From assembly GCA_003021175.1 (NCBI GenBank), contig PXQV01000012.1, forward strand, positions 117,671-181,670: a stretch of 64,000 bases of DNA, written 5' to 3'. The translations under genes were made by a program, and so were the position numbers. Every line of letters starts with the position of its first letter. The first letter of the stretch is position 1. Shown here piece after piece: positions 1 through 64,000 of this stretch. The DNA comes from Halobacteriales archaeon QH_7_66_36. Lineage in GTDB: Archaea > Halobacteriota > Halobacteria > Halobacteriales > Haloarculaceae. Under the pieces are notes generated by a model. That model did not search any database, was not told the origin of the DNA, and saw only the letters and a program-made list of their open reading frames with translations.

Positions 1-49
1 CGTAGTCACACTCCACGGCGCTTATCCGCTGTCGTGGCCTCGTTCGCGT

Positions 50-775
50 ATGGACTGCCGGCAGTGTGGCACGCCGCTCGACCGCCCGGGCGACTTCTGT
101 CTCACCTGCCGGACCCCGAACACGGACGCGGTCGTGCTTGATCTAGCCCGCGAGCGCGCGACCGTCACCTGTCTGTACGACGGCGAGGTCGTCGCCCAGC
201 GCGCGGTGACGACCCACCCCGAGGACGACCCGGAGCAGGAGCCACGCGAGCTGCGCAACTTCGCCGGCCTCGTCGCCGACGAGGTCCACCGCAAGCGCCC
301 GGAGGAGGTGTACGCGGGCGGCGACCGAGACGTACTCGACGCCGTCCGCGGCGAACTCCACTACTCGCTGTACCGGGTCGCGGACGACAACCCCGTCGAA
401 GCCGTCCGGGCGCGACAGGGCGACGCGCCCTTAGAGGTCGTCGACAAGTCCGTCGGCGAGAAGATCGGCGGCAGTCACTCGACGCTCATCGGCGACCGGG
501 CCGGCCGGCGCGCGATACAGACGGTCGGCGGCCACCCCCACGTGAAGAAGATCATCCCCGGGCCAATCGACGCCGGGGGCTCCGGCTCGCGGTCTGGCGT
601 CCGCGCGAAGGCGACCCGAGCCGACACGAACGGCAACGTCCGCCTACTCCTCCGTGACGGCTCGTCGGTGCAGGAGAACCGCGTCGTCACGACGGCCGGT
701 GACCGCGAGATGGGCGAACACGTCCGCGACGATCTGAACGACGCGCTCCGCGACGCCGAACTGCAGGAGAACTAG
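50..775 (+). CDS. DUF2103-type predicted metal-binding protein
   Basis: 241-residue soluble protein. Two CxxC pairs (C3/C6 and C17/C20) form an N-terminal zinc-ribbon-like knuckle, followed by an alpha/beta region and a basic, glycine-rich segment near residues 160-190 (GGHPHVKKIIPGP). The arrangement matches my memory of the archaeal DUF2103 family, whose role is unknown. A TATA-like CGCTTATCCG lies about 25 bp before the ATG, so the message is probably leaderless. It stands alone and faces the sugar dehydrogenase gene across two R2 repeats. Confidence 0.8.
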   Translation: MDCRQCGTPLDRPGDFCLTCRTPNTDAVVLDLARERATVTCLYDGEVVAQRAVTTHPEDDPEQEPRELRNFAGLVADEVHRKRPEEVYAGGDRDVLDAVRGELHYSLYRVADDNPVEAVRARQGDAPLEVVDKSVGEKIGGSHSTLIGDRAGRRAIQTVGGHPHVKKIIPGPIDAGGSGSRSGVRAKATRADTNGNVRLLLRDGSSVQENRVVTTAGDREMGEHVRDDLNDALRDAELQEN

Positions 776-789
776 CGCTTCGTGATGGA

Positions 790-998
790 TAGCGTTCGGG
801 TAAGGCTGACTTCGGAGATTGGGAGGCCAACAGGGTGTAGAAAGCCCCCAGGCGCTGCGGTCGCGCGCCTCGCTGCGCTCCTTGCTCACTGCGTTCGCTG
901 CGGTGCTTGCGTCGTCGGGCTTCCCGCAGTGCCCGCCCCTTTCAATCCCACCCACCATGGTTTCTCGGTCGAGCAGCGACCCGATTGTCCGAACACTA
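790..998 (-). repeat. R2 element, copy A1
   Basis: Intergenic repeat read on the minus strand. It starts at GAACACTA (991-998) and ends at TAGCGTTCGGG (790-800), giving inverted ends. It carries the GGGATTGAAAGGGGC box (near 935-950) and the GGGGGCTTTCTACA box (near 836-849). The sequences next to these boxes (about CGGGCACTGCGG and CCGCAGCGCCTG) pair with one wobble and one mismatch. It fills most of the 440-bp gap between two convergent genes. Confidence 0.75.
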
Positions 999-1010
999 CC
1001 CCATGATGGG

Positions 1011-1215
1011 CGTGTTTGGTGAGCGATTACTGGCGAGAGAACCGCTCGGGGTGGGACTGGAAGGGGCTGTGCGCTCGACGAAGCGCGCCGATATAAGGAC
1101 CGCACCGCGAGCGAAGCGAGCGGGAGGACCGCAACGAGGCGCGCGAGTCGAGCGTGCAGGGGCTTCCAAAACCGTCGCCGCTCCGTTCACAACGGCTCCA
1201 AGACTTCACTAAACG
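1011..1215 (+). repeat. R2 element, copy A2 (head-to-head with A1)
   Basis: Second R2 copy, in the opposite orientation and 12 bp from A1. It begins GTGTTTGG, has GGGACTGGAAGGGGC near 1052-1067 and GGGGCTTCC near 1158-1166, and ends CTAAACG directly at the stop codon of the next gene. Arms 1067-1079 and 1147-1159 pair over 13 positions, two of them G-U, which suggests an RNA-type stem. It resembles copy G at 42.3 kb most closely, including a shared 3' extension. Confidence 0.75.
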
Positions 1216-2541
1216 TTATCCCGTGATGCGGACGAGCACGTCGTCGCGCTCCAGCGGGAACTCGCCGTCGGCACGGCCATCGCGGTTCGACGTGATCGCG
1301 TACAGCGCGCCGTCGGGTCCCTGTTCGAGGTGGCGCACGCGGCCGAGCGTCTCGGTCAACAGGTCGTGGCTCGTCACGGTGAGCTCGCCGTCGAGCCAGT
1401 CGGCGTCGTGGCGCGTCCCCGTCTCGCCGAGCGGCGGCATCTCGCCATCGCGCGTGAGCGTGAACGCCTTCACGCGCTGGCTGGCGAGAGTGCCGACGAG
1501 ATAGCGGCTGGCGAGCGCGTCGACTGCGCCGGTGTAGAACACCGATCCCGACGGCGCCCACACGGTCTCCTCGACCGCACTGCTGGCGATCGGCCGCTGA
1601 TAGTCGGTGCCGGGGTACTCCTCCGGTTCGCGGGCGTCGGGCCAGCCGTAGTCGCCGCCGGCGGTGAGTCGGTTCACCTCGTCCGGGCCGGGGCCGTGCT
1701 CGTCGATGACCGGCGTCGCGTCCGGGAGCCAGTCGATCCCCTGCGGGTTGCGGTGGCCCATCGTGTACACCTCGCTCGCCACGAAGCCGGGATTGTCCGG
1801 CGCGGGGTCGCCCTCGGGCGTGAGACGGAGCACCTTCCCGGCCAGCGACCCGGGATCGGCCGCGAGCGCCTTCTCGGCGCTGTCGCCGGTCGTCACCCAG
1901 AGATAGTTCGCCGGGCCGAAGGTGATCCGCCCGCCGTTGTGGATATTGGACGCGGGCGTCTCCAGCAGCGTCTTCGTGTGTCGGCCGGGGTCGTCGGCGC
2001 TCGTGTCGAAGTACGCCAGCCGATTGCGACGCTCGCCGTCGACGGTGACCGTGTAGTAGACGTAGACGAGCGGCGGGTCGGGGTACTCAGGGTGGACGGC
2101 GACGCCCATCGTCCCGCCTTCCCCGCCCTGCACGAACCACGAACTCTCGTCGCTTCCGGGCGGGACCGAGTCGGCGTCGATTGCACCGCGTGGCTCCGTC
2201 GCGTCGACCACCTCGCCCTCGGCGAGACGGAGCACGCGGCCCGTCCGCTCGGTCAGAAACGCCTCGCCGTTCGCGGCGAAGGAGATGTCCCACGGAATTT
2301 CGAGATTCTCGACGAGCACCTCCACCTCGTAGCTCCCTTCTGGATTCGGCGTCGGCGCGGTCCACTCGGGGTCGTAGCCGTCCCACGTCGTGGCGTCGTG
2401 GGTGAGACTCGTGTCGTAGGTAGGCGTCGTCGCCGTCGGCGTGGGGCTTTCGGTGTCGGTAGACCTGACCGACGCACTGCTACAGCCAGCGAAGCCGATG
2501 GCCGCGAGGCCGAGCGCCTCGCGGCGCGTAAGCCGTCGCAT
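1216..2541 (-). CDS. PQQ-type glucose/sorbosone dehydrogenase family lipoprotein
   Basis: 441 residues. The N-terminus has a twin-arginine-like MRRLTRREAL, a short hydrophobic stretch and a lipobox ending at C20 (GFAGC), followed by a Ser/Thr/Pro-rich linker, so the mature protein is probably anchored outside the membrane. The remainder reads as the six-bladed GSDH beta-propeller, with family signatures such as IHNGGRITFGP and GGDYGWPD. Members oxidise aldose sugars with PQQ or have unknown substrates, and the substrate here cannot be read from sequence. The stop codon abuts R2 copy A2. Confidence 0.85.
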   Translation of the reverse strand: MRRLTRREALGLAAIGFAGCSSASVRSTDTESPTPTATTPTYDTSLTHDATTWDGYDPEWTAPTPNPEGSYEVEVLVENLEIPWDISFAANGEAFLTERTGRVLRLAEGEVVDATEPRGAIDADSVPPGSDESSWFVQGGEGGTMGVAVHPEYPDPPLVYVYYTVTVDGERRNRLAYFDTSADDPGRHTKTLLETPASNIHNGGRITFGPANYLWVTTGDSAEKALAADPGSLAGKVLRLTPEGDPAPDNPGFVASEVYTMGHRNPQGIDWLPDATPVIDEHGPGPDEVNRLTAGGDYGWPDAREPEEYPGTDYQRPIASSAVEETVWAPSGSVFYTGAVDALASRYLVGTLASQRVKAFTLTRDGEMPPLGETGTRHDADWLDGELTVTSHDLLTETLGRVRHLEQGPDGALYAITSNRDGRADGEFPLERDDVLVRITG

Positions 2542-2578
2542 GTCGGCGCGTCGGGTGTGATCGGCAAATCTCTTTTCG

Positions 2579-3031
2579 TTACCGATCCGGCCGGGAGACG
2601 CCGTGGAAGCCGGTCACCTCGTCGATAGCCAGTTCGTAGCCAGCCACGGAGAGGCGACGCTCGCCGACGCCGGAGAGGTCCGGCGTCCACGCGTTCTCGC
2701 TGATTCGCTCGCCCACCTCGTCCCACGCGTCCATGTCGAGTTCGGTGATCGGGCCGAACGCGAGCACGCTCGTCCAGTCGGTTCGGTCGGTCGCGTCGTA
2801 GACGGCGAGACACGCCCGCTCGGTCGCCTCGCTGTAGACGCGCTTCTGACTCTCCGTGCCGAACGTGTAGAAGCCGAACAGCACCCGCCCCTCCTCGTAG
2901 CCGAAGGAGACGGGGACGGCGTACGCCTCGTCGCCGTCCGCGAGCGACAACACGCCGGTTCCCTGCTCGCGGAGGAAGGCGTCGATCTCGGCGTCGCTCA
3001 TCGCCGCGCCGACCTTGTTTCTGTCCACCAT
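2579..3031 (-). CDS. pyridoxamine 5'-phosphate oxidase family (FMN-binding split barrel) protein
   Basis: 150 residues from the ATG at 3031 (MVDRNKVG). A longer frame to 3145 exists, but a TATA-like GTTTAATTC at about 3055-3063 puts the transcript start near 3031. The fold is the small split-barrel type: an N-terminal helix (MSDAEIDAFL), then VLSLADGDEAYAVPVSFGYE, typical of haloarchaeal nitroreductase/PPOX-like proteins that bind FMN or F420. The specific reaction is unknown. It is divergent from the SRPBCC gene. Confidence 0.8.
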   Translation of the reverse strand: MVDRNKVGAAMSDAEIDAFLREQGTGVLSLADGDEAYAVPVSFGYEEGRVLFGFYTFGTESQKRVYSEATERACLAVYDATDRTDWTSVLAFGPITELDMDAWDEVGERISENAWTPDLSGVGERRLSVAGYELAIDEVTGFHGVSRPDR

Positions 3032-3167
3032 GCCCGATGATAGTACCGCCAGCCGAATTAAACGAACGTGTTCGGGAGTGTGGAACGAAGCGAGGGACTC
3101 GTTGGACCGCTCGCCGGTGCGCTGGACCGTCCGCCGGCTTTTCACCGCCCGCGACCGTCATGTCAGT

Positions 3168-3599
3168 ATGGTCGCCGTCAGCGAGCGTGTCGAGATCGAC
3201 GCGCCGGTCGGAGCGGTGTTCGACCACATGGACGACCCGCACAACCAGTCGGAGATCAGCCCCTCCATCACGGACATCCGCGACGTGGAACAGGACGAGA
3301 CGGGGAAGTCGCTCGCGTTCACCTACGAGATGGCTGGGATGCCGCTGGACGGTCGACTGGAGACGCGGATCTACGAGCCAGAAGAGCGGATCGTCTTCGA
3401 GATGGACGGAACCCTGTCGGGAACCATCACGTGGGAGTTCGAGCCGACCGACGGCGGCACGCGAGTCACCTACGAGGCGGAGTACGATCTCCCCGCCGGC
3501 GTGCTGGAGACCGTCGTCCGTCCCTTTGCCGAACGCTACAACGAGCGGGAACTCCGGACGACGCTGGAGAACCTGAAGACCCGCGTGGAAACCGCCTGA
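3168..3599 (+). CDS. SRPBCC family protein (polyketide cyclase/START-like)
   Basis: 143 residues from the ATG at 3168 (MVAVSERVEIDAP). The frame is open further upstream, but that part overlaps the divergent promoter. It opens with the family's first strand and helix (VERVEIDAPVGAVFDHMDDP), then alternating strands and a long C-terminal helix ending LENLKTRVE. The fold makes a deep hydrophobic pocket for lipids or other ligands. The ligand and pathway are unknown. Confidence 0.8.
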   Translation: MVAVSERVEIDAPVGAVFDHMDDPHNQSEISPSITDIRDVEQDETGKSLAFTYEMAGMPLDGRLETRIYEPEERIVFEMDGTLSGTITWEFEPTDGGTRVTYEAEYDLPAGVLETVVRPFAERYNERELRTTLENLKTRVETA

Positions 3600-3627
3600 G
3601 AGGGTCGGTTCGCGGCCGCTCGCGCGC

Positions 3628-5019
3628 TCACTCGTTCGGTTGCTCCCGGGCGTAGTAGGAGTCCTCCTTCGTGTCGTCCGCGACGCCGTGACGGACGCGA
3701 ACGCTGTAGTGTTCGAGTACGTCGCGGCCGAGCAGGACATCGTGGGAGAGGTGGCTCCGGTCACGGACGTTCACCTCCAGTTGGTGCGTGTAGTCGCCGA
3801 TCCGAACGTCGACGGGGACGATGGGTCGCGGACTCGAATCGTCGCCCCCCTTCACTTCCTTGGTGTCGAGGATGGGACCCGCGCCGACCTCGCCCGCGAG
3901 TTCGAGGTCGATACTCGTCCGAGTCGCGCCCGTATCCGCCTTCGCGACGACCGTCTTCGCGCCGTCGTTACCGGCGATCCGCACCTCTTCCGTGTAGCCG
4001 ATGACCGCCTGCTCTGGCTCCGGCGACCGGTCGAGGTCGGGTTTGCACGCCGGTACGCTGTCGTCGAGCCGGGTGGCTAGCTCGGCGACGCGCTCCGGCT
4101 CGACAACGCCGCCGGCACGCTCGATGGCGAGCTTCGCGATGTGTGGGGCCGGGCTGATTCCGGTGGCGTCGAAGAAGCCCTTGAATCCAGCGGTGACGTT
4201 CACCTCCAACACGTACCAGCCGTCGACGCCCTCGATGATGTCGACGCCGGCCACGTCCAACCCGAGCGTGTCGGTGGCGTCGCGCGCGAGTTCGAGCACC
4301 TCGTCGGGGAGCGCCTCCGTGGCGGCGCGCACGCGACCGCCACGGGCGACGTTCGTTCGCCAGTCGTCGTCGGGGGCGTGTCGCCGCATCGCGCCGATCA
4401 CCTCGCCGCCGACGACGTAGACGCGCACGTCTTCGTGGCCGTCGGCGGGCGTCTCGACGAGTTCCTGTATCAGTCCCTGTGCCTCCGACCGAAGTTGTGG
4501 GGCGTCGCCGCCGGGGTTCAGCAGGCGGGTCGCGTCGCCGTGGGTGCCGACGGGGTGTTTGAACACGCGGGTCCCGGCGCTCGTCGCGAGCGAGAACGCC
4601 GGGGGGTCGCGGTCTGCCTCGTCGGCCGGCACCGCGAGTTCCTCGATGCGGTTGGCACCGATTCGGAGCGCCGTCGCCGGAACCGGATGGCCGGCCTCCG
4701 CGAGGTGGGCGGCCGCGGCGAACTTGTGGGTAGCCGTCGCCACTGCCTCCGCCGGGTTCACGACCGGTGTGCCCGCGGCGACCGCCGAGACGAGTCCCAG
4801 CGCGGTCAGCGGTCGCTCGGTCGACGGGAGCAACAGTCGGTTCACCACCACGTCGACATCGGGGAGCAGGTCGGCACCCCCGGCCGTCGCGGTCAGGGCG
4901 AGGTTCTCCGCCCTGAGCCACCGCGGCCGGTGGCCGAGGTCGGCGACTGCGTTACAGATGGCCTTCGTCTCCTTGCTGTTGTGGAGACTCAACACCCCGA
5001 CTCGAACCTCGTCACTCAT
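3628..5019 (-). CDS. RimK-type ATP-grasp ligase fused to a RimB-like retropepsin-fold domain
   Basis: 463 residues from the ATG at 5019 (MSDEVRVG); an ATG eight codons upstream is less likely. Residues ~1-310 are a RimK/LysX ATP-grasp ligase: pre-ATP-grasp region, nucleotide-binding RVFKHPVGTHGDATRLL, and Mg2+-binding GWYVLEVNVTAGFKGF. After a linker, residues ~335-463 resemble the ATP-dependent zinc protease (RimB, DUF785) family, with a retropepsin-like DTGA at about residue 362 and LLGRDVLEHY. RimK-type enzymes add amino acids such as glutamate to protein or carrier C-termini, and RimB domains act on the product. Having both on one chain suggests a coupled modification system whose target is unknown. 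Confidence 0.85.
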   Translation of the reverse strand: MSDEVRVGVLSLHNSKETKAICNAVADLGHRPRWLRAENLALTATAGGADLLPDVDVVVNRLLLPSTERPLTALGLVSAVAAGTPVVNPAEAVATATHKFAAAAHLAEAGHPVPATALRIGANRIEELAVPADEADRDPPAFSLATSAGTRVFKHPVGTHGDATRLLNPGGDAPQLRSEAQGLIQELVETPADGHEDVRVYVVGGEVIGAMRRHAPDDDWRTNVARGGRVRAATEALPDEVLELARDATDTLGLDVAGVDIIEGVDGWYVLEVNVTAGFKGFFDATGISPAPHIAKLAIERAGGVVEPERVAELATRLDDSVPACKPDLDRSPEPEQAVIGYTEEVRIAGNDGAKTVVAKADTGATRTSIDLELAGEVGAGPILDTKEVKGGDDSSPRPIVPVDVRIGDYTHQLEVNVRDRSHLSHDVLLGRDVLEHYSVRVRHGVADDTKEDSYYAREQPNE

Positions 5020-5145
5020 CGTTCTCCCCACGCCGTACAGCACCTTCCGATGGAAGAGCGAGTATCGTCCGTCTCACGCTTCGACACACCACTACACCGC
5101 GTTGCACACGGCCGCACACTTCAGCCTTCGGACGTGGGAAAAGGT

Positions 5146-5236
5146 GGTGTTCGGATGGGAGACGACTGCCCGAGCACGGGCGGGACTGGAAGGGTCGGTG
5201 TGCGCGGCTTCGCGCTCGCCGAACCCAATGGCGAGA
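5146..5236 (+). repeat. R2 element, copy F (truncated)
   Basis: Starts TGGTGTTCGGAT and carries GGGACTGGAAGGG near 5182-5194. It then runs into a GC-rich stretch and ends at the 3' end of the ThiR-type gene without the GGGGGCTTTC box. It lies between two genes read on the minus strand. Confidence 0.6.
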
Positions 5237-6133
5237 CTAAACCAGCCGGCGAGCGGTCTCTGCGACCGTCACGGCGTCGGCACCGAGCAGATACGCGACC
5301 GGCTCGACGCCGAAGCCGCCGGTCTGGTAAACGACATCGGCTCCCGGTCGTGCGTCGACGGTGGCTCGAACGGCCGCTTCGACCGGGTCGTCGGCGTCGA
5401 ACTCCGCGGCCGACAGCCCCGCGTCCGCGAACGCGTCGACCATCCCGTCGTCACAGCGCACGTTGAGCGCGGCGTGTGCGTCACTGCCGCTCGCCTGCGC
5501 CGCGAGCAGCACGCTCGCGACGTGTTCGGAGACGCCGAACTCCGGGCCGTTCGGCACCGTCGCCTGCCCCTTCACGTCGAGGATTCGGCCCGGCACGCCC
5601 GCCACGTCGTCGATGCCGTCGGCGTCGGGGAGCGCCTCGACGAGATTCGACCCGACCGCGGGGATCAGCGTCGCGAAGCCGCTCGTGGTCTCCAGCGTGC
5701 GCACGCCCCGACGGACGGACGCGAGCACGCGCTCGGCCGTCCGCACCGGCGAGTCGGCGTCGTGGACCGCGAAGTCACCCTCGTAGGCAGCCAGCGGCGG
5801 AAACGCCTCCTCGTGGAGCCGCGCGAGGAGGTCGCCTCGCTCCAGTCGGCGGATCAACACCTCTGTCTCCACGAGCGCCTGCACGGGCGTCATGTCGCCG
5901 GTCGCGAGACCCTCGGCGAGACGCGCGACGAGGTCCTGCAGTCGGTCGTCCTCGGCGAGTCGGTCCGTCGTCTCCACCTCGCCGTGGGCGTACTTCGAGA
6001 CGGCGCTCTGTGAGATGCCGAGCAGGTCGGCCACCTCGCTCTGGGTCAGTCCCCGGTCGCGCAGTTCGGCCGCGAGGAGCGCCCGGAACGTCGGGAGGAA
6101 CTCGTCGACGACCACCTCCTCGACGAACTTCAC
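5237..6133 (-). CDS. thiR: ThiR-type transcriptional regulator: HTH fused to ThiN-like domain
   Basis: 298 residues with a GTG start. The N-terminal ~70 residues form a helix-turn-helix (GLTQSEVADLLGISQSAVSKYAHGE). The C-terminal ~170 residues resemble the thiamine-phosphate synthase domain ThiN (GRILDVKGQATVPNGPEFGVSEH, DADDPVEAAVRAT). This HTH-ThiN layout is that of archaeal thiamine-pathway repressors that use the ThiN domain as a thiamine-phosphate sensor. No thiamine gene lies next to it here, so the targets must be elsewhere. The start codon lies inside a 68-bp tandem repeat, which makes the exact start less certain. Confidence 0.8.
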   Translation of the reverse strand: MKFVEEVVVDEFLPTFRALLAAELRDRGLTQSEVADLLGISQSAVSKYAHGEVETTDRLAEDDRLQDLVARLAEGLATGDMTPVQALVETEVLIRRLERGDLLARLHEEAFPPLAAYEGDFAVHDADSPVRTAERVLASVRRGVRTLETTSGFATLIPAVGSNLVEALPDADGIDDVAGVPGRILDVKGQATVPNGPEFGVSEHVASVLLAAQASGSDAHAALNVRCDDGMVDAFADAGLSAAEFDADDPVEAAVRATVDARPGADVVYQTGGFGVEPVAYLLGADAVTVAETARRLV

Positions 6134-6288
6134 TGGTCACCACCGAACCCACTCGCTCGTTGCCGAGTATCGCCGGTCTCGCGTGGCTCGATACGGCTCA
6201 CTGGTCGCCACCGACCTCACTCGTTCGCTGCCGAGTATCGCCGGCCTCGCGCGGCTCGGCACGGCTCACTGGTCGCCACCGAACTCTC
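6131..6288. repeat. 68-bp tandem repeat between dcd and thiR
   Basis: Two full copies (6131-6198 and 6199-6266) and a partial third from 6267, each starting CACTGGTC(G/A)CCACCGA and differing by a few bases. The first copy contains the thiR start codon and the third overlaps the dcd stop codon, so the repeat also encodes the GGDQ tail of dCTP deaminase. It looks like a local duplication of the dcd 3' end. Confidence 0.85.
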
Positions 6289-6853
6289 TATCCCCCTGAA
6301 TCCGGGACGCCTGCGGCCCGGACTGGTCTTGGTACTTCGACTGTCGCTTCGCGCCGTAGGGGCGCTCGGCGGCCGATTTCAGCTCCGTGAACAGCACCTG
6401 CGAGATGCGCATGCCCGGCGTGAGCGCGACCGGCGCGGTGCCGAGGTTCGACAGTTCCAGCGTGATCTGGCCGCGATAGCCGGGGTCGATGATGCCGGCC
6501 GTCGCGTGGATGACGACCGCGAGGCGGCCCAGCGACGACCGCCCCTGCACGTGGGCGATCAGGTCGGCCGGCAGTTCGACGCGCTCCTTCGTCGTCCCGA
6601 GGACGAAGTCGCCGGGGTGGAGGATGAACTCCTCGCCGTCCTCGACGACCGTCTCGTCGATGTACTCCTCCACCTCGGCCTCGCTGTTCGGGTGGATACA
6701 CGAGATGTTGGTGCGCTGGAACTCCAGAAACTCCGTGCCGAGTCGCAGGTCGACGCTCGCCGGCTGGATCTGGAGATCCGGGTCGTCCAACGGCTCTACG
6801 GCGAGATTCCCCTCCTCGAGACGACGGAGGATGTCGGCGTCGGAGAGTATCAT
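6266..6853 (-). CDS. dcd: dCTP deaminase
   Basis: 195 residues from the ATG at 6853 ([12 protein letters not shown]), near the usual Dcd length. It converts dCTP to dUTP for dTMP synthesis; some archaeal members also hydrolyse dUTP. Signatures include [36 protein letters not shown], catalytic-Glu region GQITLELSN, and the C-terminal [15 protein letters not shown] lid. A TATA-like GGTTTATATCC about 27 bp upstream indicates a leaderless message, and three operator-like 26-bp repeats sit just upstream of that box. Confidence 0.93.
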
Positions 6854-6873
6854 ACACGAGGTGCGGAGTGACT

Positions 6874-6884
6874 CGGATATAAAC
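6874..6884 (-). promoter_or_regulatory. TATA box of dcd
   Basis: GGTTTATATCC on the minus strand, centred about 26 bp before the dcd start codon, as expected for a haloarchaeal leaderless promoter. The palindromic repeats begin within about 5 bp of it, where a bound repressor could block TBP/TFB. Confidence 0.6.
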
Positions 6885-6888
6885 CGGG

Positions 6889-6952
6889 CGGTCACTGACC
6901 GCCGAATGAAGGAGCGGTCACTGACCGCCGAATGAAGGAGCGGTCAGCGACC
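6889..6952. promoter_or_regulatory. three tandem 26-bp operator-like repeats
   Basis: Units start at 6889, 6915 and 6941. The first two are identical and contain the palindrome GGTCACTGACC followed by GCCGAATGAAGGAG; the third has GGTCAGCGACC. A 26-bp spacing is about 2.5 helical turns. They lie between divergent dcd and pth2 promoters and look like sites for a dimeric regulator, a reading inferred from symmetry and position only. Confidence 0.65.
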
Positions 6953-7002
6953 GTCGAGTTCGGCTTCTGAACGCCTTTCACCCCGCGTCCCAACCGTCCG
7001 GT

Positions 7003-7341
7003 ATGAAGCAGGCCATCGTCGCGCGGACGGACATCGGCATGGGCGACGGCAAACTCGCCGCACAGGTCGCCCACGCCTCGCTGAAGGCGTACGAGGACGC
7101 GCACACGAAGACGCAGCGGGAGTGGAAAGACGGAGGACAGAAGAAGGTGGTCCTGAAGGCGTCGGGCGAGTCGGAGATACACAAGCTCGCGGAGCAGGCG
7201 CGCCGCGAGGGACTGCCACACGCGGTCATCCGCGACGCGGGCCACACGCAACTGGAACCCGGCACCGTCACCACACTGGCGGTCGGGCCGGGCGAGGAGA
7301 ACCTCGTCGACCGGGTGACGGGCGAGCTATCGCTGCTTTAG
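7003..7341 (+). CDS. pth2: peptidyl-tRNA hydrolase, Pth2 type
   Basis: 112 residues, the normal archaeal Pth2 length. It releases tRNA from peptidyl-tRNA that has dropped off the ribosome. Typical motifs are [26 protein letters not shown] at the N-terminus (split here as [10 protein letters not shown] and [15 protein letters not shown]), [15 protein letters not shown] and TVTTLAVGP. It overlaps the stop of the convergent flavin oxidoreductase by 4 bp and is divergent from dcd. Confidence 0.95.
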
Positions 7342-8420
7342 AAGCCGCGCGTGTACTGCCGTGGCACCGGCGGCTCCTCGCCGAGTTCCTGTGCCGCGTG
7401 GAGCGCGAAGTACGGGTCGCGCAGATGCTCGCGCGCGAGGATCGAGAGGTCCGCCCGGCCGTTGCGGACGACCTCGTCCGCGCCTTCCGGTGTCGTGATG
7501 CCGCCGACCGCGCCGACGGCACAGTCGTACTCGGCGAGCGCGTCGGTCACGCGCTCTGCGTACGGCGTCTGGTAGTGCGGCCCGGTGTGGGGGATCTCTT
7601 GATCGCGGTGGATACCGCCCGCGGACACGTCGATGAGGTCCGCGCCGTCCTCGGCGAGCAGGGGTGTGAGCCGCGCGGTGTCGTCGACCGTCCACGCGTC
7701 CTCGCCCATCCAGTCGGTCGCGGACAGCCGGACGAACACGGGCTTGTCGTCGGGCCACACGTCCCGCACCTCGCGGGTGACCTCGCGGATCAGGCGGGTA
7801 CGGCCCGCGAAGTCGCCGCCGTACTCGCCCTCGCGGTCGTTGGCGACCGGCGAGTAGAACTCGTGGAGCAGATAGCCGTGCGCGCCGTGGACCTCGGCCA
7901 CGTCGAAGCCGGCGGCCAGCGCGTGTTCGGCCGCCTCCCGGAACGACCGCTTCACGCCCGCGATACCCTCCTTGTCGAGTCGCTCGACATCCAGCGGCTC
8001 GTCGTGGGGGTACGGCGTCTCCGAGGGGGCGAGGGGGGTCCAGCCGTGTTCGCCGTGGATCGGGTCGCCGCCGTCGCTCGGTCGCCGGGTCGACGCCTTC
8101 CGGCCCGCGTGGGCGAGTTGGACGGCCGTCGTCGCGCCGTGGTCCTGCATGAACGCGACCGTGTCGGCGAGCGCGTCGGCGTGGTCGGCCGACCAGATGC
8201 CGAGGTCCTGCGGGGAGATGCGGCCGCGCGGCGAGACGGCCGCGGCCTCGGAGATGACGATGCCGGCACCGCCGACCGCGCGCGAGCCGAGGTGGACGTG
8301 GTGCCAGTCGGTCGCCACCCCGTCGCGTTCCTCACAGGAGTACTGACACATCGGCGAGACGGCCACGCGGTTGCGCAGCGTTTCGTCACGAAGCGTGAGT
8401 TCGTCGAAGAGTCCTGCCAT
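7338..8420 (-). CDS. NADH:flavin oxidoreductase, old yellow enzyme (YqjM-like)
   Basis: 360 residues from the ATG at 8420 ([15 protein letters not shown]). FMN-dependent TIM barrel of the old yellow enzyme family, with [23 protein letters not shown], the active-site helix [18 protein letters not shown], and [19 protein letters not shown]. The Cys in MCQYS is the YqjM-subfamily feature. Members reduce C=C bonds of alpha,beta-unsaturated carbonyls, and the physiological substrate is unknown. Nothing nearby suggests a pathway. Confidence 0.9.
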
Positions 8421-8633
8421 CGTTCGAGACCACGAGACTCCGGTAGAAACACGCGCCGGTCGCGGTGTCCAGTTGCCGGTAACGCAAGCAGAGATCGGCG
8501 TCAAGATCGACGCGCGACGGCGTTCCGTTCGGCCGCCCGCGTGGCGACGCCGCCATCGACTGCGACGCCGCGAACGTCCCCGAGCACAAGACATATTTCC
8601 GGCGCGGACGCATTGCTACTAGATACCACGCTC

Positions 8634-10859
8634 ATGAACGAGGTTCAACTGGAGGTGGCGAAGGCGTACCCGAACGACTCGGGCCGTGGCATCGCGCGTC
8701 TCGATCCGGATACGCTGCTCCACCTGAAGCTCTCTCCGGGGGACATCATCGAGATCGAGGGCGCGGACACCACCGCCGCGAAGGTGTGGCGCGCCGACCG
8801 GCAGGACTGGAACACGGACACGGTCCGCATCGACGGGTTCACCAGACAGAACGCGGACGTCGGCATCGGCGAACGCGTGACGATCCGGAAGGCCGAGGCG
8901 ACGAAGGCCGACCGGCTCGTGCTCGCGCCGCCGGAGGAGGCGTCGGTCCAGTTCGGCTCCGACGCCGCCGGCATGGTGAAACGCCAGATCCTCAAGCGGC
9001 CGGTCGTCGAGCGCGACATCGTGCCCGTGATGTCCTCGACCAACCACCCGTTCATGCGCTCGCCGGGACAGGCCATCCCGCTGATCGCCGTCGAAACCGA
9101 GCCGGACGGCGTCGCGCTCATCACCGAGGACACCGAGGTGGAGCTGCGCGAGGAGCCGATCTCCGGCTTCGAGAAGACCGGTGGTGGCATCACCTACGAG
9201 GACATCGGCGGCCTCGGCGACGAGATCCAGCGCGTCCGCGAGATGGTCGAGTTGCCGATGAAGCATCCGCAGATCTTCAAGAAGCTCGGCATCGAGCCGC
9301 CGCAGGGCGTCCTCCTCCACGGGCCACCGGGCACCGGGAAGACGCTGTTGGCGAAGGCCGTCGCCAACGAGACCTCTGCGAGCTTCTTCTCCATCGCCGG
9401 CCCGGAGATCATCTCGAAGTACTACGGCGAGTCCGAACAACAGTTGCGGGAGATATTCGAGGACGCGACCGAGGAGTCGCCGTCGATCATCTTCATCGAC
9501 GAACTCGACTCCATCGCCCCCAAGCGCGAGGACGTGACCGGCGAGGTGGAGCGGCGCGTCGTCGCCCAACTGCTGACGATGATGGACGGGCTGGAGTCGC
9601 GCGGGCAGGTCATCGTCATCGCGGCGACGAACCGCGTCGACAGCGTCGACCCCGCGCTCCGTCGACCGGGTCGGTTCGACCGCGAGATCGAGATCGGCGT
9701 TCCCGACGAGAGCGGTCGCAAGGAGATCATGCAGATCCACACGCGCGGGATGCCGCTCTCCGACGACGTGTCGCTCGACCGGATGGCCGACGAGACGCAC
9801 GGCTTCGTCGGTGCCGACATCGAGAGTCTGACGAAGGAGGCCGCAATGAAGGCGCTCCGGCGCTACCTTCCCGAGATCGACCTCGACGAGGAGGACATCC
9901 CACCGAGCCTCATCGACCGGATGATTATCAAGCGGGAGGACTTCAACGGTGCGCTCAACGAGGTGAGCCCCTCTGCGTTGCGGGAGGTGCTCGTCGAACT
10001 CCCCAAGACCTCGTGGGACGACGTCGGCGGGCTGACCGACGCCAAGGGCGAGGTGCAGGAGGCCGTCGAGTGGCCGCTCTCCTCGCCCGGGAAGTTCGAA
10101 CGATTCGGCATCGACCCGCCGGCCGGCGTCCTGATGTACGGTCCGCCGGGCACCGGCAAGACGCTGATGGCGAAGGCCGTCGCCAACGAGACGAACGCGA
10201 ACTTCATCTCGGTGCGCGGCCCACAGCTCCTCTCGAAGTGGGTCGGCGAGTCGGAGAAGGCGATCCGCCAGACGTTCCGCAAGGCGCGACAGGTCGCCCC
10301 GACCGTCATCTTCTTCGACGAACTCGACTCGCTCGCGCCGGGTCGCGGCGGCGAGGTCGGCTCCAACGTGAGCGAGCGGGTCGTCAACCAACTGCTGACC
10401 GAGTTGGACGGACTCGAAGAGATGGGCGACGTGATGGTCATCGGCGCGACGAACCGCCCGGACATGATCGACCCCGCGCTCATCCGCTCCGGTCGGTTCG
10501 ACCGTCTCGTGATGATCGGCGAACCCGGGCTGGAGGGCCGCGAGCAGATCCTCCGCATCCACACGGGAGATATGCCGCTGTCGCCGGACGTGAGCCTGCG
10601 CGAACTCGCGGAGATCACCGACGGCTACGTCGGCTCCGACCTCGAATCCATCGCGAGAGAGGCCGCCATCGAGGCGCTCCGCGAGGACGACGCCGCCGAG
10701 ATGACGGAGATGCGCCACTTCCGCTCGGCACTGGAGAACGTCCGTCCCACCATCACCGAGGACATCCGCGACTACTACGAGGGCATCGAAGAGGAGTTCA
10801 AGAGCGGCTCCTCCGGACTCGACCGCCGCACCGACTCCGGCAAGCTCGGGTTCCAGTAG
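8634..10859 (+). CDS. CDC48/VAT-type AAA+ ATPase
   Basis: 741 residues from the ATG at 8634 ([19 protein letters not shown]); the frame is open far upstream but only as a shadow. Domain order: double-psi barrel and CDC48 N-domain (1-190), D1 with Walker A at about residue 230 (GPPGTGKT) and Walker [13 protein letters not shown], then D2 with Walker A at about 503 and [12 protein letters not shown]. It forms hexameric unfoldase rings that extract or feed proteins to the proteasome. A TATA-like ACATATTTCC lies at 8591-8600. Confidence 0.95.
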
Positions 10860-10891
10860 GCGCTCTCGCGTCGCGATCTGCCTTCTCGCCG

Positions 10892-11446
10892 TCACCACTC
10901 CGGTATTCGCTCTCTCGCACCTCGGTAGCCGGCGGCGGTTCGCCACCGTTCGCCCGACGCGACGTGAAGCACCTCGTGGCGACTGCCACAGCGACCACAC
11001 CGCCGATCTGCCGGCTCCGTGACGGCCGGCGAGGCACGGTGGCGGTCGGCCGTCCAGTCGCAGTCGGGAGCCGTACAGTCGAGCAGGAGTCGCGCGTCGG
11101 TGAACGTCGGACACGTCGTGGACACGTCAAGCCGGTCGACGCGCTCGCGGAATCGAGGCCCGTGGCCGGCTTCGCCGAACTCGCGGTACTCCCACGCGTG
11201 GATCAGCTCGTGGCGAATGACGCGCGCGAACGTCGGCCAGTCGAACGACTGGGTAGCCCGCCACGCCAACCGCACCGTGACCGCGCGGGTCTCCGGATCG
11301 TAGAGACACGCTCCGGCACGCCGCTTGGCGCGCGTCGACACCTCCCACGTCAGCGCGTCGGAGTCGACGTCGATGTCGACCGTCCGCGCGTACTCGCGGG
11401 CACGCTCGCGGAGCGTCTCCTCGCTCGACGGCGGCCAGTCTGCCAT
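10892..11446 (-). CDS. SprT-like zinc metalloprotease
   Basis: 184 residues from the ATG at 11446 (MADWPPSSEE). It contains the zincin motif HELIHAWEY with a third ligand likely in GHGPRFRERV, and a C-terminal zinc-ribbon-like segment with Cys pairs (CTAPDCDW and CGRCG). This matches SprT/Spartan-fold proteins; eukaryotic Spartan cleaves DNA-protein crosslinks, but the archaeal role is not established. Convergent with the CDC48 gene. Confidence 0.85.
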   Translation of the reverse strand: MADWPPSSEETLRERAREYARTVDIDVDSDALTWEVSTRAKRRAGACLYDPETRAVTVRLAWRATQSFDWPTFARVIRHELIHAWEYREFGEAGHGPRFRERVDRLDVSTTCPTFTDARLLLDCTAPDCDWTADRHRASPAVTEPADRRCGRCGSRHEVLHVASGERWRTAAGYRGARERIPEW

Positions 11447-11583
11447 CGATCTGACTGCGCGCGGTCGGAGCGAAAAAGTAGCGGTCGTCCCAGCACACCG
11501 AACCGCGAGCGAACGAAGTGAGCGAGCGGTAGCGCGCACGGACTAACGCGAACCGACTGAAGGGAGGTTCGCGGCAGGAGTCC

Positions 11584-11657
11584 GCGCATATTTTCCCCAG
11601 GTTTTTGCCGGCAGCGAGGCGACTGCGTCGCCTCGGCCCGTGCAAAAAGTGGGTTTA
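11584..11657 (-). repeat. R1 stop-codon-flanking element, pdxS copy
   Basis: Read on the minus strand it begins with the pdxS stop codon: TAAACCCACTTTTTGCACGG, then a perfect 9+3+9 hairpin (11614-11634, loop TGC on the plus strand), then AAAAACCTGGGGAAAATATG. The archaemetzincin gene at 61.8 kb has the same arrangement. Position and hairpin suggest a 3' end or terminator role, which is inference. Confidence 0.8.
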
Positions 11658-12560
11658 GACGCCGCGGCCCTGCAGCTTCTCTTCTTCCGCCAGCGTCTCG
11701 TTGGCGGTGCCTTCCATCCCCTTGCCGGGCTCCTTGGCGATCTCCTTGAGCGTGTCGGGGTCGTCGTAGTTGTTGACGGCGGCGACGATGGATTCGCCCA
11801 TCGCCTGCGGGTTCTCGGCACCGAAGATGCCGCTGCCGACGAAGATGCCGTCACAGCCGAGTTGCATCATCAGCGCGGCGTCGGCAGGGGTGGCGATACC
11901 GCCGGCGGCGAAGTTGACCACCGGGAGCCGTCCGCGGTCGGCCGTCTCGTGGACGAGTTCGCGCGGAGCCTCGTGTTCGCGGGCCCACTCGTCGCGCTCC
12001 TCGTGGTCCATCCCGTCGAGCTTGCGGATGGCCCGCTGGATGTTGCGCTGGTGCGTGACGGCCTGATTCACGTCGCCGGTGCCGGCCTCCCCCTTTGTTC
12101 GGATCATGGCCGCGCCCTCGTCGATGCGGCGGAGCGCCTCCTGTAGGTTCCGGGCGCCACAGACGAACGGCGCGGTGAACTCGCGCTTGTCGATGTGGTA
12201 CCGCTCGTCGGCCTGCGTCAACACCTCCGACTCGTCGACCATGTCCGCGCCGGTCGCCTCCAGAATCTGGGCCTCGGCGGCGTGACCGATGCGGGCCTTA
12301 CCCATCACCGGGATCGACACCTCGTCGATGATCTCTTCGAGCATGCCCGGGTCGGCCATGCGCGCGACGCCGCCACGCTTGCGGATGTCGGCTGGAACGG
12401 CTTCGAGCGACATGACCGCGACCGCGCCGGCGTCCTCTGCGATGCGGGCCTGCTCGCGGGTGACGACATCCATGATGACGCCGCCCTTCTGCATCTTCGC
12501 GAAGCCCCGCTTGACGAGATCCGTCCCGCGTCGAAGCTCCTCGATATCGGTCTCTGACAT
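11655..12560 (-). CDS. pdxS: pyridoxal 5'-phosphate synthase, PdxS (lyase) subunit
   Basis: 301 residues from the ATG at 12560 ([12 protein letters not shown]). PdxS builds PLP from ribose 5-phosphate, glyceraldehyde 3-phosphate and ammonia supplied by PdxT. The two lysines that carry intermediates are visible in VMGKARIGH and RTKGEAGTG, with the phosphate site [16 protein letters not shown] and VGSGIF. The glutaminase partner pdxT is not in this window. A TATA-like GGGTTAAGTACG and a perfect inverted repeat precede the start. Confidence 0.95.
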
Positions 12561-12563
12561 ACT

Positions 12564-12581
12564 GTTCCATTGGGCTGGAAC
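12564..12581. promoter_or_regulatory. inverted repeat between the pdxS TATA box and start
   Basis: Perfect dyad GTTCCA-N6-TGGAAC, lying between the TATA-like element (about 12577-12588 on the minus strand) and the pdxS ATG. A protein bound here would cover the transcription start. The regulator is unknown. Confidence 0.5.
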
Positions 12582-12700
12582 GTACTTAACCCGTGCCCTT
12601 CCGGGGGTGGCGTTCGTGGTGCGGTCGGCGCTCAAAGGCGGACCATTCAGGGACTACGCCCGCGAATTTAAACGGTATCGGGCCGTACTCTCGGCGAATC

Positions 12701-13135
12701 GTGGACGAGGAGGAACACGAGGTCGGATTCACCACGGCCAGCGACCTCCGGACGGACGACCCCGATCCGGGGACGCCGACCTTCGACATCGCCCACCCGG
12801 AGCGGAGCCATCCCCGGTCGGGTGGGATGCGCTACGAGGGCGGCACCGTGTTCGCGCTCTCGCCCGACCGCGACGTGTCGCTGGCCGACGCCGTCGAGAT
12901 CGTTCTCCGGGAGGGACCGTACCGGTACGGCGACTGGTTCGACCTGCCGATGCCGCTCTTCTTGGTCCACGACGACGGGACGGGCGACACGTTCCGCGTG
13001 TCGGTCCGCGACGGTCGCGTCGAACTCCACGTGCGGTCGGCGACGACCGCGGCGGGTCTGCGCGCCTTCTACGACCGCCTCATTGACCGGGTCGACGGCG
13101 GCGTGCGCGTCGAACGCGAGGAACAAACGACTTGA
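12701..13135 (+). CDS. uncharacterised haloarchaeal protein
   Basis: 144 residues if started at the GTG at 12701 (VDEEEHEVGFTTASDL). A TATA-like AATTTAAAC at about 12664-12672 predicts a leaderless start there, although the frame is open from an ATG at 12593. It is acidic, with no signal peptide or membrane segment; a middle part alternates strands (DTFRVSVRDGRVELHV) and the end is helical (AGLRAFYDRLIDRVD). I do not recognise a family. It is divergent from pdxS and just upstream of the TIGR00300 gene. Confidence 0.7.
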   Translation: MDEEEHEVGFTTASDLRTDDPDPGTPTFDIAHPERSHPRSGGMRYEGGTVFALSPDRDVSLADAVEIVLREGPYRYGDWFDLPMPLFLVHDDGTGDTFRVSVRDGRVELHVRSATTAAGLRAFYDRLIDRVDGGVRVEREEQTT

Positions 13136-13157
13136 CTGGCCGTCCCGTGCGTCCGGT

Positions 13158-14387
13158 ATGGCAGTGTCACGCGTGGTCGAGTTGGACGGCCACATCATCG
13201 ACTCGGGGATGATGCAGTCGGCGTTCTCTATCGTGATGGATCTGGGCGGCGAGTTCGACGTCGAGGAGTTCGACATCGGCCGCCGCAAGGACGAAACCTC
13301 GTACGCGCGGCTCCGCGTCACCGCCGAGGACGAGGCAACGCTCGACAGCATCCTCCACGAACTCCACCAGAACGGGGCGAATCCGGCCGACCCGGACGAC
13401 GCCGAGCTCACCCCCGCGCCGGGCGATCAGGTGGTGCCCGAACGGTTCTACTCGACGACGAACCACCCGACGCAGATCCGGTACGACGGGGAGTGGCTCA
13501 CGGTCGAGGAGATGGAGATGGACTGTGCAGTCGTGGTGGACCCGGGCGACGACCACGCCGCGCCGCGCGCCCACACGAAGGTGTTGAACGCCGTCGACGA
13601 GGGTGACCTCGTCGTCACCGGCGAGCGCGGCATTCGCGTCCAGCCGCCGGAGCGACCCCGCGACAGCGAGGGGGCCTTCGGCTTCATGGAGGGCGGCGTC
13701 TCCTCGGAGCGGCCCTCGGAGACGACGATCCGGCAGGTCGCGGAGGCCATCGAGGAGACGAAACGCGAGGATGGCAACGTCCTCGTCGTCGCCGGGCCGG
13801 CGCTCATCCACACCGGCGCGCGCGAGGCGCTCGCGGCCCTCGTGCGCGAGGGATACGTCGACGGCCTCTCGACCGGCAACGGCTTTGCCGTCCACGACCT
13901 CGAACGCGACCTCTTCGGCACCTCGCTGGGCGTGAACACCGAAACCGCCGACCACGCCCGCAAGGGCCACAAACACCACATCTACACCATCTCGGAGATC
14001 ATCCGAGCGGGCGGCATCCGCGAGGCGGTCGACGACGGCCTCGTCAAGTCGGGCGTCATGTACGAGTGCGTCGAGAACGACGTTCCCTACGTGCTCGCAG
14101 GGTCGATCCGCGACGACGGCCCGCTGCCCGACACGATCACGGATGCGGTCGAGGCTCAAAACGCGATCCGGGAGCAGGCTCACGACGCCGACATGGTGTT
14201 GATGCTCTCGACGCTGCTGCATTCGGTCGCCGTCGGTAACTGTCTCCCATCGACGACACGGGTGGTCTGTGTCGACATCAACCCCGCGACGGTGACGCAA
14301 CTGCTCGATCGCGGCAGCGCACAGGCCGTCGGGATGGTGACCGACATCGGCACGTTCGTGCCGACGCTCGCGGGCGAACTACTCTAG
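13158..14387 (+). CDS. TIGR00300/LOR-SDH family protein, probable ornithine cyclodeaminase
   Basis: 409 residues. The N-terminal ~100 residues form the LOR/SDH-type domain (VVELDGHIIDSGMMQSAF), followed by the archaeal TIGR00300 core with FGFMEGGVSSERPSE, HTGAREALAALV, DGLSTGNGFAVHDLE and GHKHHIYTISEI. A methanogen relative is described as an ornithine cyclodeaminase making proline, and a relative forms part of ArgZ/AgrE enzymes in cyanobacteria. Activity here is inferred from family. It overlaps the next convergent gene by 4 bp. Confidence 0.8.
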   Translation: MAVSRVVELDGHIIDSGMMQSAFSIVMDLGGEFDVEEFDIGRRKDETSYARLRVTAEDEATLDSILHELHQNGANPADPDDAELTPAPGDQVVPERFYSTTNHPTQIRYDGEWLTVEEMEMDCAVVVDPGDDHAAPRAHTKVLNAVDEGDLVVTGERGIRVQPPERPRDSEGAFGFMEGGVSSERPSETTIRQVAEAIEETKREDGNVLVVAGPALIHTGAREALAALVREGYVDGLSTGNGFAVHDLERDLFGTSLGVNTETADHARKGHKHHIYTISEIIRAGGIREAVDDGLVKSGVMYECVENDVPYVLAGSIRDDGPLPDTITDAVEAQNAIREQAHDADMVLMLSTLLHSVAVGNCLPSTTRVVCVDINPATVTQLLDRGSAQAVGMVTDIGTFVPTLAGELL

Positions 14388-14647
14388 ACGCCCTCGACCG
14401 TCTCGCGGTACGCCTGCACGTGTTCTGTCGTCTCGTCGAGCGCCGCGGCGGCCTCGGCGTCTGCGCCGTCCTTGAGTTCGCTCAGCGCGCGCTCGATGCG
14501 GGCGAGTCGGCCGTGGTCCGGGCCGCGGTTCCGGTCGGCCAGCGTTCGGAGCGTCTCTGCCAAGTCTTCGGCGCGCTCGGTGTCAGCGAGGGCGTCCGCG
14601 GTCCGTTCCAGCGTCGCTGCGCCGTCGCGTAGGTGCTCGCGGCCCAT
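14384..14647 (-). CDS. small helical haloarchaeal protein, function unknown
   Basis: 87 residues from the ATG at 14647 (MGREHLRDGAATLERT). Almost wholly alpha-helical and charged, with heptad-like Leu/Ala spacing and a C-terminus reading DETTEHVQAYRETVEGV; probably a short helical bundle. It resembles small conserved haloarchaeal proteins of the DUF7553 kind, an assignment I hold loosely. Convergent with the TIGR00300 gene. Confidence 0.7.
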   Translation of the reverse strand: MGREHLRDGAATLERTADALADTERAEDLAETLRTLADRNRGPDHGRLARIERALSELKDGADAEAAAALDETTEHVQAYRETVEGV

Positions 14648-14684
14648 AGTCGGTACGCGAACAGCGGGGAGCAAAAAGACTGGC

Positions 14685-15077
14685 TTACTTCGGCTCGGTG
14701 AGCGGGATGGTGACGACGGGCCGGTCCGTCTCCAGCAGGAGATCCTGCGCGGTCGAGCCGAACAGCATCTTGCCGGTCGGCGACCGCTTACGGATGCCGA
14801 TGATCAGTTCGTCCACGTCGTACTCGCGGGCGAAGCGAATGAGGTCGACCTGCGGGCTGTTGCCCCGCACGAGCTGGTGTGGGTCCGCGCCGAGTTCCTC
14901 TTCAAGCACCTCCAGTGCGGTTTCGCCCTCGACGATCTCCTCGTCGGTGGTCTGGTCGCCGCCGTACAGCGAGTTCACGGCGTACAGTTCGTCGTCCTCG
15001 CTCGCCCGTTCGCGGACGTACGAGACGAGCCGCTCGCTCGTCTCCGCGCTGTCCGTCCCGATGAGGAAGTTTGTCAT
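14685..15077 (-). CDS. universal stress protein, UspA family
   Basis: 130 residues from the ATG at 15077 (MTNFLIGTDSAETSERLV). Single Usp domain: N-terminal strand with D9, and the C-terminal nucleotide-binding loop IGIRKRSPTGKMLFGSTAQ (a G-x2-G-x9-G-S/T type loop) followed by PVVTIPL. Likely an ATP-binding stress protein. It lies upstream of R2 copy B. Confidence 0.88.
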   Translation of the reverse strand: MTNFLIGTDSAETSERLVSYVRERASEDDELYAVNSLYGGDQTTDEEIVEGETALEVLEEELGADPHQLVRGNSPQVDLIRFAREYDVDELIIGIRKRSPTGKMLFGSTAQDLLLETDRPVVTIPLTEPK

Positions 15078-15129
15078 ACGGGCGGAACGACACGGCCGGG
15101 CACTAAAAGGTTCACTCCGCCTCGGAGAG

Positions 15130-15334
15130 CAGTATTGACGTAAAAGCAACTCAGTTGGATTAGTCAGCAACAAGATGTAGAAAGCCCCCGCGCGCTCGAC
15201 CGTCCGGGCCTCGCTGCGCTCCTCGCTCACTACGTTCGCTGCGGTGCTTGCGTCGTCCGGGATGGATCGAGCGCGCGGCCCCTTTCAGTCCCGTCCCGTG
15301 GACTGATCGGTGGGCCATTCCTCATCTGAACATC
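15130..15334 (-). repeat. R2 element, copy B
   Basis: Minus-strand R2 copy with ends GATGTTCA and TCAATACTG (imperfect). The GGGACTGAAAGGGGC and GGGGGCTTTCTACATC boxes are both intact. Arms 15188-15199 and 15267-15278 pair perfectly over 12 bp and differ in sequence from the corresponding arms in other copies. It sits between uspA and crtB, which are divergent. Confidence 0.78.
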
Positions 15335-15614
15335 GCCGCCTCAAAAAGTGACTCTCGCACGGTCGGGGACAGCGCGGGCAGTTCGATTATCGCCCGAGCA
15401 GCGCTATCGGAGGAGCTGTCAGCCAGAAGACTTGACGCGTCAATCGTTTCGGCTCGCTCGCCGAATCGGTGTCGATTCGACGCGGCTGGAACGTTCGAGG
15501 CGATGATATATCCACGCTGACGGGCCGCTCGCGTCCGGCGACCGCCCGGTTGTCGATCCGGAGAGGTACACCATCGAGCGTCACCTCGGAGACGAGTGTA
15601 CCTGCCGACGCGAG
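15335..15614. other. non-coding stretch upstream of crtB
   Basis: About 280 bp with no convincing gene; the open frames here lack family features. It contains a second TATA-like sequence (GATGATATATCC, near 15500-15511) besides the one next to crtB, so there may be two promoters or an unannotated small RNA. Confidence 0.4.
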
Positions 15615-15624
15615 AACATATAAG
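15615..15624 (+). promoter_or_regulatory. TATA box of crtB
   Basis: AACATATAAG, about 35 bp before the crtB ATG, giving a predicted short leader of roughly 5-10 nt. Confidence 0.55.
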
Positions 15625-15654
15625 AAGGCGCGACACCTAGCCCGAGTCGAGCGA

Positions 15655-16602
15655 ATGGTTGATGAGTCCCAGCTCGCGGAGAGCAAGTCGATCCACAAGG
15701 CGACGGGGAAGACCTTCTGGTACGCGACGCGGGTCCTCCCGAAGCGGGTTCGAGAGGCGACGTACGTGCTGTACGCGTTTTTCAGGGTGGCAGACGAGGT
15801 TGTCGACAATCCGGACGGACGCGGACCGGACGAGCAGCGGGCGCGGCTCGCGGAGATACGCGAGGCCGCGCTCGGGACGCGTGACGTCGGCCCCGTGCTG
15901 ACGGCCTTCTCCGAACTGCGCGAGCGGTACGAGATTCCCGACGCCGAGGTCGACACGTTCGTGGACGCGATGGTGACCGACATCGAGAAGTCGCGCTACG
16001 AGACGTACGAGGAGGTGCGCGAGTACATGCGCGGCTCCGCCTCGGCCGTCGGCGTCATGATGACATACGTGATGGACCCCGAGGAACGGGAGGTGGCCTT
16101 GCCGCACGCTCGGGCGCTCGGCGAGGCGTTCCAACTGACGAACTTCCTGCGCGACATCGGCGAGGACATCGAGGAGCGCGACCGCATCTACATGCCGCTG
16201 GAGACGCTCCGAGAGTTCGGCTCCGGTCCTGACGACATCGAGGCGCGCGAGCCGACGCAGGGCTTCCGCCGCGCGGTACAGGCGGAGATGCACCGCACCG
16301 AAGAGCTCTACCGCGAGGGCGTGGCCGGCATCAAGTATCTGCCCCGCGACTGTCAGTTCGCCGTGCTCGTCGCGAGCGTGCTCTACGCCGACCACCACCG
16401 GCTCGTCCGCGAGCGCGACTTCGACACGCTGACCGAGACGCCGGGGCTCACGAAGCGACGGAAGCTCTCCCTGCTCGTTCGCACCCGCTGGCACTGGATC
16501 TGGAACAAGGACCCGGAGGCGGTGTTCGCGAAGGTGTCTGCGGTGCCGAGCGGCGACACGACCGGTCGCGCGGAGACCGGAACCGTCTCGCCGGCCCGCT
16601 AG
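15655..16602 (+). CDS. crtB: phytoene synthase
   Basis: 315 residues from the ATG at 15655 (MVDESQLAESKSIHKATG). It condenses two geranylgeranyl diphosphates to phytoene, the first committed carotenoid step. The two Asp-rich Mg2+ sites are visible as VADEVVDNPDG (near residue 48) and NFLRDIGEDIEERDRIYMP (near 165). It faces the crtD-lyeJ-cruF operon, with a 4-bp overlap at the cruF stop, so the whole bacterioruberin block is contiguous. Confidence 0.95.
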   Translation: MVDESQLAESKSIHKATGKTFWYATRVLPKRVREATYVLYAFFRVADEVVDNPDGRGPDEQRARLAEIREAALGTRDVGPVLTAFSELRERYEIPDAEVDTFVDAMVTDIEKSRYETYEEVREYMRGSASAVGVMMTYVMDPEEREVALPHARALGEAFQLTNFLRDIGEDIEERDRIYMPLETLREFGSGPDDIEAREPTQGFRRAVQAEMHRTEELYREGVAGIKYLPRDCQFAVLVASVLYADHHRLVRERDFDTLTETPGLTKRRKLSLLVRTRWHWIWNKDPEAVFAKVSAVPSGDTTGRAETGTVSPAR

Positions 16603-17438
16603 CTACGATTCAACCACGGCGGCGGCACATCGAATCTGTTCGTTCTCCACAGGCCAGCGCCGAGCAGCACGGCGAGTGCGGCCGGCACCCACTGGCCGAA
16701 GTAGGCGTTGATACTCCCCCACAGCACGACGAAGGAGACGAGGTCGTCGAGCATGAACTCGCAGGCGGCGAGCCGACGGCGGAGCGCGTTCCACGGGAAC
16801 ACGTAATCGAGGATGACGACCGTCACCGTCGCCGAGAGCATCCAGCCGAGATAGTTCTGGACGGGGACGCCGTAGTAGACGCCGCCGGCCGCGTACGACC
16901 AGAAGCCGAGCGCGACGGCACCGGGGTCGAGCACGAGATCCATCAGCAGGACGACGGCGATGACCGCGGGCAGGCGAATCAGCGCCGACGCGGCCCGGTC
17001 GCGGAGCAACAGCAGACACAGCAGATACGCGTTCACCACGAGCGGGAGGAAGAAGGCAGGGAGGCCGAGCGGCACTTTCCCGAGCAGCATCGGTCCCAGA
17101 TCGACGCCGTAGGCGAACTCGCCGTAGGGGACGCCGGTCGTCGCGCCGACGTACTCGATGCCGTAGGCGTACAGCGTGAGGAAGCCGAGGCCGGCGGCGG
17201 CGCGGCGACCGACCAGCGGCGCGAGACCGGCGACGAGCGGCAGTCGCATCACGAGCGTGCCGAACAGGACGAGGGCGGGGTTGAAGTTGAGCGGCGCGGG
17301 GAGCAGGGTCTCCGCGCTCGCGAGCAGGAGGACGGCCCCGACGACGGGGAAGACGACGGCGATGGTGAAGCGGTTCTCCGTGACCAGCCGATCGAGCCGC
17401 GCCTCGACGCCCGCCCGGGAGGCAGAGACGTTAGCCAT
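16599..17438 (-). CDS. cruF: bisanhydrobacterioruberin hydratase
   Basis: 279 residues, about seven hydrophobic membrane segments. Motifs fit the haloarchaeal CruF/DUF422 family: YGIEYVGATTGVPYGEFAY and FWSYAAGGVYYGVPVQNYLGW. CruF hydrates the C50 carotenoid ends to give bacterioruberin in the cell membrane. Last gene of the crtD-lyeJ-cruF operon; its start overlaps lyeJ by 8 bp. Confidence 0.92.
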   Translation of the reverse strand: MANVSASRAGVEARLDRLVTENRFTIAVVFPVVGAVLLLASAETLLPAPLNFNPALVLFGTLVMRLPLVAGLAPLVGRRAAAGLGFLTLYAYGIEYVGATTGVPYGEFAYGVDLGPMLLGKVPLGLPAFFLPLVVNAYLLCLLLLRDRAASALIRLPAVIAVVLLMDLVLDPGAVALGFWSYAAGGVYYGVPVQNYLGWMLSATVTVVILDYVFPWNALRRRLAACEFMLDDLVSFVVLWGSINAYFGQWVPAALAVLLGAGLWRTNRFDVPPPWLNRS

Positions 17439-18306
17439 ACAGCATCACCCACAGCGCCGCGTTCGTGAGCAGGGTCCCCGCGAGCGTGTTGACGACCGGA
17501 AACCACCAGTACGCGCGGTCGACGCGCACGCCGGCACCGACGATGGCGACGACGAAGAGCGGGTAGAAGCCGAACACGGCACCCAACACCGGGTGGAGCG
17601 CGGCGAAGGCGACGGCGGCGAGCGCCCACAGCCCGGCACAGTAGGCGTAGGCGCGCCGCTCGCCGAGCCGGGTCGCGGTCGTCTCGATGTCGGCGCGTCG
17701 GTCCGGTTCGATGTCGGGGATGGCGGAGAAGGTGTGCATCGCCATCGCCCAGAGCCACCCGCCCGCGAGCGCGAGCAGGGACGGTGCCTCGCCCGCGAGC
17801 GCGGCGTACGCGACGGCGCCGGGCAGGACGTAGAGCCCGTTCGATAACGAATCGAGCGCGGGCGTCGTCTTGAAGCGGAGCGGCGGCGCGGAGTAGCCCG
17901 CGCCCAGCGCGAGGAATCCCAGCATGGCGACCGCACCTGCGGGCGGCAACAGCGGCAGAAAGGCGAGGCCGGCGAGCGCGGACGCGGCGACCGCGAGCGG
18001 TACCGTTCGGTCCCCCTGATAGCGTACCTCGCGGTCGTCCTTCTTCGGGTTCGTCGCGTCCACGTCGCGGTCGAAGATATCGTTGACACCGTAGAGAAAG
18101 ACGTTCGCCGGGAGGAGGAAGTAGGCGAACAGCGCGACGGCGACGGGGGCGAACAGCTCTGCGGGGGACCCGGCGGCGTACGCCACGCCGACGACGACCG
18201 GCCCGGCGAGATACAGCCAGAAGCGGGGCCGCGAGAGCCGGATGAGATAGCCGCTCCGGGTGTCCCGGGGGGGCAACAGCCGGTCGAGGAGCGGCGTGTC
18301 GCTCAT
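17431..18306 (-). CDS. lyeJ: lycopene elongase/1,2-hydratase (UbiA prenyltransferase)
   Basis: 291 residues with about eight membrane helices. The two Asp-rich prenyl-diphosphate sites of UbiA enzymes are present: GVNDIFDRDVDATNPKK and SAIPDIEPDRRADIETTATRLG. LyeJ adds two C5 units to lycopene, making the C50 skeleton. Middle gene of the operon; it starts directly after the crtD stop. Confidence 0.92.
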   Translation of the reverse strand: MSDTPLLDRLLPPRDTRSGYLIRLSRPRFWLYLAGPVVVGVAYAAGSPAELFAPVAVALFAYFLLPANVFLYGVNDIFDRDVDATNPKKDDREVRYQGDRTVPLAVAASALAGLAFLPLLPPAGAVAMLGFLALGAGYSAPPLRFKTTPALDSLSNGLYVLPGAVAYAALAGEAPSLLALAGGWLWAMAMHTFSAIPDIEPDRRADIETTATRLGERRAYAYCAGLWALAAVAFAALHPVLGAVFGFYPLFVVAIVGAGVRVDRAYWWFPVVNTLAGTLLTNAALWVMLYG

Positions 18307-19953
18307 TCAGTGATCGTCGCGAACCGCGTCCGCGGTGTGTTCGCCGGAGATGAGACACATCGGGACGCCGATGCCGGGCGTGGTGTACGAGCCGGTGAAG
18401 TAGAGCCCGTCGAGTTCCTTCGAGCGGTGGGGCGGACGGAACAGCGCCGTCTGTCGGAGCGTGTGGGCCATCCCGAGCGCGGTGCCCTGCATCGAGTTGT
18501 ACCGGTCGGCGAAGTCGGCGACGGAGAACTGCTCTTCGAGGACGATCCGGTCGCGCAGGTCGACGCCCGTGTTGGCCGCGAGGTCGTCGAGCACGACCTC
18601 GCGGTACTTCGCGCGGGTGTCCTCGTCGTCGTCCAGTCCGGGGGCGATGGGCACGAGGACGAACAGATTCGAGTGGCCCTCGGGCGCGACGTCCTCGTCG
18701 GTGGCGGAGGGGACACAGACGTAGTAGGCGGGGTCGTCGGGCCACGCCGGCTCCTCGAAAATCTGGTCGAAGTGGCCGTCCCACTCGTCGGGAAGCACGA
18801 GCGTGTGGTGTTCGAGCGGGTCGACCTCCCCCTCGACGCCGAGATACATGAGGAACGCCGAGGGCGCGTACGTGCGCGACTCCCAGTAGTCGGCGTCGTA
18901 GCCGCGGGCGTGTTCGGGGAGGAGTTCCTGCTCCGTGTGCGCGTAGTCGGCGTCGGAGACCACGAGGTCGAAGGCGGGCCGCGTGCCGTCGGCCAGTTCC
19001 AGCTCAAACCCCTCGCGGCGAGAGATGATCTCCGTCACCGCCGCGTTCAGTTCGTAGTCGACACCCAGATCGGTGCCGAGTTCCGTCATTCCCGCGACGA
19101 CGGCGCTCAGTCCGCTGATCTCTCCCTCGGGATCGTTGAGCAGGGGACGCACTTCGTCGCTGGGGTCTGCGCCCTCCGGGTAGAAGACGCCCATGTTGAA
19201 ATCGACGTGGCTCATCATGTTGTACAGCGCCGGCGTGTTGCCGGGCGATCCGCCGAGGAACACCAGCGTGTACTGCATGATCTGGCGGAGCTTGTGGCTC
19301 TCGAAGTAGTCCGCCACGTAGTCGTCCATCGTACCGAGCAACTGGAGACCGATGGGGGCCGCGCGCATCACGTCGAGGTCGACCCAGTCGCGGAGCCGCG
19401 GGCGGTCCTCGTAGACGAAGTGCTCCATCGCCGTGTCGTAGTGGGTCGCGGAGGTGTCGAGATACGACTGGAGCGCGTCGCCGGCACCGGATTCGATGGC
19501 CTCGAAGGTGGCGACGTTAGCGTCCAAGTCCGGCAGCATGTCGACGTAGCGTGCGCCGTTCGCGCTCCCGAACCCGGGTACGTCACCGGCGTCGATGGCC
19601 GGGCCGGCCGACGCGTCCGGGCGCTCGGTGACGACGCCGCCGTCGGAGGCGGCGGCTTGGTCGTCCTTGAAAAAGATGCGGTAGTGTGGGTCGAGTCGGC
19701 TGAGGTCGTAGTAGTCACCGGGTTCGCGGTCGAAGTGGCCGAAGAACCGCTCGAACACGTCCGGCATCAGATACCACGACGGGCCCATGTCGAACCGGAA
19801 GCCGTCGCGCTGGATCGTCGAGGCGCGGCCGCCCACCTGCTCGTTCTGTTCGAGCACGGTCACGTCCGCGCCCGCGTCGGCGAGATAGCAGGCGGTCGAG
19901 AGTCCCCCGAAGCCGCTGCCGATGACGGCTATCGAGGTGTCGTGAAGTGTCAT
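18307..19953 (-). CDS. crtD: carotenoid 3,4-desaturase (phytoene desaturase family)
   Basis: 548 residues from the ATG at 19953 (MTLHDTSIAVIGSG). Rossmann FAD-binding motif VIGSGFGGLSTACYLADAG with downstream GGRASTIQRDGFRFDMGPSW, and the C-terminal family signature LYFTGSYTTPGIGVPMCL. Position as first gene before lyeJ and cruF makes CrtD more likely than CrtI, although both share these motifs. The product is a membrane carotenoid intermediate of bacterioruberin. Confidence 0.88.
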   Translation of the reverse strand: MTLHDTSIAVIGSGFGGLSTACYLADAGADVTVLEQNEQVGGRASTIQRDGFRFDMGPSWYLMPDVFERFFGHFDREPGDYYDLSRLDPHYRIFFKDDQAAASDGGVVTERPDASAGPAIDAGDVPGFGSANGARYVDMLPDLDANVATFEAIESGAGDALQSYLDTSATHYDTAMEHFVYEDRPRLRDWVDLDVMRAAPIGLQLLGTMDDYVADYFESHKLRQIMQYTLVFLGGSPGNTPALYNMMSHVDFNMGVFYPEGADPSDEVRPLLNDPEGEISGLSAVVAGMTELGTDLGVDYELNAAVTEIISRREGFELELADGTRPAFDLVVSDADYAHTEQELLPEHARGYDADYWESRTYAPSAFLMYLGVEGEVDPLEHHTLVLPDEWDGHFDQIFEEPAWPDDPAYYVCVPSATDEDVAPEGHSNLFVLVPIAPGLDDDEDTRAKYREVVLDDLAANTGVDLRDRIVLEEQFSVADFADRYNSMQGTALGMAHTLRQTALFRPPHRSKELDGLYFTGSYTTPGIGVPMCLISGEHTADAVRDDH

Positions 19954-20022
19954 ACACACCGGTAGGGGTTGACGCGTCGAAAACCCACCGGTAGCGTGAA
20001 TTCACCATCCTGTTGCGTGGGC

Positions 20023-20168
20023 GGTGTTCAGATACGCGATGGCCGACTGAACAAGTGCGGTCGGGCGGGACTGGAAGGGGCTGGCGGCTCGACGAACCCG
20101 GCCGACGTAAGGACCGCAGGCCAACGGCCGAGGACCGCAGCGAGGCCCGGGAGTCGATATCTAAACAC
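20023..20168 (+). repeat. R2 element, copy E
   Basis: Begins GGTGTTCAGATACGCGATGG, has GGGACTGGAAGGGGC near 20064-20078, and ends CTAAACAC. The GGGGGCTTTC box is lost. It fills most of the divergent gap between crtD and the SDR gene, with a repeated AGGACCGCA motif inside. Confidence 0.68.
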
Positions 20169-20224
20169 GACCCGTCACATGCCGAGGGAGAAACGGCCTT
20201 CCGACAGCCGACCGAACGCGGCGT

Positions 20225-20914
20225 ATGGGGACGGTAGTCATCACGGGCGCGAGTCGCGGTATCGGCGCGGCGCTGGCACGCGAGTACGGCGAGACCGGCA
20301 CACGGGTCGTACTGTGTGCGCGCTCCGGCGACCGGCTCGAAGCCGTCGCCGAGGACGTGGACGCCGCGGGCGGCGAGGCCGTCGCTCAGCGCGCCGACGT
20401 GCGCGACGAGTACGACATGGAGCGGCTGATGGAGACGGCCGCGCGCGGCGGCCACAGCATCGACGCGCTGTTCGCCAACGCCGGCGTCTACCACGGCGCG
20501 CCCGGCGAGACGGACCTCGTCGAGGAGTCCTACTCGACGTTCGACGACCACCTCCGCGTCAACGGTCGCGGTGTCTTCACCGCCGTCCGAGAGGCCGTGC
20601 CGCATCTCGCCGACGACGCGCGGGTGCTGATCCCGTCGGGGCGCATCGCCCGCGAGGCGAAACCCGGACTCGGGTCGTACGCCGTCTCGAAGGCGCTCGC
20701 TGAGGCACTGGCCCGCCAGTTCGCCGCCGAACTCGACCACCCGGTCGGCGTCGTCGACCCCGGACAGGTCTCTTCGGAACTGACGAACGGCGCACAGGGC
20801 CGCGACCCTGAAGACGTGGCCCCGATGTTCCACTGGGCGGCGACGGAGGCCGACCGCGACGAACTCGACGGCGACGTGCTCTCGCTGCGCGACTGGAAGT
20901 CGGCGACCCGGTGA
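20225..20914 (+). CDS. SDR family oxidoreductase
   Basis: 229 residues. Short-chain dehydrogenase with the NAD(P)-binding ITGASRGIGAALAREY, ALFANAGVYHG and the catalytic YAVSK, but Ser-Gly in the usual active-site strand (LIPSGRIAREAKPGLGSYAVSK). Substrate unknown. It stands between an R2 copy and the ZIP transporter. Confidence 0.88.
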   Translation: MGTVVITGASRGIGAALAREYGETGTRVVLCARSGDRLEAVAEDVDAAGGEAVAQRADVRDEYDMERLMETAARGGHSIDALFANAGVYHGAPGETDLVEESYSTFDDHLRVNGRGVFTAVREAVPHLADDARVLIPSGRIAREAKPGLGSYAVSKALAEALARQFAAELDHPVGVVDPGQVSSELTNGAQGRDPEDVAPMFHWAATEADRDELDGDVLSLRDWKSATR

Positions 20915-20963
20915 GGCGGCGGGACCGGAGCCCTTATTAATAATCTCGTCGGTTAGTTTAGTA

Positions 20964-21818
20964 ATGACGACGCGAACACGCTCGCTACCGGGGGTGGGTG
21001 GTCTCTCGCTTTCGGGGCTCGGAGGAACGCTCCTGCTGTTCGGGCTGACGGCGGTCGGGCTTCGAGTCGGCGTGACGAAGGTACTGGTGGTCTCGTGGGT
21101 CGCGTTCGCGGCGATGGCCGGCTTCGCGGTGCCGGGCGCGCGGGCGGCAGGCACGCAGAACGCCCGCCGACTCGTGTGGGGGTACGGGCTCGCCGCGGGC
21201 GCGATGGTCACCTCCGCGGCCGTCTTCCTGCTCCCACAGGCGTTCGGGCTTGGCGGTCCAGTCGGGGGATTCGGCGTCGCGGCGGGCATCCTCGCCGGCT
21301 ACGCCGCCCACACGGTGGGCCACCGGCTCTCGCATCTCGGCGCGGCGTTCGACAGCACGGCGCTACGGATCACCGCCCACGCGCTCGCGGCGGGGCTCGT
21401 CATCGGCGTCATCTACGCCGCGCTCCCCGAACTCGGGCTGCTGCTCGGCGTCGCCATCGTCTCGCACAAGGGACCGGCGGGCTACGCCGCGGCGCGACGG
21501 CTTCGCGCGGCTGGCGACCCCGTCTCGACGCTCCTGTTACCGGCCGCCGGTGTCGGGCTGACGGCCATCCCCGTCGCCGTCCTCGACCCGGCGTTTCCGG
21601 GGGCCGCGCGGGCGGTCGTCTTCGGCTTCGCCGCGGGCGTGTTCCTCCACGTCGCGATGGACTTCCTCCCGGAGTGTGAGACGGGGACGGAGGTAGGCGA
21701 GGTGGCGGCGCTGTCGGAGAACGCCCACGCCCTGCTCGACCGCCTGCGAGTCCACGCGGTCGCGTCGACGAGCGCCGGCGCGCTCGCCGTCTTCGGCGCG
21801 TGGCTGGTCGTCACGTAG
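20964..21818 (+). CDS. ZIP family divalent metal transporter
   Basis: 284 residues with about eight membrane helices. The metal-transport helices show AHALAAGLVIGVIY (helix 4) and IVSHKGPAGYAAARRL (helix 5), and VFLHVAMDFLPE near the C-terminus, as in ZupT/ZIP proteins that import zinc or other divalent ions. A TATA-like CTTATTAATAATC lies about 25 bp before the ATG, so it is probably leaderless. Overlaps the convergent GNAT gene by 8 bp. Confidence 0.82.
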   Translation: MTTRTRSLPGVGGLSLSGLGGTLLLFGLTAVGLRVGVTKVLVVSWVAFAAMAGFAVPGARAAGTQNARRLVWGYGLAAGAMVTSAAVFLLPQAFGLGGPVGGFGVAAGILAGYAAHTVGHRLSHLGAAFDSTALRITAHALAAGLVIGVIYAALPELGLLLGVAIVSHKGPAGYAAARRLRAAGDPVSTLLLPAAGVGLTAIPVAVLDPAFPGAARAVVFGFAAGVFLHVAMDFLPECETGTEVGEVAALSENAHALLDRLRVHAVASTSAGALAVFGAWLVVT

Positions 21819-22308
21819 CCGGCTCGGTCGTCTCGTACACGAGTTCGCGCGTTCCGTCGACCGTCGGGTCCTCGCGCTCGTCGACCTGCTCGTAGCCGTG
21901 CGCCTCGTAGAAGCCGCGCGCGGAGTCGTTGGCCGCGAGCACCACCAGCCGGACGACCGAGGCGTCGGCCTCGCGTGCATCCTGCTCGACGCGGGCGAGG
22001 AGCGCGCGCCCGAACCCCTCCCCTTGTGCGTCGGGATGGACGTAGATGGCGGGGAGATACCAGACGCCCGCCTCGCCCGCAGGGCGACTGTACGCATAGC
22101 CCACCACGTCACCGTCGCGCGTAGCGACGTATGCGCCGAACGCGTCGTCCTCGAAGTAGCCACGAACCGTCTCGGGGTCGTACCACTCCGCGACCCGCTC
22201 CTCGACCGCCTCGCGGCCGATGATCTCGTCGTACGTGTCGTGCCACGTCGCCGTGCCGACCGCGGCGATGGCCGCCGAATCGTCGGGAGTCGCGGTGCGA
22301 ACGCCCAT
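21811..22308 (-). CDS. GNAT family N-acetyltransferase
   Basis: 165 residues. N-terminal VRTATPDDSAAIAAVG and the acetyl-CoA pyrophosphate loop HPDAQGEGFGRALLARV (Q/R-x-x-G-x-G/A type), then ANDSARGFYEAHGYEQV, all characteristic of GNAT acetyltransferases. The acceptor is unknown. Confidence 0.9.
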   Translation of the reverse strand: MGVRTATPDDSAAIAAVGTATWHDTYDEIIGREAVEERVAEWYDPETVRGYFEDDAFGAYVATRDGDVVGYAYSRPAGEAGVWYLPAIYVHPDAQGEGFGRALLARVEQDAREADASVVRLVVLAANDSARGFYEAHGYEQVDEREDPTVDGTRELVYETTEPAT

Positions 22309-22408
22309 ATCTGTCGTCCATCGGCGAGCAGTACGAACGTTTCGCCGCGAATCAAACGCTCGTTTGAGACTCCCACCGTCTTATGTTCAGAGCGACGAAC
22401 GGTGAAAC

Positions 22409-23056
22409 ATGCCGACCAGACGAAGCGTCCTGCGCGCTGCCGGTCTCGCCGGTGTCGCAGGGCTGGCTGGCTGTGCTGCCACCGAAGAAGCGAGCGACGG
22501 CGGAGCGACCGAACGCACTCCACCCGCCGACGCCGTCGGACGCGTTCGGGTCGCCGATCGAACGGACCAGCCCGATCTCTCCGTCGAGCCGCGCGTCTCG
22601 GCCGTCGACCCGTTCGTCACGAGCGAGACGACGGCCGTGCTCCGCGTCGACGTGGACAACACAGCCAGCGACCAAGTGACGCTCGGCGAGTACCGGGCGG
22701 TCGTCTTCCAGTACGCCCACAGCGGGAGCGACGAGTGCGTCCTCCTTCCCCACTCCGAGCGGTCGACGGAAGGTCCCCCGGAACGGTCGCCGCCGGACGT
22801 AGAGACGACGGGCGGCGACGACTGCTGGCGGCTGGCCTCGAAGGTCGTCGTTACGGCGGAGTACGGCACCGTCGAGATACCCGCTGACGGGACGCTCACG
22901 GCGTTCGTTGGCGTGTACGCAGCCGACGAGGCGCGGAGCTGTCTCCCGACGGGCGAGCACGCGTTCGAGTCGACGTACTCGGTCGACCCGCTGGACGAGG
23001 AGACGCCCGACGAGAGCGCCTCGTGGGGGTTCACCCTCGCTGTCGAGGAGTTATAG
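22409..23056 (+). CDS. Tat-exported lipoprotein, function unknown
   Basis: 215 residues. N-terminal MPTRRSVLRAAGLAGVAGLAGC gives twin arginines followed by a lipobox with C22 as the lipidated residue. The mature part is acidic and beta-rich with paired cysteines, resembling an immunoglobulin-like fold of unknown role. A TATA-like GTCTTATGTTC lies about 25 bp upstream. Convergent with NIF3, overlapping by 6 bp. Confidence 0.78.
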   Translation: MPTRRSVLRAAGLAGVAGLAGCAATEEASDGGATERTPPADAVGRVRVADRTDQPDLSVEPRVSAVDPFVTSETTAVLRVDVDNTASDQVTLGEYRAVVFQYAHSGSDECVLLPHSERSTEGPPERSPPDVETTGGDDCWRLASKVVVTAEYGTVEIPADGTLTAFVGVYAADEARSCLPTGEHAFESTYSVDPLDEETPDESASWGFTLAVEEL

Positions 23057-23821
23057 CCCGGTCGGGTGTGAGAGATACGTCGTCTCGATGCCCCACTCCG
23101 CGACCAGCTCGCGGAGCGCGCGAACGCCGAACGTCTCCGTGGCGTAGTGGCCGGCGAGGAACACCGAGATGTCGGTCTCTCGCGCCTCGTGGTAGGCCGG
23201 CTGTTTCCCCTCCCCCGTCACGAGCGCGTCGACCCCCTTCGCGCGCGCCTCGTCGAGCCAGTCCGTGCCGCTCCCGGTCAGGACCGCCACGTCCTCGATT
23301 CGGTCGGGACCGAAGTCGAGCACCTGTACCGGCTCGCCACCGGTGTCCAGCGTCGCGAGAGCGTCCCGGAGTTCGGCGGTCGTGTAGGCGTCGCGGTCGA
23401 CCGTGCGGCCGCGCTGGCCGACGTGCCCCGGTCCCTCGCGACCGAACGGCTCCGCGACCGTCAGGTCGAGATGGTCGCAGAGGCGCGCGGCGTTCCCGTA
23501 CTCCGGGTGGGCATCGAGCGGGAGATGCACGGCGTACAGCGCGAGGTCGTTATCGAGAAGCGTCGCGATCCGGTCGTACTCCATGCCGGTCACGCGCTCG
23601 ATGCCGCCCCACGAGATGCCGTGGTGGACGACCAGCACGTCGGCATCGGCGTCCGCGGCCGCCTCGAACGTGGCCGCGACGCCGTCGACGGCGAACGCGG
23701 CGTGGTCGACGGTGGCCGACTCTGGGCCGACCTGCAGGCCGTTGACGGCGTAGTCGGCCCCACGCCACTCGTCGACGGCCAGTTCGTCGTCCAATCGAGC
23801 GGCGAACTCCGAGAGATCCAT
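23051..23821 (-). CDS. NIF3-like dinuclear metal centre protein
   Basis: 256 residues of the NIF3/DUF34 family. Metal ligands are visible in VLVVHHGISWGG, LPLDAHPEYGNAARL and the C-terminal FLAGHYATETFGVRAL. Family members form toroidal hexamers; the name GTP cyclohydrolase I type 2 appears in databases but is not established. Role here unknown. Confidence 0.9.
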   Translation of the reverse strand: MDLSEFAARLDDELAVDEWRGADYAVNGLQVGPESATVDHAAFAVDGVAATFEAAADADADVLVVHHGISWGGIERVTGMEYDRIATLLDNDLALYAVHLPLDAHPEYGNAARLCDHLDLTVAEPFGREGPGHVGQRGRTVDRDAYTTAELRDALATLDTGGEPVQVLDFGPDRIEDVAVLTGSGTDWLDEARAKGVDALVTGEGKQPAYHEARETDISVFLAGHYATETFGVRALRELVAEWGIETTYLSHPTGL

Positions 23822-23872
23822 ACGGCTGCTGGGAACGCCGGGGCGTTAGTCGCTTTCCCTGCGGTGCTCGAA

Positions 23873-24679
23873 TTACGCCCCGTCGGCGTGCTCGTAGACG
23901 AATCGCCGGAGGAGTTTCCCGCCGAGCGCGGCGGCCTGTCCGTCGTCGCGGTCGTTCACCTCGACGAGGTCGAAGCCGACGCAGTCCGGGGCGACGGCCT
24001 GCACGACGGAACGCATCTCTCGGGGCGCAAGCCCGAACGGCTCCATCGTCCCGGTGCCGGGCGCGAATGCGGGGTCGGCTCCGTCGATGTCGACGGAGAG
24101 ATACACGTCCCCATCGAAGTCGGGCGACCAGTCGGTGACCTCTGCCGGAGGAACGATCGTCACGTCGGCCTCGGCGGCGCGCTCCCACTCGTCGGGCGAG
24201 CCGGTGCGTGCGCCGACGATGACTGCCTCGTCGGCAACGTCGAGCGCGTGGCGGGTGACGGTGGCGTGCGACAGCGGGTTGCCGTCGTAGTCGGCCCGTA
24301 GGTCGAGGTGTGCGTCGAGCGCGAGGAACACGTCCGGGTCGGCCGCGCGGACGCCGGCGACGGAGACCGTGTGTTCCCCGCCGACGAGCAGCGGCAGGAT
24401 GTCGTCGGCGTGGAGGTCGGCGAGTCGGCCTTCGAGGAAGTCGAGATACTCGGCGGCGTCGTCCCACGCGCGAACGTCGCCGGCGTCGTGGACAGCGAGG
24501 TCGGTGAACGCGCGGTCCATGCGGTTGTCGTAGTCGTCGAAGGTGCGAGCGAACCGACGGACGCGCTCCGGCCCGAACCGCGTGCCGGGCTGAAAGGTGG
24601 TAGAGACGTCGAGCGGTGCGCCGACGACGGCGTAGTCGGCCTCGTCGCGGGCCGCAGTCGCACCGGGGAACTGTGGCAT
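23873..24679 (-). CDS. speB: agmatinase/ureohydrolase (SpeB family)
   Basis: 268 residues. Manganese-binding signatures GGEHTVSVAGVRA, LALDAHLDLRADYDGN and LSVDIDGADPAFAPGTGTMEPFGL are complete, so it should be an active ureohydrolase. It starts 3 bp after the eIF5A stop. In Haloferax volcanii an agmatinase-like gene next to eIF5A is linked to deoxyhypusine formation by way of agmatine; the same arrangement here suggests it acts on an agmatine-modified eIF5A intermediate, or on free agmatine. Confidence 0.9.
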   Translation of the reverse strand: MPQFPGATAARDEADYAVVGAPLDVSTTFQPGTRFGPERVRRFARTFDDYDNRMDRAFTDLAVHDAGDVRAWDDAAEYLDFLEGRLADLHADDILPLLVGGEHTVSVAGVRAADPDVFLALDAHLDLRADYDGNPLSHATVTRHALDVADEAVIVGARTGSPDEWERAAEADVTIVPPAEVTDWSPDFDGDVYLSVDIDGADPAFAPGTGTMEPFGLAPREMRSVVQAVAPDCVGFDLVEVNDRDDGQAAALGGKLLRRFVYEHADGA

Positions 24680-24682
24680 GCC

Positions 24683-25060
24683 TCAGACGACCTTGCGCTG
24701 AGACTCGTACTCCAAGAACTCGATTTCGTCGTCCGCGGACGCGTCGACGCCGTCCGGGACGCGCATCGTGAACGTGTCGTACGTTTCGAGGTCCATCACC
24801 TGCATCTCACCGTCGCCGGTGGAGACGACCTGCCCCTGCTTGCGGGTGATGATCGGAACCCACACCTTCGCGTCGACGGGCTGGGTGAAGTTGCGTTTCT
24901 GCCCGCCGTCGAAGACGCCCTGTCCCTCGACGCGCGCCTTCGCGCTCCCGTGTTTGCCGGGCTTCGACGTGCTGTAGGCGTCGATGACGCAGGGGGTGTC
25001 GTCGATCATGACGTAGTTCCCCTCCTGGAGTTCGCGAACTTCGGTCTGCTCTCTCGCCAT
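24683..25060 (-). CDS. eif5A: translation initiation factor 5A (hypusine-containing)
   Basis: 125 residues from the ATG at 25060 ([14 protein letters not shown]). Two beta-barrel domains; the hypusination loop is [12 protein letters not shown], with the modified Lys in PGKHG. eIF5A helps ribosomes through difficult peptide-bond sequences. It forms a tight operon with the agmatinase gene downstream. Confidence 0.95.
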
Positions 25061-25151
25061 GTCGCTCGATTTCACCGGTACGGGCATAAACGGTACGATA
25101 CCACGTCTCGCCACGGAACGAGAGACAGAGGGCGAACGTCGGCGGAAGCGG

Positions 25152-26213
25152 TCAGCCGTGACGGGCGAGGAACGCGTCGAGTCGGTCCAGTCCCTCGACC
25201 AGTTCCTCGGTCGCCAGCCCGAAGCCGATGCGGAACCGGTCGGGGACGCCGAAGGCGTCGCCCGGTGCCAGCACGACGGACTCCTCGCGGACGAACGCCT
25301 CGCAGAACGACCGCCCGGAGGCGAAGCCGTCCGGCACCGTCGGGAAGCCGTTCACCCCCGTCGGCTCGTGCCAGTCGAGGCCGTGGTCGGCGAGGAACTC
25401 GCCGACGCGCTCGCGGTGGTCGGCCGCCTGCGCGCGGTTCTCGGCCAGCAGTTCGGTCTCGCGGGCGAGCGCCTGTCGCGCGACGTGCTGGCCGAACGTG
25501 GACGGCGAGATGGTGGTGTAATCCTTCCAGTTCGCGGCCGCTTCGACCACCTCACGCGGCCCGGCCACCCAGCCGAACCGACAGCCGGCGAGACCGTGCG
25601 ACTTCGTCACCGACGACGTGCTGATGCCGAACTCGCCCAGCGACGCGACGGGCGGCAGGGGGTCCTCGGCGAGCAGTCGGTACACCTCGTCACACAGCAG
25701 ATACGTGCCGTTGTCCGCCGCGATGTCGTACAGCGTCTCGACCGTCTCGCGGGGGAGATACCGCCCGGTCGGGTTGTTCGGGTTGTTGATGACGAGCACG
25801 GCCGTCTCGGGGCGTAGCGCCTCCTGCACGGCGTCGAGGTCGAGTTCCCACTCCGGTGGTTGGAGGTCGACGGTCGTCACCTCGCCGAACGCGTTGGGGA
25901 CGGCGTGCAGCGACTGGTAGGTCGGCGTCACGGTCACGGCGTGCTCGCCCATGAGCGCCGCGAACGTCGCGAAGTTGGCCTCCTGTGCGCCACAGGTGAA
26001 CAGCACCTCGTCGGGCGCGCGGTCGTAGCGGGCGGCGACCGTCTCGCGGAACGCCGAGTCGCCGCCCGTCGGAATCACGTAGCCCAACTCGTTGGGGTCG
26101 GTGTCGAACTCGGCGGTGTCGCGCGGCTCGATTCCCGACTCCGCGAGCATGATATCCGCGTCGTGTTCGAAGCGGTCGAAGAACCGCTCCAGTTCGAACG
26201 GCTCGATGTGCAC
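25152..26213 (-). CDS. PLP-dependent aminotransferase, class I/II
   Basis: 353 residues. Fold-type I motifs include [44 protein letters not shown] and the Schiff-base lysine region [19 protein letters not shown]. It resembles small aspartate-type aminotransferases, shorter than usual because of a short N-terminus. Substrate not determined by sequence. Confidence 0.9.
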
Positions 26214-26261
26214 GCGTGGGTGTCGGCGAGGGTAGCATATCCCTCTGCCGTTCGCCGCGCG

Positions 26262-27923
26262 TCACTCCTCGCGGCGCTGGCGGAGGTTCTGTCGCGTGAA
26301 CTGCGGCTGTGCCTGTACCCCCGTGTCCTGCTTGAACGACCGATACAGCAGGAAGCCGAGGCCTGCGGCGAGCGCGCCGCTGACGGCGGCCGCCTCGACG
26401 GGCGCGAAGGTGTACAGCAGCGCCGTCGACGGGAGCGCGAACGCGAGCAGGATGCCGTAGACGAGCCGGAGCGCGAGCTTCCGGAACACCGGCGGGTCGT
26501 TCGGGAATCCCACACCGACTTCGAGATCGCCGCGGTCAACCGTGTCGAGCACTCTTTCCAGTTTCGGCGGGACGCGGAACAGCGACTGTGTCGTCTCCGA
26601 GATCTGGTCGCCGACCCCCTCGACGGCCTCGCGGACTCCCTCCTCGATGTAGCCTTCCTCGCCGAGATAATCCGTTGCGACGGAGATGAAGTCGAAGTCC
26701 GGATCGAGGGTGACACAGACCCCTTCGACGACCGTGGCGACGCGGAGCACGAGCGCGAGATTCGACGGCAGGCGAAGCGGGAACTCGTAGAGCGTATCCT
26801 CGATCTGTGCGACGATCTGTTGGACGCGGTACTGCTCGATATCCTCGCCACGTGCGTCTGCGATAGCCAACTCCATCACGTCGCTCATCAGCTCCCGGTC
26901 CGCCTTGGGCGAGAGCGTCCCCATCTCGACGAGCGTGTCGAGGATGGCGTCGGTGTCCTGCCGGGCGACCGCCATGTAGAACTCGACGATCTTCTCTTGG
27001 ATGAACGGGTCGACGCGGCCCGACATGCCGAAGTCGTAGAAGACGAGCGTACCGTCGTCTTGGACGGCGAGATTCCCGGGATGCGGGTCGGCGTGGAAGA
27101 CGCCGTCGTCGACGATCATCTGGAGATAGACGCGCTGGAGCGTCTCCGCGAGCGCCGTCCGGTCCAAGCCCAGCGCGTCGAGGTCGTCGAGGTCGCTGAT
27201 CTTCGTGCCGGGGACGTACTCCATCGTCAACACGCGGCCCGAGGAGTACGGCTCCCGAACCTCGGGGACGCGCACCCGCGGGTCGTCGGCGAAGTTGGCG
27301 CGTATCTCGCGGAGCATCTCCCGCTCGCGGGCGTAGTCCATCTCCTCGCGGATGACGCGAGAGAACTCGTTGGCGAGCGTCTCCATCGAGAAGGAGCGCG
27401 CGTCGTCGACGAACCGCATCAGAAACGGCAGCGAGAAGTTGATGACGCGCAGGTCGGCCTCGACCAGTTCCTCGACGCCGGGCCGACGCACCTTCACCGC
27501 GACCTTCTGGCCGTCGAGTTCGCCGACGTACACCTGTCCGAGCGACGCGCCGCTGATCGCTTCGCGGTCGAACTCGTCGAACATCTCGTCGACGGGGCCG
27601 ATATCCGTCTCGACGACGGTCCGCGCCTCGGTCCACGAGGCCGGTGGCACTTGATCCTGTAGCTCCTCGAACTCCTCGATGTACTCGGGCGGGAGAACGT
27701 CCGGCCGCGTCGAGAGCAGTTGGCCGAGTTTGATGAACGTCGGCCCGAGCGTCAACAGGGAGTCGAGCAGCGAGCGGGCGCGCTTCCGGCGCGTCTCGGC
27801 CGACACCGTACGCGACCCGCCGAGCAGCAGGTATCGGCGGCGGTCGCGGGCGTACGCCACCAGCAGCGGCAGGAACTGGTAGGCGACGACGACGAACCGT
27901 CGGTACGCTCGAAACAGCGCCAC
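26262..27923 (-). CDS. ABC1/UbiB family atypical protein kinase
   Basis: About 553 residues if started at the GTG at 27923 (VALFRAYRRFVVVAYQF), 2 bp after the hsp20 stop; an ATG at 27956 adds 11 residues but overlaps hsp20 by 32 bp. The UbiB invariant KxGQ motif is present (FIKLGQLLSTRPDVLP), with the Ala-rich loop EAISGASLGQVYVG, and VFHADPHPGNL, FYDFGMSGR. Two C-terminal membrane helices near 480-530. UbiB proteins are ATPases needed for quinone or isoprenoid-lipid metabolism. Confidence 0.88.
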   Translation of the reverse strand: MALFRAYRRFVVVAYQFLPLLVAYARDRRRYLLLGGSRTVSAETRRKRARSLLDSLLTLGPTFIKLGQLLSTRPDVLPPEYIEEFEELQDQVPPASWTEARTVVETDIGPVDEMFDEFDREAISGASLGQVYVGELDGQKVAVKVRRPGVEELVEADLRVINFSLPFLMRFVDDARSFSMETLANEFSRVIREEMDYAREREMLREIRANFADDPRVRVPEVREPYSSGRVLTMEYVPGTKISDLDDLDALGLDRTALAETLQRVYLQMIVDDGVFHADPHPGNLAVQDDGTLVFYDFGMSGRVDPFIQEKIVEFYMAVARQDTDAILDTLVEMGTLSPKADRELMSDVMELAIADARGEDIEQYRVQQIVAQIEDTLYEFPLRLPSNLALVLRVATVVEGVCVTLDPDFDFISVATDYLGEEGYIEEGVREAVEGVGDQISETTQSLFRVPPKLERVLDTVDRGDLEVGVGFPNDPPVFRKLALRLVYGILLAFALPSTALLYTFAPVEAAAVSGALAAGLGFLLYRSFKQDTGVQAQPQFTRQNLRQRREE

Positions 27924-27924
27924 G

Positions 27925-28281
27925 TCAGGCGTCTTCGACCGGTACGCGGGTGCCACCCGTCGCGGCTGTCTTCGGGAGTGTCAGCGTCAGCACGCCCCGC
28001 TGTATATCTGCCGACGCGTCCGTCGCGTCGACCGTCGGCGGCAGCGGGAGCTCGACGTCGAGGAACAGCGAGCGCTCCTCCGTCAGATACCGGAACTCGC
28101 CCGGGAGCGACTTCTCGCGGCGCGCCTCGACCGAGAGCCGACTCCCTTCGGCCGTCACGTCGACCGTCTCCGCGGCGACGCCCGGCAGATCCAACACGAG
28201 TCGATAGGCGTCGTCGCTCTCCAGCAGGTCGGCGAACACCGCCTCGGGTAGTTCCTGCAACGCCTCACGAAGCGCAGTCAT
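27925..28281 (-). CDS. Hsp20/alpha-crystallin family protein
   Basis: 118 residues. Alpha-crystallin domain strands AYRLVLDLPGVAAETVDVTAEGSRLSVEA and DIQRGVLTLTLPKTA (the conserved GVL region), giving a small heat shock protein that holds unfolding proteins. It precedes the UbiB gene by a couple of bases, so the two are likely co-transcribed. Confidence 0.9.
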   Translation of the reverse strand: MTALREALQELPEAVFADLLESDDAYRLVLDLPGVAAETVDVTAEGSRLSVEARREKSLPGEFRYLTEERSLFLDVELPLPPTVDATDASADIQRGVLTLTLPKTAATGGTRVPVEDA

Positions 28282-28384
28282 GCGTCGTCGTACAGTCCCG
28301 CGGGCGAAAAACCCCCCGGTGTCGACCGTGCGCGTGTGGCCCGGTTCGGGTACCTTTATCCGCGCACCCCCCTACGACCGGCGT

Positions 28385-29260
28385 ATGGTGCGCGTGCGGG
28401 CCCCGGCGACGAGCGCGAATCTCGGGAGCGGCTTCGACACCTTCGGCGTCGCGTTCGACCGACCCGCCGACGTGGTGAGCGTCGAGCGAGCGGAGCAAAC
28501 CACCATCGAGGTGACCGGTGTCGGCTCGAAGTACATCCCCGAGGACCCGGAGGAGAACACGGTCGGGGCAGTCGCGGAGGCGCTGGACGCGCCGGCACAC
28601 ATCCGCATCGACAAGGGGATCCGGCCGGCCTCCGGTCTCGGCTCCTCGGCCGCCAGCGCCGCCGGCGCGGCCGTCGCGCTCAACGAGCTGTACGACCGCG
28701 ACAAGACGCGAGAGGAACTCGTGCCAATCGCAGCGGAGGGCGAGGCCGTCGTCTCCGGCGACGCACACTCTGACAACGTCGCACCGGCGATTCTGGGCGG
28801 CTTCACAATCGCCCGCGACGACGGCGTCACCCGCGTCGGCGCGGAGGTGCCGCTGGTCGCGTGTCTCCCCGAGATCGTCGTCTCGACCCGCGACGCGCGG
28901 CGCGTCGTCCCGGCGAGCGCGCAGATGGAGGAGATGGTCGAGACGGTCCGTAACGCCTCGACGCTCACCGCAGGGATGGCCCGGTCGGACCCGACGCTCG
29001 TCGGCCGCGGCATGGACGACCCCGTCGTGACGCCGGCGCGGGCGAAGCTCATCGACGGCTACGACGCGGTTCGCGTCGCCGCGTTCGAAGCCGGTGCGAC
29101 CGGTGTGACCATCTCCGGTGCTGGGCCGGCGGTGCTCGCAGCCTGTCACGCCGAGGACAAGCGGGCCGTCGCGCTGGGGATGATGGAAGCGTTCGCCGAC
29201 GCAGGCGTCGAAGCGCGCGCCTTCCAGACCCGTATCGGGGAGGGCGCGACCGTCGTGTAG
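28385..29260 (+). CDS. thrB: homoserine kinase
   Basis: 291 residues from the ATG at 28385 (MVRVRAPATSANLGSGFD). GHMP kinase: the ATP motif is ASGLGSSAASAAGAAVAL, with substrate motif ATSANLGSGFDTFG and C-terminal ATGVTISGAGPAVLAAC. It phosphorylates homoserine on the way to threonine. A TATA-like CCTTTATCCG sits about 28 bp upstream. R3 element copy 1 begins right after the stop. Confidence 0.95.
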   Translation: MVRVRAPATSANLGSGFDTFGVAFDRPADVVSVERAEQTTIEVTGVGSKYIPEDPEENTVGAVAEALDAPAHIRIDKGIRPASGLGSSAASAAGAAVALNELYDRDKTREELVPIAAEGEAVVSGDAHSDNVAPAILGGFTIARDDGVTRVGAEVPLVACLPEIVVSTRDARRVVPASAQMEEMVETVRNASTLTAGMARSDPTLVGRGMDDPVVTPARAKLIDGYDAVRVAAFEAGATGVTISGAGPAVLAACHAEDKRAVALGMMEAFADAGVEARAFQTRIGEGATVV

Positions 29261-29372
29261 CGAACAGGTGACTCGGTACTCGCGGCGCTGCGTCACGCTC
29301 ACGTCTCGGGCGCCGCGGGCGACTGCTCAGCGCATGCGACGGCTGGCCGCGTTCCGGTATTTGAACCTTTGT
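29261..29372 (+). repeat. R3 element, copy 1 (after thrB)
   Basis: Begins CGAACAGGTGAC immediately after the thrB stop. It has a stem (CGCGGCGC/GCGCCGCG) around a conserved CGCTCACGTCTCG core, then GACTGCTC, a GGCTGGCCG hairpin and GTTCCGGTATTTGAACC. The same series occurs after cofG at 42.1 kb. It points toward the convergent hemA gene. Confidence 0.6.
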
Positions 29373-29380
29373 AGCGACCG

Positions 29381-30730
29381 CTACTCGTCGGCGGCGAGTT
29401 GGTCGAGAACGGCGGCGGGCATCTGCTGTTTGATCGCGTCCGGAATCTCGTCGGGGGCGGTGTCTTCGAGGCCGCGTGGCGCGCCGACGGTCGTCGGGTC
29501 GAACAGCTGGATCGCCGCGTTGATCGTCGACCAGTCGTCCTGTTCGGCGGCGTCGCGGAGGCTCTCTGTCGGTGGAGCGAGCAGCTGCGAGACGAGCGAG
29601 TCCGCCATCGACTCGACGACCTCCCGCTGCTCATCGGTGAACTCGCCGTCGGCGTCGAGTTTCGACAGCGCGGTCTGGAGTTCACGTTGCTTCATCCGCT
29701 CTGCGCCCTCGTACATCGCCGAGATGACCTGATCCGCGCGCTTCCGCTTGTACTGGGCCATCAGTCGGTCGATCTCCTCGTCGATCATCGACTCGACGGC
29801 GGCGGCCGCCACCCGTCTGGCCGACAGCGTCTCGTCGGTGAGCGACTGGATGTCGTCGAGGTCGTGCACCGTGACGCCGTCGATGGTCGAGGCGGTCGGC
29901 GACACATCCCGTGGCTGTGCGATGTCGATGACGAGTGTCCGACCGGCGTTGAGCAGCGTCGACTCGTCGAGCACGGGGTCGGGCGCACCCGTCGCGGTTA
30001 CGACAACGTCTGCTTCGGTAACGGCGAGTTGGAGCGCGTCCAAGCCGACGGCGGTCGTCTCCGTCTCGCCGTCCAGCGAGGTCGCGACGTGTTCGGCCCG
30101 TTCGGGCGTCCGATTGGCGACGATCACTCGCTCGACGGAGCGGGCGAGCGCCTGCGCCGCGAGCGTCCCCATCTCGCCGGCTCCGACGACGAGCGCCGTC
30201 GCGCCGTCGAGGTCGCGCTCGCTCGCGGCCAGTCGCGCGGCCGCCGACCCGAGCGAGACGACGCCGTCGTTGATCTCCGTCTCGGTGCGGGCGCGTTCGC
30301 CGACGTGAAGCGCCTTCAGAAGCGCGTCGTCGAGCACGTCGCCGATGCCGCCGGCCGTCCGGGCCGTCTCGTACGCCGACCGGACCTGTCCGATGACCTG
30401 ATCCTCGCCGACGACGACCGAGTCCAGACCGCAGGCGACCCGCATCAGATGCCGCAGCGACTCCTCGTGGCCGAACTGGTCGACCACGTCGTCAGAAATC
30501 CCTTCGAACTGTCCCCCCAAGGCCGCACGGCCGTCCTCGGCGTCTGCCGTGACGACGTACGCCTCCGAGCGGTTACACGTCTGGATGGCGAACGCCTCTT
30601 CGACCCCCGGCGCTGCGAGTAGCGCCTCGACTGCCGACCGCTCGCTCTCCGCGGCAGCCATCTCTACCTCCTCGATAGAAGCCTCCCCGTGAGATACACC
30701 CCTCCCTGATATGATAGATGTGTCCGTCAC
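29381..30730 (-). CDS. hemA: glutamyl-tRNA reductase
   Basis: 449 residues. Reduces glutamyl-tRNA to glutamate-1-semialdehyde, the first step in tetrapyrrole synthesis. The catalytic Cys lies in FAIQTCNRSEAYVV, with EDQVIGQVRSAYETAR, NADPH-binding LVVGAGEMGTLAAQALA and VDIAQPRDV-like IDIAQPRDV. Third gene of the ahbAB-sirC-hemA operon, overlapping sirC by 4 bp. Confidence 0.95.
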   Translation of the reverse strand: MTDTSIISGRGVSHGEASIEEVEMAAAESERSAVEALLAAPGVEEAFAIQTCNRSEAYVVTADAEDGRAALGGQFEGISDDVVDQFGHEESLRHLMRVACGLDSVVVGEDQVIGQVRSAYETARTAGGIGDVLDDALLKALHVGERARTETEINDGVVSLGSAAARLAASERDLDGATALVVGAGEMGTLAAQALARSVERVIVANRTPERAEHVATSLDGETETTAVGLDALQLAVTEADVVVTATGAPDPVLDESTLLNAGRTLVIDIAQPRDVSPTASTIDGVTVHDLDDIQSLTDETLSARRVAAAAVESMIDEEIDRLMAQYKRKRADQVISAMYEGAERMKQRELQTALSKLDADGEFTDEQREVVESMADSLVSQLLAPPTESLRDAAEQDDWSTINAAIQLFDPTTVGAPRGLEDTAPDEIPDAIKQQMPAAVLDQLAADE

Positions 30731-31371
30731 GTGTCGTCACCCACGATGCCGTCCACAACGGCACCGGCTTGTTGCTCCGACTTAGTGTTTGCTGTACCTA
30801 AATGCTTCCAAACGCGGTCATCGCGGACGACTGCCCGGACGGCGTCCCGGCGTGTCACCGGATCGACGCCTTCGCGCTGGAGGCGGTCGCGTATCTCGGC
30901 GGTCAACGCCGCCATGGCACCCGCGTCCGCTAGCTCCGTCTCTACCTGCTCGCGGAGATACTTCGACAGCGCCGGGGCCGCACCTCCAGTCGAGATGGCA
31001 ACTACCACCTCGCCGTCGCGGACGGTCGCGGGGACGACGACGCTGTCCGGGTCGCGCTCGCCGTGGGTGTCCGTCCGATTGACGAGGATGTCGCGCTCGC
31101 GCGCCTCGCTCTCGATGCGAGCGTTGAGCGCACCGTCGTCCGTCGCGGCGACGACCAGCGCGGGGGCAGGGTTGAGCCAGTCGGGGATGTCGTCGGGGGC
31201 AGGTGCCGCGCGCACCCGCTCGGCCCCGCCGAAGTCGGCGTCGGCGAACGACGGAGCGACGACTCTCACCGTTGCCTCCCGCGTGAATCGGCGTGCCTTT
31301 CGCGCTCCGACGGAGCCGCCGCCGAAGACGAGCACCGTCTCGCCCGCGAAGTCGTGGAGGAGCGGAATCAC
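30727..31371 (-). CDS. sirC: precorrin-2 dehydrogenase/sirohydrochlorin-forming protein
   Basis: 214 residues. NAD-binding FGGGSVGARKARRF and the CysG/SirC signature STGGAAPALSKYLREQVE. It oxidises precorrin-2 to sirohydrochlorin; some family members also insert iron. Its neighbours on both sides handle the same pathway, with 4-bp overlaps indicating translational coupling. Confidence 0.92.
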   Translation of the reverse strand: MIPLLHDFAGETVLVFGGGSVGARKARRFTREATVRVVAPSFADADFGGAERVRAAPAPDDIPDWLNPAPALVVAATDDGALNARIESEARERDILVNRTDTHGERDPDSVVVPATVRDGEVVVAISTGGAAPALSKYLREQVETELADAGAMAALTAEIRDRLQREGVDPVTRRDAVRAVVRDDRVWKHLGTANTKSEQQAGAVVDGIVGDDT

Positions 31372-32450
31372 GCCGTCTCCGTCTCCCCGGTGTTCGCCTT
31401 CGCGCGCTCGTCAAGTCGGATGCCGGTCTTCTTCAGGATGCGCGTCGAGAACAGCGTGTCCCAGTCCTCGTCGGCCACGTCCCAGTGGTCGGCCATCACG
31501 TCTCGCACCTCGCGGATGCGCTCGCGGCTCTCCGCCTCGTCGCGGCCGTGCGTCATCGCGAAGAAATTGTACGGCCACACCCCCTCGTGGCGGGGGCGCT
31601 GATAGCAGTGCGTGACGAAGTCCAGCGACGCGACCGCAGGGCCGACCTCGTCCACGAGTTCGTCCGGCACGTCCCAGACGGTCATGCCGTTCTCCGTGTA
31701 GCCGAGCGCGTAGTGGTTGGGGATGACGCCCACGCGGCGCACCTTCTCCTCGGCGTCGAATCGCTTGATCGTCTCGACTACCCACTCCGTCGAGTGGTCA
31801 AGGGCAACCGCCACGTCGGCGTATGGCGTCGGTGTCGTCGGCAGGCCGCCCTGTATCTCCGTCACGAGGTCGTACTCCTCGGGCGTGAGATGCTCGCGAC
31901 CGGAGGGGGTCACGGCCGGGCCGCGGTCAGAGAGGTCGAGGTCGCCGTCGGACACCGGACCGTCCAGTAGGAACTTCGCGCCGACGTGGAACTCCCGCTG
32001 TTTGGGCAGGTTGTACGTCCTTTGCCCCGTCACGTCCTCGATCTCATCGAGCACGCGGGGGACGCCGTCCGGTTCCGCCACGCTCACGACGAACCACATG
32101 TTGAGATGCGGATGTTCCCGCTCGTAGTTGTGGGCGACTTCGCGGAACTCGTTCACCTGGTCAGCCACCTCGTCGAACCGCTCCGGTGGGGCGTGCATCG
32201 CGACCAGCGACGCCGCGCCGCCGATCTCTTCGGCGTTGACGAGCGCGCCAAAGCGCGAGAGAGCGCCGGCGTCGACCATCGTCGCGACTCGCTCACACAG
32301 CGTCTCGGCCGTCACGTCGACGCCGCGCTCGCGGAGCGCCGCCGCCGCTGGCTCGTACGGCGCTTCGACGACCGGAAAGCCGCCCTGAAACGTGTTCACG
32401 ACTGCGCGGTCGATCCGGTCGAACTCGTACTCGACGTCCCCACGACTCAT
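31368..32450 (-). CDS. ahbAB: siroheme decarboxylase, fused AhbA-AhbB type (Lrp/AsnC-like)
   Basis: 360 residues from the ATG at 32450 (MSRGDVEYEFDRIDR). Two Lrp/AsnC-like units in tandem, roughly 1-165 and 185-350, each with a winged-helix part (e.g. EYDLVTEIQGGLPTTPTPY) and an alpha/beta part with a repeated pattern (VVSVAEPDGVPRVLDEIEDVTG; FVTHCYQRPRHEGVWPYNFFAMTHG). Separate AhbA and AhbB proteins remove two acetate carboxyls from siroheme. Old annotations call such genes transcription regulators, but the operon with sirC and hemA supports the enzyme. Confidence 0.85.
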   Translation of the reverse strand: MSRGDVEYEFDRIDRAVVNTFQGGFPVVEAPYEPAAAALRERGVDVTAETLCERVATMVDAGALSRFGALVNAEEIGGAASLVAMHAPPERFDEVADQVNEFREVAHNYEREHPHLNMWFVVSVAEPDGVPRVLDEIEDVTGQRTYNLPKQREFHVGAKFLLDGPVSDGDLDLSDRGPAVTPSGREHLTPEEYDLVTEIQGGLPTTPTPYADVAVALDHSTEWVVETIKRFDAEEKVRRVGVIPNHYALGYTENGMTVWDVPDELVDEVGPAVASLDFVTHCYQRPRHEGVWPYNFFAMTHGRDEAESRERIREVRDVMADHWDVADEDWDTLFSTRILKKTGIRLDERAKANTGETETA

Positions 32451-32516
32451 TGCACGGCCATCGGGTCTCACGGAGCATAAGAGACTCGTCACACCCTCGC
32501 TCGTCTGCTGTGTGCC

Positions 32517-32924
32517 CTACTCCTCGCCGAGGACGCTCGTCACGCGGTGGCCGTCGGCTTCCAGCGCCGACACGAGCGCGTCCTGATCGGCGCTCGCCTC
32601 GTAGTAGAACACCACGTCGTGGGTTCCCTCGCGGAGCAGTTGCTGGCACTCCCAGACGAACTCGTCGTCGTCGAGCGTGCGGCCCTGATGCTGGTTCACG
32701 CCGAAGTCGGTGTCGTCGTTGCCGGAGTAGACGTACGTGTCCGTCGGGGCGAATCCGGTGTGCTCCGCGATGTGTTCGCCCACCTCCAGCGTCAGTTGGT
32801 GGAGCTGCGGCTCCTCGTCGCCCGTCAGCTCGGTGTGGACGATGACGCCGTTCAGCTCGATGTCGCCGGGTTCGAGCAGCGCTTTCGTCCGCGTGTAGAG
32901 GTCTTCGTCGGTGACGTCGCTCAT
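32517..32924 (-). CDS. uncharacterised haloarchaeal protein (DUF5778-like)
   Basis: 135 residues, acidic, no signal or membrane segment. Features are MSDVTDEDLYTRTKALLEPG, VYSGNDDTDFGVNQHQG, EFVWECQQLLREGTHDVVFYYEASADQDALV. I recall this family as DUF5778, function unknown. It stands alone between the haem operon and the cold shock gene. Confidence 0.78.
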   Translation of the reverse strand: MSDVTDEDLYTRTKALLEPGDIELNGVIVHTELTGDEEPQLHQLTLEVGEHIAEHTGFAPTDTYVYSGNDDTDFGVNQHQGRTLDDDEFVWECQQLLREGTHDVVFYYEASADQDALVSALEADGHRVTSVLGEE

Positions 32925-33084
32925 GTGTGTGCTGTGTGTGGTGTCAATAAACAGCCTCCGATACCGTCTGCGCGATGCTTCGGGATGTCGAGCGACGGCG
33001 CTGTCGCTGTAGAAGGGTTGTATCGACGCCGTAGAAATCCACGCCGCCGCAGTCTACTACCGTACCGCCAGTGACATCGAACCC

Positions 33085-33279
33085 TTACAGGCGCGTGACG
33101 TTCGTCGCGCGCGGGCCCTTGTCGGCCTGCTCGATGTCGAACTCGACTTCTTGCCCCTCCTCGAGGTCGGGGCCACCGACATCTTCCATGTGGAAGAACA
33201 CGTCCTCGTCGGACTCGTCGGTCTCGATGAAACCGTAACCGCCGGTGTCGTTGAAGAAGTCAACTTGACCTTGCGCCAT
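33085..33279 (-). CDS. cspA: cold shock domain protein
   Basis: 64 residues from the ATG at 33279 (MAQGQVDFFNDTGGYGFIET). Single cold shock domain with both RNA-binding motifs, GGYGFIE and VFFHMED, ending KGPRATNV. It binds single-stranded RNA or DNA. A TATA-like TTTTTTAAG lies about 25 bp upstream, so the message is close to leaderless. Confidence 0.95.
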   Translation of the reverse strand: MAQGQVDFFNDTGGYGFIETDESDEDVFFHMEDVGGPDLEEGQEVEFDIEQADKGPRATNVTRL

Positions 33280-33479
33280 TGCATCCGGAGGAACGACACT
33301 CATACTTAAAAAACCTCTGGGAGCGGCGTCACGAAGCAGTCGCTTAGGGCACCAGATGTCTGATTTCGCCACGGAGAGCCGACTTATCGCCCGAACAGCA
33401 ATCCTCGCTCAACGACGAACGACGCTCGCCGTTGCCGCCGGTCACAAGACTCATAGCCGACGGCGACGCAGGGCGATAC

Positions 33480-34391
33480 ATGGAATGGTCGCTCCGCCGT
33501 CCGGCGCTTCGGGTCTACGAGCGGCTGCTGGAGCAGGAAGTCGACGGCGCGCCGTCACACGTCGCGGTCATTCAGGACGGCAACCGTCGGTACGCCGAGT
33601 CACGGGGGAAGGAGCGAACGGCAGGCCACCGCGCCGGCGCGGAAACGACGGAAGCGATGCTTCGGTGGTGTCGCAACTTGGGCGTCGACGAGTTGACGCT
33701 GTACGCCTTCTCGACGGAGAACTTCGACCGCCCGCCCGAGGAGCGGGAGGCGCTGTTCGACCTCATCGAGTCGAAGCTCCGCGACTTCGCCGACCGCGAG
33801 GAGGTCCACGAGCATCGCGTCCGGATCCGCGCCATCGGCGAGACGGGCCGACTCCCCGAGCGCGTCCGCGAGGCCGTCGCGTACGCCGACCGGCGCACCC
33901 GCGGCTACGACAACCTCTGTCTCAACGTCGCGCTCGCGTACGGCGGACGAGCGGAACTCCTCAACGTGGCCCGCGAGGTCGCGCGTGACGTGCGCGGCGG
34001 CGACCTCGCGCCCGGAGATATCGACGCCGACGAACTGGACCGTCGGCTCACGACCCAGCCGAGACGCGACGTCGATCTCATCATCCGGACCGGCGGCGAC
34101 GAGCGCACCTCGAACTTCCTGCCGTGGCACGCGAACGGGAACGAGGCCGCCGTCTTCTTCTGTACGCCCTACTGGCCGGAGTTCCGCCGCGTCGACTTTC
34201 TGCGGGCGATCCGCACCTACGAGTCGCGCCGGGAGTCGTGGCGACGCACTCGCGCACAGCGCGCACTCGCGCTGGTGTCGTCGCTACGCGACAGAGAACT
34301 GCCGGAAGCGCGACGCGTCCTCGGGCGGCTCCGCGGCTCGCTTCCCGAAGACGAGTTGGCGGAAGCGGACGTGGAGTCGACTGCGGACTGA
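33480..34391 (+). CDS. uppS: cis-prenyltransferase (undecaprenyl/dolichyl diphosphate synthase family), catalytic
   Basis: 303 residues from the ATG at 33480 (MEWSLRRPALRVYERL). Catalytic cis-PT motifs are intact: HVAVIQDGNRRYAESRG with the catalytic Asp, ELTLYAFSTENFDRP, DLIIRTGGDERTSNFLPW. It makes long Z-polyprenyl diphosphates for the dolichol-type carriers of N-glycosylation. A non-catalytic-looking paralogue lies 1.1 kb away on the other strand with one gene between. Confidence 0.92.
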   Translation: MEWSLRRPALRVYERLLEQEVDGAPSHVAVIQDGNRRYAESRGKERTAGHRAGAETTEAMLRWCRNLGVDELTLYAFSTENFDRPPEEREALFDLIESKLRDFADREEVHEHRVRIRAIGETGRLPERVREAVAYADRRTRGYDNLCLNVALAYGGRAELLNVAREVARDVRGGDLAPGDIDADELDRRLTTQPRRDVDLIIRTGGDERTSNFLPWHANGNEAAVFFCTPYWPEFRRVDFLRAIRTYESRRESWRRTRAQRALALVSSLRDRELPEARRVLGRLRGSLPEDELAEADVESTAD

Positions 34392-34447
34392 GCCTTAGCG
34401 GGATTATACGACAAAGTATTATCAGGAGGTCGTGTGAGTACACGCTA

Positions 34448-35476
34448 ATGAGTATTGAGGAGTTCGTCTCAACCTCTCAACTCTCCGAGTTCGTCTCGCA
34501 GTCACAGGAGATTGTTGAGCAGTACCCTCAGATGAACGAGGATAACACGAAGTCGAAGCTTCTTCGCGATTTTCTTGAACTACTTGGCTGGGACATTGCC
34601 TTCGATGCTGAGCTTGAGTACAAGGTGCCAATTGGCAACAGCTATAATCGAGTCGATTACTCGCTCTCGTTAGATGGTGGCTCTCCGGTGCTGTTCGTGG
34701 AAGCAAAGGGGTACGACACGAAGCTAACTGAGTCACATCGGGATCAGATTCATTCGTATCTCCGGCAGACCGACGTGAACTGGGGACTCCTGACTAACGG
34801 AGAAGAGTACGAAGTATGTCGTCGTGAGAACGTCGCTGACGGGGTCAAGATACGAACAGTAGCTAATATAGCACTGAACGAACTCCCTGACCGAGCACAC
34901 TACGTCGGACTTGTCTCGAAGGATGCACTTCGTTCTGGCGACGCTGAGGAACTCGCCGAGCAGATATTCGAACTTCGAAAGGCCGAGCGGACACTTCGTA
35001 ATGAAAAGGAGGAGCTTGCCGACGAAATCGTAAACGTTCTCGTTGAATCGGTCGGTGATGCTATTTCTCAGCAGGCGACGACGGAAGCCAAGGAGATGAT
35101 CGATCGACTCGTCAACGAACTTGAGGAGCGCACAGAGGAGACATCAGCGGATTCATTCTGGAGCGAGGTCAAGCAAGCAACGGGAATTAAGCGAACAGAT
35201 GATTCAGTCCGGCTGGTCGATGACAACCAAGCTGTAACGGATTATGTGAACTTCGTCCAGTTTCTTTTTGAGAATGATCACATCTCTCGCTCTGACTTGC
35301 CGATAGAGTCTGGCCGCATTCGGTATGATCTGAACACGAAACCGGAGCACAAGGACGGCAGTGAAATGACAAATTCGAAGGAAGTCGTAGAGGGAGCGTA
35401 TTTAGAAACGCATCAAAACACTGCGGACAAAAAGCGAAAAATCGTCGAACTCGGGAGACAGTTTGGGACCGACTAA
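34448..35476 (+). CDS. HsdR N-terminal-like PD-(D/E)XK nuclease domain protein, probably acquired
   Basis: 342 residues from the ATG at 34448 (MSIEEFVSTSQLSEFV). Residues ~40-160 resemble the type I restriction HsdR N-terminal domain: SKLLRDFLELLGWDI, then D and ExK of a PD-(D/E)XK site in NRVDYSLS and PVLFVEAKGYD, and WGLLTNGEEYEV. Residues 175-240 are coiled-coil-like; the C-terminal 100 residues are unrecognised. There is no helicase, methylase or specificity gene beside it. Its base composition is clearly lower in G+C than its neighbours, and it breaks up the two cis-PT genes. Confidence 0.75.
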   Translation: MSIEEFVSTSQLSEFVSQSQEIVEQYPQMNEDNTKSKLLRDFLELLGWDIAFDAELEYKVPIGNSYNRVDYSLSLDGGSPVLFVEAKGYDTKLTESHRDQIHSYLRQTDVNWGLLTNGEEYEVCRRENVADGVKIRTVANIALNELPDRAHYVGLVSKDALRSGDAEELAEQIFELRKAERTLRNEKEELADEIVNVLVESVGDAISQQATTEAKEMIDRLVNELEERTEETSADSFWSEVKQATGIKRTDDSVRLVDDNQAVTDYVNFVQFLFENDHISRSDLPIESGRIRYDLNTKPEHKDGSEMTNSKEVVEGAYLETHQNTADKKRKIVELGRQFGTD

Positions 35477-35499
35477 AATTGCCGGCTCCTATTCGAATC

Positions 35500-35516
35500 G
35501 AATATCGACGATATTC
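35500..35516. terminator. palindrome after the nuclease-like gene
   Basis: GAATATCG-A-CGATATTC, an AT-rich perfect dyad 24 bp after the stop. It could be a terminator or part of an insertion boundary. A second perfect dyad, AGTACA-C-TGTACT, follows at 35540-35552 at the 3' end of the next gene. Confidence 0.4.
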
Positions 35517-35551
35517 ATCTCGGTCGTCCGAGCGCGGACAGTACACTGTAC

Positions 35552-36160
35552 TCACTGCCCGAACCGCCGCTGACGCTCCTGATACTCCCGGAGCGCGCGC
35601 AGATACTCCCGTTTCCGGAAGTCGCGCCAGTTCACGTCCGTGAAGTACAGCTCCGAGTAGACGGACTGCCAGATCATGAAATCCGAGAGCCGCTCGGCAC
35701 CGGTCTTGATGAGCAGGTCCGGCGGCTCCGGGAAGAGGAGCCGCTCCTCGATAGCCGCCGCGTCCACGTCCGCCGGGTCGAGGTCGCCGCGGTCGACGGC
35801 CTCCGCGACGCCCTCCACGGCGGTGGCGAACTCCTCGCGCCCGCCGAGTCCGATGGCGATCTGAACGGACGCGTCGGCGGGTTCGTCGGCCTCGGGACCG
35901 CGCACAGCCACGTCACGGTGGGTGTCGAGATCCTCCAGCGCGCGCCGGAGCGTCGGCACGGCGTCGGCGTCGAGCACGCTCACCGAGACGGTGACACGCT
36001 CTGCGCCGTAGTCGAACGTCCAGCCGACGAACGCGGCGAGCGTGTCGTACGCGCCCGGCTCCAGCAGGTCACGCTCCGTGATGACGAGCGCCACTCGGTC
36101 GGGGAGCGGCGCGTCGGCGAGACGGAGGCGCGCCGCGAGATACCGGTCGTAGAGTCCCAC
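35552..36160 (-). CDS. cis-prenyltransferase paralogue lacking the catalytic motif, possible partner subunit
   Basis: 202 residues. The C-terminal half is clearly cis-PT: DLLIKTGAERLSDFMIWQSVYSELYFTDVNWRDFRKREY. The N-terminal half lacks the DGNRR catalytic motif, reading RVALVITERDLLEPGAYDTL where it should be. In eukaryotes and at least one archaeon, cis-PTs work as pairs of a catalytic and a non-catalytic NgBR-like subunit; here the partner would be the gene at 33480. Alternatively it is a divergent enzyme. Confidence 0.8.
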   Translation of the reverse strand: MGLYDRYLAARLRLADAPLPDRVALVITERDLLEPGAYDTLAAFVGWTFDYGAERVTVSVSVLDADAVPTLRRALEDLDTHRDVAVRGPEADEPADASVQIAIGLGGREEFATAVEGVAEAVDRGDLDPADVDAAAIEERLLFPEPPDLLIKTGAERLSDFMIWQSVYSELYFTDVNWRDFRKREYLRALREYQERQRRFGQ

Positions 36161-36243
36161 GGTGACCTTCGCCCGCGCGCCGGCGTAAGCCTCGTGGTTC
36201 GCGGAGCGCAGGAGCCAAATCCACCCGCCACGTAACCGCGAGT

Positions 36244-36567
36244 ATGGTCTCGGTCGTCGATCTCGTCGGATTGCTCGTCATCCTCGGGGTGAACAGCCTC
36301 GTGGCCGCGCTGCTCACACGGCTGTTCCGCGTCCGGCTGAACACCGGCTGGGGTGCCGTACTCTACGCCGTCCTGCTCACGCCGCTCGTCATGCTCATCG
36401 TCGTCCTCGTACTCGGAGGTGCGGGCCTCGGTCCCGACCTCGGCGGCCCCGCGACGGTCGTCGGGATCACCATCCTCCTCCCGCTCGCGGTCGGGATGGC
36501 GTTCGACTACTTCTGGCAGCCGGCACCGGAGGAGGTCGACCTGCCGGACAAGCGCGGCACGGACTGA
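36244..36567 (+). CDS. small membrane protein, function unknown
   Basis: 107 residues with three hydrophobic segments (near 5-27, 35-58, 70-88) and an acidic tail. The second segment is preceded by LFRVRLNTGWGAVLYAVLLTPLV, a pattern seen in conserved haloarchaeal membrane proteins. No function is known. It is divergent from the cis-PT paralogue and convergent with tmk. Confidence 0.68.
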   Translation: MVSVVDLVGLLVILGVNSLVAALLTRLFRVRLNTGWGAVLYAVLLTPLVMLIVVLVLGGAGLGPDLGGPATVVGITILLPLAVGMAFDYFWQPAPEEVDLPDKRGTD

Positions 36568-36576
36568 CGAGGGCAA

Positions 36577-37164
36577 CTACGTTTCGTCGACGACCCGCGC
36601 GAGCGTCTCTTCTGCGGCCGCGACGACTTCTTCGGGTGGGCGGGTCGCGTCGATCCGGACGAACCGGTCCGGCTCGGCGTCGATCAGCCGCTCGTAGTTC
36701 GCTCGCACGTCTGCGAGGAAGTCGGCGTGTTCCATCTTGTTCGTCGCGCCGGCGCGCTCGGCGGCGGTCTCGGGGTCGATATCGAGATACAGCGTCAGGT
36801 CGGGCATCCGCGTGAACGGCTCGTGGATGCCGCGGATGTACTCCATCGGGCGCTTCACCTCGTCGCGGAGCGTCGCGCCCTGATACGCGATCCGCGAGTC
36901 GACGTACCGGTCCGCGATGACGAGAGATCCGTCCGCGAGGGCCGGCTGGACGACGCGCGCGAGATGGTCGGCGTGGTCGGCCAAGAACAGGAACAGCTCC
37001 GCGAGCGAGTCGGAGTCGGGGGCGACGATGGACCGTTCGACCGCCTCGCCGTACCACGACTCCGACGGTTCCCGTGTGACGACGGCCTCGGGGTACGCGT
37101 CGGAGAGCGCCGACAACACCGTCGTCTTCCCGGCGCCGTCGATACCCTCCAGCGTGACGAGCAT
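36577..37164 (-). CDS. tmk: thymidylate kinase
   Basis: 195 residues from the ATG at 37164 ([16 protein letters not shown]). P-loop [25 protein letters not shown]-like [16 protein letters not shown] and the [16 protein letters not shown] region are typical. Phosphorylates dTMP to dTDP. An upstream ATG at 37188 is less likely because the P-loop normally starts near residue 8. Confidence 0.94.
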
Positions 37165-37256
37165 ACCGTATCCTACGCCGCCCGACACATGAACGCACGG
37201 AACCGCCGCGGGACGGGACGAGTAGTTTTAGGTCGGGAAGGCGCGTACCCCGCCGC

Positions 37257-38225
37257 ATGGACGTACTCGTAACCGGTGGGACGGGATTCGTCGGATCGTA
37301 TCTGTGTGACGAACTGGTGGCACGCGGCCACGACGTGACCGCGCTCGGGCGGAATCCACGCGCGGCGGAGTTCGACCGCGATGTGGCGACGGCACGTGGC
37401 GACGTGACCGACTACGAGTCCATCGAGCCACACTTCGAGGGCGTCGACTGCGTCGTCCAGTTGGTGGCGCTGTCGCCGCTGTTCAAGCCCGACGGCGGCG
37501 ACGAGATGCACTTCACCGTTCACCGCGACGGAACGGAGAACGCCGTCGACGCCGCCGAGGAACACGACGTGGAGCGGTTCGTCCAGCTGTCGGCGCTCGG
37601 AGCCGACCCGGACGGGGCGACGGCGTACATCCGCGCGAAGGGCGAGGCCGAGAACGTCGTCGAGGCGTCGTCGCTCGACGGCGTCGTCTACCGACCGTCG
37701 GTCGTCTTCGGCGACGGCGGCGAGTTCGTTCCGTTCACGCGGAAGCTGGCGACGCCGTATCTCACGCCGCTGCCCGGCGGCGGCGAGACCCGGTTCCAGC
37801 CCGTCTACGTCGAGGAACTGGCTCGGATGGTCGCCGACGGCGTCGAGGGAACCGTGACCGGGCCGAACGCCGACGCGGAGAGTGACGGCGACGAGGAGGA
37901 CGAGTCCGGAGACCCCCACGTCGGCAACACGTACGAAATCGGTGGCCCGGAGGAGCTGACGCTGGCGGAGGTGGCCGAGCTCGCGTGGGCCGCCAAGCGG
38001 AAGCCGGTGTCCGTCGTTCCGGTGCCGATGCCGCTCGCGGGCGTCGGGCTCTCGCTGCTCGACGCGGTGCCGGGCGCGCCGATGGGGAGCGACCAGTACC
38101 GCTCGCTACAGTTCGACAACACGACCGCGGCGAACGACATCGACGCGTTCGGCTGGCAGGGGTCCGGTTTGACGACGCTGCAGGCGTATCTCGGCGTCTC
38201 CGATTCGCAGTTAGAGCGAGCCTGA
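37257..38225 (+). CDS. NAD(P)-binding SDR, NDUFA9/complex I-associated type
   Basis: 322 residues. Extended SDR with VTGGTGFVGSYLCDELVARG and the alternative active-site region ALGADPDGATAYIRAKGEAENVV rather than YxxxK of classical epimerases. This matches the atypical NDUFA9-like group annotated as complex I NDUFA9 subunit family. A highly acidic insert (about residues 200-220) is unusual. A TATA-like TAGTTTTAGG lies about 28 bp before the ATG. Confidence 0.85.
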   Translation: MDVLVTGGTGFVGSYLCDELVARGHDVTALGRNPRAAEFDRDVATARGDVTDYESIEPHFEGVDCVVQLVALSPLFKPDGGDEMHFTVHRDGTENAVDAAEEHDVERFVQLSALGADPDGATAYIRAKGEAENVVEASSLDGVVYRPSVVFGDGGEFVPFTRKLATPYLTPLPGGGETRFQPVYVEELARMVADGVEGTVTGPNADAESDGDEEDESGDPHVGNTYEIGGPEELTLAEVAELAWAAKRKPVSVVPVPMPLAGVGLSLLDAVPGAPMGSDQYRSLQFDNTTAANDIDAFGWQGSGLTTLQAYLGVSDSQLERA

Positions 38226-38310
38226 GGAGTCAGACGAGCCGCGTTCGCCCGTCAGACGTGTGCCGAAAGCTTATCAAACGAGCACGCGCGCTTGTGTACA
38301 AGAGAGTCAA

Positions 38311-39486
38311 ATGAAACTCGCAATGATCGGCTTCGGGCAAGCCGGCGGGAAGATCCTCGACAAGTTCCTCGAGTACGACCGGCGGACCGGAAGCGAGATC
38401 GTCCGGGCCGCCGTCGCGGTCAACAGCGCGAAGGCCGACCTGATGGGTCTCGAAAACATCCCGGAAGAGAATCGAGTGCTCATCGGGCAGGCGCGCGTCA
38501 AGGGTCACGGCGTCGGCGCGGACAACGAACTCGGCGCGGAGATCGCCGAGGAGGACATCGACGAGGTACAGGGCGCCATCGACTCGATCCCGGTACACGA
38601 GGTCGACGCCTTCCTCGTCATCGCCGGACTCGGCGGCGGCACCGGCTCCGGCGGCGCGCCGGTGTTGTCGAAGCATCTCAAGCGCATCTACACCGAACCC
38701 GTCTACGGGCTCGGCGTCCTCCCGAGTCAGGACGAGGGCGGCATCTACACGCTGAACGCGGCCCGCTCGTTCCAGACGTTCGTCCGTGAGGTGGACAATC
38801 TCATGGTGTTCGACAACGACGCGTGGCGCCAGACTGGCGAGTCGATGGAGGGCGGCTACGACGAGATCAACGACGAGATCGTCAGGCGGTTCGGCATCAT
38901 GTTCGGTGCCGGCGAGATCGAACCCGGCTCGGAGGTAGGCGAGAGCGTCGTCGACTCCTCGGAGATCATCAACACGCTCTCGGGCGGTGGCGTCTCTACG
39001 ATCGGCTACGCCGCCGAAGAGGTCGAAACCGAAGAGAAGGGCCTGCTCTCGCGGTTCACCGGCGACGAAGACGGGAGCGACATGGACGCGGCGAACACGA
39101 CGAACCGCATCACGTCGCTGGTCCGGAAGGCCGCCCTCGGGCGGCTGACCCTCCCGTGTGAGATCGACGGAACCGAGCGCGCGCTGTTGGTCATGTCCGG
39201 CCCGCCGAAGTTCCTCAACCGGAAGGGGATCGAGCGCGGCCGCAAGTGGCTGGAAGAGCAGACCGGCTCGATGGAGGTCCGGGGCGGCGACTACCCCGTC
39301 TCGGAGTCGAGCTTCGTCGCGAGCGTTATTCTGCTGTCGGGCGTGACGGACGTGCCGCGCATCAAGGAGCTGCAGCAGGTCGCTATCGAGGCACAGGACA
39401 ACATCGAGGAGATTCGCGAGCAGAGCGAAGAGAACTTACATGGGTTGGTTGAAGATGACGAAGATGAGTTGGAGCCGCTGTTCTAA
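38311..39486 (+). CDS. cetZ1: tubulin-like cell shape protein CetZ1
   Basis: 391 residues from the ATG at 38311 (MKLAMIGFGQAGGKIL). GTP-binding tubulin signature VIAGLGGGTGSGGAPV and N-terminal GFGQAGGK; the ending DDEDELEPLF matches CetZ1 of Haloferax. CetZ1 is needed for rod-shape development and motility. A TATA-like AAGCTTATC lies about 40 bp upstream. It leads a likely operon with the next two genes, overlapping the first. Confidence 0.93.
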   Translation: MKLAMIGFGQAGGKILDKFLEYDRRTGSEIVRAAVAVNSAKADLMGLENIPEENRVLIGQARVKGHGVGADNELGAEIAEEDIDEVQGAIDSIPVHEVDAFLVIAGLGGGTGSGGAPVLSKHLKRIYTEPVYGLGVLPSQDEGGIYTLNAARSFQTFVREVDNLMVFDNDAWRQTGESMEGGYDEINDEIVRRFGIMFGAGEIEPGSEVGESVVDSSEIINTLSGGGVSTIGYAAEEVETEEKGLLSRFTGDEDGSDMDAANTTNRITSLVRKAALGRLTLPCEIDGTERALLVMSGPPKFLNRKGIERGRKWLEEQTGSMEVRGGDYPVSESSFVASVILLSGVTDVPRIKELQQVAIEAQDNIEEIREQSEENLHGLVEDDEDELEPLF

Positions 39487-40234
39487 GGCGTTCGTCACAG
39501 CCCTACTCGTGCTCGCCGCCGCGGTCGGTCCAGCGGTCGCTGTCTCGACGAGCACCGAGGGGGTTCCTCAAGAGGCACAGGTCGGCAACGAGGTCACCGC
39601 GACGTACACCTTCACGGAGCTGTACACCGATTACGAGTCGTGGACGCTCCGCGGCGCGACGAATCTCACGAGCGTGACGTGGACGGTGACGAAGTTCGAT
39701 CAGGCCGACAACCAGATCTCACAGCAGTCCTACGACGGCGGTGAGTTCGAGGAGGCCGTCGACATCTCGGAGGATACTGCGAGGGTCGAGGTGGCGATCC
39801 GCGGCACCGCGCCGGCGATCGAGAACTTCAGCTACGACCCCGCCGAACAGTTCACGCTCGCGCAGTTCGAACTCCGCCGACAGGGTGGCACGCAACAGGA
39901 GATCACGGCCTCGAACGTTTACCACTACACCGAGGAGTCGAAGCAGGCGCGCGACGCAATCGAACAGGCCGAAAGCGACATCGAGGCCGCCGGCGGTGAC
40001 GCGGAGGCCGAGGAGACGCTCCAGCGGGCAATCGACGCGTACAACAGCGAGAGCTTCGGCGTCGCAGCCGATCTGGCTAACGACGCGAGTTCGCAGGCGC
40101 AGCAGGCACAGAGCACGCAGAACCGGAATCAGCTCATTCTCTACGCCGCGGGTGGACTGCTCGTGGTCGGGTTGCTCGTGGGCGGCGTGCTCTACTGGCG
40201 CTCGCAGGGCGACGACTACGACAAGCTCCGGTAG
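39464..40234 (+). CDS. membrane-anchored secreted protein after cetZ1, function unknown
   Basis: About 256 residues from the ATG at 39464 (MSWSRCSKAFVTALLV); ATGs at 39440 and 39455 are also possible. It has a cleavable signal peptide ending in VAVS, an extracellular beta-rich then helical region, and one C-terminal transmembrane helix followed by a short charged tail (YWRSQGDDYDKLR). The start overlaps the end of cetZ1, so it is probably co-translated and could tie cell-shape control to the envelope, which is inference. Confidence 0.72.
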   Translation: MSWSRCSKAFVTALLVLAAAVGPAVAVSTSTEGVPQEAQVGNEVTATYTFTELYTDYESWTLRGATNLTSVTWTVTKFDQADNQISQQSYDGGEFEEAVDISEDTARVEVAIRGTAPAIENFSYDPAEQFTLAQFELRRQGGTQQEITASNVYHYTEESKQARDAIEQAESDIEAAGGDAEAEETLQRAIDAYNSESFGVAADLANDASSQAQQAQSTQNRNQLILYAAGGLLVVGLLVGGVLYWRSQGDDYDKLR

Positions 40235-40846
40235 ATGCGTACCCTCGTCCCGTTCGGGGCGCGCGACCCGAAAACCAGACTCGCCGCCGTTCTCGACGCC
40301 GACGAGCGGCGCGCGTTCGCCGAGGCGATGCTCGAAGACGTACTCGGCGTCCTCGCGGACCACGACCCGGTCGTGCTCGCGAACGCCCCCGTCGATGTCG
40401 ACGCGCCCGTCACCGTCGACGAGCGGCCGCTGACCGAGGCGGTCAACGCCGAACTCGCCGCCGGGTCGCCGACCGCGGTCGTGATGGCCGACCTGCCGCT
40501 TCTCGACAGCGATGCGGTGGCGGAGCTGTTCGCGCCCAACGCGGATCTGGTTGTCGCGCCGGGACTCGGCGGCGGGACGAACGCGCTCGTGGTTCGCGAC
40601 CCCGAGTTCCGCGTCGACTACCACGGCGTGTCGGTTCGCGACCATCGACAGAGCGCCCGCGCGTCGGACGTCTCGCTCGCGACGGTCGATTCCTTCCGGC
40701 TCGCGATGGATATCGACGAGCCGAACGACCTCGTCGAGGTGCTGTTGCACGCGGACGGAGCCGCCGCCGACTGGCTCCGCGCCCACGGCGGACAGGCCAC
40801 GACGGCCGACGGTCGCGTGCGGTTCAATCGGGAAGGTCCGGGCTGA
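40235..40846 (+). CDS. cofC: 2-phospho-L-lactate guanylyltransferase
   Basis: 203 residues. MobA-like fold starting MRTLVPFGARDPKTRLAAVL, MADLPLL and VVAPGLGGGTNALVVRDP fit the archaeal CofC family. It activates 2-phospholactate with GTP for coenzyme F420. It starts right after the preceding stop codon; cofG lies downstream. Confidence 0.92.
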   Translation: MRTLVPFGARDPKTRLAAVLDADERRAFAEAMLEDVLGVLADHDPVVLANAPVDVDAPVTVDERPLTEAVNAELAAGSPTAVVMADLPLLDSDAVAELFAPNADLVVAPGLGGGTNALVVRDPEFRVDYHGVSVRDHRQSARASDVSLATVDSFRLAMDIDEPNDLVEVLLHADGAAADWLRAHGGQATTADGRVRFNREGPG

Positions 40847-41028
40847 GAGCCGGAGTAACCGTTTAGACGGGCGGGCGTGTATGCGTTCATGCGGGAAGGA
40901 CGCCCGCGCAGGTCGTGTCGGCTCGGAACTGCCGGTCGAGGGCACCCTGACTGTCACTGAGTCGGCGCGTCCGTCTCGCGCGAATCCCGCATCCGTACCC
41001 TTTTCCACCGGGAGGTGTAGCCACTGAT

Positions 41029-42117
41029 ATGTTCCCCGGGGCCGAGGAGTACGGCGTCGATATATGGGTCGACGACGACGCCGTCGACGACCTGCTGGCC
41101 GTCGGTCCGGCGGCCGTCGCGCCGGCGGACGAACTCACGTTCGCACGCAACGTGTTCGTTCCGCTAACGACCGCCTGCCGGTACACCTGTACCTACTGCA
41201 CCTACTACGACGTGCCCGGCGAAGCGACTCTGCTCTCCCCCGAAGAGGTGCGCGACATCTGCGAGCGGGGGGCCGACGCCGGCTGTACGGAGGCGCTGTT
41301 CACCTTCGGCGACGACCCAGACGACCGCTACACGGCGATCCACGACCAACTCGCGGAGTGGGGCCACGACTCCATCCACTCGTATCTGCGCGAGGCCTGC
41401 GAGATAGCACTCGACGCGGGGCTGCTGCCACACGCGAATCCCGGCGACCAGACGCGCGAGCAGATGGCCCACGTCGCAGAGCTGAACGCCTCGATGGGCG
41501 TCATGCTGGAGACGACGGCAGACATACAGGCACACGGCGGGCCGCGGGCGAAGTCGCCGGGCCAGCGGCTCCACACGATCCGGACGGCCGGCGAGCTGTC
41601 GGTGCCGTTCACCACCGGCATCCTCGTCGGCGTCGGGGAGACGCCCCGCGACCGCGCGGAGAGCCTGCTCGCCATTCGCGAGCTTCACGAGCGGTACGGC
41701 CACATCCAAGAGGTGATTGTCCAGCCCGTGAGCCCCAACGAGCGGTGGACGGACCCGGGACCGGCGCTGGAGATACTGCGCGACACCACCGCGATGGCCC
41801 GCGCCTGTCTCCCGGCGGAGGTGAGCGTTCAGTCGCCGCCGAATCTCGCGCCAGTCCGCGACCTGCTCGACTGCGGCGTCGACGACTTGGGCGGCGTCTC
41901 GCCCGTGACCGACGACCACATCAACCCCGACTACGCGTGGCCGGCGCTCCGCGAGTTGGAATCGATCGCCACCGACGCCGGTGTTCTACTGCGCGAACGG
42001 CTCCCCGTCTACGAGCGATTCCTCGAAGAGCCGGGGTGGGTGTCCGAGCGGGTGCGACGCGCTATCGACGCCGACACTGACGCTGGTATGCGCTACCGGT
42101 CGGTGCTGGCAGATTAG
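41029..42117 (+). CDS. cofG: FO synthase subunit CofG (radical SAM)
   Basis: 362 residues. Radical SAM cluster C-x3-C-x2-C in CRYTCTYCTYYD, and characteristic HANPGDQTREQMAHV, SMGVMLETTAD, VQPVSPNERWTDPG. With CofH it makes the deazaflavin FO of F420 from a tyrosine- and flavin-pathway precursor. A Shine-Dalgarno-like GGGAGGTG lies 12 nt before the ATG. R3 copy 2 follows the stop. Confidence 0.94.
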   Translation: MFPGAEEYGVDIWVDDDAVDDLLAVGPAAVAPADELTFARNVFVPLTTACRYTCTYCTYYDVPGEATLLSPEEVRDICERGADAGCTEALFTFGDDPDDRYTAIHDQLAEWGHDSIHSYLREACEIALDAGLLPHANPGDQTREQMAHVAELNASMGVMLETTADIQAHGGPRAKSPGQRLHTIRTAGELSVPFTTGILVGVGETPRDRAESLLAIRELHERYGHIQEVIVQPVSPNERWTDPGPALEILRDTTAMARACLPAEVSVQSPPNLAPVRDLLDCGVDDLGGVSPVTDDHINPDYAWPALRELESIATDAGVLLRERLPVYERFLEEPGWVSERVRRAIDADTDAGMRYRSVLAD

Positions 42118-42240
42118 CGAACAGGCGACGTGTTGTAGCCGACCTAGTCCCCGCGCGGGTCGTCGCGCTCCCGTCTCGCCCGACGCGGGACTGCTCGTCA
42201 GACCATGCTGCGGCTGGCCGCGTTCTGGTATATAAATCTC
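42118..42240 (+). repeat. R3 element, copy 2 (after cofG)
   Basis: Begins CGAACAGGCGACG after the cofG stop, then a GC stem around CGCTCCCGTCTCG, GACTGCTC, CTGCGGCTGGCCGCG hairpin and GTTCTGGTATATAAAT. Same order as copy 1 at 29.26 kb, with different stem arms that still pair. The TATATAAAT end looks like an archaeal TATA box reading to the right into an R2 copy. Confidence 0.6.
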
Positions 42241-42257
42241 CGTCGCAGCACAGTGGC

Positions 42258-42620
42258 GGTGTTTGACTAAGCGATTGCTGGCGAGGGACCCGCTCGGGAG
42301 GACTGGAAGGGGCTGTGCGTGCGCGGCGGCTGCGCCGCCGCGACCATTCGAGGCCGGCGAAGCCGGCCTCGCACTCGACGACGACGGGCGTTCGGAAGAC
42401 GCGGAGCGTCTTCCGCAGCCCAGCAGCAATCGAAGATTTCTGCGGACGACGCAAGCAGTGAGGTGACGGAGCCACCTCGGGCCGCTCGCGCGGTGCAACC
42501 GCGCGAGGACACCGCAGGCCGACGGCCGAGGACCGCAGCGAGCTCATCGAGTCGAGCGTGCAGGGGCTTCCAAACTCCTCGCTGCTCCGGTCACCGCAAC
42601 TCCAAGACGTCAGTAAACAG
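42258..42620 (+). repeat. R2 element, copy G, with inserted hairpin modules
   Basis: Begins GGTGTTTGACTAAGCGATT and ends GTAAACAG, with GGACTGGAAGGGGC near 42301-42314 and GGGGCTTCC near 42562-42570. It is about 160 bp longer than the similar copy A2. The extra sequence carries perfect triloop hairpins: 42322-42342 (loop TGC), 42349-42371 (GAA), 42393-42415 (GGA), 42485-42507 (GCA). It lies between convergent cofG and cofH. Confidence 0.72.
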
Positions 42621-42649
42621 CACCAGCCCGGTCACTACGCGGGGAATTA

Positions 42650-44023
42650 TCAGTCGTCTGCGCTCGCCGCACCGGTTCCACCGGCGCGTTCGCTCGGCGC
42701 GAGCAGCGGGGTGCCGTCAGCGTGGAGACCGAGCGTCGGACCGTGCGGGCCGTCGCCGTCGATGACGCGCCGTTGCTCGTAATCCGTCGACCGCTCGACG
42801 GGCGTGCGACCGATAGCGCGGATCATCTCCACGTAGTCGTCGAAGGAGCGGAACTCGCCGTGGCTCCCCCCGGCGCGTTTCGTGATCTCCTCGGAGAGGA
42901 TAGTCCCCATGAAGTCGTCCGCGCCACAGGAGAGCATCTTCAACCCCTGCGCGTCGCCGTACTTCACCCACGAGGACTGGATGTGGTCGACGTTGTCGAG
43001 GAAGAGCCGCGAGACGGCGATCATCAGTTCGTCCTCGGCGGTCGAGGCGCCGCCCTCGACGATGCCGCGCTCGTACAGCGGCGTCGTCTCGTGGACGAAG
43101 GAGAGCGGGACGAACTCCGTGATGTTGCCGGTGCGGTCCTGCAGGTCTCGCACCTGCTTGAGGTGGAGCGCGCGGTGGCGTTCGTTCTCGACGTGGCCGT
43201 ACATGATCGTCGCGGTGGTCCGGAGCCCGACCTCGGCCGCGGCTTCCATCGCCGCGAGCCACTCGCCGGTGTCCATCTTTCCCGGACAGATCACGTCCCG
43301 CACCTCGTCGACGAGTATCTCCGCGGCGGTGCCGGGGACGGACGCGAGGCCGGCGTCTCGGAGCCGTGCGTACGCGTCGGCGTACGACCAGTCCGTGCCG
43401 CGAACCGCGTGGTGTGCCTCCTCGGGCGTCATGGAGTGGAGGTGCGCGCCGTCGACGCTCATCGCGTGCATCTGTTCGAGATACGTGCCGGGGTCGGTGT
43501 CGTACCGCTCGGGCGGCTTGTAGTTCACCTCGCTCGCGGGGTCGTCGTAGCCGGTGAGAATCTCGTGATGCTCGTCGTCGAGCGCGAACGCCGGGTGAAG
43601 CCCCGAGACGGAGGTGATCTCGTAGACGCCCCGGTCGAGCGCGTCGCGGACGGTCGCCCATGACTCGGCGGGTGTCTTCGTGAAGCCGGGATGTTCGACC
43701 GTCGAGTCGCTCTCGAAGGCTCCGGCGGTGTCCTTGAAGTTGCAGAACAGACAGCCCGTGTTGCAGGCCGTCGTGACGTTGTTGTTGAGGTTCGCGACGA
43801 AGGTGACCTCGTCGCCGACCACCTCGGCGCGCCGGCGGTCGGCGGCTTCGAGCACGCGTTCCTTGCGGCGCGGGTCGATGCCGTCGCTCGCGGACCCGGT
43901 CGTCAGCAGCGCCACGGCGTCGTCGACCGTCAGCCGAACCCCGTCGCGCGCCTTGGCGAGCGCGTTCTCGAACGACTGGTCCGTGACCGGCGCGTGCTCG
44001 AAGCCGAACTCGTCGTCGGGCAC
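42650..44023 (-). CDS. cofH: FO synthase subunit CofH (radical SAM)
   Basis: About 457 residues from the GTG at 44023 (VPDDEFGFEHAPVTDQ); an ATG at 44071 adds 16 residues. A TATA-like GTTTTGTTTCC near 44047 supports the GTG as a leaderless start, and it aligns better with the family N-terminus. Radical SAM motif C-x3-C-x2-C in CNTGCLFCNF, SVSGLHPAFALDDEHHE, MTPEEAHHA. CofH couples tyrosine-derived and aminouracil precursors, making FO together with CofG. Confidence 0.92.
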   Translation of the reverse strand: MPDDEFGFEHAPVTDQSFENALAKARDGVRLTVDDAVALLTTGSASDGIDPRRKERVLEAADRRRAEVVGDEVTFVANLNNNVTTACNTGCLFCNFKDTAGAFESDSTVEHPGFTKTPAESWATVRDALDRGVYEITSVSGLHPAFALDDEHHEILTGYDDPASEVNYKPPERYDTDPGTYLEQMHAMSVDGAHLHSMTPEEAHHAVRGTDWSYADAYARLRDAGLASVPGTAAEILVDEVRDVICPGKMDTGEWLAAMEAAAEVGLRTTATIMYGHVENERHRALHLKQVRDLQDRTGNITEFVPLSFVHETTPLYERGIVEGGASTAEDELMIAVSRLFLDNVDHIQSSWVKYGDAQGLKMLSCGADDFMGTILSEEITKRAGGSHGEFRSFDDYVEMIRAIGRTPVERSTDYEQRRVIDGDGPHGPTLGLHADGTPLLAPSERAGGTGAASADD

Positions 44024-44076
44024 GTGTGTTCCTGTCCGCTCCGGAAACAAAACCGTGCCGGGTGGCGGCAAGGCGG

Positions 44077-44288
44077 CAGTGTTCAGCCAAGAGTGACTCC
44101 GGGGATTAGGATGGCAACACAGTGCAGAAAGCCCCCGGGCGCTACGGTCGCGCGGCTCGCTGCGCGCCTCGCCCTCTCTTCGGTCGGGCTGCGGTGCTTG
44201 CGTCGCCGGGCTTCCCGTACCGACCGGCCCCTTTCAGTCCCACCCAGCACGGGTTTTGGCCGAACGACGACCCATTATTTGAACACTG
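44077..44288 (-). repeat. R2 element, copy C
   Basis: Best-bounded long copy. Its ends are perfect 9-bp inverted repeats, CAGTGTTCA (44077-44085) and TGAACACTG (44280-44288). Minus strand carries GGGACTGAAAGGGGC and GGGGGCTTTCTGCAC. The arms next to these boxes have yet another sequence and pair imperfectly. It lies 12 bp from copy D in head-to-head orientation. Confidence 0.8.
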
Positions 44289-44300
44289 TCCTCTCCCCGG

Positions 44301-44450
44301 TAGTGTTCGGAGAAGCGATGGCTGACCGAGCACGGGCGGGTGGGACTGGAAGGGGTCGGTGCGCGGCGGCTGCGCCGCCGCGACCAGTCGAGGCCGGTCC
44401 AAACTCGTCACACTAGCTGTGGCGACTCATACAGACTTACTTGAACACTA
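44301..44450 (+). repeat. R2 element, copy D (short)
   Basis: 150 bp between perfect ends TAGTGTTC (44301-44308) and GAACACTA (44443-44450). It keeps GGGACTGGAAGGGG and a 9+3+9 hairpin (44362-44382, loop TGC) but has lost the GGGGGCTTTC half. The hairpin is identical to one in copy G. No target-site duplication is evident. Confidence 0.75.
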
Positions 44451-44499
44451 TCAGTGAGGCCGCGCGAAGTTTCAAGCGCGTCGAACCCTGACGAAGGGT

Positions 44500-44739
44500 A
44501 TGCTCGGCTGTGACACGCCGCTCCAGTCGGTCGTCGTGAGCCTCGCCTCCGGCGTGATCGCGGGCGGACTGGGGCTCGCCGCCGACCTCGGTATCGTCCC
44601 CGTCGCGCTGCTCGCGGCCGCGTGTGCACTCGCCGGTGAGGTGGGCGCCCACGCGGTGCGCGGCGACGACCAGTGGCGTGCTGCGGTCGCGCGACTCTCG
44701 GGTGAGTCGACCGAGACAGATGTTCGCGCCCGTCGTTGA
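44500..44739 (+). CDS. small membrane protein, function unknown
   Basis: 79 residues with one or two hydrophobic segments (SVVVSLASGVIAGGLGLAADLGIV and ALLAAACALAGEVGA, split here). It overlaps the next gene by 20 bp in another frame, so the two are likely coupled. No family recognised. Confidence 0.5.
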   Translation: MLGCDTPLQSVVVSLASGVIAGGLGLAADLGIVPVALLAAACALAGEVGAHAVRGDDQWRAAVARLSGESTETDVRARR

Positions 44740-45025
44740 CCTCGCGTTGTCGCTCGCGCTCTCGCTCGTCCCGACAGTGCTGTTCTTAGGGCTCTGTCGC
44801 GGACTCGAACGACTCCGCGACGACGACCTGATCAATCAGTGGGTTGCCCCGGACGAGGTGTCACCGAACGCGAACCCCGACGCTCGGCAAGCGCCGTGGC
44901 GCGACGCGGACGGCGCGGCCCGCGCCACCGTCGACGGGAACGCGGTGACGACCGACTGTCCCCACTGTGGCGCGGCCAATCCGGAGTACGCCGACATCTG
45001 TGCGGCGTGTCTCCGGTCGCTGTGA
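44720..45025 (+). CDS. membrane protein with C-terminal zinc ribbon
   Basis: 101 residues from the ATG at 44720 (MFAPVVDLALSLALSLV). One N-terminal hydrophobic helix, a hydrophilic linker, and a C-terminal two-Cys-pair zinc ribbon (CPHCGAANPEYADICAACL). This layout matches the DUF7577-type haloarchaeal proteins, though I hold that name loosely. It precedes the ArsA gene by 45 bp. Confidence 0.68.
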   Translation: MFAPVVDLALSLALSLVPTVLFLGLCRGLERLRDDDLINQWVAPDEVSPNANPDARQAPWRDADGAARATVDGNAVTTDCPHCGAANPEYADICAACLRSL

Positions 45026-45070
45026 GCCGGGACCGGGAAAGCTACCCGTCGCCGCGTTCCACGGACGCCC

Positions 45071-46084
45071 ATGAGCGACATCGATGTCGAGGCGGTCGAG
45101 GAGTTGTCGCCGGCAGTCGACGCGCCGGAGTACGTGCTCTACGGCGGCAAGGGCGGCGTCGGCAAGACGACGATGGCGGCCGCGACCGCGCTCACCTCCG
45201 CGCGGGAAGACACCCCCACGCTGTGCGTCTCGACCGACCCGGCCCACTCGCTGTCGGACGCGCTCGGCCGCGAGGTGCCCTCGACGCCCGCACGGATCGA
45301 CGAGGAGGTTCCGCTGTACGGTGCCGAAATCGATCCCGAGGAGGTCGACACGGGTATCTTCGCGAGCGACGGCGACGCGCTGGGCGGGATGGCCGACATG
45401 CTCGGCGGCGAGAACCCGATGGAGTCGATGCCCGGCGCCGACGAGACCGCCGCGTTCCAGCTCCTCCTCCGGTACATGGACGACGAGCGGTTCGACCGCG
45501 TCGTCGTCGACACCGCGCCGACGGGCCACACCCTCCGCCTGCTCAAACTGCCGGACGTGATGGACTCGATGGTCGGGAAGCTGATCGGGCTGCGCGAGCG
45601 GTTCTCCGGGATGATGGACGGTCTCGGCGGGCTGTTCGGCGGTGACGGCCCGGACGAGGCGCAGGTGGAACAGGGGATGGACGACCTGCGCTCGCTGTCG
45701 GGGCGCGTCGAGCGGCTCCGCGGCGTTCTCACGGACCCGACGCGGACGGATTTCCGCGTCGTGATGGTGCCCGAGTCGATGAGCGTCACGGAGTCGAAGC
45801 GGCTGGTCGGCCGTCTCGACGAGTTCGACGTGCCGGTCGGCACCATCGTCGTCAACCGGGTGATGCAGCCGCTGGCTGACGTGGCCGACGTGGACCCGTC
45901 GTGGTTCGTCGCCCCGGACCTCGACGACTGTGCGTTCTGTCAGCGGCGCTGGGCGGTCCAGCGCGGCGCACTCAAAGAGGCGCAGGAGCTGTTCCGCGGC
46001 CACGAGGTGCGGCGCGTCCCGCTGTTCGCCGAGGAGGTCCACGGCGAGTCGGCGCTGCGGGTCGTCGCCGCCTGTCTCGATTAG
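45071..46084 (+). CDS. ArsA/Get3-type anion-transporting or tail-anchored-protein ATPase
   Basis: 337 residues. Deviant Walker A KGGVGKTT, TDPAHSLSDALG, VVVDTAPTGHTLRLL and PDLDDCAFCQRRWAVQ with the CxxC that may bind zinc in the dimer. Get3 homologues in archaea are ATPases thought to deliver membrane proteins; no arsenic genes are near, so Get3 is the better call. Overlaps the next convergent gene by 4 bp. Confidence 0.9.
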   Translation: MSDIDVEAVEELSPAVDAPEYVLYGGKGGVGKTTMAAATALTSAREDTPTLCVSTDPAHSLSDALGREVPSTPARIDEEVPLYGAEIDPEEVDTGIFASDGDALGGMADMLGGENPMESMPGADETAAFQLLLRYMDDERFDRVVVDTAPTGHTLRLLKLPDVMDSMVGKLIGLRERFSGMMDGLGGLFGGDGPDEAQVEQGMDDLRSLSGRVERLRGVLTDPTRTDFRVVMVPESMSVTESKRLVGRLDEFDVPVGTIVVNRVMQPLADVADVDPSWFVAPDLDDCAFCQRRWAVQRGALKEAQELFRGHEVRRVPLFAEEVHGESALRVVAACLD

Positions 46085-46263
46085 CGACGCGAGACGACGC
46101 GACCCACGGTCACGCCGAGACCGACGAGCAACACGGCGATGACGAGAAACGGGACCGCCGAGAGCGGGTCACCGGTCTCCGTGTAGTTGCTGACCGCGAA
46201 CCCGGCGACGACGACCGCGACCAGTCCGTGGAGCACGACCGTCGCGACTTGGAGATTGTCCAT
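46081..46263 (-). CDS. small two-helix membrane protein
   Basis: 60 residues with two hydrophobic helices (VATVVLHGLVAVVVAGFAV and AVPFLVIAVLLVGLGVTVG) and a basic C-terminus (GRVVSRR). It has no recognised function. It sits just beyond the right end of the IS element. Confidence 0.62.
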   Translation of the reverse strand: MDNLQVATVVLHGLVAVVVAGFAVSNYTETGDPLSAVPFLVIAVLLVGLGVTVGRVVSRR

Positions 46264-46302
46264 GTGCCCGGCAGGCGGGGGGGGACCGTAAATTGACCTC
46301 CT

Positions 46303-46322
46303 CCCGCGCCTTCAGGCGCGGG
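46303..46322 (-). ncRNA. 3' hairpin of the predicted TnpB guide RNA (omega RNA)
   Basis: CCCGCGCC-TGAA-GGCGCGGG followed by GGAGGTCAA at the element end. In this family the RNA from the tnpB 3' end and right end folds into a scaffold that holds TnpB, and the guide is the flanking host sequence beyond it. Here the guide would start near 46292 and read toward lower coordinates. Confidence 0.55.
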
Positions 46323-46370
46323 AATCCCACCACGGGATTTCAGGCCGAGCGTTCGCCCGACCCTACGGTT

Positions 46371-47606
46371 TCAAGACGCATACGTTCCGAGCGTCGCTTG
46401 CTGGACTTCAGCATCGGCTTGGCCGTCTTGTGGCGCGGTCAAACGCGCCCCATCCTCAGCCGAGTCATCGTCGTTCGGGTGTTCTCTGGAACGACTCTCT
46501 CCGCTGAGGTAGCGGTCTGCGATGTTCACCGCTCCGTTCACGTCCGCCTGATACTCGCCTACCCAACAAGCGTCGTTCGTACACTTGAACGTCGCCTGTT
46601 GCGGACGATACCCTACCTCACCGCAAGCGTGGCATTCTTTCGACGTGTTTCGGGGATTCATCGTCTCGACAGGGATACCCTTCTCGACTGCCTTGTAGCG
46701 TATCTGCGCGTGGAGTTTGGCGAACCCCCATCCGTGGAGGCGGCGGTTTATATACTCGCCGTAGTCCATCGACTCCCGTATGTACGTCAGGTCTTCCAGA
46801 ACGAGAACGGGATTCTCGACAGATTCGGCGTATTCCACGACTTCGCGAGTGACGTGGTGGAACACGTCGTCTATCTGGTTCCACAGGTCGTCGAACGACT
46901 CTGCGATACGCTCGCTACCGCGCTTCTGAAGCCGTCTCGTGGCGGTGAAGTAGGTCTTGCGAAGCCGACGAACAGTCTTACCATCGTCGGCCCACAGTTC
47001 GGGAGCGGTCGGAGACCCGTGGTCGTCGCGGTGACACACCGTGACGAGCGACGCTTCTCCAATATCGATACCGATGGGCATCCGTTCCTCGGCGGACGCC
47101 TCGGAACCGTTCTCTACGTTGCGGGTGGCGGTAACGTGGAGGAACCACGTTCCGTCCCGCTCAAACAGCCGACTCTCGCCCATGTCCGCGTCGCCAGCGT
47201 TCAACGCCTCGAGCCAGCCCCGCTGTTCGGGGTTCGGCTGTGCTGGCATCCAGAGGTGGTAGTCCTCGTGGTGCGGAACCTTGACGTACCACTCGATAGC
47301 GTTCTCGGGTTTGTGGTCGAGCCGTAGCCCCTCGTTCGTGAACCGAACAGGGTGGTTGTCGTGAAGTTCACCCGCGTTGTACGTCGTCGTCAACTGTGGG
47401 ACGTACTTCTTGAGCGCGTTCTTCGCGTACCCGCTCAGGTCGTAGCTGACCACCACGTCGTTCGCTTCGGTCTGCGTGGTACATCGGGCGTCGAAGGCAT
47501 CGTGAAGGGCGGTCTGGTACACCTCTCGCGTCTCACAGAGTTTCCTCCGCTTGTGCGCGTTCGGCTCCACCAGTTTCAGTTCCAGCGTCTTCGTGAGTTC
47601 GGTCAC
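46371..47606 (-). CDS. tnpB: TnpB RNA-guided endonuclease
   Basis: 411 residues, full-length and open. RuvC-like catalytic residues are present: D181 (GIDIGEAS), E271 (VLVLEDLTYIRES), D355 (YQADVNGAVNIADRY). A four-Cys zinc finger (C325, C328, C342, C347; CHACGEVGYRPQ then CTNDACWVG) lies between the last two. It should cut DNA with the guide from the element's right end. Overlaps the tnpA relic by 4 bp, so the original pair was translationally coupled. Confidence 0.92.
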   Translation of the reverse strand: MTELTKTLELKLVEPNAHKRRKLCETREVYQTALHDAFDARCTTQTEANDVVVSYDLSGYAKNALKKYVPQLTTTYNAGELHDNHPVRFTNEGLRLDHKPENAIEWYVKVPHHEDYHLWMPAQPNPEQRGWLEALNAGDADMGESRLFERDGTWFLHVTATRNVENGSEASAEERMPIGIDIGEASLVTVCHRDDHGSPTAPELWADDGKTVRRLRKTYFTATRRLQKRGSERIAESFDDLWNQIDDVFHHVTREVVEYAESVENPVLVLEDLTYIRESMDYGEYINRRLHGWGFAKLHAQIRYKAVEKGIPVETMNPRNTSKECHACGEVGYRPQQATFKCTNDACWVGEYQADVNGAVNIADRYLSGESRSREHPNDDDSAEDGARLTAPQDGQADAEVQQATLGTYAS

Positions 47607-48043
47607 GAATCGTCTTCCTCATGGCGCTGGATGTAGTTCGTGACCGTCTCGCTGGATACGTGGCCCGCCGTTCCTGCGTAGTAGCCTCTCGCCCATGGAA
47701 TCTTCTCGCCGTCGTGGTCGGCGTATCGGTGGTTGTATTTCCGCGAGGAAATCCCCTTGAACCAATTGGCGAGAAGTGACGGGGCGTGCTTCGGTGGGCT
47801 ACTGATGGACAGGTGAACGTGGTCGGGCTGTACGGTCAAGTCGAGTATTTCGAGGCCCTTGTCGTCGGCTATTTCGTGGAGGATGGTTCGCACACGGTCC
47901 GCGACCTCGTTGACGAGTACCGATTGGCGGTACTGAGCGGAGCCTTGCTCCGCGATATCCGCAGAACCGACGGTTCTGCGAGACTTCGGCAACTACACTG
48001 TGTGGTAGTTGAGGTTGTAGGTCGCGTGCCGTGTGGTCTTCAT
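47603..48043 (-). pseudogene. tnpA: tnpA of IS200 type: nonsense codon plus 51-bp in-frame insertion
   Basis: From the ATG at 48043 it reads MKTTRHATYNLNYHT-V-stop-LPK, where relatives read YHIVWLPKYRQS: TGG has become TAG at 47993-47995. Directly after LPK, 51 bp (47933-47983, 17 codons) are inserted before YRQSVLV. Beyond that the Y1 transposase is intact, with the HUH motif DHVHLS and the Tyr in VTNYIQRH. The enzyme should be dead; the insertion alone would keep the frame. Confidence 0.85.
47933..47983 (-). repeat. 51-bp insert made of two triloop hairpins
   Basis: The insert is two perfect hairpins separated by GATATC: 47937-47953 (7+3+7, loop CTT on plus strand) and 47960-47980 (9+3+9, loop GAC). 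Its length is a multiple of three. The flanking tnpA sequence joins cleanly without it, so it is a true insertion into a coding sequence. Confidence 0.75.
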
Positions 48044-48185
48044 CCGTGTTTCACATTACATGTCGCCGCCGGCTTAATACTGCCGACAGAACGGTGGGAA
48101 ATCCAGCCGTAGCATCGTCGGTGGATGTGTACGCTATTGTTCGCTTGACCCCCAGCTGAAGACGGGGTATGCGCTCGCAACTGTA

Positions 48186-49007
48186 TCAGAGCTTTCCGGC
48201 GAGGCCGAGCAGTTTGTCGCGAATCCGGTCGGGGACGAAGCGTCCGTAGACGGCGGCCTTGGCGAATCCGCCGACGACGTACCGCGGGTCGGGATCGGTG
48301 GAGACGCCCGCCTCCAGTATCGTGTCGGCCACCGCTTCCGGGGTCGAGGCGAACGGCGAGGACTGCCCGGAGACGAGCGATGCGTCCTCCTGTGCGTCGT
48401 AGAGGGACTCGTAGGCAGGCGTACGGTCGAGTCGGTCCATCTCCTCGTCGACGCGGTCGCGGAACGCCGTCTCGACTGGACCGGGTTCCACCAGCGCCAC
48501 GTCGATGCCGAACTCCGCGACTTCGTTGCGGAGCGCGTCGGCGTAGCCTTCGAGGGCGAACTTCGAGGCGGCGTAGGCGCTCATCCCCGGCGGCGCGATG
48601 CGGCCGGCCACGGAGGAGACGTTGACCACGGTCCCGTCCTCGGCCGCGCGCATGTGCGGGAGCACCGCTCGGGTCACCCGGTGGGGGCCGAGGACGTTCA
48701 CGTCTAACTGCTGAGAGAACAGCTCCGTGGGCACGTCCTCCGCGGGGCCGTGTTGGCCGTAGCCGGCGTTGTTGACGAGACAGTCGACCCGGCCCGTCTC
48801 GTCGATAGCGCGGTCGACGACGGCCGCGATCTGTTCGTCGTCGGTCACGTCGAGCGCGGCGGTTCGACAGCCCGTCTCTTCGAGATCGGCGATGTCGGCC
48901 GGGTCGCGCGCGGTCGCGTACGTCGTCCACTCCTCCTCGTGGAAGGCGTGGGCCGTCGCCCGGCCGATGCCGGACGAGCAACCGGTGATGAGTACGGTGC
49001 GGTCCAT
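48186..49007 (-). CDS. SDR family oxidoreductase
   Basis: 273 residues, classical SDR. Cofactor site LITGCSSGIGRATAHAF, NNAGYG, catalytic Ser and YxxxK in VVNVSSVAGRIAPPGMSAYAASKFALEG. The long C-terminal part after the active site (residues 180-273) may cover the substrate pocket. Substrate unknown. It lies between the IS element and the degraded TnpB region. Confidence 0.88.
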   Translation of the reverse strand: MDRTVLITGCSSGIGRATAHAFHEEEWTTYATARDPADIADLEETGCRTAALDVTDDEQIAAVVDRAIDETGRVDCLVNNAGYGQHGPAEDVPTELFSQQLDVNVLGPHRVTRAVLPHMRAAEDGTVVNVSSVAGRIAPPGMSAYAASKFALEGYADALRNEVAEFGIDVALVEPGPVETAFRDRVDEEMDRLDRTPAYESLYDAQEDASLVSGQSSPFASTPEAVADTILEAGVSTDPDPRYVVGGFAKAAVYGRFVPDRIRDKLLGLAGKL

Positions 49008-49135
49008 ACCGTCGCGTCGCTCGCCCGCGTGTTAGCTTGTGTGGTGCAGGGCGCTACGCCCCCTTTCTCAGCGAGCGCCGAAGGCGCGAGCAGGGAGGGG
49101 ATACAACGCCCGTCATCGTCTTTACTTCCACTGTA

Positions 49136-49571
49136 CGGCATGGCCGTACTACCCCGACGGTCGAATGTGATAGTAAGACGCTCACCGCGCTTCCGGCGTT
49201 GTTCAAACGTGGTTCGAAACGGCGAAGCCGTTTCGTCATTGCGGGAAATCGGAGATTTCCCGCTTGCAGTCAGAACGCGTCGCGTTCTGACGACATCACG
49301 AGAGAGCGAAGCTCTCTCGAACGACGACAAGAAGCGTGCAACGGCGGCTGTGGCCGAGTGTCGAACCGGTAGGAGTGGGACACTCCGAACCACCCAGCGA
49401 GGGACAACGCCCGTGGAGTCTGGAACCGCTGTGGGAACGCTCCCTGCACGTTCCGACGCCGAAGCAGGAACCCCCGATCTCAAAGATCGAGCCGCGAAGT
49501 CGTTCGAGACGGCTTCGCCGTCTCGTGATGACGAGAGAGCTTCGCTCTCTCGGACCACGCCGAGGGAGTAG
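49136..49571 (+). pseudogene. decayed TnpB C-terminal tail interrupted by hairpin modules
   Basis: Reading the plus strand near 49350-49500 gives GTTPVESGTAVGTLPARSDA and EAGTPDLKDRAAKS, a tail I recall from haloarchaeal TnpB proteins, but no RuvC or zinc motifs remain. Interspersed are perfect triloop hairpins at 49215-49235 (GAA), 49241-49263 (GGA), 49270-49290 (GTC), 49299-49319 (GAA), 49475-49489 (CAA), 49505-49525 (TTC) and 49532-49552 (TTC). The two at 49299 and 49532 have identical arms in opposite orientation. Confidence 0.5.
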
Positions 49572-49582
49572 GCCGGGGTAGT

Positions 49583-50332
49583 TCACCTCTGCTCCTTGCG
49601 CTTCACCTCGTCGGCGTACGCGTCCGCGAGTCGGGTCGGCTCCGGCAGTTTGTACTCGCCGCCACAGGCCGCCACGAGGTCGACCGCCGTCGCCGCGCTC
49701 ACGCGATGGCCCGGCGAGACGTACAGCGGGTTGATCCGCCGCGACTCCGGGTACTGTCGGCTCTGGTAGGCGTGGCCGATGACGGTGCCCGACGGCGCGG
49801 TGACGCGCTCGTCGGTCTCGATTGGGACGCGTTCACCCTCCGCCAGTCCGTCCACGGGCTCGCGCGGCTCGCCACAGAGCAGGCTCTTGGCGACGCCAAT
49901 ACTCGGCGCGTCGGTCACGACGCCCATGTGGGTCGCGAGGCCCGCCTCGCGGAAGTGGATGCGCCCGGAGCCGTCGTACAGATACAGGTCCGGGTCCGCG
50001 TCGAGCGTCTCCAGCGCGGCGAGGACCGGCCCGCCTTCTCGGAACGCGAGCAGACCGGGAACGTACGGAATCGACAGGTCGGTGACGGCGTGGGTTCGCT
50101 CGATCACCTCGTCGCCGCGCGTGACGACGACGGCCGAGACGGCCTGCTCCGGCTCGCTGTCGGTGAGAAACGCCTGATCGACGCCGGCGACGAGCGCGTC
50201 GCCGCGCCGCACGTCTTCGGGCGTCACGTCGAGGTCGTCCGTGAACGCCGCACCCTCGGCGATGTCGTGCTGGAGTGCTTCCATCTCCGCGCGCGACAGC
50301 GACGGGTCGGGCGCGAACCGCTCGTCAGCCAT
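49583..50332 (-). CDS. nfi: endonuclease V
   Basis: 249 residues from the ATG at 50332 (MADERFAPDPSLSRAE). Family motifs: catalytic Asp in LVAGVDQAF, IPYVPGLLAFREGGPVL, and HFREAGLATHMGVVTDAPSIGVAKSLL. Nicks DNA next to deoxyinosine and related lesions. Its start overlaps the rhomboid stop (TGATG), so they are coupled. Confidence 0.92.
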   Translation of the reverse strand: MADERFAPDPSLSRAEMEALQHDIAEGAAFTDDLDVTPEDVRRGDALVAGVDQAFLTDSEPEQAVSAVVVTRGDEVIERTHAVTDLSIPYVPGLLAFREGGPVLAALETLDADPDLYLYDGSGRIHFREAGLATHMGVVTDAPSIGVAKSLLCGEPREPVDGLAEGERVPIETDERVTAPSGTVIGHAYQSRQYPESRRINPLYVSPGHRVSAATAVDLVAACGGEYKLPEPTRLADAYADEVKRKEQR

Positions 50333-51270
50333 CAGCGACGCCCGGGGCCACCCGGACCGCCGGGACCGCCGGGGCCGCCCGGCCCACCCATGCCGCCGCG
50401 ACCACCGCCGAGACGGAGTTGGTTGGGCGCGCTCACGTCGCCCTTGACGTAGACGCCGTACAGCAGGCCGAGACCGAGTCCGGTGAGGTGCGCGAGGTGG
50501 GCGATGTTGGTCCCGATGCCGGCGGTCGCGCCGAAGATACCGAACACGGACAGCCCCGCGTAGCCGATGGTGAGCAGCCAGATCGGGACGGGCAGCACGA
50601 AGTAGAGATACACCTTCAGCCCCGGATTCAACACGGTGAGGACGGCCAAGATTGCCATGATGGCTCCGCTCGCGCCGAGGACGCCGCTGACGGGGTCGCT
50701 CAACAGGATACCGGTGCCGACCTGCGCCAGCCCCGCGACCGACCCGGTGACGAGGAACAGCGCCGCGAACCGTTTCGAGCCGACGTACCGCTCGACGACC
50801 GGCCCGAAGAAGAACAGCACGATGCCGTTGCCGAACAGGTGGCCGATCCCCCCGTGCGAGAAGACGGACGTGATCCACGTCCAGACGTACAGCGGGTGGG
50901 CCGACGAGAGGACGAACGTCGCCCGCCACAGCGGGTCACGGAAGCCGATGCCGGCGAGCGGATAGACGAGGAACTGAAAGGCGAAGACGACGACCATGAT
51001 CGCGAGGAACAGATACGAGGCGTTCCCCTTGAAGTACGACAGCGGGCCGCCCCGGCCGGTCAGCCGGTCTATGACGGACGCGGAGCCGCCGCGGTCGTTC
51101 ACGCTGTCGTCGAAGCCGGAGTCGAAGACGCCGTCGGGGTCGTTCCACTCGTTCAGCCCCGCACAGCCGTGGTTCTCCGGGAGCCGGTGCTCCGAACAGT
51201 AGTTCCCCCCGCAACGCCGGCAGTTGTACGGCATGTCCACCTCCGTGCCGCACACCTCACACGTCGCCAT
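50332..51270 (-). CDS. rhomboid intramembrane protease with N-terminal AN1-type zinc finger
   Basis: 312 residues from the ATG at 51270 (MATCEVCGTEVDMPYN). An AN1-like finger (CEVCGTEVDMPYNCRRCGG then CSEHRLPENHGC) precedes a rhomboid of about six helices: WTWITSVFSHGGIGHLFGN, catalytic Ser in GVLGASGAIMAI, and catalytic His in IAHLAHLTGLGLGLLYG. The tail is a repeated GGP stretch ending PGRR. It cleaves membrane proteins within the bilayer; the finger may bind a partner. Coupled to nfi. Confidence 0.9.
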   Translation of the reverse strand: MATCEVCGTEVDMPYNCRRCGGNYCSEHRLPENHGCAGLNEWNDPDGVFDSGFDDSVNDRGGSASVIDRLTGRGGPLSYFKGNASYLFLAIMVVVFAFQFLVYPLAGIGFRDPLWRATFVLSSAHPLYVWTWITSVFSHGGIGHLFGNGIVLFFFGPVVERYVGSKRFAALFLVTGSVAGLAQVGTGILLSDPVSGVLGASGAIMAILAVLTVLNPGLKVYLYFVLPVPIWLLTIGYAGLSVFGIFGATAGIGTNIAHLAHLTGLGLGLLYGVYVKGDVSAPNQLRLGGGRGGMGGPGGPGGPGGPGGPGRR

Positions 51271-51332
51271 TACCTCCGGTACGCGGCTGACTCGCAAATG
51301 GGTTGGGGTCAGCGACGATCACGGCCGGCGGG

Positions 51333-52673
51333 TCAGTCACCCGTGGACGGCTGGTCGCTTGGCCGAAACGCGGTCCGTGCGGTAGTCACCGCCCGGGCGA
51401 CCAGTTGGCGGAGCGCCTCACGACGGGCGACGAACAGCCCGACCGCCAAGACCACGTACACCACCGTGTAGCCGACGAGCAGTTCGTAGCTGTCGAACGG
51501 GAACGCGACGAGGTCACGGATGATGAGGAACTCCGTGAACACCTGCGTGAGGAACAACACGAGCAGCACAGTCGCCTCTCGGAGGCTGATGTTGAGGTTG
51601 ACGAGGATTGCGATGGCGAACAGCGACTGGGCGGCGGTGATCCAGATTTCCGCCTGCTGCTTCGCGTCGAACGGGAGGGTTCCGTACGTCCCGAGACCGA
51701 TGGAGTAGACGACGACGAGCGTCCCGATGAGCAGCGTCCACTGGTTGAGCTTCGAGGAGATGAGCGCGTTGAAGCCCGCCGTCGAGCGGGCCTTGTTCAC
51801 GAGGTAGACGACGACGATGAGTTCCGGCGACTCGGAGGCCAGCGGCGCGATCCACTGTATCATGAAGAACGACGGGATGCCGAACCCCTCGCCGAGCACT
51901 TCGAGTCCGTGCGCGAACGGCTCGACGGCGCTGAATATCATCACCCCGGAGTAGGTGAACAGACCGAGGACGACGGGAATGCGGAGTCGCCTGCGCAGCC
52001 GCTGGAGATACGCCGGCACCCCGACGTGTTCCTCTAACGCCTCGGCGTCGCCCTTGAGGATGATGAGGATGTAGACGACGTAGAGGCCGACGAGTACGAG
52101 CATATCGAGGATGTCGATGCCGCCGTTGAGCGGGACGAGGAAGGCCCACAGCGTGGCCGCGAACAGGAAGACGACTTCGGTGGCGATGTCGGGGTCGAGT
52201 CTGACGCTGGACGCGAGGAAGCCGTCGCGTTGCTCGACGGCGGGGTCGGCCCCGCTCGCGGCCCGGAAGACGGTGAACAGCGCGATGCCGGACCAGCCGA
52301 TGCCGATGAGGATGCGGTTCGCGCCGGTCATGTTGGCGACGGCGAGGGTCGCGGCCTCAGCGCCCTCCGGCGTGCCGGCGAGTTGACCGGCGTTGAACGC
52401 GTACAGCGCGTCGACGGCGTACTCGGGGGCGACGGCGAGCACCGCGAGCACGGCGATGGCGAACGCTCGCGGCACGTCCTTCTCGGCCGTCTCTGCGCCC
52501 CACGCGAGCAGGAACGACGCCCCGAGGACGGCCAGTCCCGCGACGGCCACGACGGTGCCCGTCGAGTAGCTCCCGACGAGGCCGCCGAGTTCCGAGACGA
52601 CCCACGGGGCGGTGAGCAGGAACGCGGCAGCGACCGCCACCAGCGGGTGACGGAGCCGGTTCAGCGCGGTCAT
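51333..52673 (-). CDS. CaCA family sodium/calcium exchanger-like protein
   Basis: 446 residues with about 11 membrane helices in two inverted halves. The alpha-repeats that bind the cation are visible: [17 protein letters not shown] with [15 protein letters not shown] in the first half and [21 protein letters not shown] in the second. Direction and ion are inferred from family. It is leaderless-looking and divergent from aroE. Confidence 0.86.
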
Positions 52674-52804
52674 TACCTGACCCGGTGAGAGGGAGTAACG
52701 TAATTCCTTTGCTCTGCGTGTGCTCGTGCAGGCGCGCGTGCGTTACGACGGCGACACGGGCCGCTAACCGCCCGGTTTATCGGCGTCCGCTCGCACCCGT
52801 CGGC

Positions 52805-53614
52805 ATGGACGTGTTCGGACTGGTCGGCAACCCGGTCGGCCACTCGCTGTCGCCGCCGATGCACGAGGCCGCCTACGAGGCGCTCGACGTGGACGCTCGC
52901 TACGTCACCCTCGAGCCGAGCGAGGGCGACCTCGACCGCGCGTTCGCCGGAAGCGAGGCGCTCGGTATCGCCGGGCTGAACGTCACCATCCCGTTCAAAC
53001 AGCGGGCGCTCGAACTCGTGGAACCGGACGCGCTGGCCGCGCGCATCGGCGCGGTCAACACGGTCGACTTCTCCGGGACGCCGACCGGCCACAACACCGA
53101 CGCCGTCGGCGCGACGCGGGCGCTGACCCACCACGACGTGTCGCTCGACGGCCGCGCGGTCGTGGTCGGGGCCGGCGGCGCGGGGCGAGCCGTCTCCTTC
53201 GGCCTCGCGGACGAAGGGATGTCGGTCGACATCGCGAACCGCACGGAGTCGCGCGCACACGACCTCGCCGCCGACGTGCCGGAGGCGACGGGTCACGGTC
53301 TCGACGCGCTGCCGGACCTCCTCGCGGACGCGGACGCACTCGTGAACTGCACGAGCGTCGGGATGGGCGAGGGAGACGAGCGCCCCGACGAGACGCCTGT
53401 GCCGACAGAGGCGCTCCACGGTGACCTCGCGGTGCTCGACGCCGTCTACTCGCCGCTCGACACGCGACTGCTCCGCGACGCCCGCGCGGCCGGCGCGACG
53501 ACCGTCGACGGCGCGTGGATGCTGCTGTATCAGGGGGTCGCGGCGTTCGAGCTGTGGACGGGCCGTGACGCGCCGGTGGAGGCGATGAACGAGGCGCTTC
53601 GGGCACGAGTTTAA
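52805..53614 (+). CDS. aroE: shikimate dehydrogenase
   Basis: 269 residues from the ATG at 52805 ([20 protein letters not shown]). Substrate site [23 protein letters not shown] with catalytic Lys, and NADP site [15 protein letters not shown]. Reduces 3-dehydroshikimate in aromatic amino acid synthesis. A TATA-like GGTTTATCGG lies about 27 bp upstream, so it is leaderless. Confidence 0.95.
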
Positions 53615-53640
53615 TAGTGGGCGCGCGACTACCGCCCCGC

Positions 53641-54093
53641 ATGGGACTACTCGACACCATCAAATCGGCACTCGGCATCGGTGCGTCGCGGGATCAGGAG
53701 CCTGATCCGGGTAGTGAACGCGCGGTGAAGGAGCCGGTCGCCGCGGGCACCGAGGCGAGCGGCTCCACGGCGTCGGTGACCGAGGAGCCGCCGGAGGACG
53801 ATACGGCAGTCGAGCAGGTCGAGGCGACCGGCGGCGTGACCGACCAGACCGGGACGGAGCAGTCCGCCGCGGAGCCGGCAGAGGCCACCGGTCCCGTCCC
53901 CGAAGAAGGGGAAGACCACCAGCACGTCGAGTCAATCAGCGGTATCGGCCCGGCGTACGCGAACCGGCTCGCCGACGCCGGCGTCGAATCGGTGGGCGAC
54001 CTCGCGGCCGCGGACGCCGACGCGCTCGCCGAGGAGACTGGTATCTCCGCGAAGCGGATCGGTCGCTGGATCGAACGCGCCGAGGAGTTCTGA
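53641..54093 (+). CDS. protein with acidic linker and C-terminal helix-hairpin-helix domain
   Basis: 150 residues from the ATG at 53641 (MGLLDTIKSALGIGAS). A short amphipathic N-terminal helix, an acidic low-complexity linker (about 30-90), then a helix-hairpin-helix pair (ISGIGPAYANRLADAGVESV and ADALAEETGISAKRIGRWI, split here), probably DNA-binding. Its promoter (GTTTAATAG) overlaps the end of aroE. Confidence 0.78.
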   Translation: MGLLDTIKSALGIGASRDQEPDPGSERAVKEPVAAGTEASGSTASVTEEPPEDDTAVEQVEATGGVTDQTGTEQSAAEPAEATGPVPEEGEDHQHVESISGIGPAYANRLADAGVESVGDLAAADADALAEETGISAKRIGRWIERAEEF

Positions 54094-54199
54094 CCCGGGG
54101 CGATTTATCGGGATACACGTCGGGTAGTCGAATCGCTCGACTCTATCTCGACGGCGGAACGCCGCCGCCACTATACGGGTGGAAAGCGTGGACGCACGC

Positions 54200-54532
54200 A
54201 TGGATCACGCCGACATCGGCGCGGAGACGGAGGCCGTCGAACAGGTGCATCTGGCCGAGATGGCCGCCAGCGAGGAGACGAGCGTACAGCACTTCCGCAT
54301 CGAGCCGGGCGCGTCCGTGCCCGCCCACGACCACCACCACGAGCAGGCGGGCTTCATCTACGAGGGCGAGTTGACGTTCCTGCTCGAAGACGGGGAGGTG
54401 ACCGTCGAGGCCGGAGAGTCGTACGTACTCGACGGCGGCGAGCGCCACGGCGCAGAGAACCGGGGTGACGTGGAGACGCGCGGCGTGGACATCTTCGCGC
54501 CGCCGCGCACCGACCCAGACTGGGCGAGATGA
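54200..54532 (+). CDS. cupin domain protein
   Basis: 110 residues from the ATG at 54200 (MDHADIGAETEAVEQV). One cupin barrel with both motifs: PAHDHHHEQAGFIYEGELT (metal-binding His cluster) and YVLDGGERHGAENRG. Metal-dependent enzyme or sugar-binding protein, undefined. Its stop overlaps the next ATG by 4 bp. Confidence 0.85.
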   Translation: MDHADIGAETEAVEQVHLAEMAASEETSVQHFRIEPGASVPAHDHHHEQAGFIYEGELTFLLEDGEVTVEAGESYVLDGGERHGAENRGDVETRGVDIFAPPRTDPDWAR

Positions 54533-55374
54533 GGCGACGGGCGGCGGCGCTCGCGCTGCTGTGTCTCCTCGCCGGCTGTGGCTCGGCTGGGACCGGCACC
54601 GTCGACAGGGCGGACGGGGAGACGCTGACGGCCGCGCCGCTGCCCGAGACGACGGCGACCGACGCGGGCCGAACAGCGACGCCGACCCCGACCGTCGGCG
54701 AACCCGAGGGAGCCCAACTCGCTCCCGGACTCGCGACCGGCGGTCTCTACGACCCGCGGGCGCTGGCGAGCGCCCACGCGGACGCGCTCGGGAACCGCTC
54801 GTTTCGGGTCGTCAGGACGACGGTAGTGGTCGTTCGCAACGGCTCCGAGGCGGTGAACGTCACGCGACGGCTGCGCGTCGCCGCCGGCGGGCAGCCGTAC
54901 CACTACAACAAGACGGCGCGGAGACCGGACGGTCGAACGCGGACGGAAGTCTGGCTGGACGAGCCGTCGATACTGTTCCGAGTCGGCGTCGAGAACGTCA
55001 GCTACCGGCGGGGACCGGCGACAGTAGACGTCGGACGGCTCGAAGACCACACCCGCCGCGACCGGCTCGCCGCCCTCTATGCCGCCGGGACGGGCTGGGA
55101 GATAACGCCACGAGCGAACGGCACCATCTTGCAGACGACCGTTCCGCTTCCCGACCGCGTCCTGCGCGTGCCGCCGGAGGTCTCCGACCCCCGGAACACG
55201 CGGCTACGACTCCGCGTCACGCGGACGGGACGCGTGGTCGACTACCGGCTACGCTACGACGCGCTCCGGGACGGGAACCGCGTCATCGTCGTCCACCAAG
55301 CCCGGTTCACGACCGGGGTAAACGTGACTGCGCCGGCATGGGTCGACGACGCGCGGGCGGCGACAGCCGATTGA
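54529..55374 (+). CDS. haloarchaeal lipoprotein, function unknown
   Basis: 281 residues with signal MRRRAAALALLCLLAGC; the lipobox Cys is C17. A Thr/Pro-rich linker (to about 55) leads to a domain starting YDPRALASAHADALGNRSFRV, resembling DUF7537-type lipoproteins. Probably a surface protein; there is a 3-bp gap to the convergent icd stop. Confidence 0.78.
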   Translation: MRRRAAALALLCLLAGCGSAGTGTVDRADGETLTAAPLPETTATDAGRTATPTPTVGEPEGAQLAPGLATGGLYDPRALASAHADALGNRSFRVVRTTVVVVRNGSEAVNVTRRLRVAAGGQPYHYNKTARRPDGRTRTEVWLDEPSILFRVGVENVSYRRGPATVDVGRLEDHTRRDRLAALYAAGTGWEITPRANGTILQTTVPLPDRVLRVPPEVSDPRNTRLRLRVTRTGRVVDYRLRYDALRDGNRVIVVHQARFTTGVNVTAPAWVDDARAATAD

Positions 55375-55377
55375 CAA

Positions 55378-56637
55378 TTACGCGCGCTCCTCGATGCGCT
55401 CGACGATTTCGGCGGCGAACTCGCTGGTGGCGAGCTTCTCGCCGCCCTCGACCTGCCGTTCGATGTCGTAGGTGACGCGCTTCGCGGAGATCTGCGCCTC
55501 GACGGCGTCGCGCACGAGGTCCGCGGCGTCGTCCCAGCCGAGCCGTTCGAGCATGATGCGCCCGGAGAGGATCATCGCGCTCGGGTTCACCTTGTCCTGG
55601 CCGGCGTACTTCGGGGCGGAGCCGTGGACCGGCTCGGCGAGGACGCGCCCGTCACCGATGTTCGCGCCCGGCGCGATGCCGAGCCCGCCGATCTGTGCGC
55701 CCGCCGCGTCCGAGAGGTAATCGCCGTTGAGGTTCGGCATCGCGAGCACGTCGTACTGGTCCGTGCGCGTGAGGATCTGCTGGAGCATGTTGTCCGCGAT
55801 GCGGTCCTTGACGACGACGACACCCGGCGGCGCTTCGCCGTCGTGTTCGTCCCACAGTTCGTCCTCGGTGACGGTGCGCTCGGGGAACTCCTCGGCGGCG
55901 AGTTCGTACCCCCAGTCGCGGAAGGCACCCTCGGTGAACTTCATGATGTTCCCCTTGTGGACGAGCGTGACGGAGTCGCGGTCATTTTCGAGGGCGTACT
56001 CGATGGCCTGCCGGACCAGCCGCTTGGTGCCGAACTCGGTGATCGGCTTGATCCCGATGCCGACCGGGCCGTCGTGGATGGTGGCGTCGAAGCCCATCTC
56101 CTCCTCGACGAACTCGCGGACCTGCGCCACCTCGTCGGTGCCGGCGTCGAACTCGATGCCGGCGTACACGTCCTCCGTGTTCTCGCGGAAGTTGACCATG
56201 TCCATCTCGCTGGGGTCTTTCACCGGCGACGGAACCCCGTCGAGGTGGTAGGTCGGGCGCACGTTGGCGTAGAGATCCAGCTTCTTGCGGAGCGCGACGT
56301 TCAGCGAGCGGAAGCCGGCCCCGACGGGCGTCGTGAGCGGCCCCTTGATGGAGACGCGGAACTCCCGGAGCGCGTCGACGGTGTCGTCCGGGAGGTTCTC
56401 GTCGTAGCGCTCGCGGGCGGTCTCGCCGGCGTAGACGCGCATCCAGTTGATCTCTCGGCCCGTGGCCTCGGCGGCGGCGTTCAGTACCGACTGGGCCGCC
56501 GGTCCGACGTCGGTGCCGATGCCGTCTCCGTGAATGATGGGGATGATCGGGTCGTCGGGAACGACGAGTTCGCCGTCCTCGTAGGTCACCTTCGAGCCCT
56601 CGTCGGGGACTTCGATTTGATCGTACTCCGAAGACAT
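55378..56637 (-). CDS. icd: NADP-dependent isocitrate dehydrogenase
   Basis: 419 residues from the ATG at 56637 (MSSEYDQIEVPDEGSK). Substrate site GFRSLNVALRKKLDLYANVRP (Ser and Arg cluster), FRENTEDVYAGIEF, metal site NLNGDYLSDAAGA and cofactor loop HGSAPKYAGQDKVNPSA. Oxidises isocitrate to 2-oxoglutarate in the TCA cycle. Lys and Tyr in the AEPVHGSAPKYAG region favour NADP. Confidence 0.94.
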   Translation of the reverse strand: MSSEYDQIEVPDEGSKVTYEDGELVVPDDPIIPIIHGDGIGTDVGPAAQSVLNAAAEATGREINWMRVYAGETARERYDENLPDDTVDALREFRVSIKGPLTTPVGAGFRSLNVALRKKLDLYANVRPTYHLDGVPSPVKDPSEMDMVNFRENTEDVYAGIEFDAGTDEVAQVREFVEEEMGFDATIHDGPVGIGIKPITEFGTKRLVRQAIEYALENDRDSVTLVHKGNIMKFTEGAFRDWGYELAAEEFPERTVTEDELWDEHDGEAPPGVVVVKDRIADNMLQQILTRTDQYDVLAMPNLNGDYLSDAAGAQIGGLGIAPGANIGDGRVLAEPVHGSAPKYAGQDKVNPSAMILSGRIMLERLGWDDAADLVRDAVEAQISAKRVTYDIERQVEGGEKLATSEFAAEIVERIEERA

Positions 56638-56765
56638 TACCTCGGGCTTCCAAGTCGTCACGGAAAGGCGTACCGTTATCTGTCGTGGACGATCCGCCAG
56701 TATCGAGAACGACCCACAGACGACCGTTCGCAGCCGAGATCACACGGTCGGCCCGGACATCCGGA

Positions 56766-57086
56766 CTACGCCTGCTCGAACCGGTAGGTCATCACGTCGG
56801 CGTCCTCGTTCCACTCGAAGTTGCCGCCGTGGGCGCGTTGCATCCGCTGTTTGTACGCGTCGAGCGATTCCGACCCCTCTCGCTGGGCGTCGGCGTCGGT
56901 CATGTCGCCGAGTTTTCGCTCGCTGACCTCGGCCACCTCGAACGTCTCGCCGTTCAACTCGAAGGTGTCGCCCGCCTCGGCGTACTGGTTGCCCGCTCCC
57001 CGGGTGAGCTGTGTCATCTCGCCGTCCTGCACGGCCTGCTTCACGCGTCCGTTCGGCAACAGCGTGTCCACGTCGATTTCGGACAT
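56766..57086 (-). CDS. ASCH domain protein
   Basis: 106 residues from the ATG at 57086 (MSEIDVDTLLPNGRVK). ASCH-fold RNA-binding-type barrel: GEMTQLTRGAGNQYAEAGDTF, FEVAEVSERKLGDMTDADAQREG, SLDAYKQRMQRAHGG. ASCH proteins may bind RNA or modify nucleic acids; the role is unknown. R2 copy H lies just beyond its start. Confidence 0.82.
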   Translation of the reverse strand: MSEIDVDTLLPNGRVKQAVQDGEMTQLTRGAGNQYAEAGDTFELNGETFEVAEVSERKLGDMTDADAQREGSESLDAYKQRMQRAHGGNFEWNEDADVMTYRFEQA

Positions 57087-57135
57087 ACCCGCCGTTGGCG
57101 CTCCGACGACTAAAACCTCGGCGTGGGCGGTGAGG

Positions 57136-57552
57136 TAGTGTTCAGATACGCGGGTCGTCGCTCGGCTTCGCAACCGCGTCGGGTGGGACTGAAAGGGGCC
57201 GTTATCGGCGGCGGAGCCGCCGATTGCTCGGGAGAGCGTCGCTCTCCCGGTGGGCGCTACGGGAAGCCCGGCGACGCAAGCAGCGAGGGACCGGTGGTCC
57301 CTCGCTGTCGTCGGCGCGGAGCGCCGACTGCCCGAGGTGGGTGGGCGCTACGGGAAGCCCGGCGACGCAAGCAGCGAGGGACCGGAGGTCCCTCGCTGTC
57401 GTCGGCGCGGAGCGCCGACTGCCCGAGGTGGCTCCGCCACCTCGCCGCTTGCGTCGCCCGTCTTCGTCGAATGCGAGGCCGGCTCCGCCGGCCTCGAATG
57501 GTCGCGGCGGCACAGCCGCCGCGCACGCGCAGCCCCTTCCAGTCCCGCCCGC
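57136..57552 (+). repeat. R2 element, copy H, with triloop hairpin array and 91-bp duplication
   Basis: Starts TAGTGTTCAGATACGCGGG, with GGGACTGAAAGGGGCC near 57185-57200, and ends with an inverted GCCCCTTCCAGTCCCGCCC (57532-57550), so two elements meet tail to tail. Perfect hairpins: 57204-57224 (GGA), 57229-57249 (GTC), 57282-57306 (11+3+11, GGT), 57310-57328 (GGA), 57373-57397 (GGA), 57401-57419 (GGA), 57424-57444 (TCC), 57474-57496 (TCC), 57503-57523 (ACA). It fills the 606-bp gap upstream of the GTPase gene. Confidence 0.72.
57251..57432. repeat. 91-bp tandem duplication inside copy H
   Basis: Two units, from 57251 and from 57342, identical over about 90 bp except near their edges and in one hairpin loop (GGT at about 57293 against GGA at about 57384). 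A recent duplication within the hairpin array. Confidence 0.85.
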
Positions 57553-57692
57553 AGCAGTTGACCAACTTAGCATCGATGGTGGGACTTTCGAGATGTCTCC
57601 GGCCGTTCCACGAATGATTCAACGAAACCCAACCAGTACCGAGCTACGAGCGGACGGACGCGCTTATACGCGTCGGTGGTCAATCAGGTTCA

Positions 57693-58676
57693 ATGAGTGT
57701 TTTCGAATCGCTTCCGACGACCCCGCGGTCGGAGGAACTGATCGACAAGGCGTTCTCGCGGGGGGCGCGGGCCGGCCACGCCAAGGAGGGCATCGAGGCG
57801 CAGGAGTCGATGCTCCAGACGGCGGGCAACGTCCTCTCCGATAATCTCGGCAACGTCGTCACCTCGTGGCCGGACTTCGACGATCTGGATCCCTTTTACC
57901 GTGACCTCGCTGACGCCGTCGTTCGCCGCGAGGAGTTGGACGTGGACGCGCTCCGCCAGCACCTCAACGAGGTGATGTGGGCCTCACGCCAAGTCGAGGA
58001 GATCAAAAGCGAGTACCACGGCCGCCTCCGGAACGCCGACACCGACACCGCGCGCAAGCTCCGCAAGCAGGCCTTCGCCCGATACGCAGACGTGACCGAA
58101 TCCGTCGCAGAGGACTTGCTCGCCATCGGCGACGCCCGCGACGAACTGCGGACGCTCCCGGACATCCGCCCGGACGAGCCGGCCATCGTCGTCGCCGGCT
58201 ATCCGAACGTCGGCAAGTCGTCGTTCGTGAACCGCGTGACCCGCGCCTCGAACGAGGTGGCGACGTATCCGTTCACGACGAAGCAGATCCGCGTCGGCCA
58301 CTTCGAGCGCGACCGCATCCGGTATCAGCTCGTCGACACCCCCGGCGTCCTCGACCGACCGGCCGAGGACCGCAACGACATCGAAGCACAGGCCGTCTCC
58401 GCGCTGACGCATCTGGCGGACGCGGTGGTGTTCCTCCTCGACGCGAGCGGCAACTGCGGCTATCCGCTCGACTCGCAGGTGGCGCTCCGCGACGAGGTGG
58501 CGGCGATGTTCGCCGACGACACGCCGGTACTCACCGTCTGCAACAAGGCCGACGAGTCGCGAGCGGCGGAGGCCGACCGCTACATGAGCGTCGAAACCGG
58601 CGACGGCGTGGACGAGGTGCTCGACGCGGCCGTCGAGGCCGTCGGTTACGACATCGAACTGCCGTTCGAGGAGTGA
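57693..58676 (+). CDS. nog1: NOG1-type GTPase
   Basis: 327 residues. N-terminal helical NOG1 region (residues 1-160, EELIDKAFSRGARAG, RKLRKQAFARYADV) and an OBG-type G domain: G1 GYPNVGKSS, G3 VDTPGVLDRP, G4 NKAD. Eukaryotic Nog1 acts in large ribosomal subunit assembly, likely the role here. A TATA-like GCTTATACG lies about 27 bp before the ATG. Confidence 0.93.
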   Translation: MSVFESLPTTPRSEELIDKAFSRGARAGHAKEGIEAQESMLQTAGNVLSDNLGNVVTSWPDFDDLDPFYRDLADAVVRREELDVDALRQHLNEVMWASRQVEEIKSEYHGRLRNADTDTARKLRKQAFARYADVTESVAEDLLAIGDARDELRTLPDIRPDEPAIVVAGYPNVGKSSFVNRVTRASNEVATYPFTTKQIRVGHFERDRIRYQLVDTPGVLDRPAEDRNDIEAQAVSALTHLADAVVFLLDASGNCGYPLDSQVALRDEVAAMFADDTPVLTVCNKADESRAAEADRYMSVETGDGVDEVLDAAVEAVGYDIELPFEE

Positions 58677-59164
58677 GCGAGCAGTCGGTCGACCGCGAGG
58701 AGTCCGGCGACCGCCAGCAGGACACTCGCGGCCTCGACCGGCGTCGTCAACAGCCCGAGCGCGACGATGAGCGTGGTCGCACAGGCGGGCGCGTGCCGTA
58801 GGTCAGTGACGAGCATCCCGGCGGTCGTCAGGCCGAGCGCGACGACGCCGCTGACGGCCAGTCCGGCCCCGACGGTCGAGGTCGCCGCCGGGTAGGCAGT
58901 CATGCTCGCGCCCGACGCGAACAGGTGGTAGGCGAGGAGTCCCGCCGCGACACCGACGGCGTGGCCGCCGAAGACCCGCGCGGGGCGGGTCGTCTCGTCG
59001 TCGGGAGTGACCGCCAGCGCGTACGCCGACGGGCCGAGGCTAGGGAAGACGAACGGACGGCCGGTGAGCCACGCCACGGCCGCCAGCGCGGCGAGGAGGA
59101 GGGTCGCTCGACCGGTCACACGCGCCGCCCCCGTGCCACTGGACTGTACCTGTACGCGACTCAC
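58646..59164 (-). CDS. HPP family membrane protein
   Basis: 172 residues with about five membrane helices and a GTG start. HPP-type signatures FVFPSLGPSAYALAVTP and LRHAPACATTLIVALGL. Function not established; a cyanobacterial member is linked to nitrite transport. It overlaps the reductase upstream by 4 bp (GTGA) and the convergent GTPase gene by 31 bp. Confidence 0.84.
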   Translation of the reverse strand: MSRVQVQSSGTGAARVTGRATLLLAALAAVAWLTGRPFVFPSLGPSAYALAVTPDDETTRPARVFGGHAVGVAAGLLAYHLFASGASMTAYPAATSTVGAGLAVSGVVALGLTTAGMLVTDLRHAPACATTLIVALGLLTTPVEAASVLLAVAGLLAVDRLLAHSSNGSSMS

Positions 59165-59826
59165 CAGAACTTCACGCCCAGATCGTGAAGGTCGTCGTTC
59201 TCGCGGGCGAGATTGATCAACAGCGGGGTGAGCGACTCTATCTCGGCGGCGTTGGCGAGGCCGCCGGCGTCGACGGCGCGGAGGCCCTCGATGTCGTCGG
59301 CGAGGCCCATCACCGTCGCCTTGGCGTCCGCGTCGTCGCCGAAGACGGGCGTGTCCCAGTCGAAGGCCGCGTCGAGGTCGATGAGTCGGCCGGCCGCGAG
59401 ATTGTGGAACGCGCCGACGACGGGCACGCCGTCGGGAGCGTTGTCCGCGGCGAGCGCGGCGACGGAGCCGGTCGGCGGCGGGTTGTAGTGGAAGCCGTCG
59501 TCGTCGCGGCCCATGCCGACGGCCGGCGTGATGAGGATCGTGTCGTCGAGTCGGTCGGCGACGGCCTCCACCGTGTCCGCGATGTGGTAGGCGGGGACGG
59601 CGAGCACGGCCACGTCGGCGCGGTCGGCCGCCATCGCGTTCTCGAAGCCGGTTATCTTCCGGTCGTGACCGGCCGCTTCGAGGTCCGATTCGTACGTCTC
59701 GGCGCGTTCACGCGCCTTCTCCGGGTCGCGAGAGCCGATGACGATGTCGTGATCCGAGTCGCGCGCCCACCGGAGCGCGAGTCCCTGTCCGATGTCGCCG
59801 GTGCCGCCGAGGAGTGCGATTCGCAT
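59161..59826 (-). CDS. npdG: F420H2:NADP oxidoreductase
   Basis: 221 residues. NADP-binding LLGGTGDIGQGLALRWA with VIGSRDPEKA for the phosphate, then VLAVPAYHIADTVEAV, GAFHNLAAGRL, FGDDADAKATVMGLADDIEGLR. Moves hydride between F420 and NADP, linking to the F420 genes at 40-44 kb. Operon with the HPP gene. Confidence 0.92.
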   Translation of the reverse strand: MRIALLGGTGDIGQGLALRWARDSDHDIVIGSRDPEKARERAETYESDLEAAGHDRKITGFENAMAADRADVAVLAVPAYHIADTVEAVADRLDDTILITPAVGMGRDDDGFHYNPPPTGSVAALAADNAPDGVPVVGAFHNLAAGRLIDLDAAFDWDTPVFGDDADAKATVMGLADDIEGLRAVDAGGLANAAEIESLTPLLINLARENDDLHDLGVKFW

Positions 59827-59965
59827 ACCCGTCCTGCGGGCGGGGCAGGCCTAAGGGTTGCGCGACCGGAACGACTCACCGGTCACAGACGGTCCACTCG
59901 TCGTTGTGCCACCGTTCGAGCGACGTGCTGATCGTCGAGTTGGATCGGTTGTCCGCCGGGCCGGC

Positions 59966-60835
59966 TCACTCCAGCAGCGCCGGGAGGTCGTTGACGGAGT
60001 CGAGGACGGCACTCGCGCCCGCTCGCTCGAACTTCTCGCGGCCCGTCTCGCCGGAGAGACCGCCGGTCAACACGCCGACGCCGTGGTAGTCGCGGTCGGG
60101 GTCGGCCTCGGCGGCGTTGACCGCCGTTCGCACATCGTCGAGCGTGTCGCCCACAAACGCGACGGAATCGGCGTCGAACCGGTCGGCCAGCGTCACGAGC
60201 GCGCCGGGGGCGGGCTTTCCGGGGAGGGCGTCGTCCATCGTGAACCGGTGGTCGTCGGGCAGTTCCAGCCCGACGCGGTCCAGCGCGATGGCGGCCTCCG
60301 GCGCGGGCCGACCCGTGAGGATGCCGACGTCGAACCGCTCGAACAGCTCCTCGCGCACGTCCGACGCGAGCAGCGTCGGCTCGTCGTGGATGTAGCCCGG
60401 CGCGTCCAGATCCGGCTCGCTCCCCTCGATGTCGCGGTACAGCTCCGCGCCGAGATACAGCTGTTGGAACACCGCGCGGAGCCGGTCGCAGTCCCACTCC
60501 GCGTACGCCTGCTCGCGGTCGTGCGGGTCGAGGTGGTCCGCGACGACGGTCTCGGCGGCTCCGAGACCACCGCCGGAGGCGCTCACCTTGTCGGTGAACG
60601 TCTCCAGCGAGAGCGGGAAGCCGGCGCGGCGCGCGAGCCCGTACAGCGCCGCGGCGTAGGTGAGCTCCCAGTCGTTGTTGAAGCCGCCGGCGTCCTTGAA
60701 CAGCTGTATCTCCTCGCGGTCGATGCTGTCGCCGTACACCCGCTCGACCGATTCGACGATTGCGCGCCGGTAGGAGTCGGCCACGTCGACGAGCACTCCG
60801 TCGATGTCGAGCACGACCGCATCCGCCCGTATCAT
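59966..60835 (-). CDS. HAD superfamily hydrolase (TIGR01548 type)
   Basis: 289 residues from the ATG at 60835 ([16 protein letters not shown]). Nucleophile motif [25 protein letters not shown], lysine in [23 protein letters not shown]. Matches the subfamily IA group TIGR01548 by length and by the [19 protein letters not shown] cap. Substrate unknown. Overlaps UPF0146 by 4 bp. Confidence 0.85.
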
Positions 60836-61242
60836 CCTACCGGGTCGTTCCGCACGGTGGGTGTAAAGAGCGTCCCATTCGGCAGGGTTCGCGGGTTCGC
60901 GTCCACCGTCACCGGGTCGGCTCCCAGCGTCGTGAACGCCCACGTCGCGTCCGCGTCCCTCGCGAGGTCCACGAGCGGGCGCTGGAGCTCCGGCGGACAG
61001 TTCAGCGCGTACACGAGGTCTGCGCCGCGGTAGACGGCCGGGTCCGGGTGGACGGCGTCGTCACGGACGAAACTGACCTCTGCGGGAACCGACCGCTCGA
61101 CGACGTCCGTGGCGGCGACCTCGCGACCGCGACTCGCGAGTTCGGCGGCGACGGCCGGTCGGGTGCCGACGCCGATCTCGACGGCGCGGTCTGGTGCGCG
61201 CGCGGCGAGGGCATCGACGAGCGTGGCCCGGCCGCCTGTCAT
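60832..61242 (-). CDS. UPF0146 family protein
   Basis: 136 residues from the ATG at 61242 ([17 protein letters not shown]); an ATG at 61263 is an alternative. Rossmann-like [25 protein letters not shown], then [13 protein letters not shown]. The fold resembles methyltransferases but the role is unknown. Coupled to the HAD gene; divergent from the archaemetzincin. Confidence 0.86.
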
Positions 61243-61281
61243 GGCGGAACCCTTACCATCCATCTGGCCTAACGGTTTCGC

Positions 61282-61803
61282 ATGCACGCTGACATCGTTC
61301 CGGTGGGCGATGTCCCCGCGTCGGTCAAACGGCAGGCGTCCTCGGGGCTGCGGTCGGTTTACGACTGCGAGGTAACGATCCACGAGGCCCAGTCCGTCCC
61401 GGAGACGGCCTACGACACCTCCCGCAAGCAGTACCGCGCGGAGGAGTTCATCGAGCTCGCCTCCCGGACGGGCAGCGGCGAGAAGAACATCGCCATCACC
61501 CCGCACGACCTGTACTACCGCCGGCGCAACTACGTGTTCGGCCTCGCGTACCTCTCGGGCAACGGGAGCGTCATCTCCACCCACCGGCTCCAGACCTCCT
61601 CAGACGGCGGGCTCGCTGACAAACCCACCGGCGAGGTGTTCTCCGACCGCGTCCGCAAGGAGGTCGTCCACGAGATCGGCCACACGCTCGGTCTGGAACA
61701 CTGCGAGAACAACCGCTGTGTGATGAACTTCTCGCCGACGGTGCGGGAGGTCGACGTGAAAGAGGAGAACCTCTGCGGGAGCTGCCAGCGACAGGTGCTC
61801 TAA
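61282..61803 (+). CDS. amzA: archaemetzincin zinc protease
   Basis: 173 residues. Active-site motif EVVHEIGHTLGLEHC with the long HExxHxxGxxHC pattern, followed by NRCVMNFS and two C-terminal Cys (CGSCQ), the archaemetzincin signature. Probably a metalloprotease; physiological substrates are unknown. R1 copy 2 starts at its stop codon. Confidence 0.93.
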   Translation: MHADIVPVGDVPASVKRQASSGLRSVYDCEVTIHEAQSVPETAYDTSRKQYRAEEFIELASRTGSGEKNIAITPHDLYYRRRNYVFGLAYLSGNGSVISTHRLQTSSDGGLADKPTGEVFSDRVRKEVVHEIGHTLGLEHCENNRCVMNFSPTVREVDVKEENLCGSCQRQVL

Positions 61804-61860
61804 ACCCACTTTTTGCACGGGGGCCGGAGGCCCCCGCCAAAAACTTGGGGAAAATATGCG
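61801..61860 (+). repeat. R1 stop-codon-flanking element, archaemetzincin copy
   Basis: Begins with the stop codon: TAAACCCACTTTTTGCACGG, then an 8+3+8 hairpin (61818-61836, loop GGA), then CAAAAACTTGGGGAAAATATG. The flanks match the pdxS copy closely while the hairpin arms are different. Confidence 0.8.
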
Positions 61861-62926
61861 TGACCCCCTCCAGTCGCGCGGGTCGCTTTGCTCACCGCGC
61901 GGTAGTCGTCGCCCGTCTCGAGAAACGCTCTGCGTTTCTCGCGGGCTGCACGAGAGCTTCGCTCTCGTGAACGCTACGGAACCTCGCTTCGCTCGGTTCC
62001 GCGAACCGCGTGGCTGCGGAGCCGCCACGGGATATGTTGCTGGCTGAGCCGGCAACCCGCTCGCTTGCTTCGTTCGCTCACGGAGAGTCGTCGAAATGCT
62101 TCGTAGGAAACGAGTTCTCGAATCGGGCGTCGCCTGCTGGCGAAGGGTGGTGGCTCGGGTGAACGCCTCGTCACACGGGGCTCGGAGGGGGTAACTCTCC
62201 TCATCGCCACCGGCCGATCCTCCGACGAGCGAGCCACTAAACGTTGCTACTCTGGTCGAGGAGAGGGACGACCGGCGTGCGGCCGTCGCGCCGGCGTCCG
62301 AGTACGGACGCACGATGAGCGAGCACCATGGCACAGCGGTGGTGGTGGTTCGGCCCTACCCGTGTCGAACCACCGTGAGCCGCCCCGACACGAAACCGCC
62401 GGTCGCACGCGGTGGGGGTGGTATGCGGCGCGCGACCGGAGCGGGCCACACCGGTTCTGCCGGCGTCGGGCTGGGGGGTGACGACCGACGCCGACGAATC
62501 GGCACCGTCGTTCGGCCCGCGGCCGCGGTCGGTTTCACTTCGGGACATACGACGGTATGCGCCGGAGCCGTCTGTGTCGTTCCCCGAACATGTTCGTCCC
62601 CACATGCAGGACGGACTGGTTACGAGAGCGTGGGCTACGGGGAGAACGTGTAGGGTGACCGGGCGAGGCGGGGGGTAGGGTAGGTGGGGGGTGAGTCGGC
62701 CGGTTTCGGCACAGGCCCGGTTCACGTCGCGTCCACCGACCGACTGGGCTGGGACGCCAACAAGGTGTACAAGCCACATCCGATTAAGAACGTCCCCTAA
62801 GCTGTTTGGGAACGAGGGTCATATTCGTCGCTGGCATCGAGCACACGGCGGATCGACGGCGAAGTAACTGGATCGGATCGGAGCATTCGCCTCCGAACCC
62901 CCGACACTTTGGGGACGACGGGAATC
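61861..62926. other. 1.1-kb stretch without a recognised gene; hairpins at its left
   Basis: Two perfect hairpins (61919-61941, loop TCT; 61949-61969, loop TTC) and two imperfect ones follow R1. A different stem with 9-bp arms and a 13-nt loop is at 62344-62374. The right half has runs of G and no family-like protein in either strand. A structured RNA or a decayed gene is possible. Confidence 0.45.
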
Positions 62927-63790
62927 TCACTCGTCCCACGCGGCCATCGCGGCGTGCGTCTCGGCGACCGACCGGACGCCGGCCGCGTCCAGCGTCCCCC
63001 GCTCGGTGACGACGGCCGCGACCAACGCCGGCGGCGTCCGGTCGAAGGTTCGGTCGTGCACCGCGACGGCCGCGCTCCCGTCGTACAGGGCTGTCGGATC
63101 GCGCGGCTCCAGGTCGGGGTCGGTCGTCCCCGCCGGCGCGACTTTCGCCGCCGCGCAGACGGCGAGCAGCGGGACGCCTGCCCGGGCCGCGACGGTCGCA
63201 GCGGTTCGGGTGCCGACTTTGTTGACGACGCTCCCGTCGGAGAGGACAGCGTCCGCGCCGACGAGCACGGCGTCGACCGGTTTGGCCGCGAGTAGGTCGG
63301 CGACCGCAGCGTCCGGCGCGAGCGTGACCGTCGGTGTGTCGTCACGGCGCGCCAGCCGTTCGGCCGCCTCGCTCCCCTCGCCGCCCGGCCGCGATTCGAG
63401 GACGGACACGCGCCCGAGGTCGGCGCGGCCGAGTGCGTCGAGCACGGTGCCAGACCGCGAGAGCGTGAGCACCGACGGTCCGTCGAGTTCGGCAGCGGCG
63501 TTCGCGGCGGCGGCTTCGGCTGCCGTCTCGGCCTGCTCGCGGACCGCCGCCGCACGCTCCGCGACGGCTGCCGGCGTCCGGGCTTCGGCGTCGGCCATCA
63601 CCCGGTTGATCCGGTTGGCGACCGCGTGCATCGACGGGCGAGCGTCGCGGAGGTCGCGGGCGAGGGCCGCGACCGCGTCGTACTCGTCGGCCGCCGCCGC
63701 GCGCTCGCGGAGCGCGTCGAGCGCGAACCGAGAGAGCCACGCCGAGCCGTGGTCGGTGTCGGCCCGGAGCGTCGTAACGGGATCGTCCAT
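62927..63790 (-). CDS. eIF2B alpha/beta/delta family protein
   Basis: 287 residues from the ATG at 63790 (MDDPVTTLRADTDHGSAW). C-terminal Rossmann half with VDAVLVGADAVLSDGSVVNKVGT and VPLLAVCAAAKVAP; the N-terminal part is helical. Family members include translation factor eIF2B subunits, ribose-1,5-bisphosphate isomerase and methylthioribose-1-phosphate isomerase. Which one is unclear here. Divergent from the phosphoesterase. Confidence 0.86.
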   Translation of the reverse strand: MDDPVTTLRADTDHGSAWLSRFALDALRERAAAADEYDAVAALARDLRDARPSMHAVANRINRVMADAEARTPAAVAERAAAVREQAETAAEAAAANAAAELDGPSVLTLSRSGTVLDALGRADLGRVSVLESRPGGEGSEAAERLARRDDTPTVTLAPDAAVADLLAAKPVDAVLVGADAVLSDGSVVNKVGTRTAATVAARAGVPLLAVCAAAKVAPAGTTDPDLEPRDPTALYDGSAAVAVHDRTFDRTPPALVAAVVTERGTLDAAGVRSVAETHAAMAAWDE

Positions 63791-63847
63791 GTCCGAGCGG
63801 CGGGTGCCGGCGCGGAAGCTTTTGCGATCGGACGCGTACGGTCGCGT

Positions 63848-64000
63848 ATGCGACTGGTCGTCATGGGCGACACGCACGTTCCGTCCCGCGAGGCGGCGAT
63901 CCCCGACTGGGTGGTCGACGAGATGCGCGCGGCCGACCACGTGATACACACGGGGGATTTCGACTCCGCGGACGCGCTCGCGACCGTCCGCGAGTACGCG
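63848..64000 (+). CDS. metallophosphoesterase, YfcE type (partial, cut by window end)
   Basis: The first 51 codons read MRLVVMGDTHVPSREAAIP, VVDEMRAADHVIHTGDFDS. The DTH and GDF pairs match the metal-binding start of YfcE/MJ0936-like phosphodiesterases. The rest lies beyond the window, so length and completeness are unknown. Confidence 0.8.
   Translation, partial: MRLVVMGDTHVPSREAAIPDWVVDEMRAADHVIHTGDFDSADALATVREYA

Follow-up and report, generated by a model that had tools for sequence, protein, structure and literature searches.

Miniature IS6-type elements of a haloarchaeal genome and the folded core that they carry

We propose, with moderate confidence, that the dispersed R2 repeats of the source genome are miniature IS6-family elements with a folded core that recurs across the class Halobacteria, and that this core serves, on one strand and probably as DNA, as a hairpin site of the REP/BIME or attC kind. 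R2 is mobile in the source genome and its closest relative, where copies have inserted with 8-bp target duplication. The family is described here from the window, which is the whole 64-kb stretch of DNA that was analysed, from the 2.6-Mb draft genome that contains it, and from other Halobacteria.

Copies, ends and mobility of the R2 family

The original prediction of about nine copies per 64 kb agrees with the 9-10 copies counted in the window. The box GGGACTGAAAGGGGC, allowing up to three mismatches, has 12 matches in the window compared with 1.83 +/- 1.39 in dinucleotide shuffles, and none of 100 shuffles reaches 12. The perfect inverted ends predicted for copies C and D were both confirmed. 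Copy C (44075-44290, minus strand) is bounded by the ends 44075-44089 and 44276-44290. Its folded core, at 44127-44241 on the minus strand (covariance model score 84.3 bits, E 2.5e-16), consists of a GAAAG/CTTTC closing helix, a GGG/GGG internal loop, variable arms and a conserved inner loop. Copy D (44299-44452, plus strand; ends 44299-44313 and 44438-44452) is without the 3′ box. Copy A (788-1000, minus strand) is complete, with ends at 788-802 and 986-1000 and a single core at 840-949 (77.8 bits). Copy B (1009-1220, plus strand) represents sub-type 2 with a GGAAG/CTTCC closing helix, and its core at 1053-1167 scores 84.8 bits. The flanks of copy A, TCGTGATG and CCATGATG, are alike at six of eight positions; the latter 8-bp flank is common to copies A and B, and the right flank of copy B is CCGTGATG (7/8). 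Judged from these letters, the three flanks around and between copies A and B would be one target in three versions.

Related copies were also found at the other predicted sites, although three of them proved to be truncated or composite. The copy at 5143-5240 (plus strand) contains the 5′ box and the left end only. The copy at 20020-20172 (plus strand; ends 20020-20034 and 20158-20172) is missing the 3′ half of the core when compared with its orthologous copy in the close relative G556. The third, at 57134-57560 (plus strand), is a composite of a sub-type 1 left half, with its end at 57134-57148 and its box at 57185, a module array and an inverted sub-type 2 right half, the sub-type 2 box of which lies at 57532-57546 on the minus strand. 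A 91-bp tandem duplication of hairpin modules, 99% identical, is located inside this copy at 57249-57430. The copy at 15127-15337 (minus strand) has a near-consensus core at 15180-15292 (91.3 bits), a right end at 15323-15337 and a degenerate opposite end. The copy at 42255-42624 (plus strand) is of sub-type 2, is enlarged by hairpin modules and is flanked by AGCACAGT and AGCCCGGT, alike at six of eight positions.

The draft genome contains 67 exact copies of GGGACTGAAAGGGGC, 36 on the plus and 31 on the minus strand, and no match to the reversed box used as a control. R2 is thus a real dispersed family with at least 67 copies in the source genome. The anatomy of the element was read from about 770 kb of additional sequence of the same genome and comprises, in order, GGYRGTGTTCAGATA, about 50 nt, GGTGGGACTGAAAGGGGC, a variable, GC-rich part ranging from 0 to about 400 nt, GGGGCTTTCTACA, a further 50 nt or so and TATCTGAACACTACC. 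The boxes of the second sub-type are GGGACTGGAAGGGGC and GGGGCTTCCAAA. The boxes change together in the two sub-types, GGGACTGAAAGGGGC with GGGGCTTTC(TACA) and GGGACTGGAAGGGGC with GGGGCTTCC(AAA), the latter seen for example at 1053-1167. Copies with both ends measure only about 125-500 bp and are too short for a transposase, in line with the original prediction that none lies inside. A search for an autonomous form, in which the two boxes would enclose a gene, gave only seven weak long-range partners, none of them convincing. The prediction that copies occur in every intergenic context was borne out in part: 91 of the 95 copies of the genome are intergenic, but only five lie between convergent genes, against 39 in divergent and 47 in tandem gaps. 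Convergent gaps account for 30 of the 225 intergenic gaps of at least 150 bp. Orientation relative to the neighbouring genes is unbiased in tandem gaps (26 vs 21) and shows no bias in other genera either; a role as UTR or attenuator was rejected on this ground.

The ends had been predicted as inverted and of AGTGTTC type. They are inverted, but the true ends are about 15 nt long (GGYRGTGTTCAGATA) and are accompanied by 8-bp target duplications. These ends, GGCGGTGTTCAGATA on the left and GGTAGTGTTCAGATA on the right, are identical to those of intact haloarchaeal IS6 elements, 698 bp in length, that encode a PF13610 transposase. The match covers about 15-16 nt and includes the difference between left and right that is present in most R2 copies; beyond the ends, no sequence common to R2 and the IS6 elements was seen. 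Three IS6 elements with PF13610 matches (L284, L285 and L288) are 698 bp long, have the ends GGCGGTGTTCAGATAA and [GC]GTAGTGTTCAGATAA and are flanked by 8/8 duplications. The inspected haloarchaeal IS6 elements of 696-698 bp have the ends GGCGGTGTTCAGATAA and GGTAGTGTTCAGATAA (or CGTAGTG...). The flanks of the 73 R2 copies with both ends were compared at duplication sizes of 4 to 12 and offsets of -6 to +6. Flank identity is 0.505 at 8 bp and offset 0, compared with 0.22-0.31 at other sizes and 0.25-0.31 at other offsets. Six of the 73 copies have perfect 8-bp duplications and eight have duplications matching at seven of eight positions. Members of the IS6 family have ends tipped by GG, contain a cTGTt motif and generate duplications of 8 bp (PMC7986276). 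R2 displays the features expected of an IS6 member, namely IS6-like inverted ends, the 8-bp duplication, a short length without transposase and insertion polymorphism, and it is well supported that the dispersed family of the window is a non-autonomous IS6-type MITE.

Since the ends are shared with IS6 elements, the copies would have been moved in trans by a PF13610-type transposase. No PF13610 transposase was found in the source genome; because this is a draft in 18 contigs, the IS6 source may have been lost or may be unassembled. PF13610 also has no match in G003, G011, G012 and G026, all of which contain many cores. A second group of haloarchaeal IS elements has GTGTTTAGTTAA ends. Ends of this kind (GTGTTTAGTTAAGCG) are found on the doublet element L222 of G050, with a perfect ATCGAGGA duplication on both sides.

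Insertion polymorphism between close strains was looked for and found. The genome G556, which is about 95% identical to the source genome, is without the copies at 42255-42624 and 44299-44452 and has other copies at shared sites; the first of these two copies is also absent from other species of the genus. The empty sites of the relatives have drifted and contain small extra differences, and the target duplication is only partly visible there, with no clean single target. The covariance model detects 72 copies in the source genome, 131 in G556, the assembly of which is incomplete, and 1-9 in four congeners, which implies a recent amplification in the branch of the source genome and G556.

The copies L021 and L022 occupy the same sites in G556, with flanks about 95% identical. 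The main helix of L022 differs between the two genomes yet pairs in both, being of the GGTCGAG type here and of the CGCAGCG type in G556. Likewise, the orthologous G556 copy of copy C has a different core interior. The simplest reading of these swaps is an exchange between dispersed copies via the conserved boxes, since the time available is too short for compensation at one position after another to be likely. In the hairpin modules, the loop orientation flips between GNA and TNC on common stems.

Several further features were noted in the window. A 1.6-kb segment at 3639-5234, containing a gene for a RimK-like ATP-grasp/aspartyl-protease protein and the truncated copy at 5143, is missing in G556, where about 8 bp lie between the joined flanks. 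A 68-bp tandem duplication (87% identical) is found at 6130-6265, and the G556 alignment breaks there. An IS200/IS605-type unit is located at 46371-47992 on the minus strand. It consists of a Y1 transposase gene (47603-47992, PF01797), the sole Y1 gene found in the genome, and an adjoining gene (46371-47606, minus strand) for a TnpB-like protein with a Cas12f1-like TNB domain. A 36-nt inverted pair at 11576-11611 and 61834-61869 is 83% alike and AT-rich for this genome (GCATATTTTCCCCAGGTTTTTG); it is possibly a shared promoter or operator.

The folded core and the strand that probably folds

The two inner boxes of the original prediction are indeed conserved; however, they are not separate motifs but pair with each other as the closing helix of a single core, GGGACTGAAAGGGGC...GGGGCTTTC, which is folded and about 105 nt long. 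The core, whose foot is GGGACT, is composed of the GAAAG/CTTTC closing helix, a GGG/GGG internal loop, a nearly sequence-free main helix of 11-13 bp, a second helix and a conserved, purine-rich inner loop. Additional GC hairpins have been inserted into the interior of the core.

Pairing of the arms was assessed in 85 cores from named Halobacteria by comparing a 12-nt stretch that begins with the final base of the 5′ box with its 12-nt counterpart at the 3′ box. The arms, which comprise 72 different sequences, pair at 94% of positions compared with 56.3 +/- 1.6% when they are swapped between copies. RNAalifold, applied to 63 sequences, predicts 24 pairs, 16 of which show double changes. In the 28-pair structure, 92.2% of the cells are paired against 71.8% in shuffled data, and every slid register stays at or below 50%. 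Double-change cells number 330 compared with 102 in shuffles, none of 500 shuffles being as high; the boxes are invariant in this covariation set because they are part of the search pattern. The closing helix itself was compared in 265 cores: GAAAG/CTTTC occurs in 236, GGAAG/CTTCC in 12 and CAAAG/CTTTG in nine, and the combination GGAAG/CTTTC in only two. The closing boxes of copy L208 are GAACGCCCC/GGGGCGTTC. The GGG/GGG internal loop between the closing and main helices is kept in 258 of the 265 cores. Compensatory change keeps the helices of the core. The search of Rfam gave no match at the gathering score, and a permissive search returned only miRNA models below threshold.

Two variants of the core were observed. 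The Haloarcula-type loci L093, L125, L132, L144, L145 and L148 have the same boxes and another interior, with CGCTGGCG arms and a GTCGCTGAGCGAC hairpin, and represent a distinct core class. At L062, L052, L078 and L110, the 3′ box and tail recur in partial form (e.g. GGGGCTTTCTGGCTGTT) downstream of complete cores, in a pattern resembling stepwise duplication of the tail.

In the main helix, GU wobbles (46-76) exceed AC mismatches (11-19) whichever cut-off is applied, with p at or below about 1e-5. Read from the opposite strand of a duplex or cruciform, a GU wobble is an AC mismatch; the excess of GU therefore indicates that the strand reading GGGACTGAAAGGGGC folds alone. RNA and single-stranded DNA both fit this excess. 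Triloops form 80 of the 135 terminal hairpins, with GNA in 46 and TNC in two. In hairpin modules with stems of at least 8, triloops number 42 of 64, 35 of these being GNA or TNC, against 365 of 3433 coding palindromes at a stem cut-off of 6, of which 51 are GNA or TNC; the triloop counts are partly dependent because the modules come in families. Triloop modules are also common in intergenic gaps free of the element. GNA loops form exceptionally stable DNA minihairpins (PMC4686876 and PMC6479982, citing Yoshizawa 1997). The GNA triloops, the random orientation relative to genes and the lack of a visible archaeal promoter in the GC-rich 50-90 nt before the core are suggestive of a DNA hairpin rather than RNA as the selected form.

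The opposite reading, in which transcripts of the core are the selected form, either as a dispersed sRNA family or as an RNA-protein recognition element, and the core was merely captured and amplified by IS6 ends in this lineage, is in our view unlikely. Deep covariation with GU over AC on one strand would be expected of a structured RNA, and so would the purine-rich inner loop kept across genera and the extra upstream domain found on the same strand in several genera. However, beside the indifference to gene orientation and the missing promoter, the loops are GNA triloops and not the GNRA or UUCG tetraloops of RNA, and no Rfam family corresponds to the core. We therefore retain the reading in which one strand, probably of DNA, would be selected for folding alone, as a hairpin formed during replication or strand exchange.

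Distribution of the core and its possible function

The exact box is present in 210 of 391 Halobacteria genomes. The covariance model R1 detected cores in 51 of the 59 sampled Halobacteria, several genomes having close to 68 among the matches listed, and none in about 164 other genomes of the phylum. The profile search of Halobacteria suggested in the original prediction thus revealed the core to be present, and not absent, in related genomes. In one core-bearing genus the box reads GGGACTCAAAGGGGC, which is why the exact box is mostly missing there. Core-like sequence also occurs on large haloarchaeal plasmids (50 records). Spread by viruses was considered and rejected: none of 16 exact 15-mer matches in viral contigs is a core by the covariance model.

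Elsewhere the core recurs in three forms: as a single core, as a head-to-head doublet (a reverse core, a spacer of about 25-35 bp and a forward core) and together with an upstream domain. This domain ends in GGCTGGGGAGG...TGCGGT...GGGT. At L196-L205 (G009) and L216-L221 (G042), long forms of about 200-330 nt were observed in which the core and a conserved upstream domain, GGTGGCGCGC...GCGAGGGACG...GGCTGGGGAGG, share one strand; neither a target duplication nor clear ends were identified for them.

IS6-like right ends accompany 32 of 50 cores of the source genome (control 1), compared with 14 of 132 cores of named-species loci (control 3), and IS6-like left ends within 330 bp number 13 vs 0. 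Most cores outside the source lineage are without IS6 ends. The rarity of such ends near the cores of named-species loci suggests that the core is wider than the IS6 MITE carrying it here, and it is probably older. The Y1 transposase (PF01797) is absent from the core-rich genomes G006, G009, G011, G015 and G026. In addition, the 1.5 kb around each of 30 Y1 genes contain no core, and a Y1/REPtron was rejected as the current driver for these reasons. As core-rich genomes lack PF13610 matches, Y1 matches or both, neither family alone explains the core class-wide. No transposase tracks the core, and no candidate recognition protein was found.

It has to be considered whether R2 is ordinary IS6-type MITE debris, with a functionless core whose pairing is kept by quasi-palindrome (hairpin-templated) correction and conversion between copies. 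The IS6 ends and duplications, the swapped interiors of orthologous copies in 95%-identical genomes and the GNA/TNC flips on common stems all fit this explanation. We regard it as decidedly unlikely, since non-palindromic parts are kept class-wide, namely the GGGAC box, the GGG/GGG loop, the inner loop and the three compensated states of the closing helix. Moreover, most carriers show no IS6 ends, and templated correction alone predicts no GU excess on one strand. Passengers of transposons are frequent, yet a structured core that compensatory change maintains in most sampled Halobacteria, and that reaches about 130 copies per genome, goes beyond ordinary debris. It is highly improbable that the core is a host-domesticated BIME-type duplex DNA element, such as a site for gyrase or a nucleoid protein, or an insulator that separates divergent promoters, because the GU/AC and GNA/TNC asymmetries of one strand are unexpected for a duplex or cruciform and the copy number varies from 1 to 131 among congeners, even though intergenic placement with few convergent sites, class-wide retention and independence of any single transposase would suit such a role.

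We thus favour the miniature IS6-family element with a hairpin-site core. Copies in the source genome and its closest relative have spread by insertion using the ends of haloarchaeal IS6-type (PF13610) elements. According to this proposal, their interiors would turn over through exchange between dispersed copies and hairpin-templated correction. The core would act like a REP/BIME or attC-type site, as a strand-specific hairpin recognised by a putative protein, and such recognition would explain its spread without one transposase. As a tentative extension, the core may be a strand-specific ssDNA hairpin module of Halobacteria that is mobilised or copied by a structure-reading protein, neither a Y1 nor an IS6 transposase, and that has repeatedly been packaged into IS6-type MITEs; it would then be an archaeal counterpart of REP and attC sites. 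Possibly, the core depends on loops rich in G, which the high potassium level inside haloarchaeal cells would favour.

The covariance model and the core can serve as a marker for a feature of many haloarchaeal genomes, which rides on IS6 MITEs in some lineages, is without IS6 ends in most and is described by no Rfam family. It becomes testable which protein reads the folded DNA (or RNA) module and whether this protein drives genome rearrangement. Natural pairs of orthologous sites with swapped interiors document how dispersed repeats of polyploid archaea undergo conversion.

Comparison with known systems

The original prediction stated that no described family has these features. This applies to the core, which matches no Rfam family, but not to the ends, which are of the described IS6 type with regard to their 16 nt, their asymmetry and the 8-bp duplication. 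A text search of the open-access literature found no paper containing GGGACTGAAAGGGGC, and the literature searched holds no description of this repeat or of a folded class-wide core. Haloarchaeal IS6 elements of 696-698 bp share with R2 the 16-nt ends, the difference between left and right and the 8-bp duplication, and differ in encoding a PF13610 transposase, which R2 does not. Two IS6-family MITEs of 227 and 336 bp have been described (PMC7986276), and ISfinder is reported to list the IS6-family MITE MITEHarch3 (PMC6807381). The latter, compared by name and size only, is an IS6-type MITE of similar size and haloarchaeal by name, and may belong to the same family as R2.

The REP/BIME/REPIN systems (TnpA-REP, Y1 HuH; PMC6006769) resemble R2 in their strand-specific hairpins, conserved 5′ foot, intergenic location, many copies and head-to-head doublets. 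In contrast to them, the R2 core is far longer, has GGGACT instead of the GT[AG]G foot and is without a linked Y1 transposase, and the R2 copies of the source genome carry DDE-type duplications.

The attC sites of integrons are single-strand hairpins with conserved paired ends, sequence-free complementary arms and a variable terminal part. The core shares the single-strand-hairpin layout with paired ends and free complementary arms; however, R2 copies occur singly or in pairs as doublets, with ordinary genes on either side, and no cassette arrays were seen. BOX and RUP of Streptococcus pneumoniae are modular, hairpin-rich intergenic repeats without transposase, and RUP uses IS ends. Both families are treated in PMC3049150. 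R2 is likewise modular and transposase-less, but is unrelated to them in sequence, host and type of ends.

Follow-up and report, generated by a model that had tools for sequence, protein, structure and literature searches.

The perfect triloop hairpins in the window (the whole stretch of DNA that was analyzed, 64 kb in length) are accessory modules of an order-wide non-coding mobile repeat family in Halobacteria. The repeat is composed of the head GGGTGGGACTGAAAGGGG, a hairpin of ~90 nt, and the tail GGGGCTTTC. It is probable, at roughly 0.55, that the core of this repeat, to which the triloop hairpins belong as accessory modules, is a mobile cassette, a hairpin that the cell handles in the form of single-stranded DNA. 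The points for this reading are the dispersed order-wide distribution, the kept pairing, the strand asymmetry, the mobility, the IS6 ends, and the modules placed in internal loops. The folded head strand, as single-stranded DNA, would be the substrate of an enzyme in excision, insertion or exchange. The high stability of GNA as a small loop in single-stranded DNA may be the reason why this cap is retained. The accessory hairpins would be copied and repaired via extruded hairpins, so that their arms stay perfect while their loops are rewritten or flipped. The original prediction was right in its GCGNAGC part, but missed the membership of these hairpins in a larger dispersed mobile element.

Build and distribution of the repeat

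The reported locus at 57134-57589, 5' of the NOG1 GTPase gene at 57693, is a composite of an IS6-type end and head, a duplicated core start, an inverted element of the second subfamily, and an empty frame:

57134-57148, + strand: left terminal inverted repeat (TIR) of the IS6 type, GGTAGTGTTCAGATA, found by pattern; the same ends are on IS6-family transposons
57185-57198, + strand: conserved head GGGACTGAAAGGGG, pattern match
57204-57249, + strand: accessory two-hairpin module at site 1, ATCGGCGGC-GGA-GCCGCCGAT and CGGGAGAGCG-T-CGCTCTCCCG, from the comparison of 22 module copies
57249-57430, + strand: 91-nt tandem duplication (57249-57339 and 57340-57430) with the core start and hairpins
57281-57307, no strand assigned: triloop hairpin with 12-bp arms and loop GGT; second copy at 57372-57398 with loop GGA
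57310-57328, no strand assigned: triloop hairpin with 8-bp arms and loop GGA; second copy at 57401-57419
57424-57444, no strand assigned: triloop hairpin CGAGGTGGC-TCC-GCCACCTCG, from the hairpin scan
57474-57523, - strand: two-hairpin module of the second subfamily, part of the inverted element headed at 57546
57533-57546, - strand: head GGGACTGGAAGGGG of the second element, facing the first, pattern match
57577-57589, + strand: empty frame TGGTGGGACTTTC that faces the head at 57546 head-to-head; its joint is the same as that of the empty Haloarcula site L231

The 91-nt duplicates differ solely in one triloop, GGT (57293-57295) versus GGA (57384-57386). Other copies in the window are the following:

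840-949, - strand: canonical core hairpin, 104.4 bits
1053-1167, + strand: canonical core hairpin of the second subfamily, 95.2 bits
15180-15292, - strand: canonical core hairpin, 110.7 bits
20020-20172, + strand: element with TIRs at both ends and a core truncated at the right, 68.6 bits
42299-42571, + strand: expanded element with head 42299-42312, tail 42563-42571, and triloop hairpins at 42322-42342, 42349-42371, 42393-42415 and 42485-42507
44127-44290, - strand: element with a canonical core hairpin at 44127-44241 (98.9 bits, E 8e-21) and a TIR at 44276-44290
44299-44452, + strand: short element from TIR to TIR, with head 44342-44355 and a single triloop hairpin at 44362-44382
49215-49552, no strand assigned: triloop hairpins with no recognizable head; the first hairpin pair looks, by eye, like a module within L188, an element of the congener
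61818-61969, no strand assigned: triloop hairpins beside the degenerate head GCGACTGGAGGGGG (61864-61877, - strand)

Two other parts of the window were noted. An IS200/IS605-type element with TnpB (PF07282) and Y1 TnpA (PF01797) is at 46371-47992 on the minus strand, and the hairpins at 47.9 kb are at its end. G+C content at 34001-36000 is 0.58 versus ~0.68 around it, and this part is possibly acquired DNA.

The head GGGACTGAAAGGGG is found at 136 places in the 2.6-Mb source genome with at most one mismatch, and its reversed control at none. Copies per genome reach a hundred or more. Throughout haloarchaea, identical heads and tails flank hairpins whose stem sequences are unrelated. The exact 15-mer of the head was found in 24 of the 39 genomes of the relatives search, the source genome included, and a GTDB scan for the head gave haloarchaeal genomes only among the matches listed. 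Within the order, the covariance model, built from 48 diverse copies, has matches in 121 of 145 genomes and 43 of 50 genera. It has no match in the sampled genomes outside the order, and all 25 matches in the phylum sample are inside it. The repeat is an unannotated component of most haloarchaeal genomes, and the covariance model allows the annotation of regions that are now read as anonymous intergenic sequence.

Several candidate identities were rejected. The head pattern is absent from the virus and phage sequences of IMG/VR, and an origin from phages or viruses was rejected on this ground. A known RNA gene of Rfam was rejected, as Rfam 15 over the window gave nothing at gathering score; one test copy gave a single weak match of 16.2 bits, versus a cut-off of 53.7. 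ORF clustering within 2.5 kb around copies in other genera returned unrelated housekeeping genes with few shared sites (nucS-endA), and it rejects a conserved neighbour gene or transposase beside the core within this distance. The position and strand of copies relative to genes, which were called by a rough composition-based heuristic, show no clear bias, and a cis-regulatory placement was rejected on these rough gene calls. Among the papers searched, none contains the head sequence or describes the repeat family.

In several genera an element is found in the interval adjacent to nucS, and the stems of these elements are unrelated (L083, L124, L137 and L152; endA is also adjacent in three). 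A second interior class has the same head and tail and shows the conserved sequence CCCTAT(C) ... (G)ATATGTCGCT (L031, L035, L037, L055, L059, L076, L079, L101 and L166). In some genera the module AATCGGCTGGGGAGG replaces the usual spacer upstream of the head (L035, L043, L046, L080, L119 and L158). The head and tail jointly contain four G-tracts (GGGTGGGACTGAAAGGGG ... GGGG, for example at 57181-57198 of the window), and a quadruplex with the hairpin as its loop is possible. The tail-like sequence TGGCGGGGCTTTCTGGCTGTT is present as five tandem copies with a 45-bp period at G054:C1:1916075-1916275. The head presumably resembles the 3' end of some CRISPR repeats.

Fold, strand and tip of the core

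Stem sequence is free between copies of the core, and the purine-rich internal loops are conserved, with their unpaired letters kept across the order. Compensatory changes, as expected of a structured RNA, are present in the consensus fold: pair-keeping changes on both sides are seen in 23 of the 26 consensus pairs. In total, 97.0% of the cells pair; shuffling the partners lowers this to 67.4%, and sliding them to 33-41%. The covariation score of 0.715, versus 0.191 in shuffles, was reached in none of 500 shuffles, a control that kinship among the sequences can inflate. The slid control and the effect size leave little doubt that the pairing is conserved, and the covariation signal is very strong for a repeat.

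The main stem of 203 distinct copies, read on the head strand, contains 1710 Watson-Crick pairs, 45 G.T pairs and 10 A.C pairs. A strand-neutral process would equalize G.T and A.C, and thus it is the head strand that folds. The tip points to the same strand. Of 111 cores, 77 have a C-GNA-G tip on the head strand (6.6 in shuffles), and only one has TNC. The original prediction called for a check of strand bias in the loops; such a bias is seen at the core tip, where GNA is on one fixed strand, and is not seen in the accessory modules, where 19 loops are GNA and 19 are TNC relative to the element.

An RNA would be expected to show the covariation and the G.T tolerance just as well, which counts against the cassette reading. 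The core may be a structured non-coding RNA, or the RNA part of transcripts, which was spread by MITEs and other carriers and whose RNA fold is under selection. Such an RNA would explain the strong covariation, the conserved purine-rich internal loops, and why G.T pairs outnumber A.C pairs on one strand. RNA families, however, usually cap their stems with GNRA or UNCG tetraloops. Among the 111 core tips GNRA is at chance level (5 versus 4.6), TNCG is absent, and the tips are GNA triloops, which favours DNA over RNA without deciding between them. Copies also show no clear bias in position or strand relative to genes, have no Rfam family, and number up to a hundred or more in one genome, and these points count against an RNA. 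A structured RNA is considered doubtful, well behind a hairpin handled as single-stranded DNA.

Accessory modules, mobility and carrier

The extra sequence in copies longer than the canonical form consists mostly of pairs of ~21-bp triloop hairpins joined by a short linker. These modules are placed in internal loops of the core, at a few defined sites: one at CGGCG, three that follow GGGGCCG, AAGC and GCGAG, and one across the stem on its other side. One module was compared in 22 copies. Variation in its first hairpin is 0.8% for the arms and 36% for the loop, and the spacers vary by 2.7%; the same arms carry TTC, TCC, TGC, GAA and GGA, among other loops. These variable loops on constant arms, together with the 91-nt duplicates that differ only in a loop, indicate that loops change or flip much faster than arms. 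The expectation that arms differ between modules did not hold, as arms recur between copies and ATCGGCGGC is present in 21 of the 22. Within each module family the arms are shared, contrary to "a shared architecture, not a shared sequence". The even GNA strand of the accessory modules means that they have no strand bias; it speaks against strand-specific folding of this part and, to that extent, against the cassette reading.

Mobility was observed by comparison with a congener at ~93% identity. Whole elements are present in one of the two genomes and absent from the other (L178/L210 near 5282, L181/L011 near 7927, and L192/L021 near 1198). At L185/L008, L187/L015 and L190/L197, a frame shared by the two genomes still has its interior in one but has lost it in the other. 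At four sites, elements at the same place have opposite orientations and different interiors. The endpoints of interior loss vary in the source genus. One Haloarcula site contains one hairpin in four genomes, another in two and a third in one, and it is empty in one. The empty copy (L231) has the exact joint GGGTGGGAC^TTTCTGGCTGTTC (GGGAC^TTTC), which would be the point handled if the core is a cassette. Empty frames recur in Haloarcula, with both GGGAC-TTTC and GGGGC-TTTC, and filled heads are found in 31 of 32 Haloarcula genomes. Interiors are thus lost, and interiors and orientations exchanged, at fixed sites.

Part of this record fits a process with no selection on the fold. The exchange of interiors could be explained by ordinary gene conversion in polyploid cells, and both kinds of empty joint fit slippage between short repeats. 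The copies would then be MITE-like repeats whose palindromes are kept perfect by templated repair and gene conversion and lost by slippage between short repeats. The mixed empty joints, the interior loss with varying endpoints, the exchange at fixed sites and the perfect arms with variable loops are all consistent with this. A strand-neutral process, however, predicts equality, and the core shows 45:10 for G.T to A.C and 77:1 for GNA to TNC. The conservation of unpaired internal-loop letters across the order is also against it. This explanation is unlikely, and less probable than an RNA.

In the source genus, the repeat is carried between the inverted ends GGYRGTGTTCAGATA. Three copies have exact 8-bp target duplications, TCGACTGG, TGTTCCGC and GTCCGGCC (L009, L019 and L020), and those of others are diverged. 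IS6-annotated places on haloarchaeal plasmids have the same ends, as do IS6 transposase loci spanning ~695 bp, indicating that the carrier is an IS6-type MITE. IS5-type transposases were rejected as carriers, as those of the source genus do not have the ends.

The carrier has the ends and the 8-bp duplication of an IS6 MITE, but not a resident transposase. The IS6 transposase domain PF13610 has no match in the source genome (96.7% complete) or in the congener, which contains 127 exact heads; the transposase may have been lost or may be supplied transiently. The Y1 transposase domain PF01797 has no match in the congener either, and genomes without heads have several. Neither transposase tracks the copy number of the repeat, and the lack of IS6 matches in both genomes and of Y1 in the congener counts against a cassette.

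The core is not confined to IS6-type ends. Among 143 copies at loci from relatives and GTDB species, these ends flank 18. Another 50 belong to head-to-head pairs with both partners filled, 3 are opposite an empty partner, and 72 are single; most copies outside the source genus are without IS6 ends. With the MITEs of IS6-family transposons (archaeal IS6, for example ISH29), the repeat shares ends of 18-22 nt (GGTAGTGTTCAGATAAGCGG), the 8-bp duplication, the lack of coding capacity, and presence or absence between relatives. It differs in that the core is widespread without these ends, the interior has a conserved fold and swappable modules, and no IS6 transposase was found in the source genome.

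REP/BIMEs, which are mobilized by RAYT (Y1), are likewise hairpins scattered through intergenic regions; they too have a conserved 5' flank and often stand in head-to-head pairs. Here, in contrast, stem sequence varies between copies within a genome, the length is ~110 nt with conserved internal loops, and the number of copies does not vary with Y1 genes. Integron attC sites have conserved ends and fold, free stem sequence, a folded single strand, and cassette-like exchange. The repeat is possibly analogous, with its conserved ends, conserved fold, free stem and cassette-like exchange, although its joint is GGGRC^T instead of the integron core site and no gene cassette was seen. On the features tested, the core fits neither MITE nor REP/RAYT, and it is probably not an integron attC site.

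The PATEs and SMRs of Haloquadratum walsbyi are described as haloarchaeal, transposase-free and present in dozens of copies, with SMR-A being ~110 bp and inserting into palindromes of IS605-type elements (PMC3119063). The repeat is also haloarchaeal, transposase-free, ~110 bp (as SMR-A) and present in many copies; compared by description only, it is possibly distinct from PATEs and SMRs, and it is regarded as a previously unlisted mobile non-coding repeat.

A more specific form of the cassette reading is tentative. Order-wide archaeal cassettes consisting of a hairpin only, with free stems, conserved internal loops and a GNA cap, might be excised and inserted by a dedicated recombinase at the docking site GGGTGGGAC^TTTC and grow by paired mini-hairpin modules. 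The repeat makes it possible to study in laboratory archaea how folded DNA elements are excised and exchanged and how they grow.

Excess and loops of the triloop hairpins

A scan for perfect hairpins with 3-nt loops recovered all five clusters of the original prediction, at 42.3, 44.4, 49.2-49.6, 57.2-57.5 and 61.9 kb. Their coordinates are 42322-42507, 44362-44382, 49215-49552, 57204-57523 and 61818-61969. A frequency and a loop spectrum no different from shuffled sequence had been named as the outcome against the prediction, and both were found to differ. With arms of at least 8 bp, the window contains 23 perfect triloop hairpins, versus a mean of 3.6 and a maximum of 6 in ten dinucleotide shuffles. 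Nested hairpin counts were removed, and a true triloop was defined by loop ends that are not complementary.

The comparison was extended to 460 kb of the source genome, consisting of the window and 20 stretches of up to 20 kb each, picked for containing heads. There are 95 triloop hairpins with arms of at least 8 bp (22.8 in shuffles) and 70 with arms of at least 9 bp (7.4 in shuffles, maximum 11). Among these 70, 44 are within 450 nt downstream of GGGACTGAAAGGGG. Picking by heads inflates head density but not the loop-spectrum comparison, and the choice of sample explains neither the hairpin excess beside heads nor the loop spectrum. Chance or composition, by which the hairpins would simply reflect a genome of 68% G+C, is rejected, since dinucleotide shuffles yield about one tenth as many hairpins, the head repeats with zero control matches, and no support is left after the controls.

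The loop is GNA or TNC, the latter being GNA read on the other strand, in 38 of 50 triloops near heads (76%) and in 29 of 228 in shuffles (13%). In other genera it is GNA or TNC in 26 of 35 triloops, and 25 of these 26 are closed by C-G. In single-stranded DNA, a GNA triloop with a closing C-G pair is hyperstable. The assignment to the d(GCGNAGC) class is borne out, as C-G-closed GNA/TNC loops dominate in the source genome and in the others, and the core tip is of the same kind. The d(GCGNAGC) mini-hairpins are synthetic oligonucleotides; the likeness lies in the C-GNA-G cap, which prevails both at the core tip and in the accessory modules, and here it is a natural feature kept in evolution. 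Whether cells make use of the very stable C-GNA-G hairpin of single-stranded DNA can be tested on this naturally occurring repeat.

Other loop lengths show little excess. With arms of at least 9 bp, loops of 2, 4, 6, 8 and 9 nt occur as often as in shuffles or nearly so, and loops of 7 nt at most slightly more often. Loops of 1 nt (25 versus 3.1 in shuffles, arms of at least 10 bp) and of 5 nt (19 versus 6.1, arms of at least 9 bp) are moderately raised.
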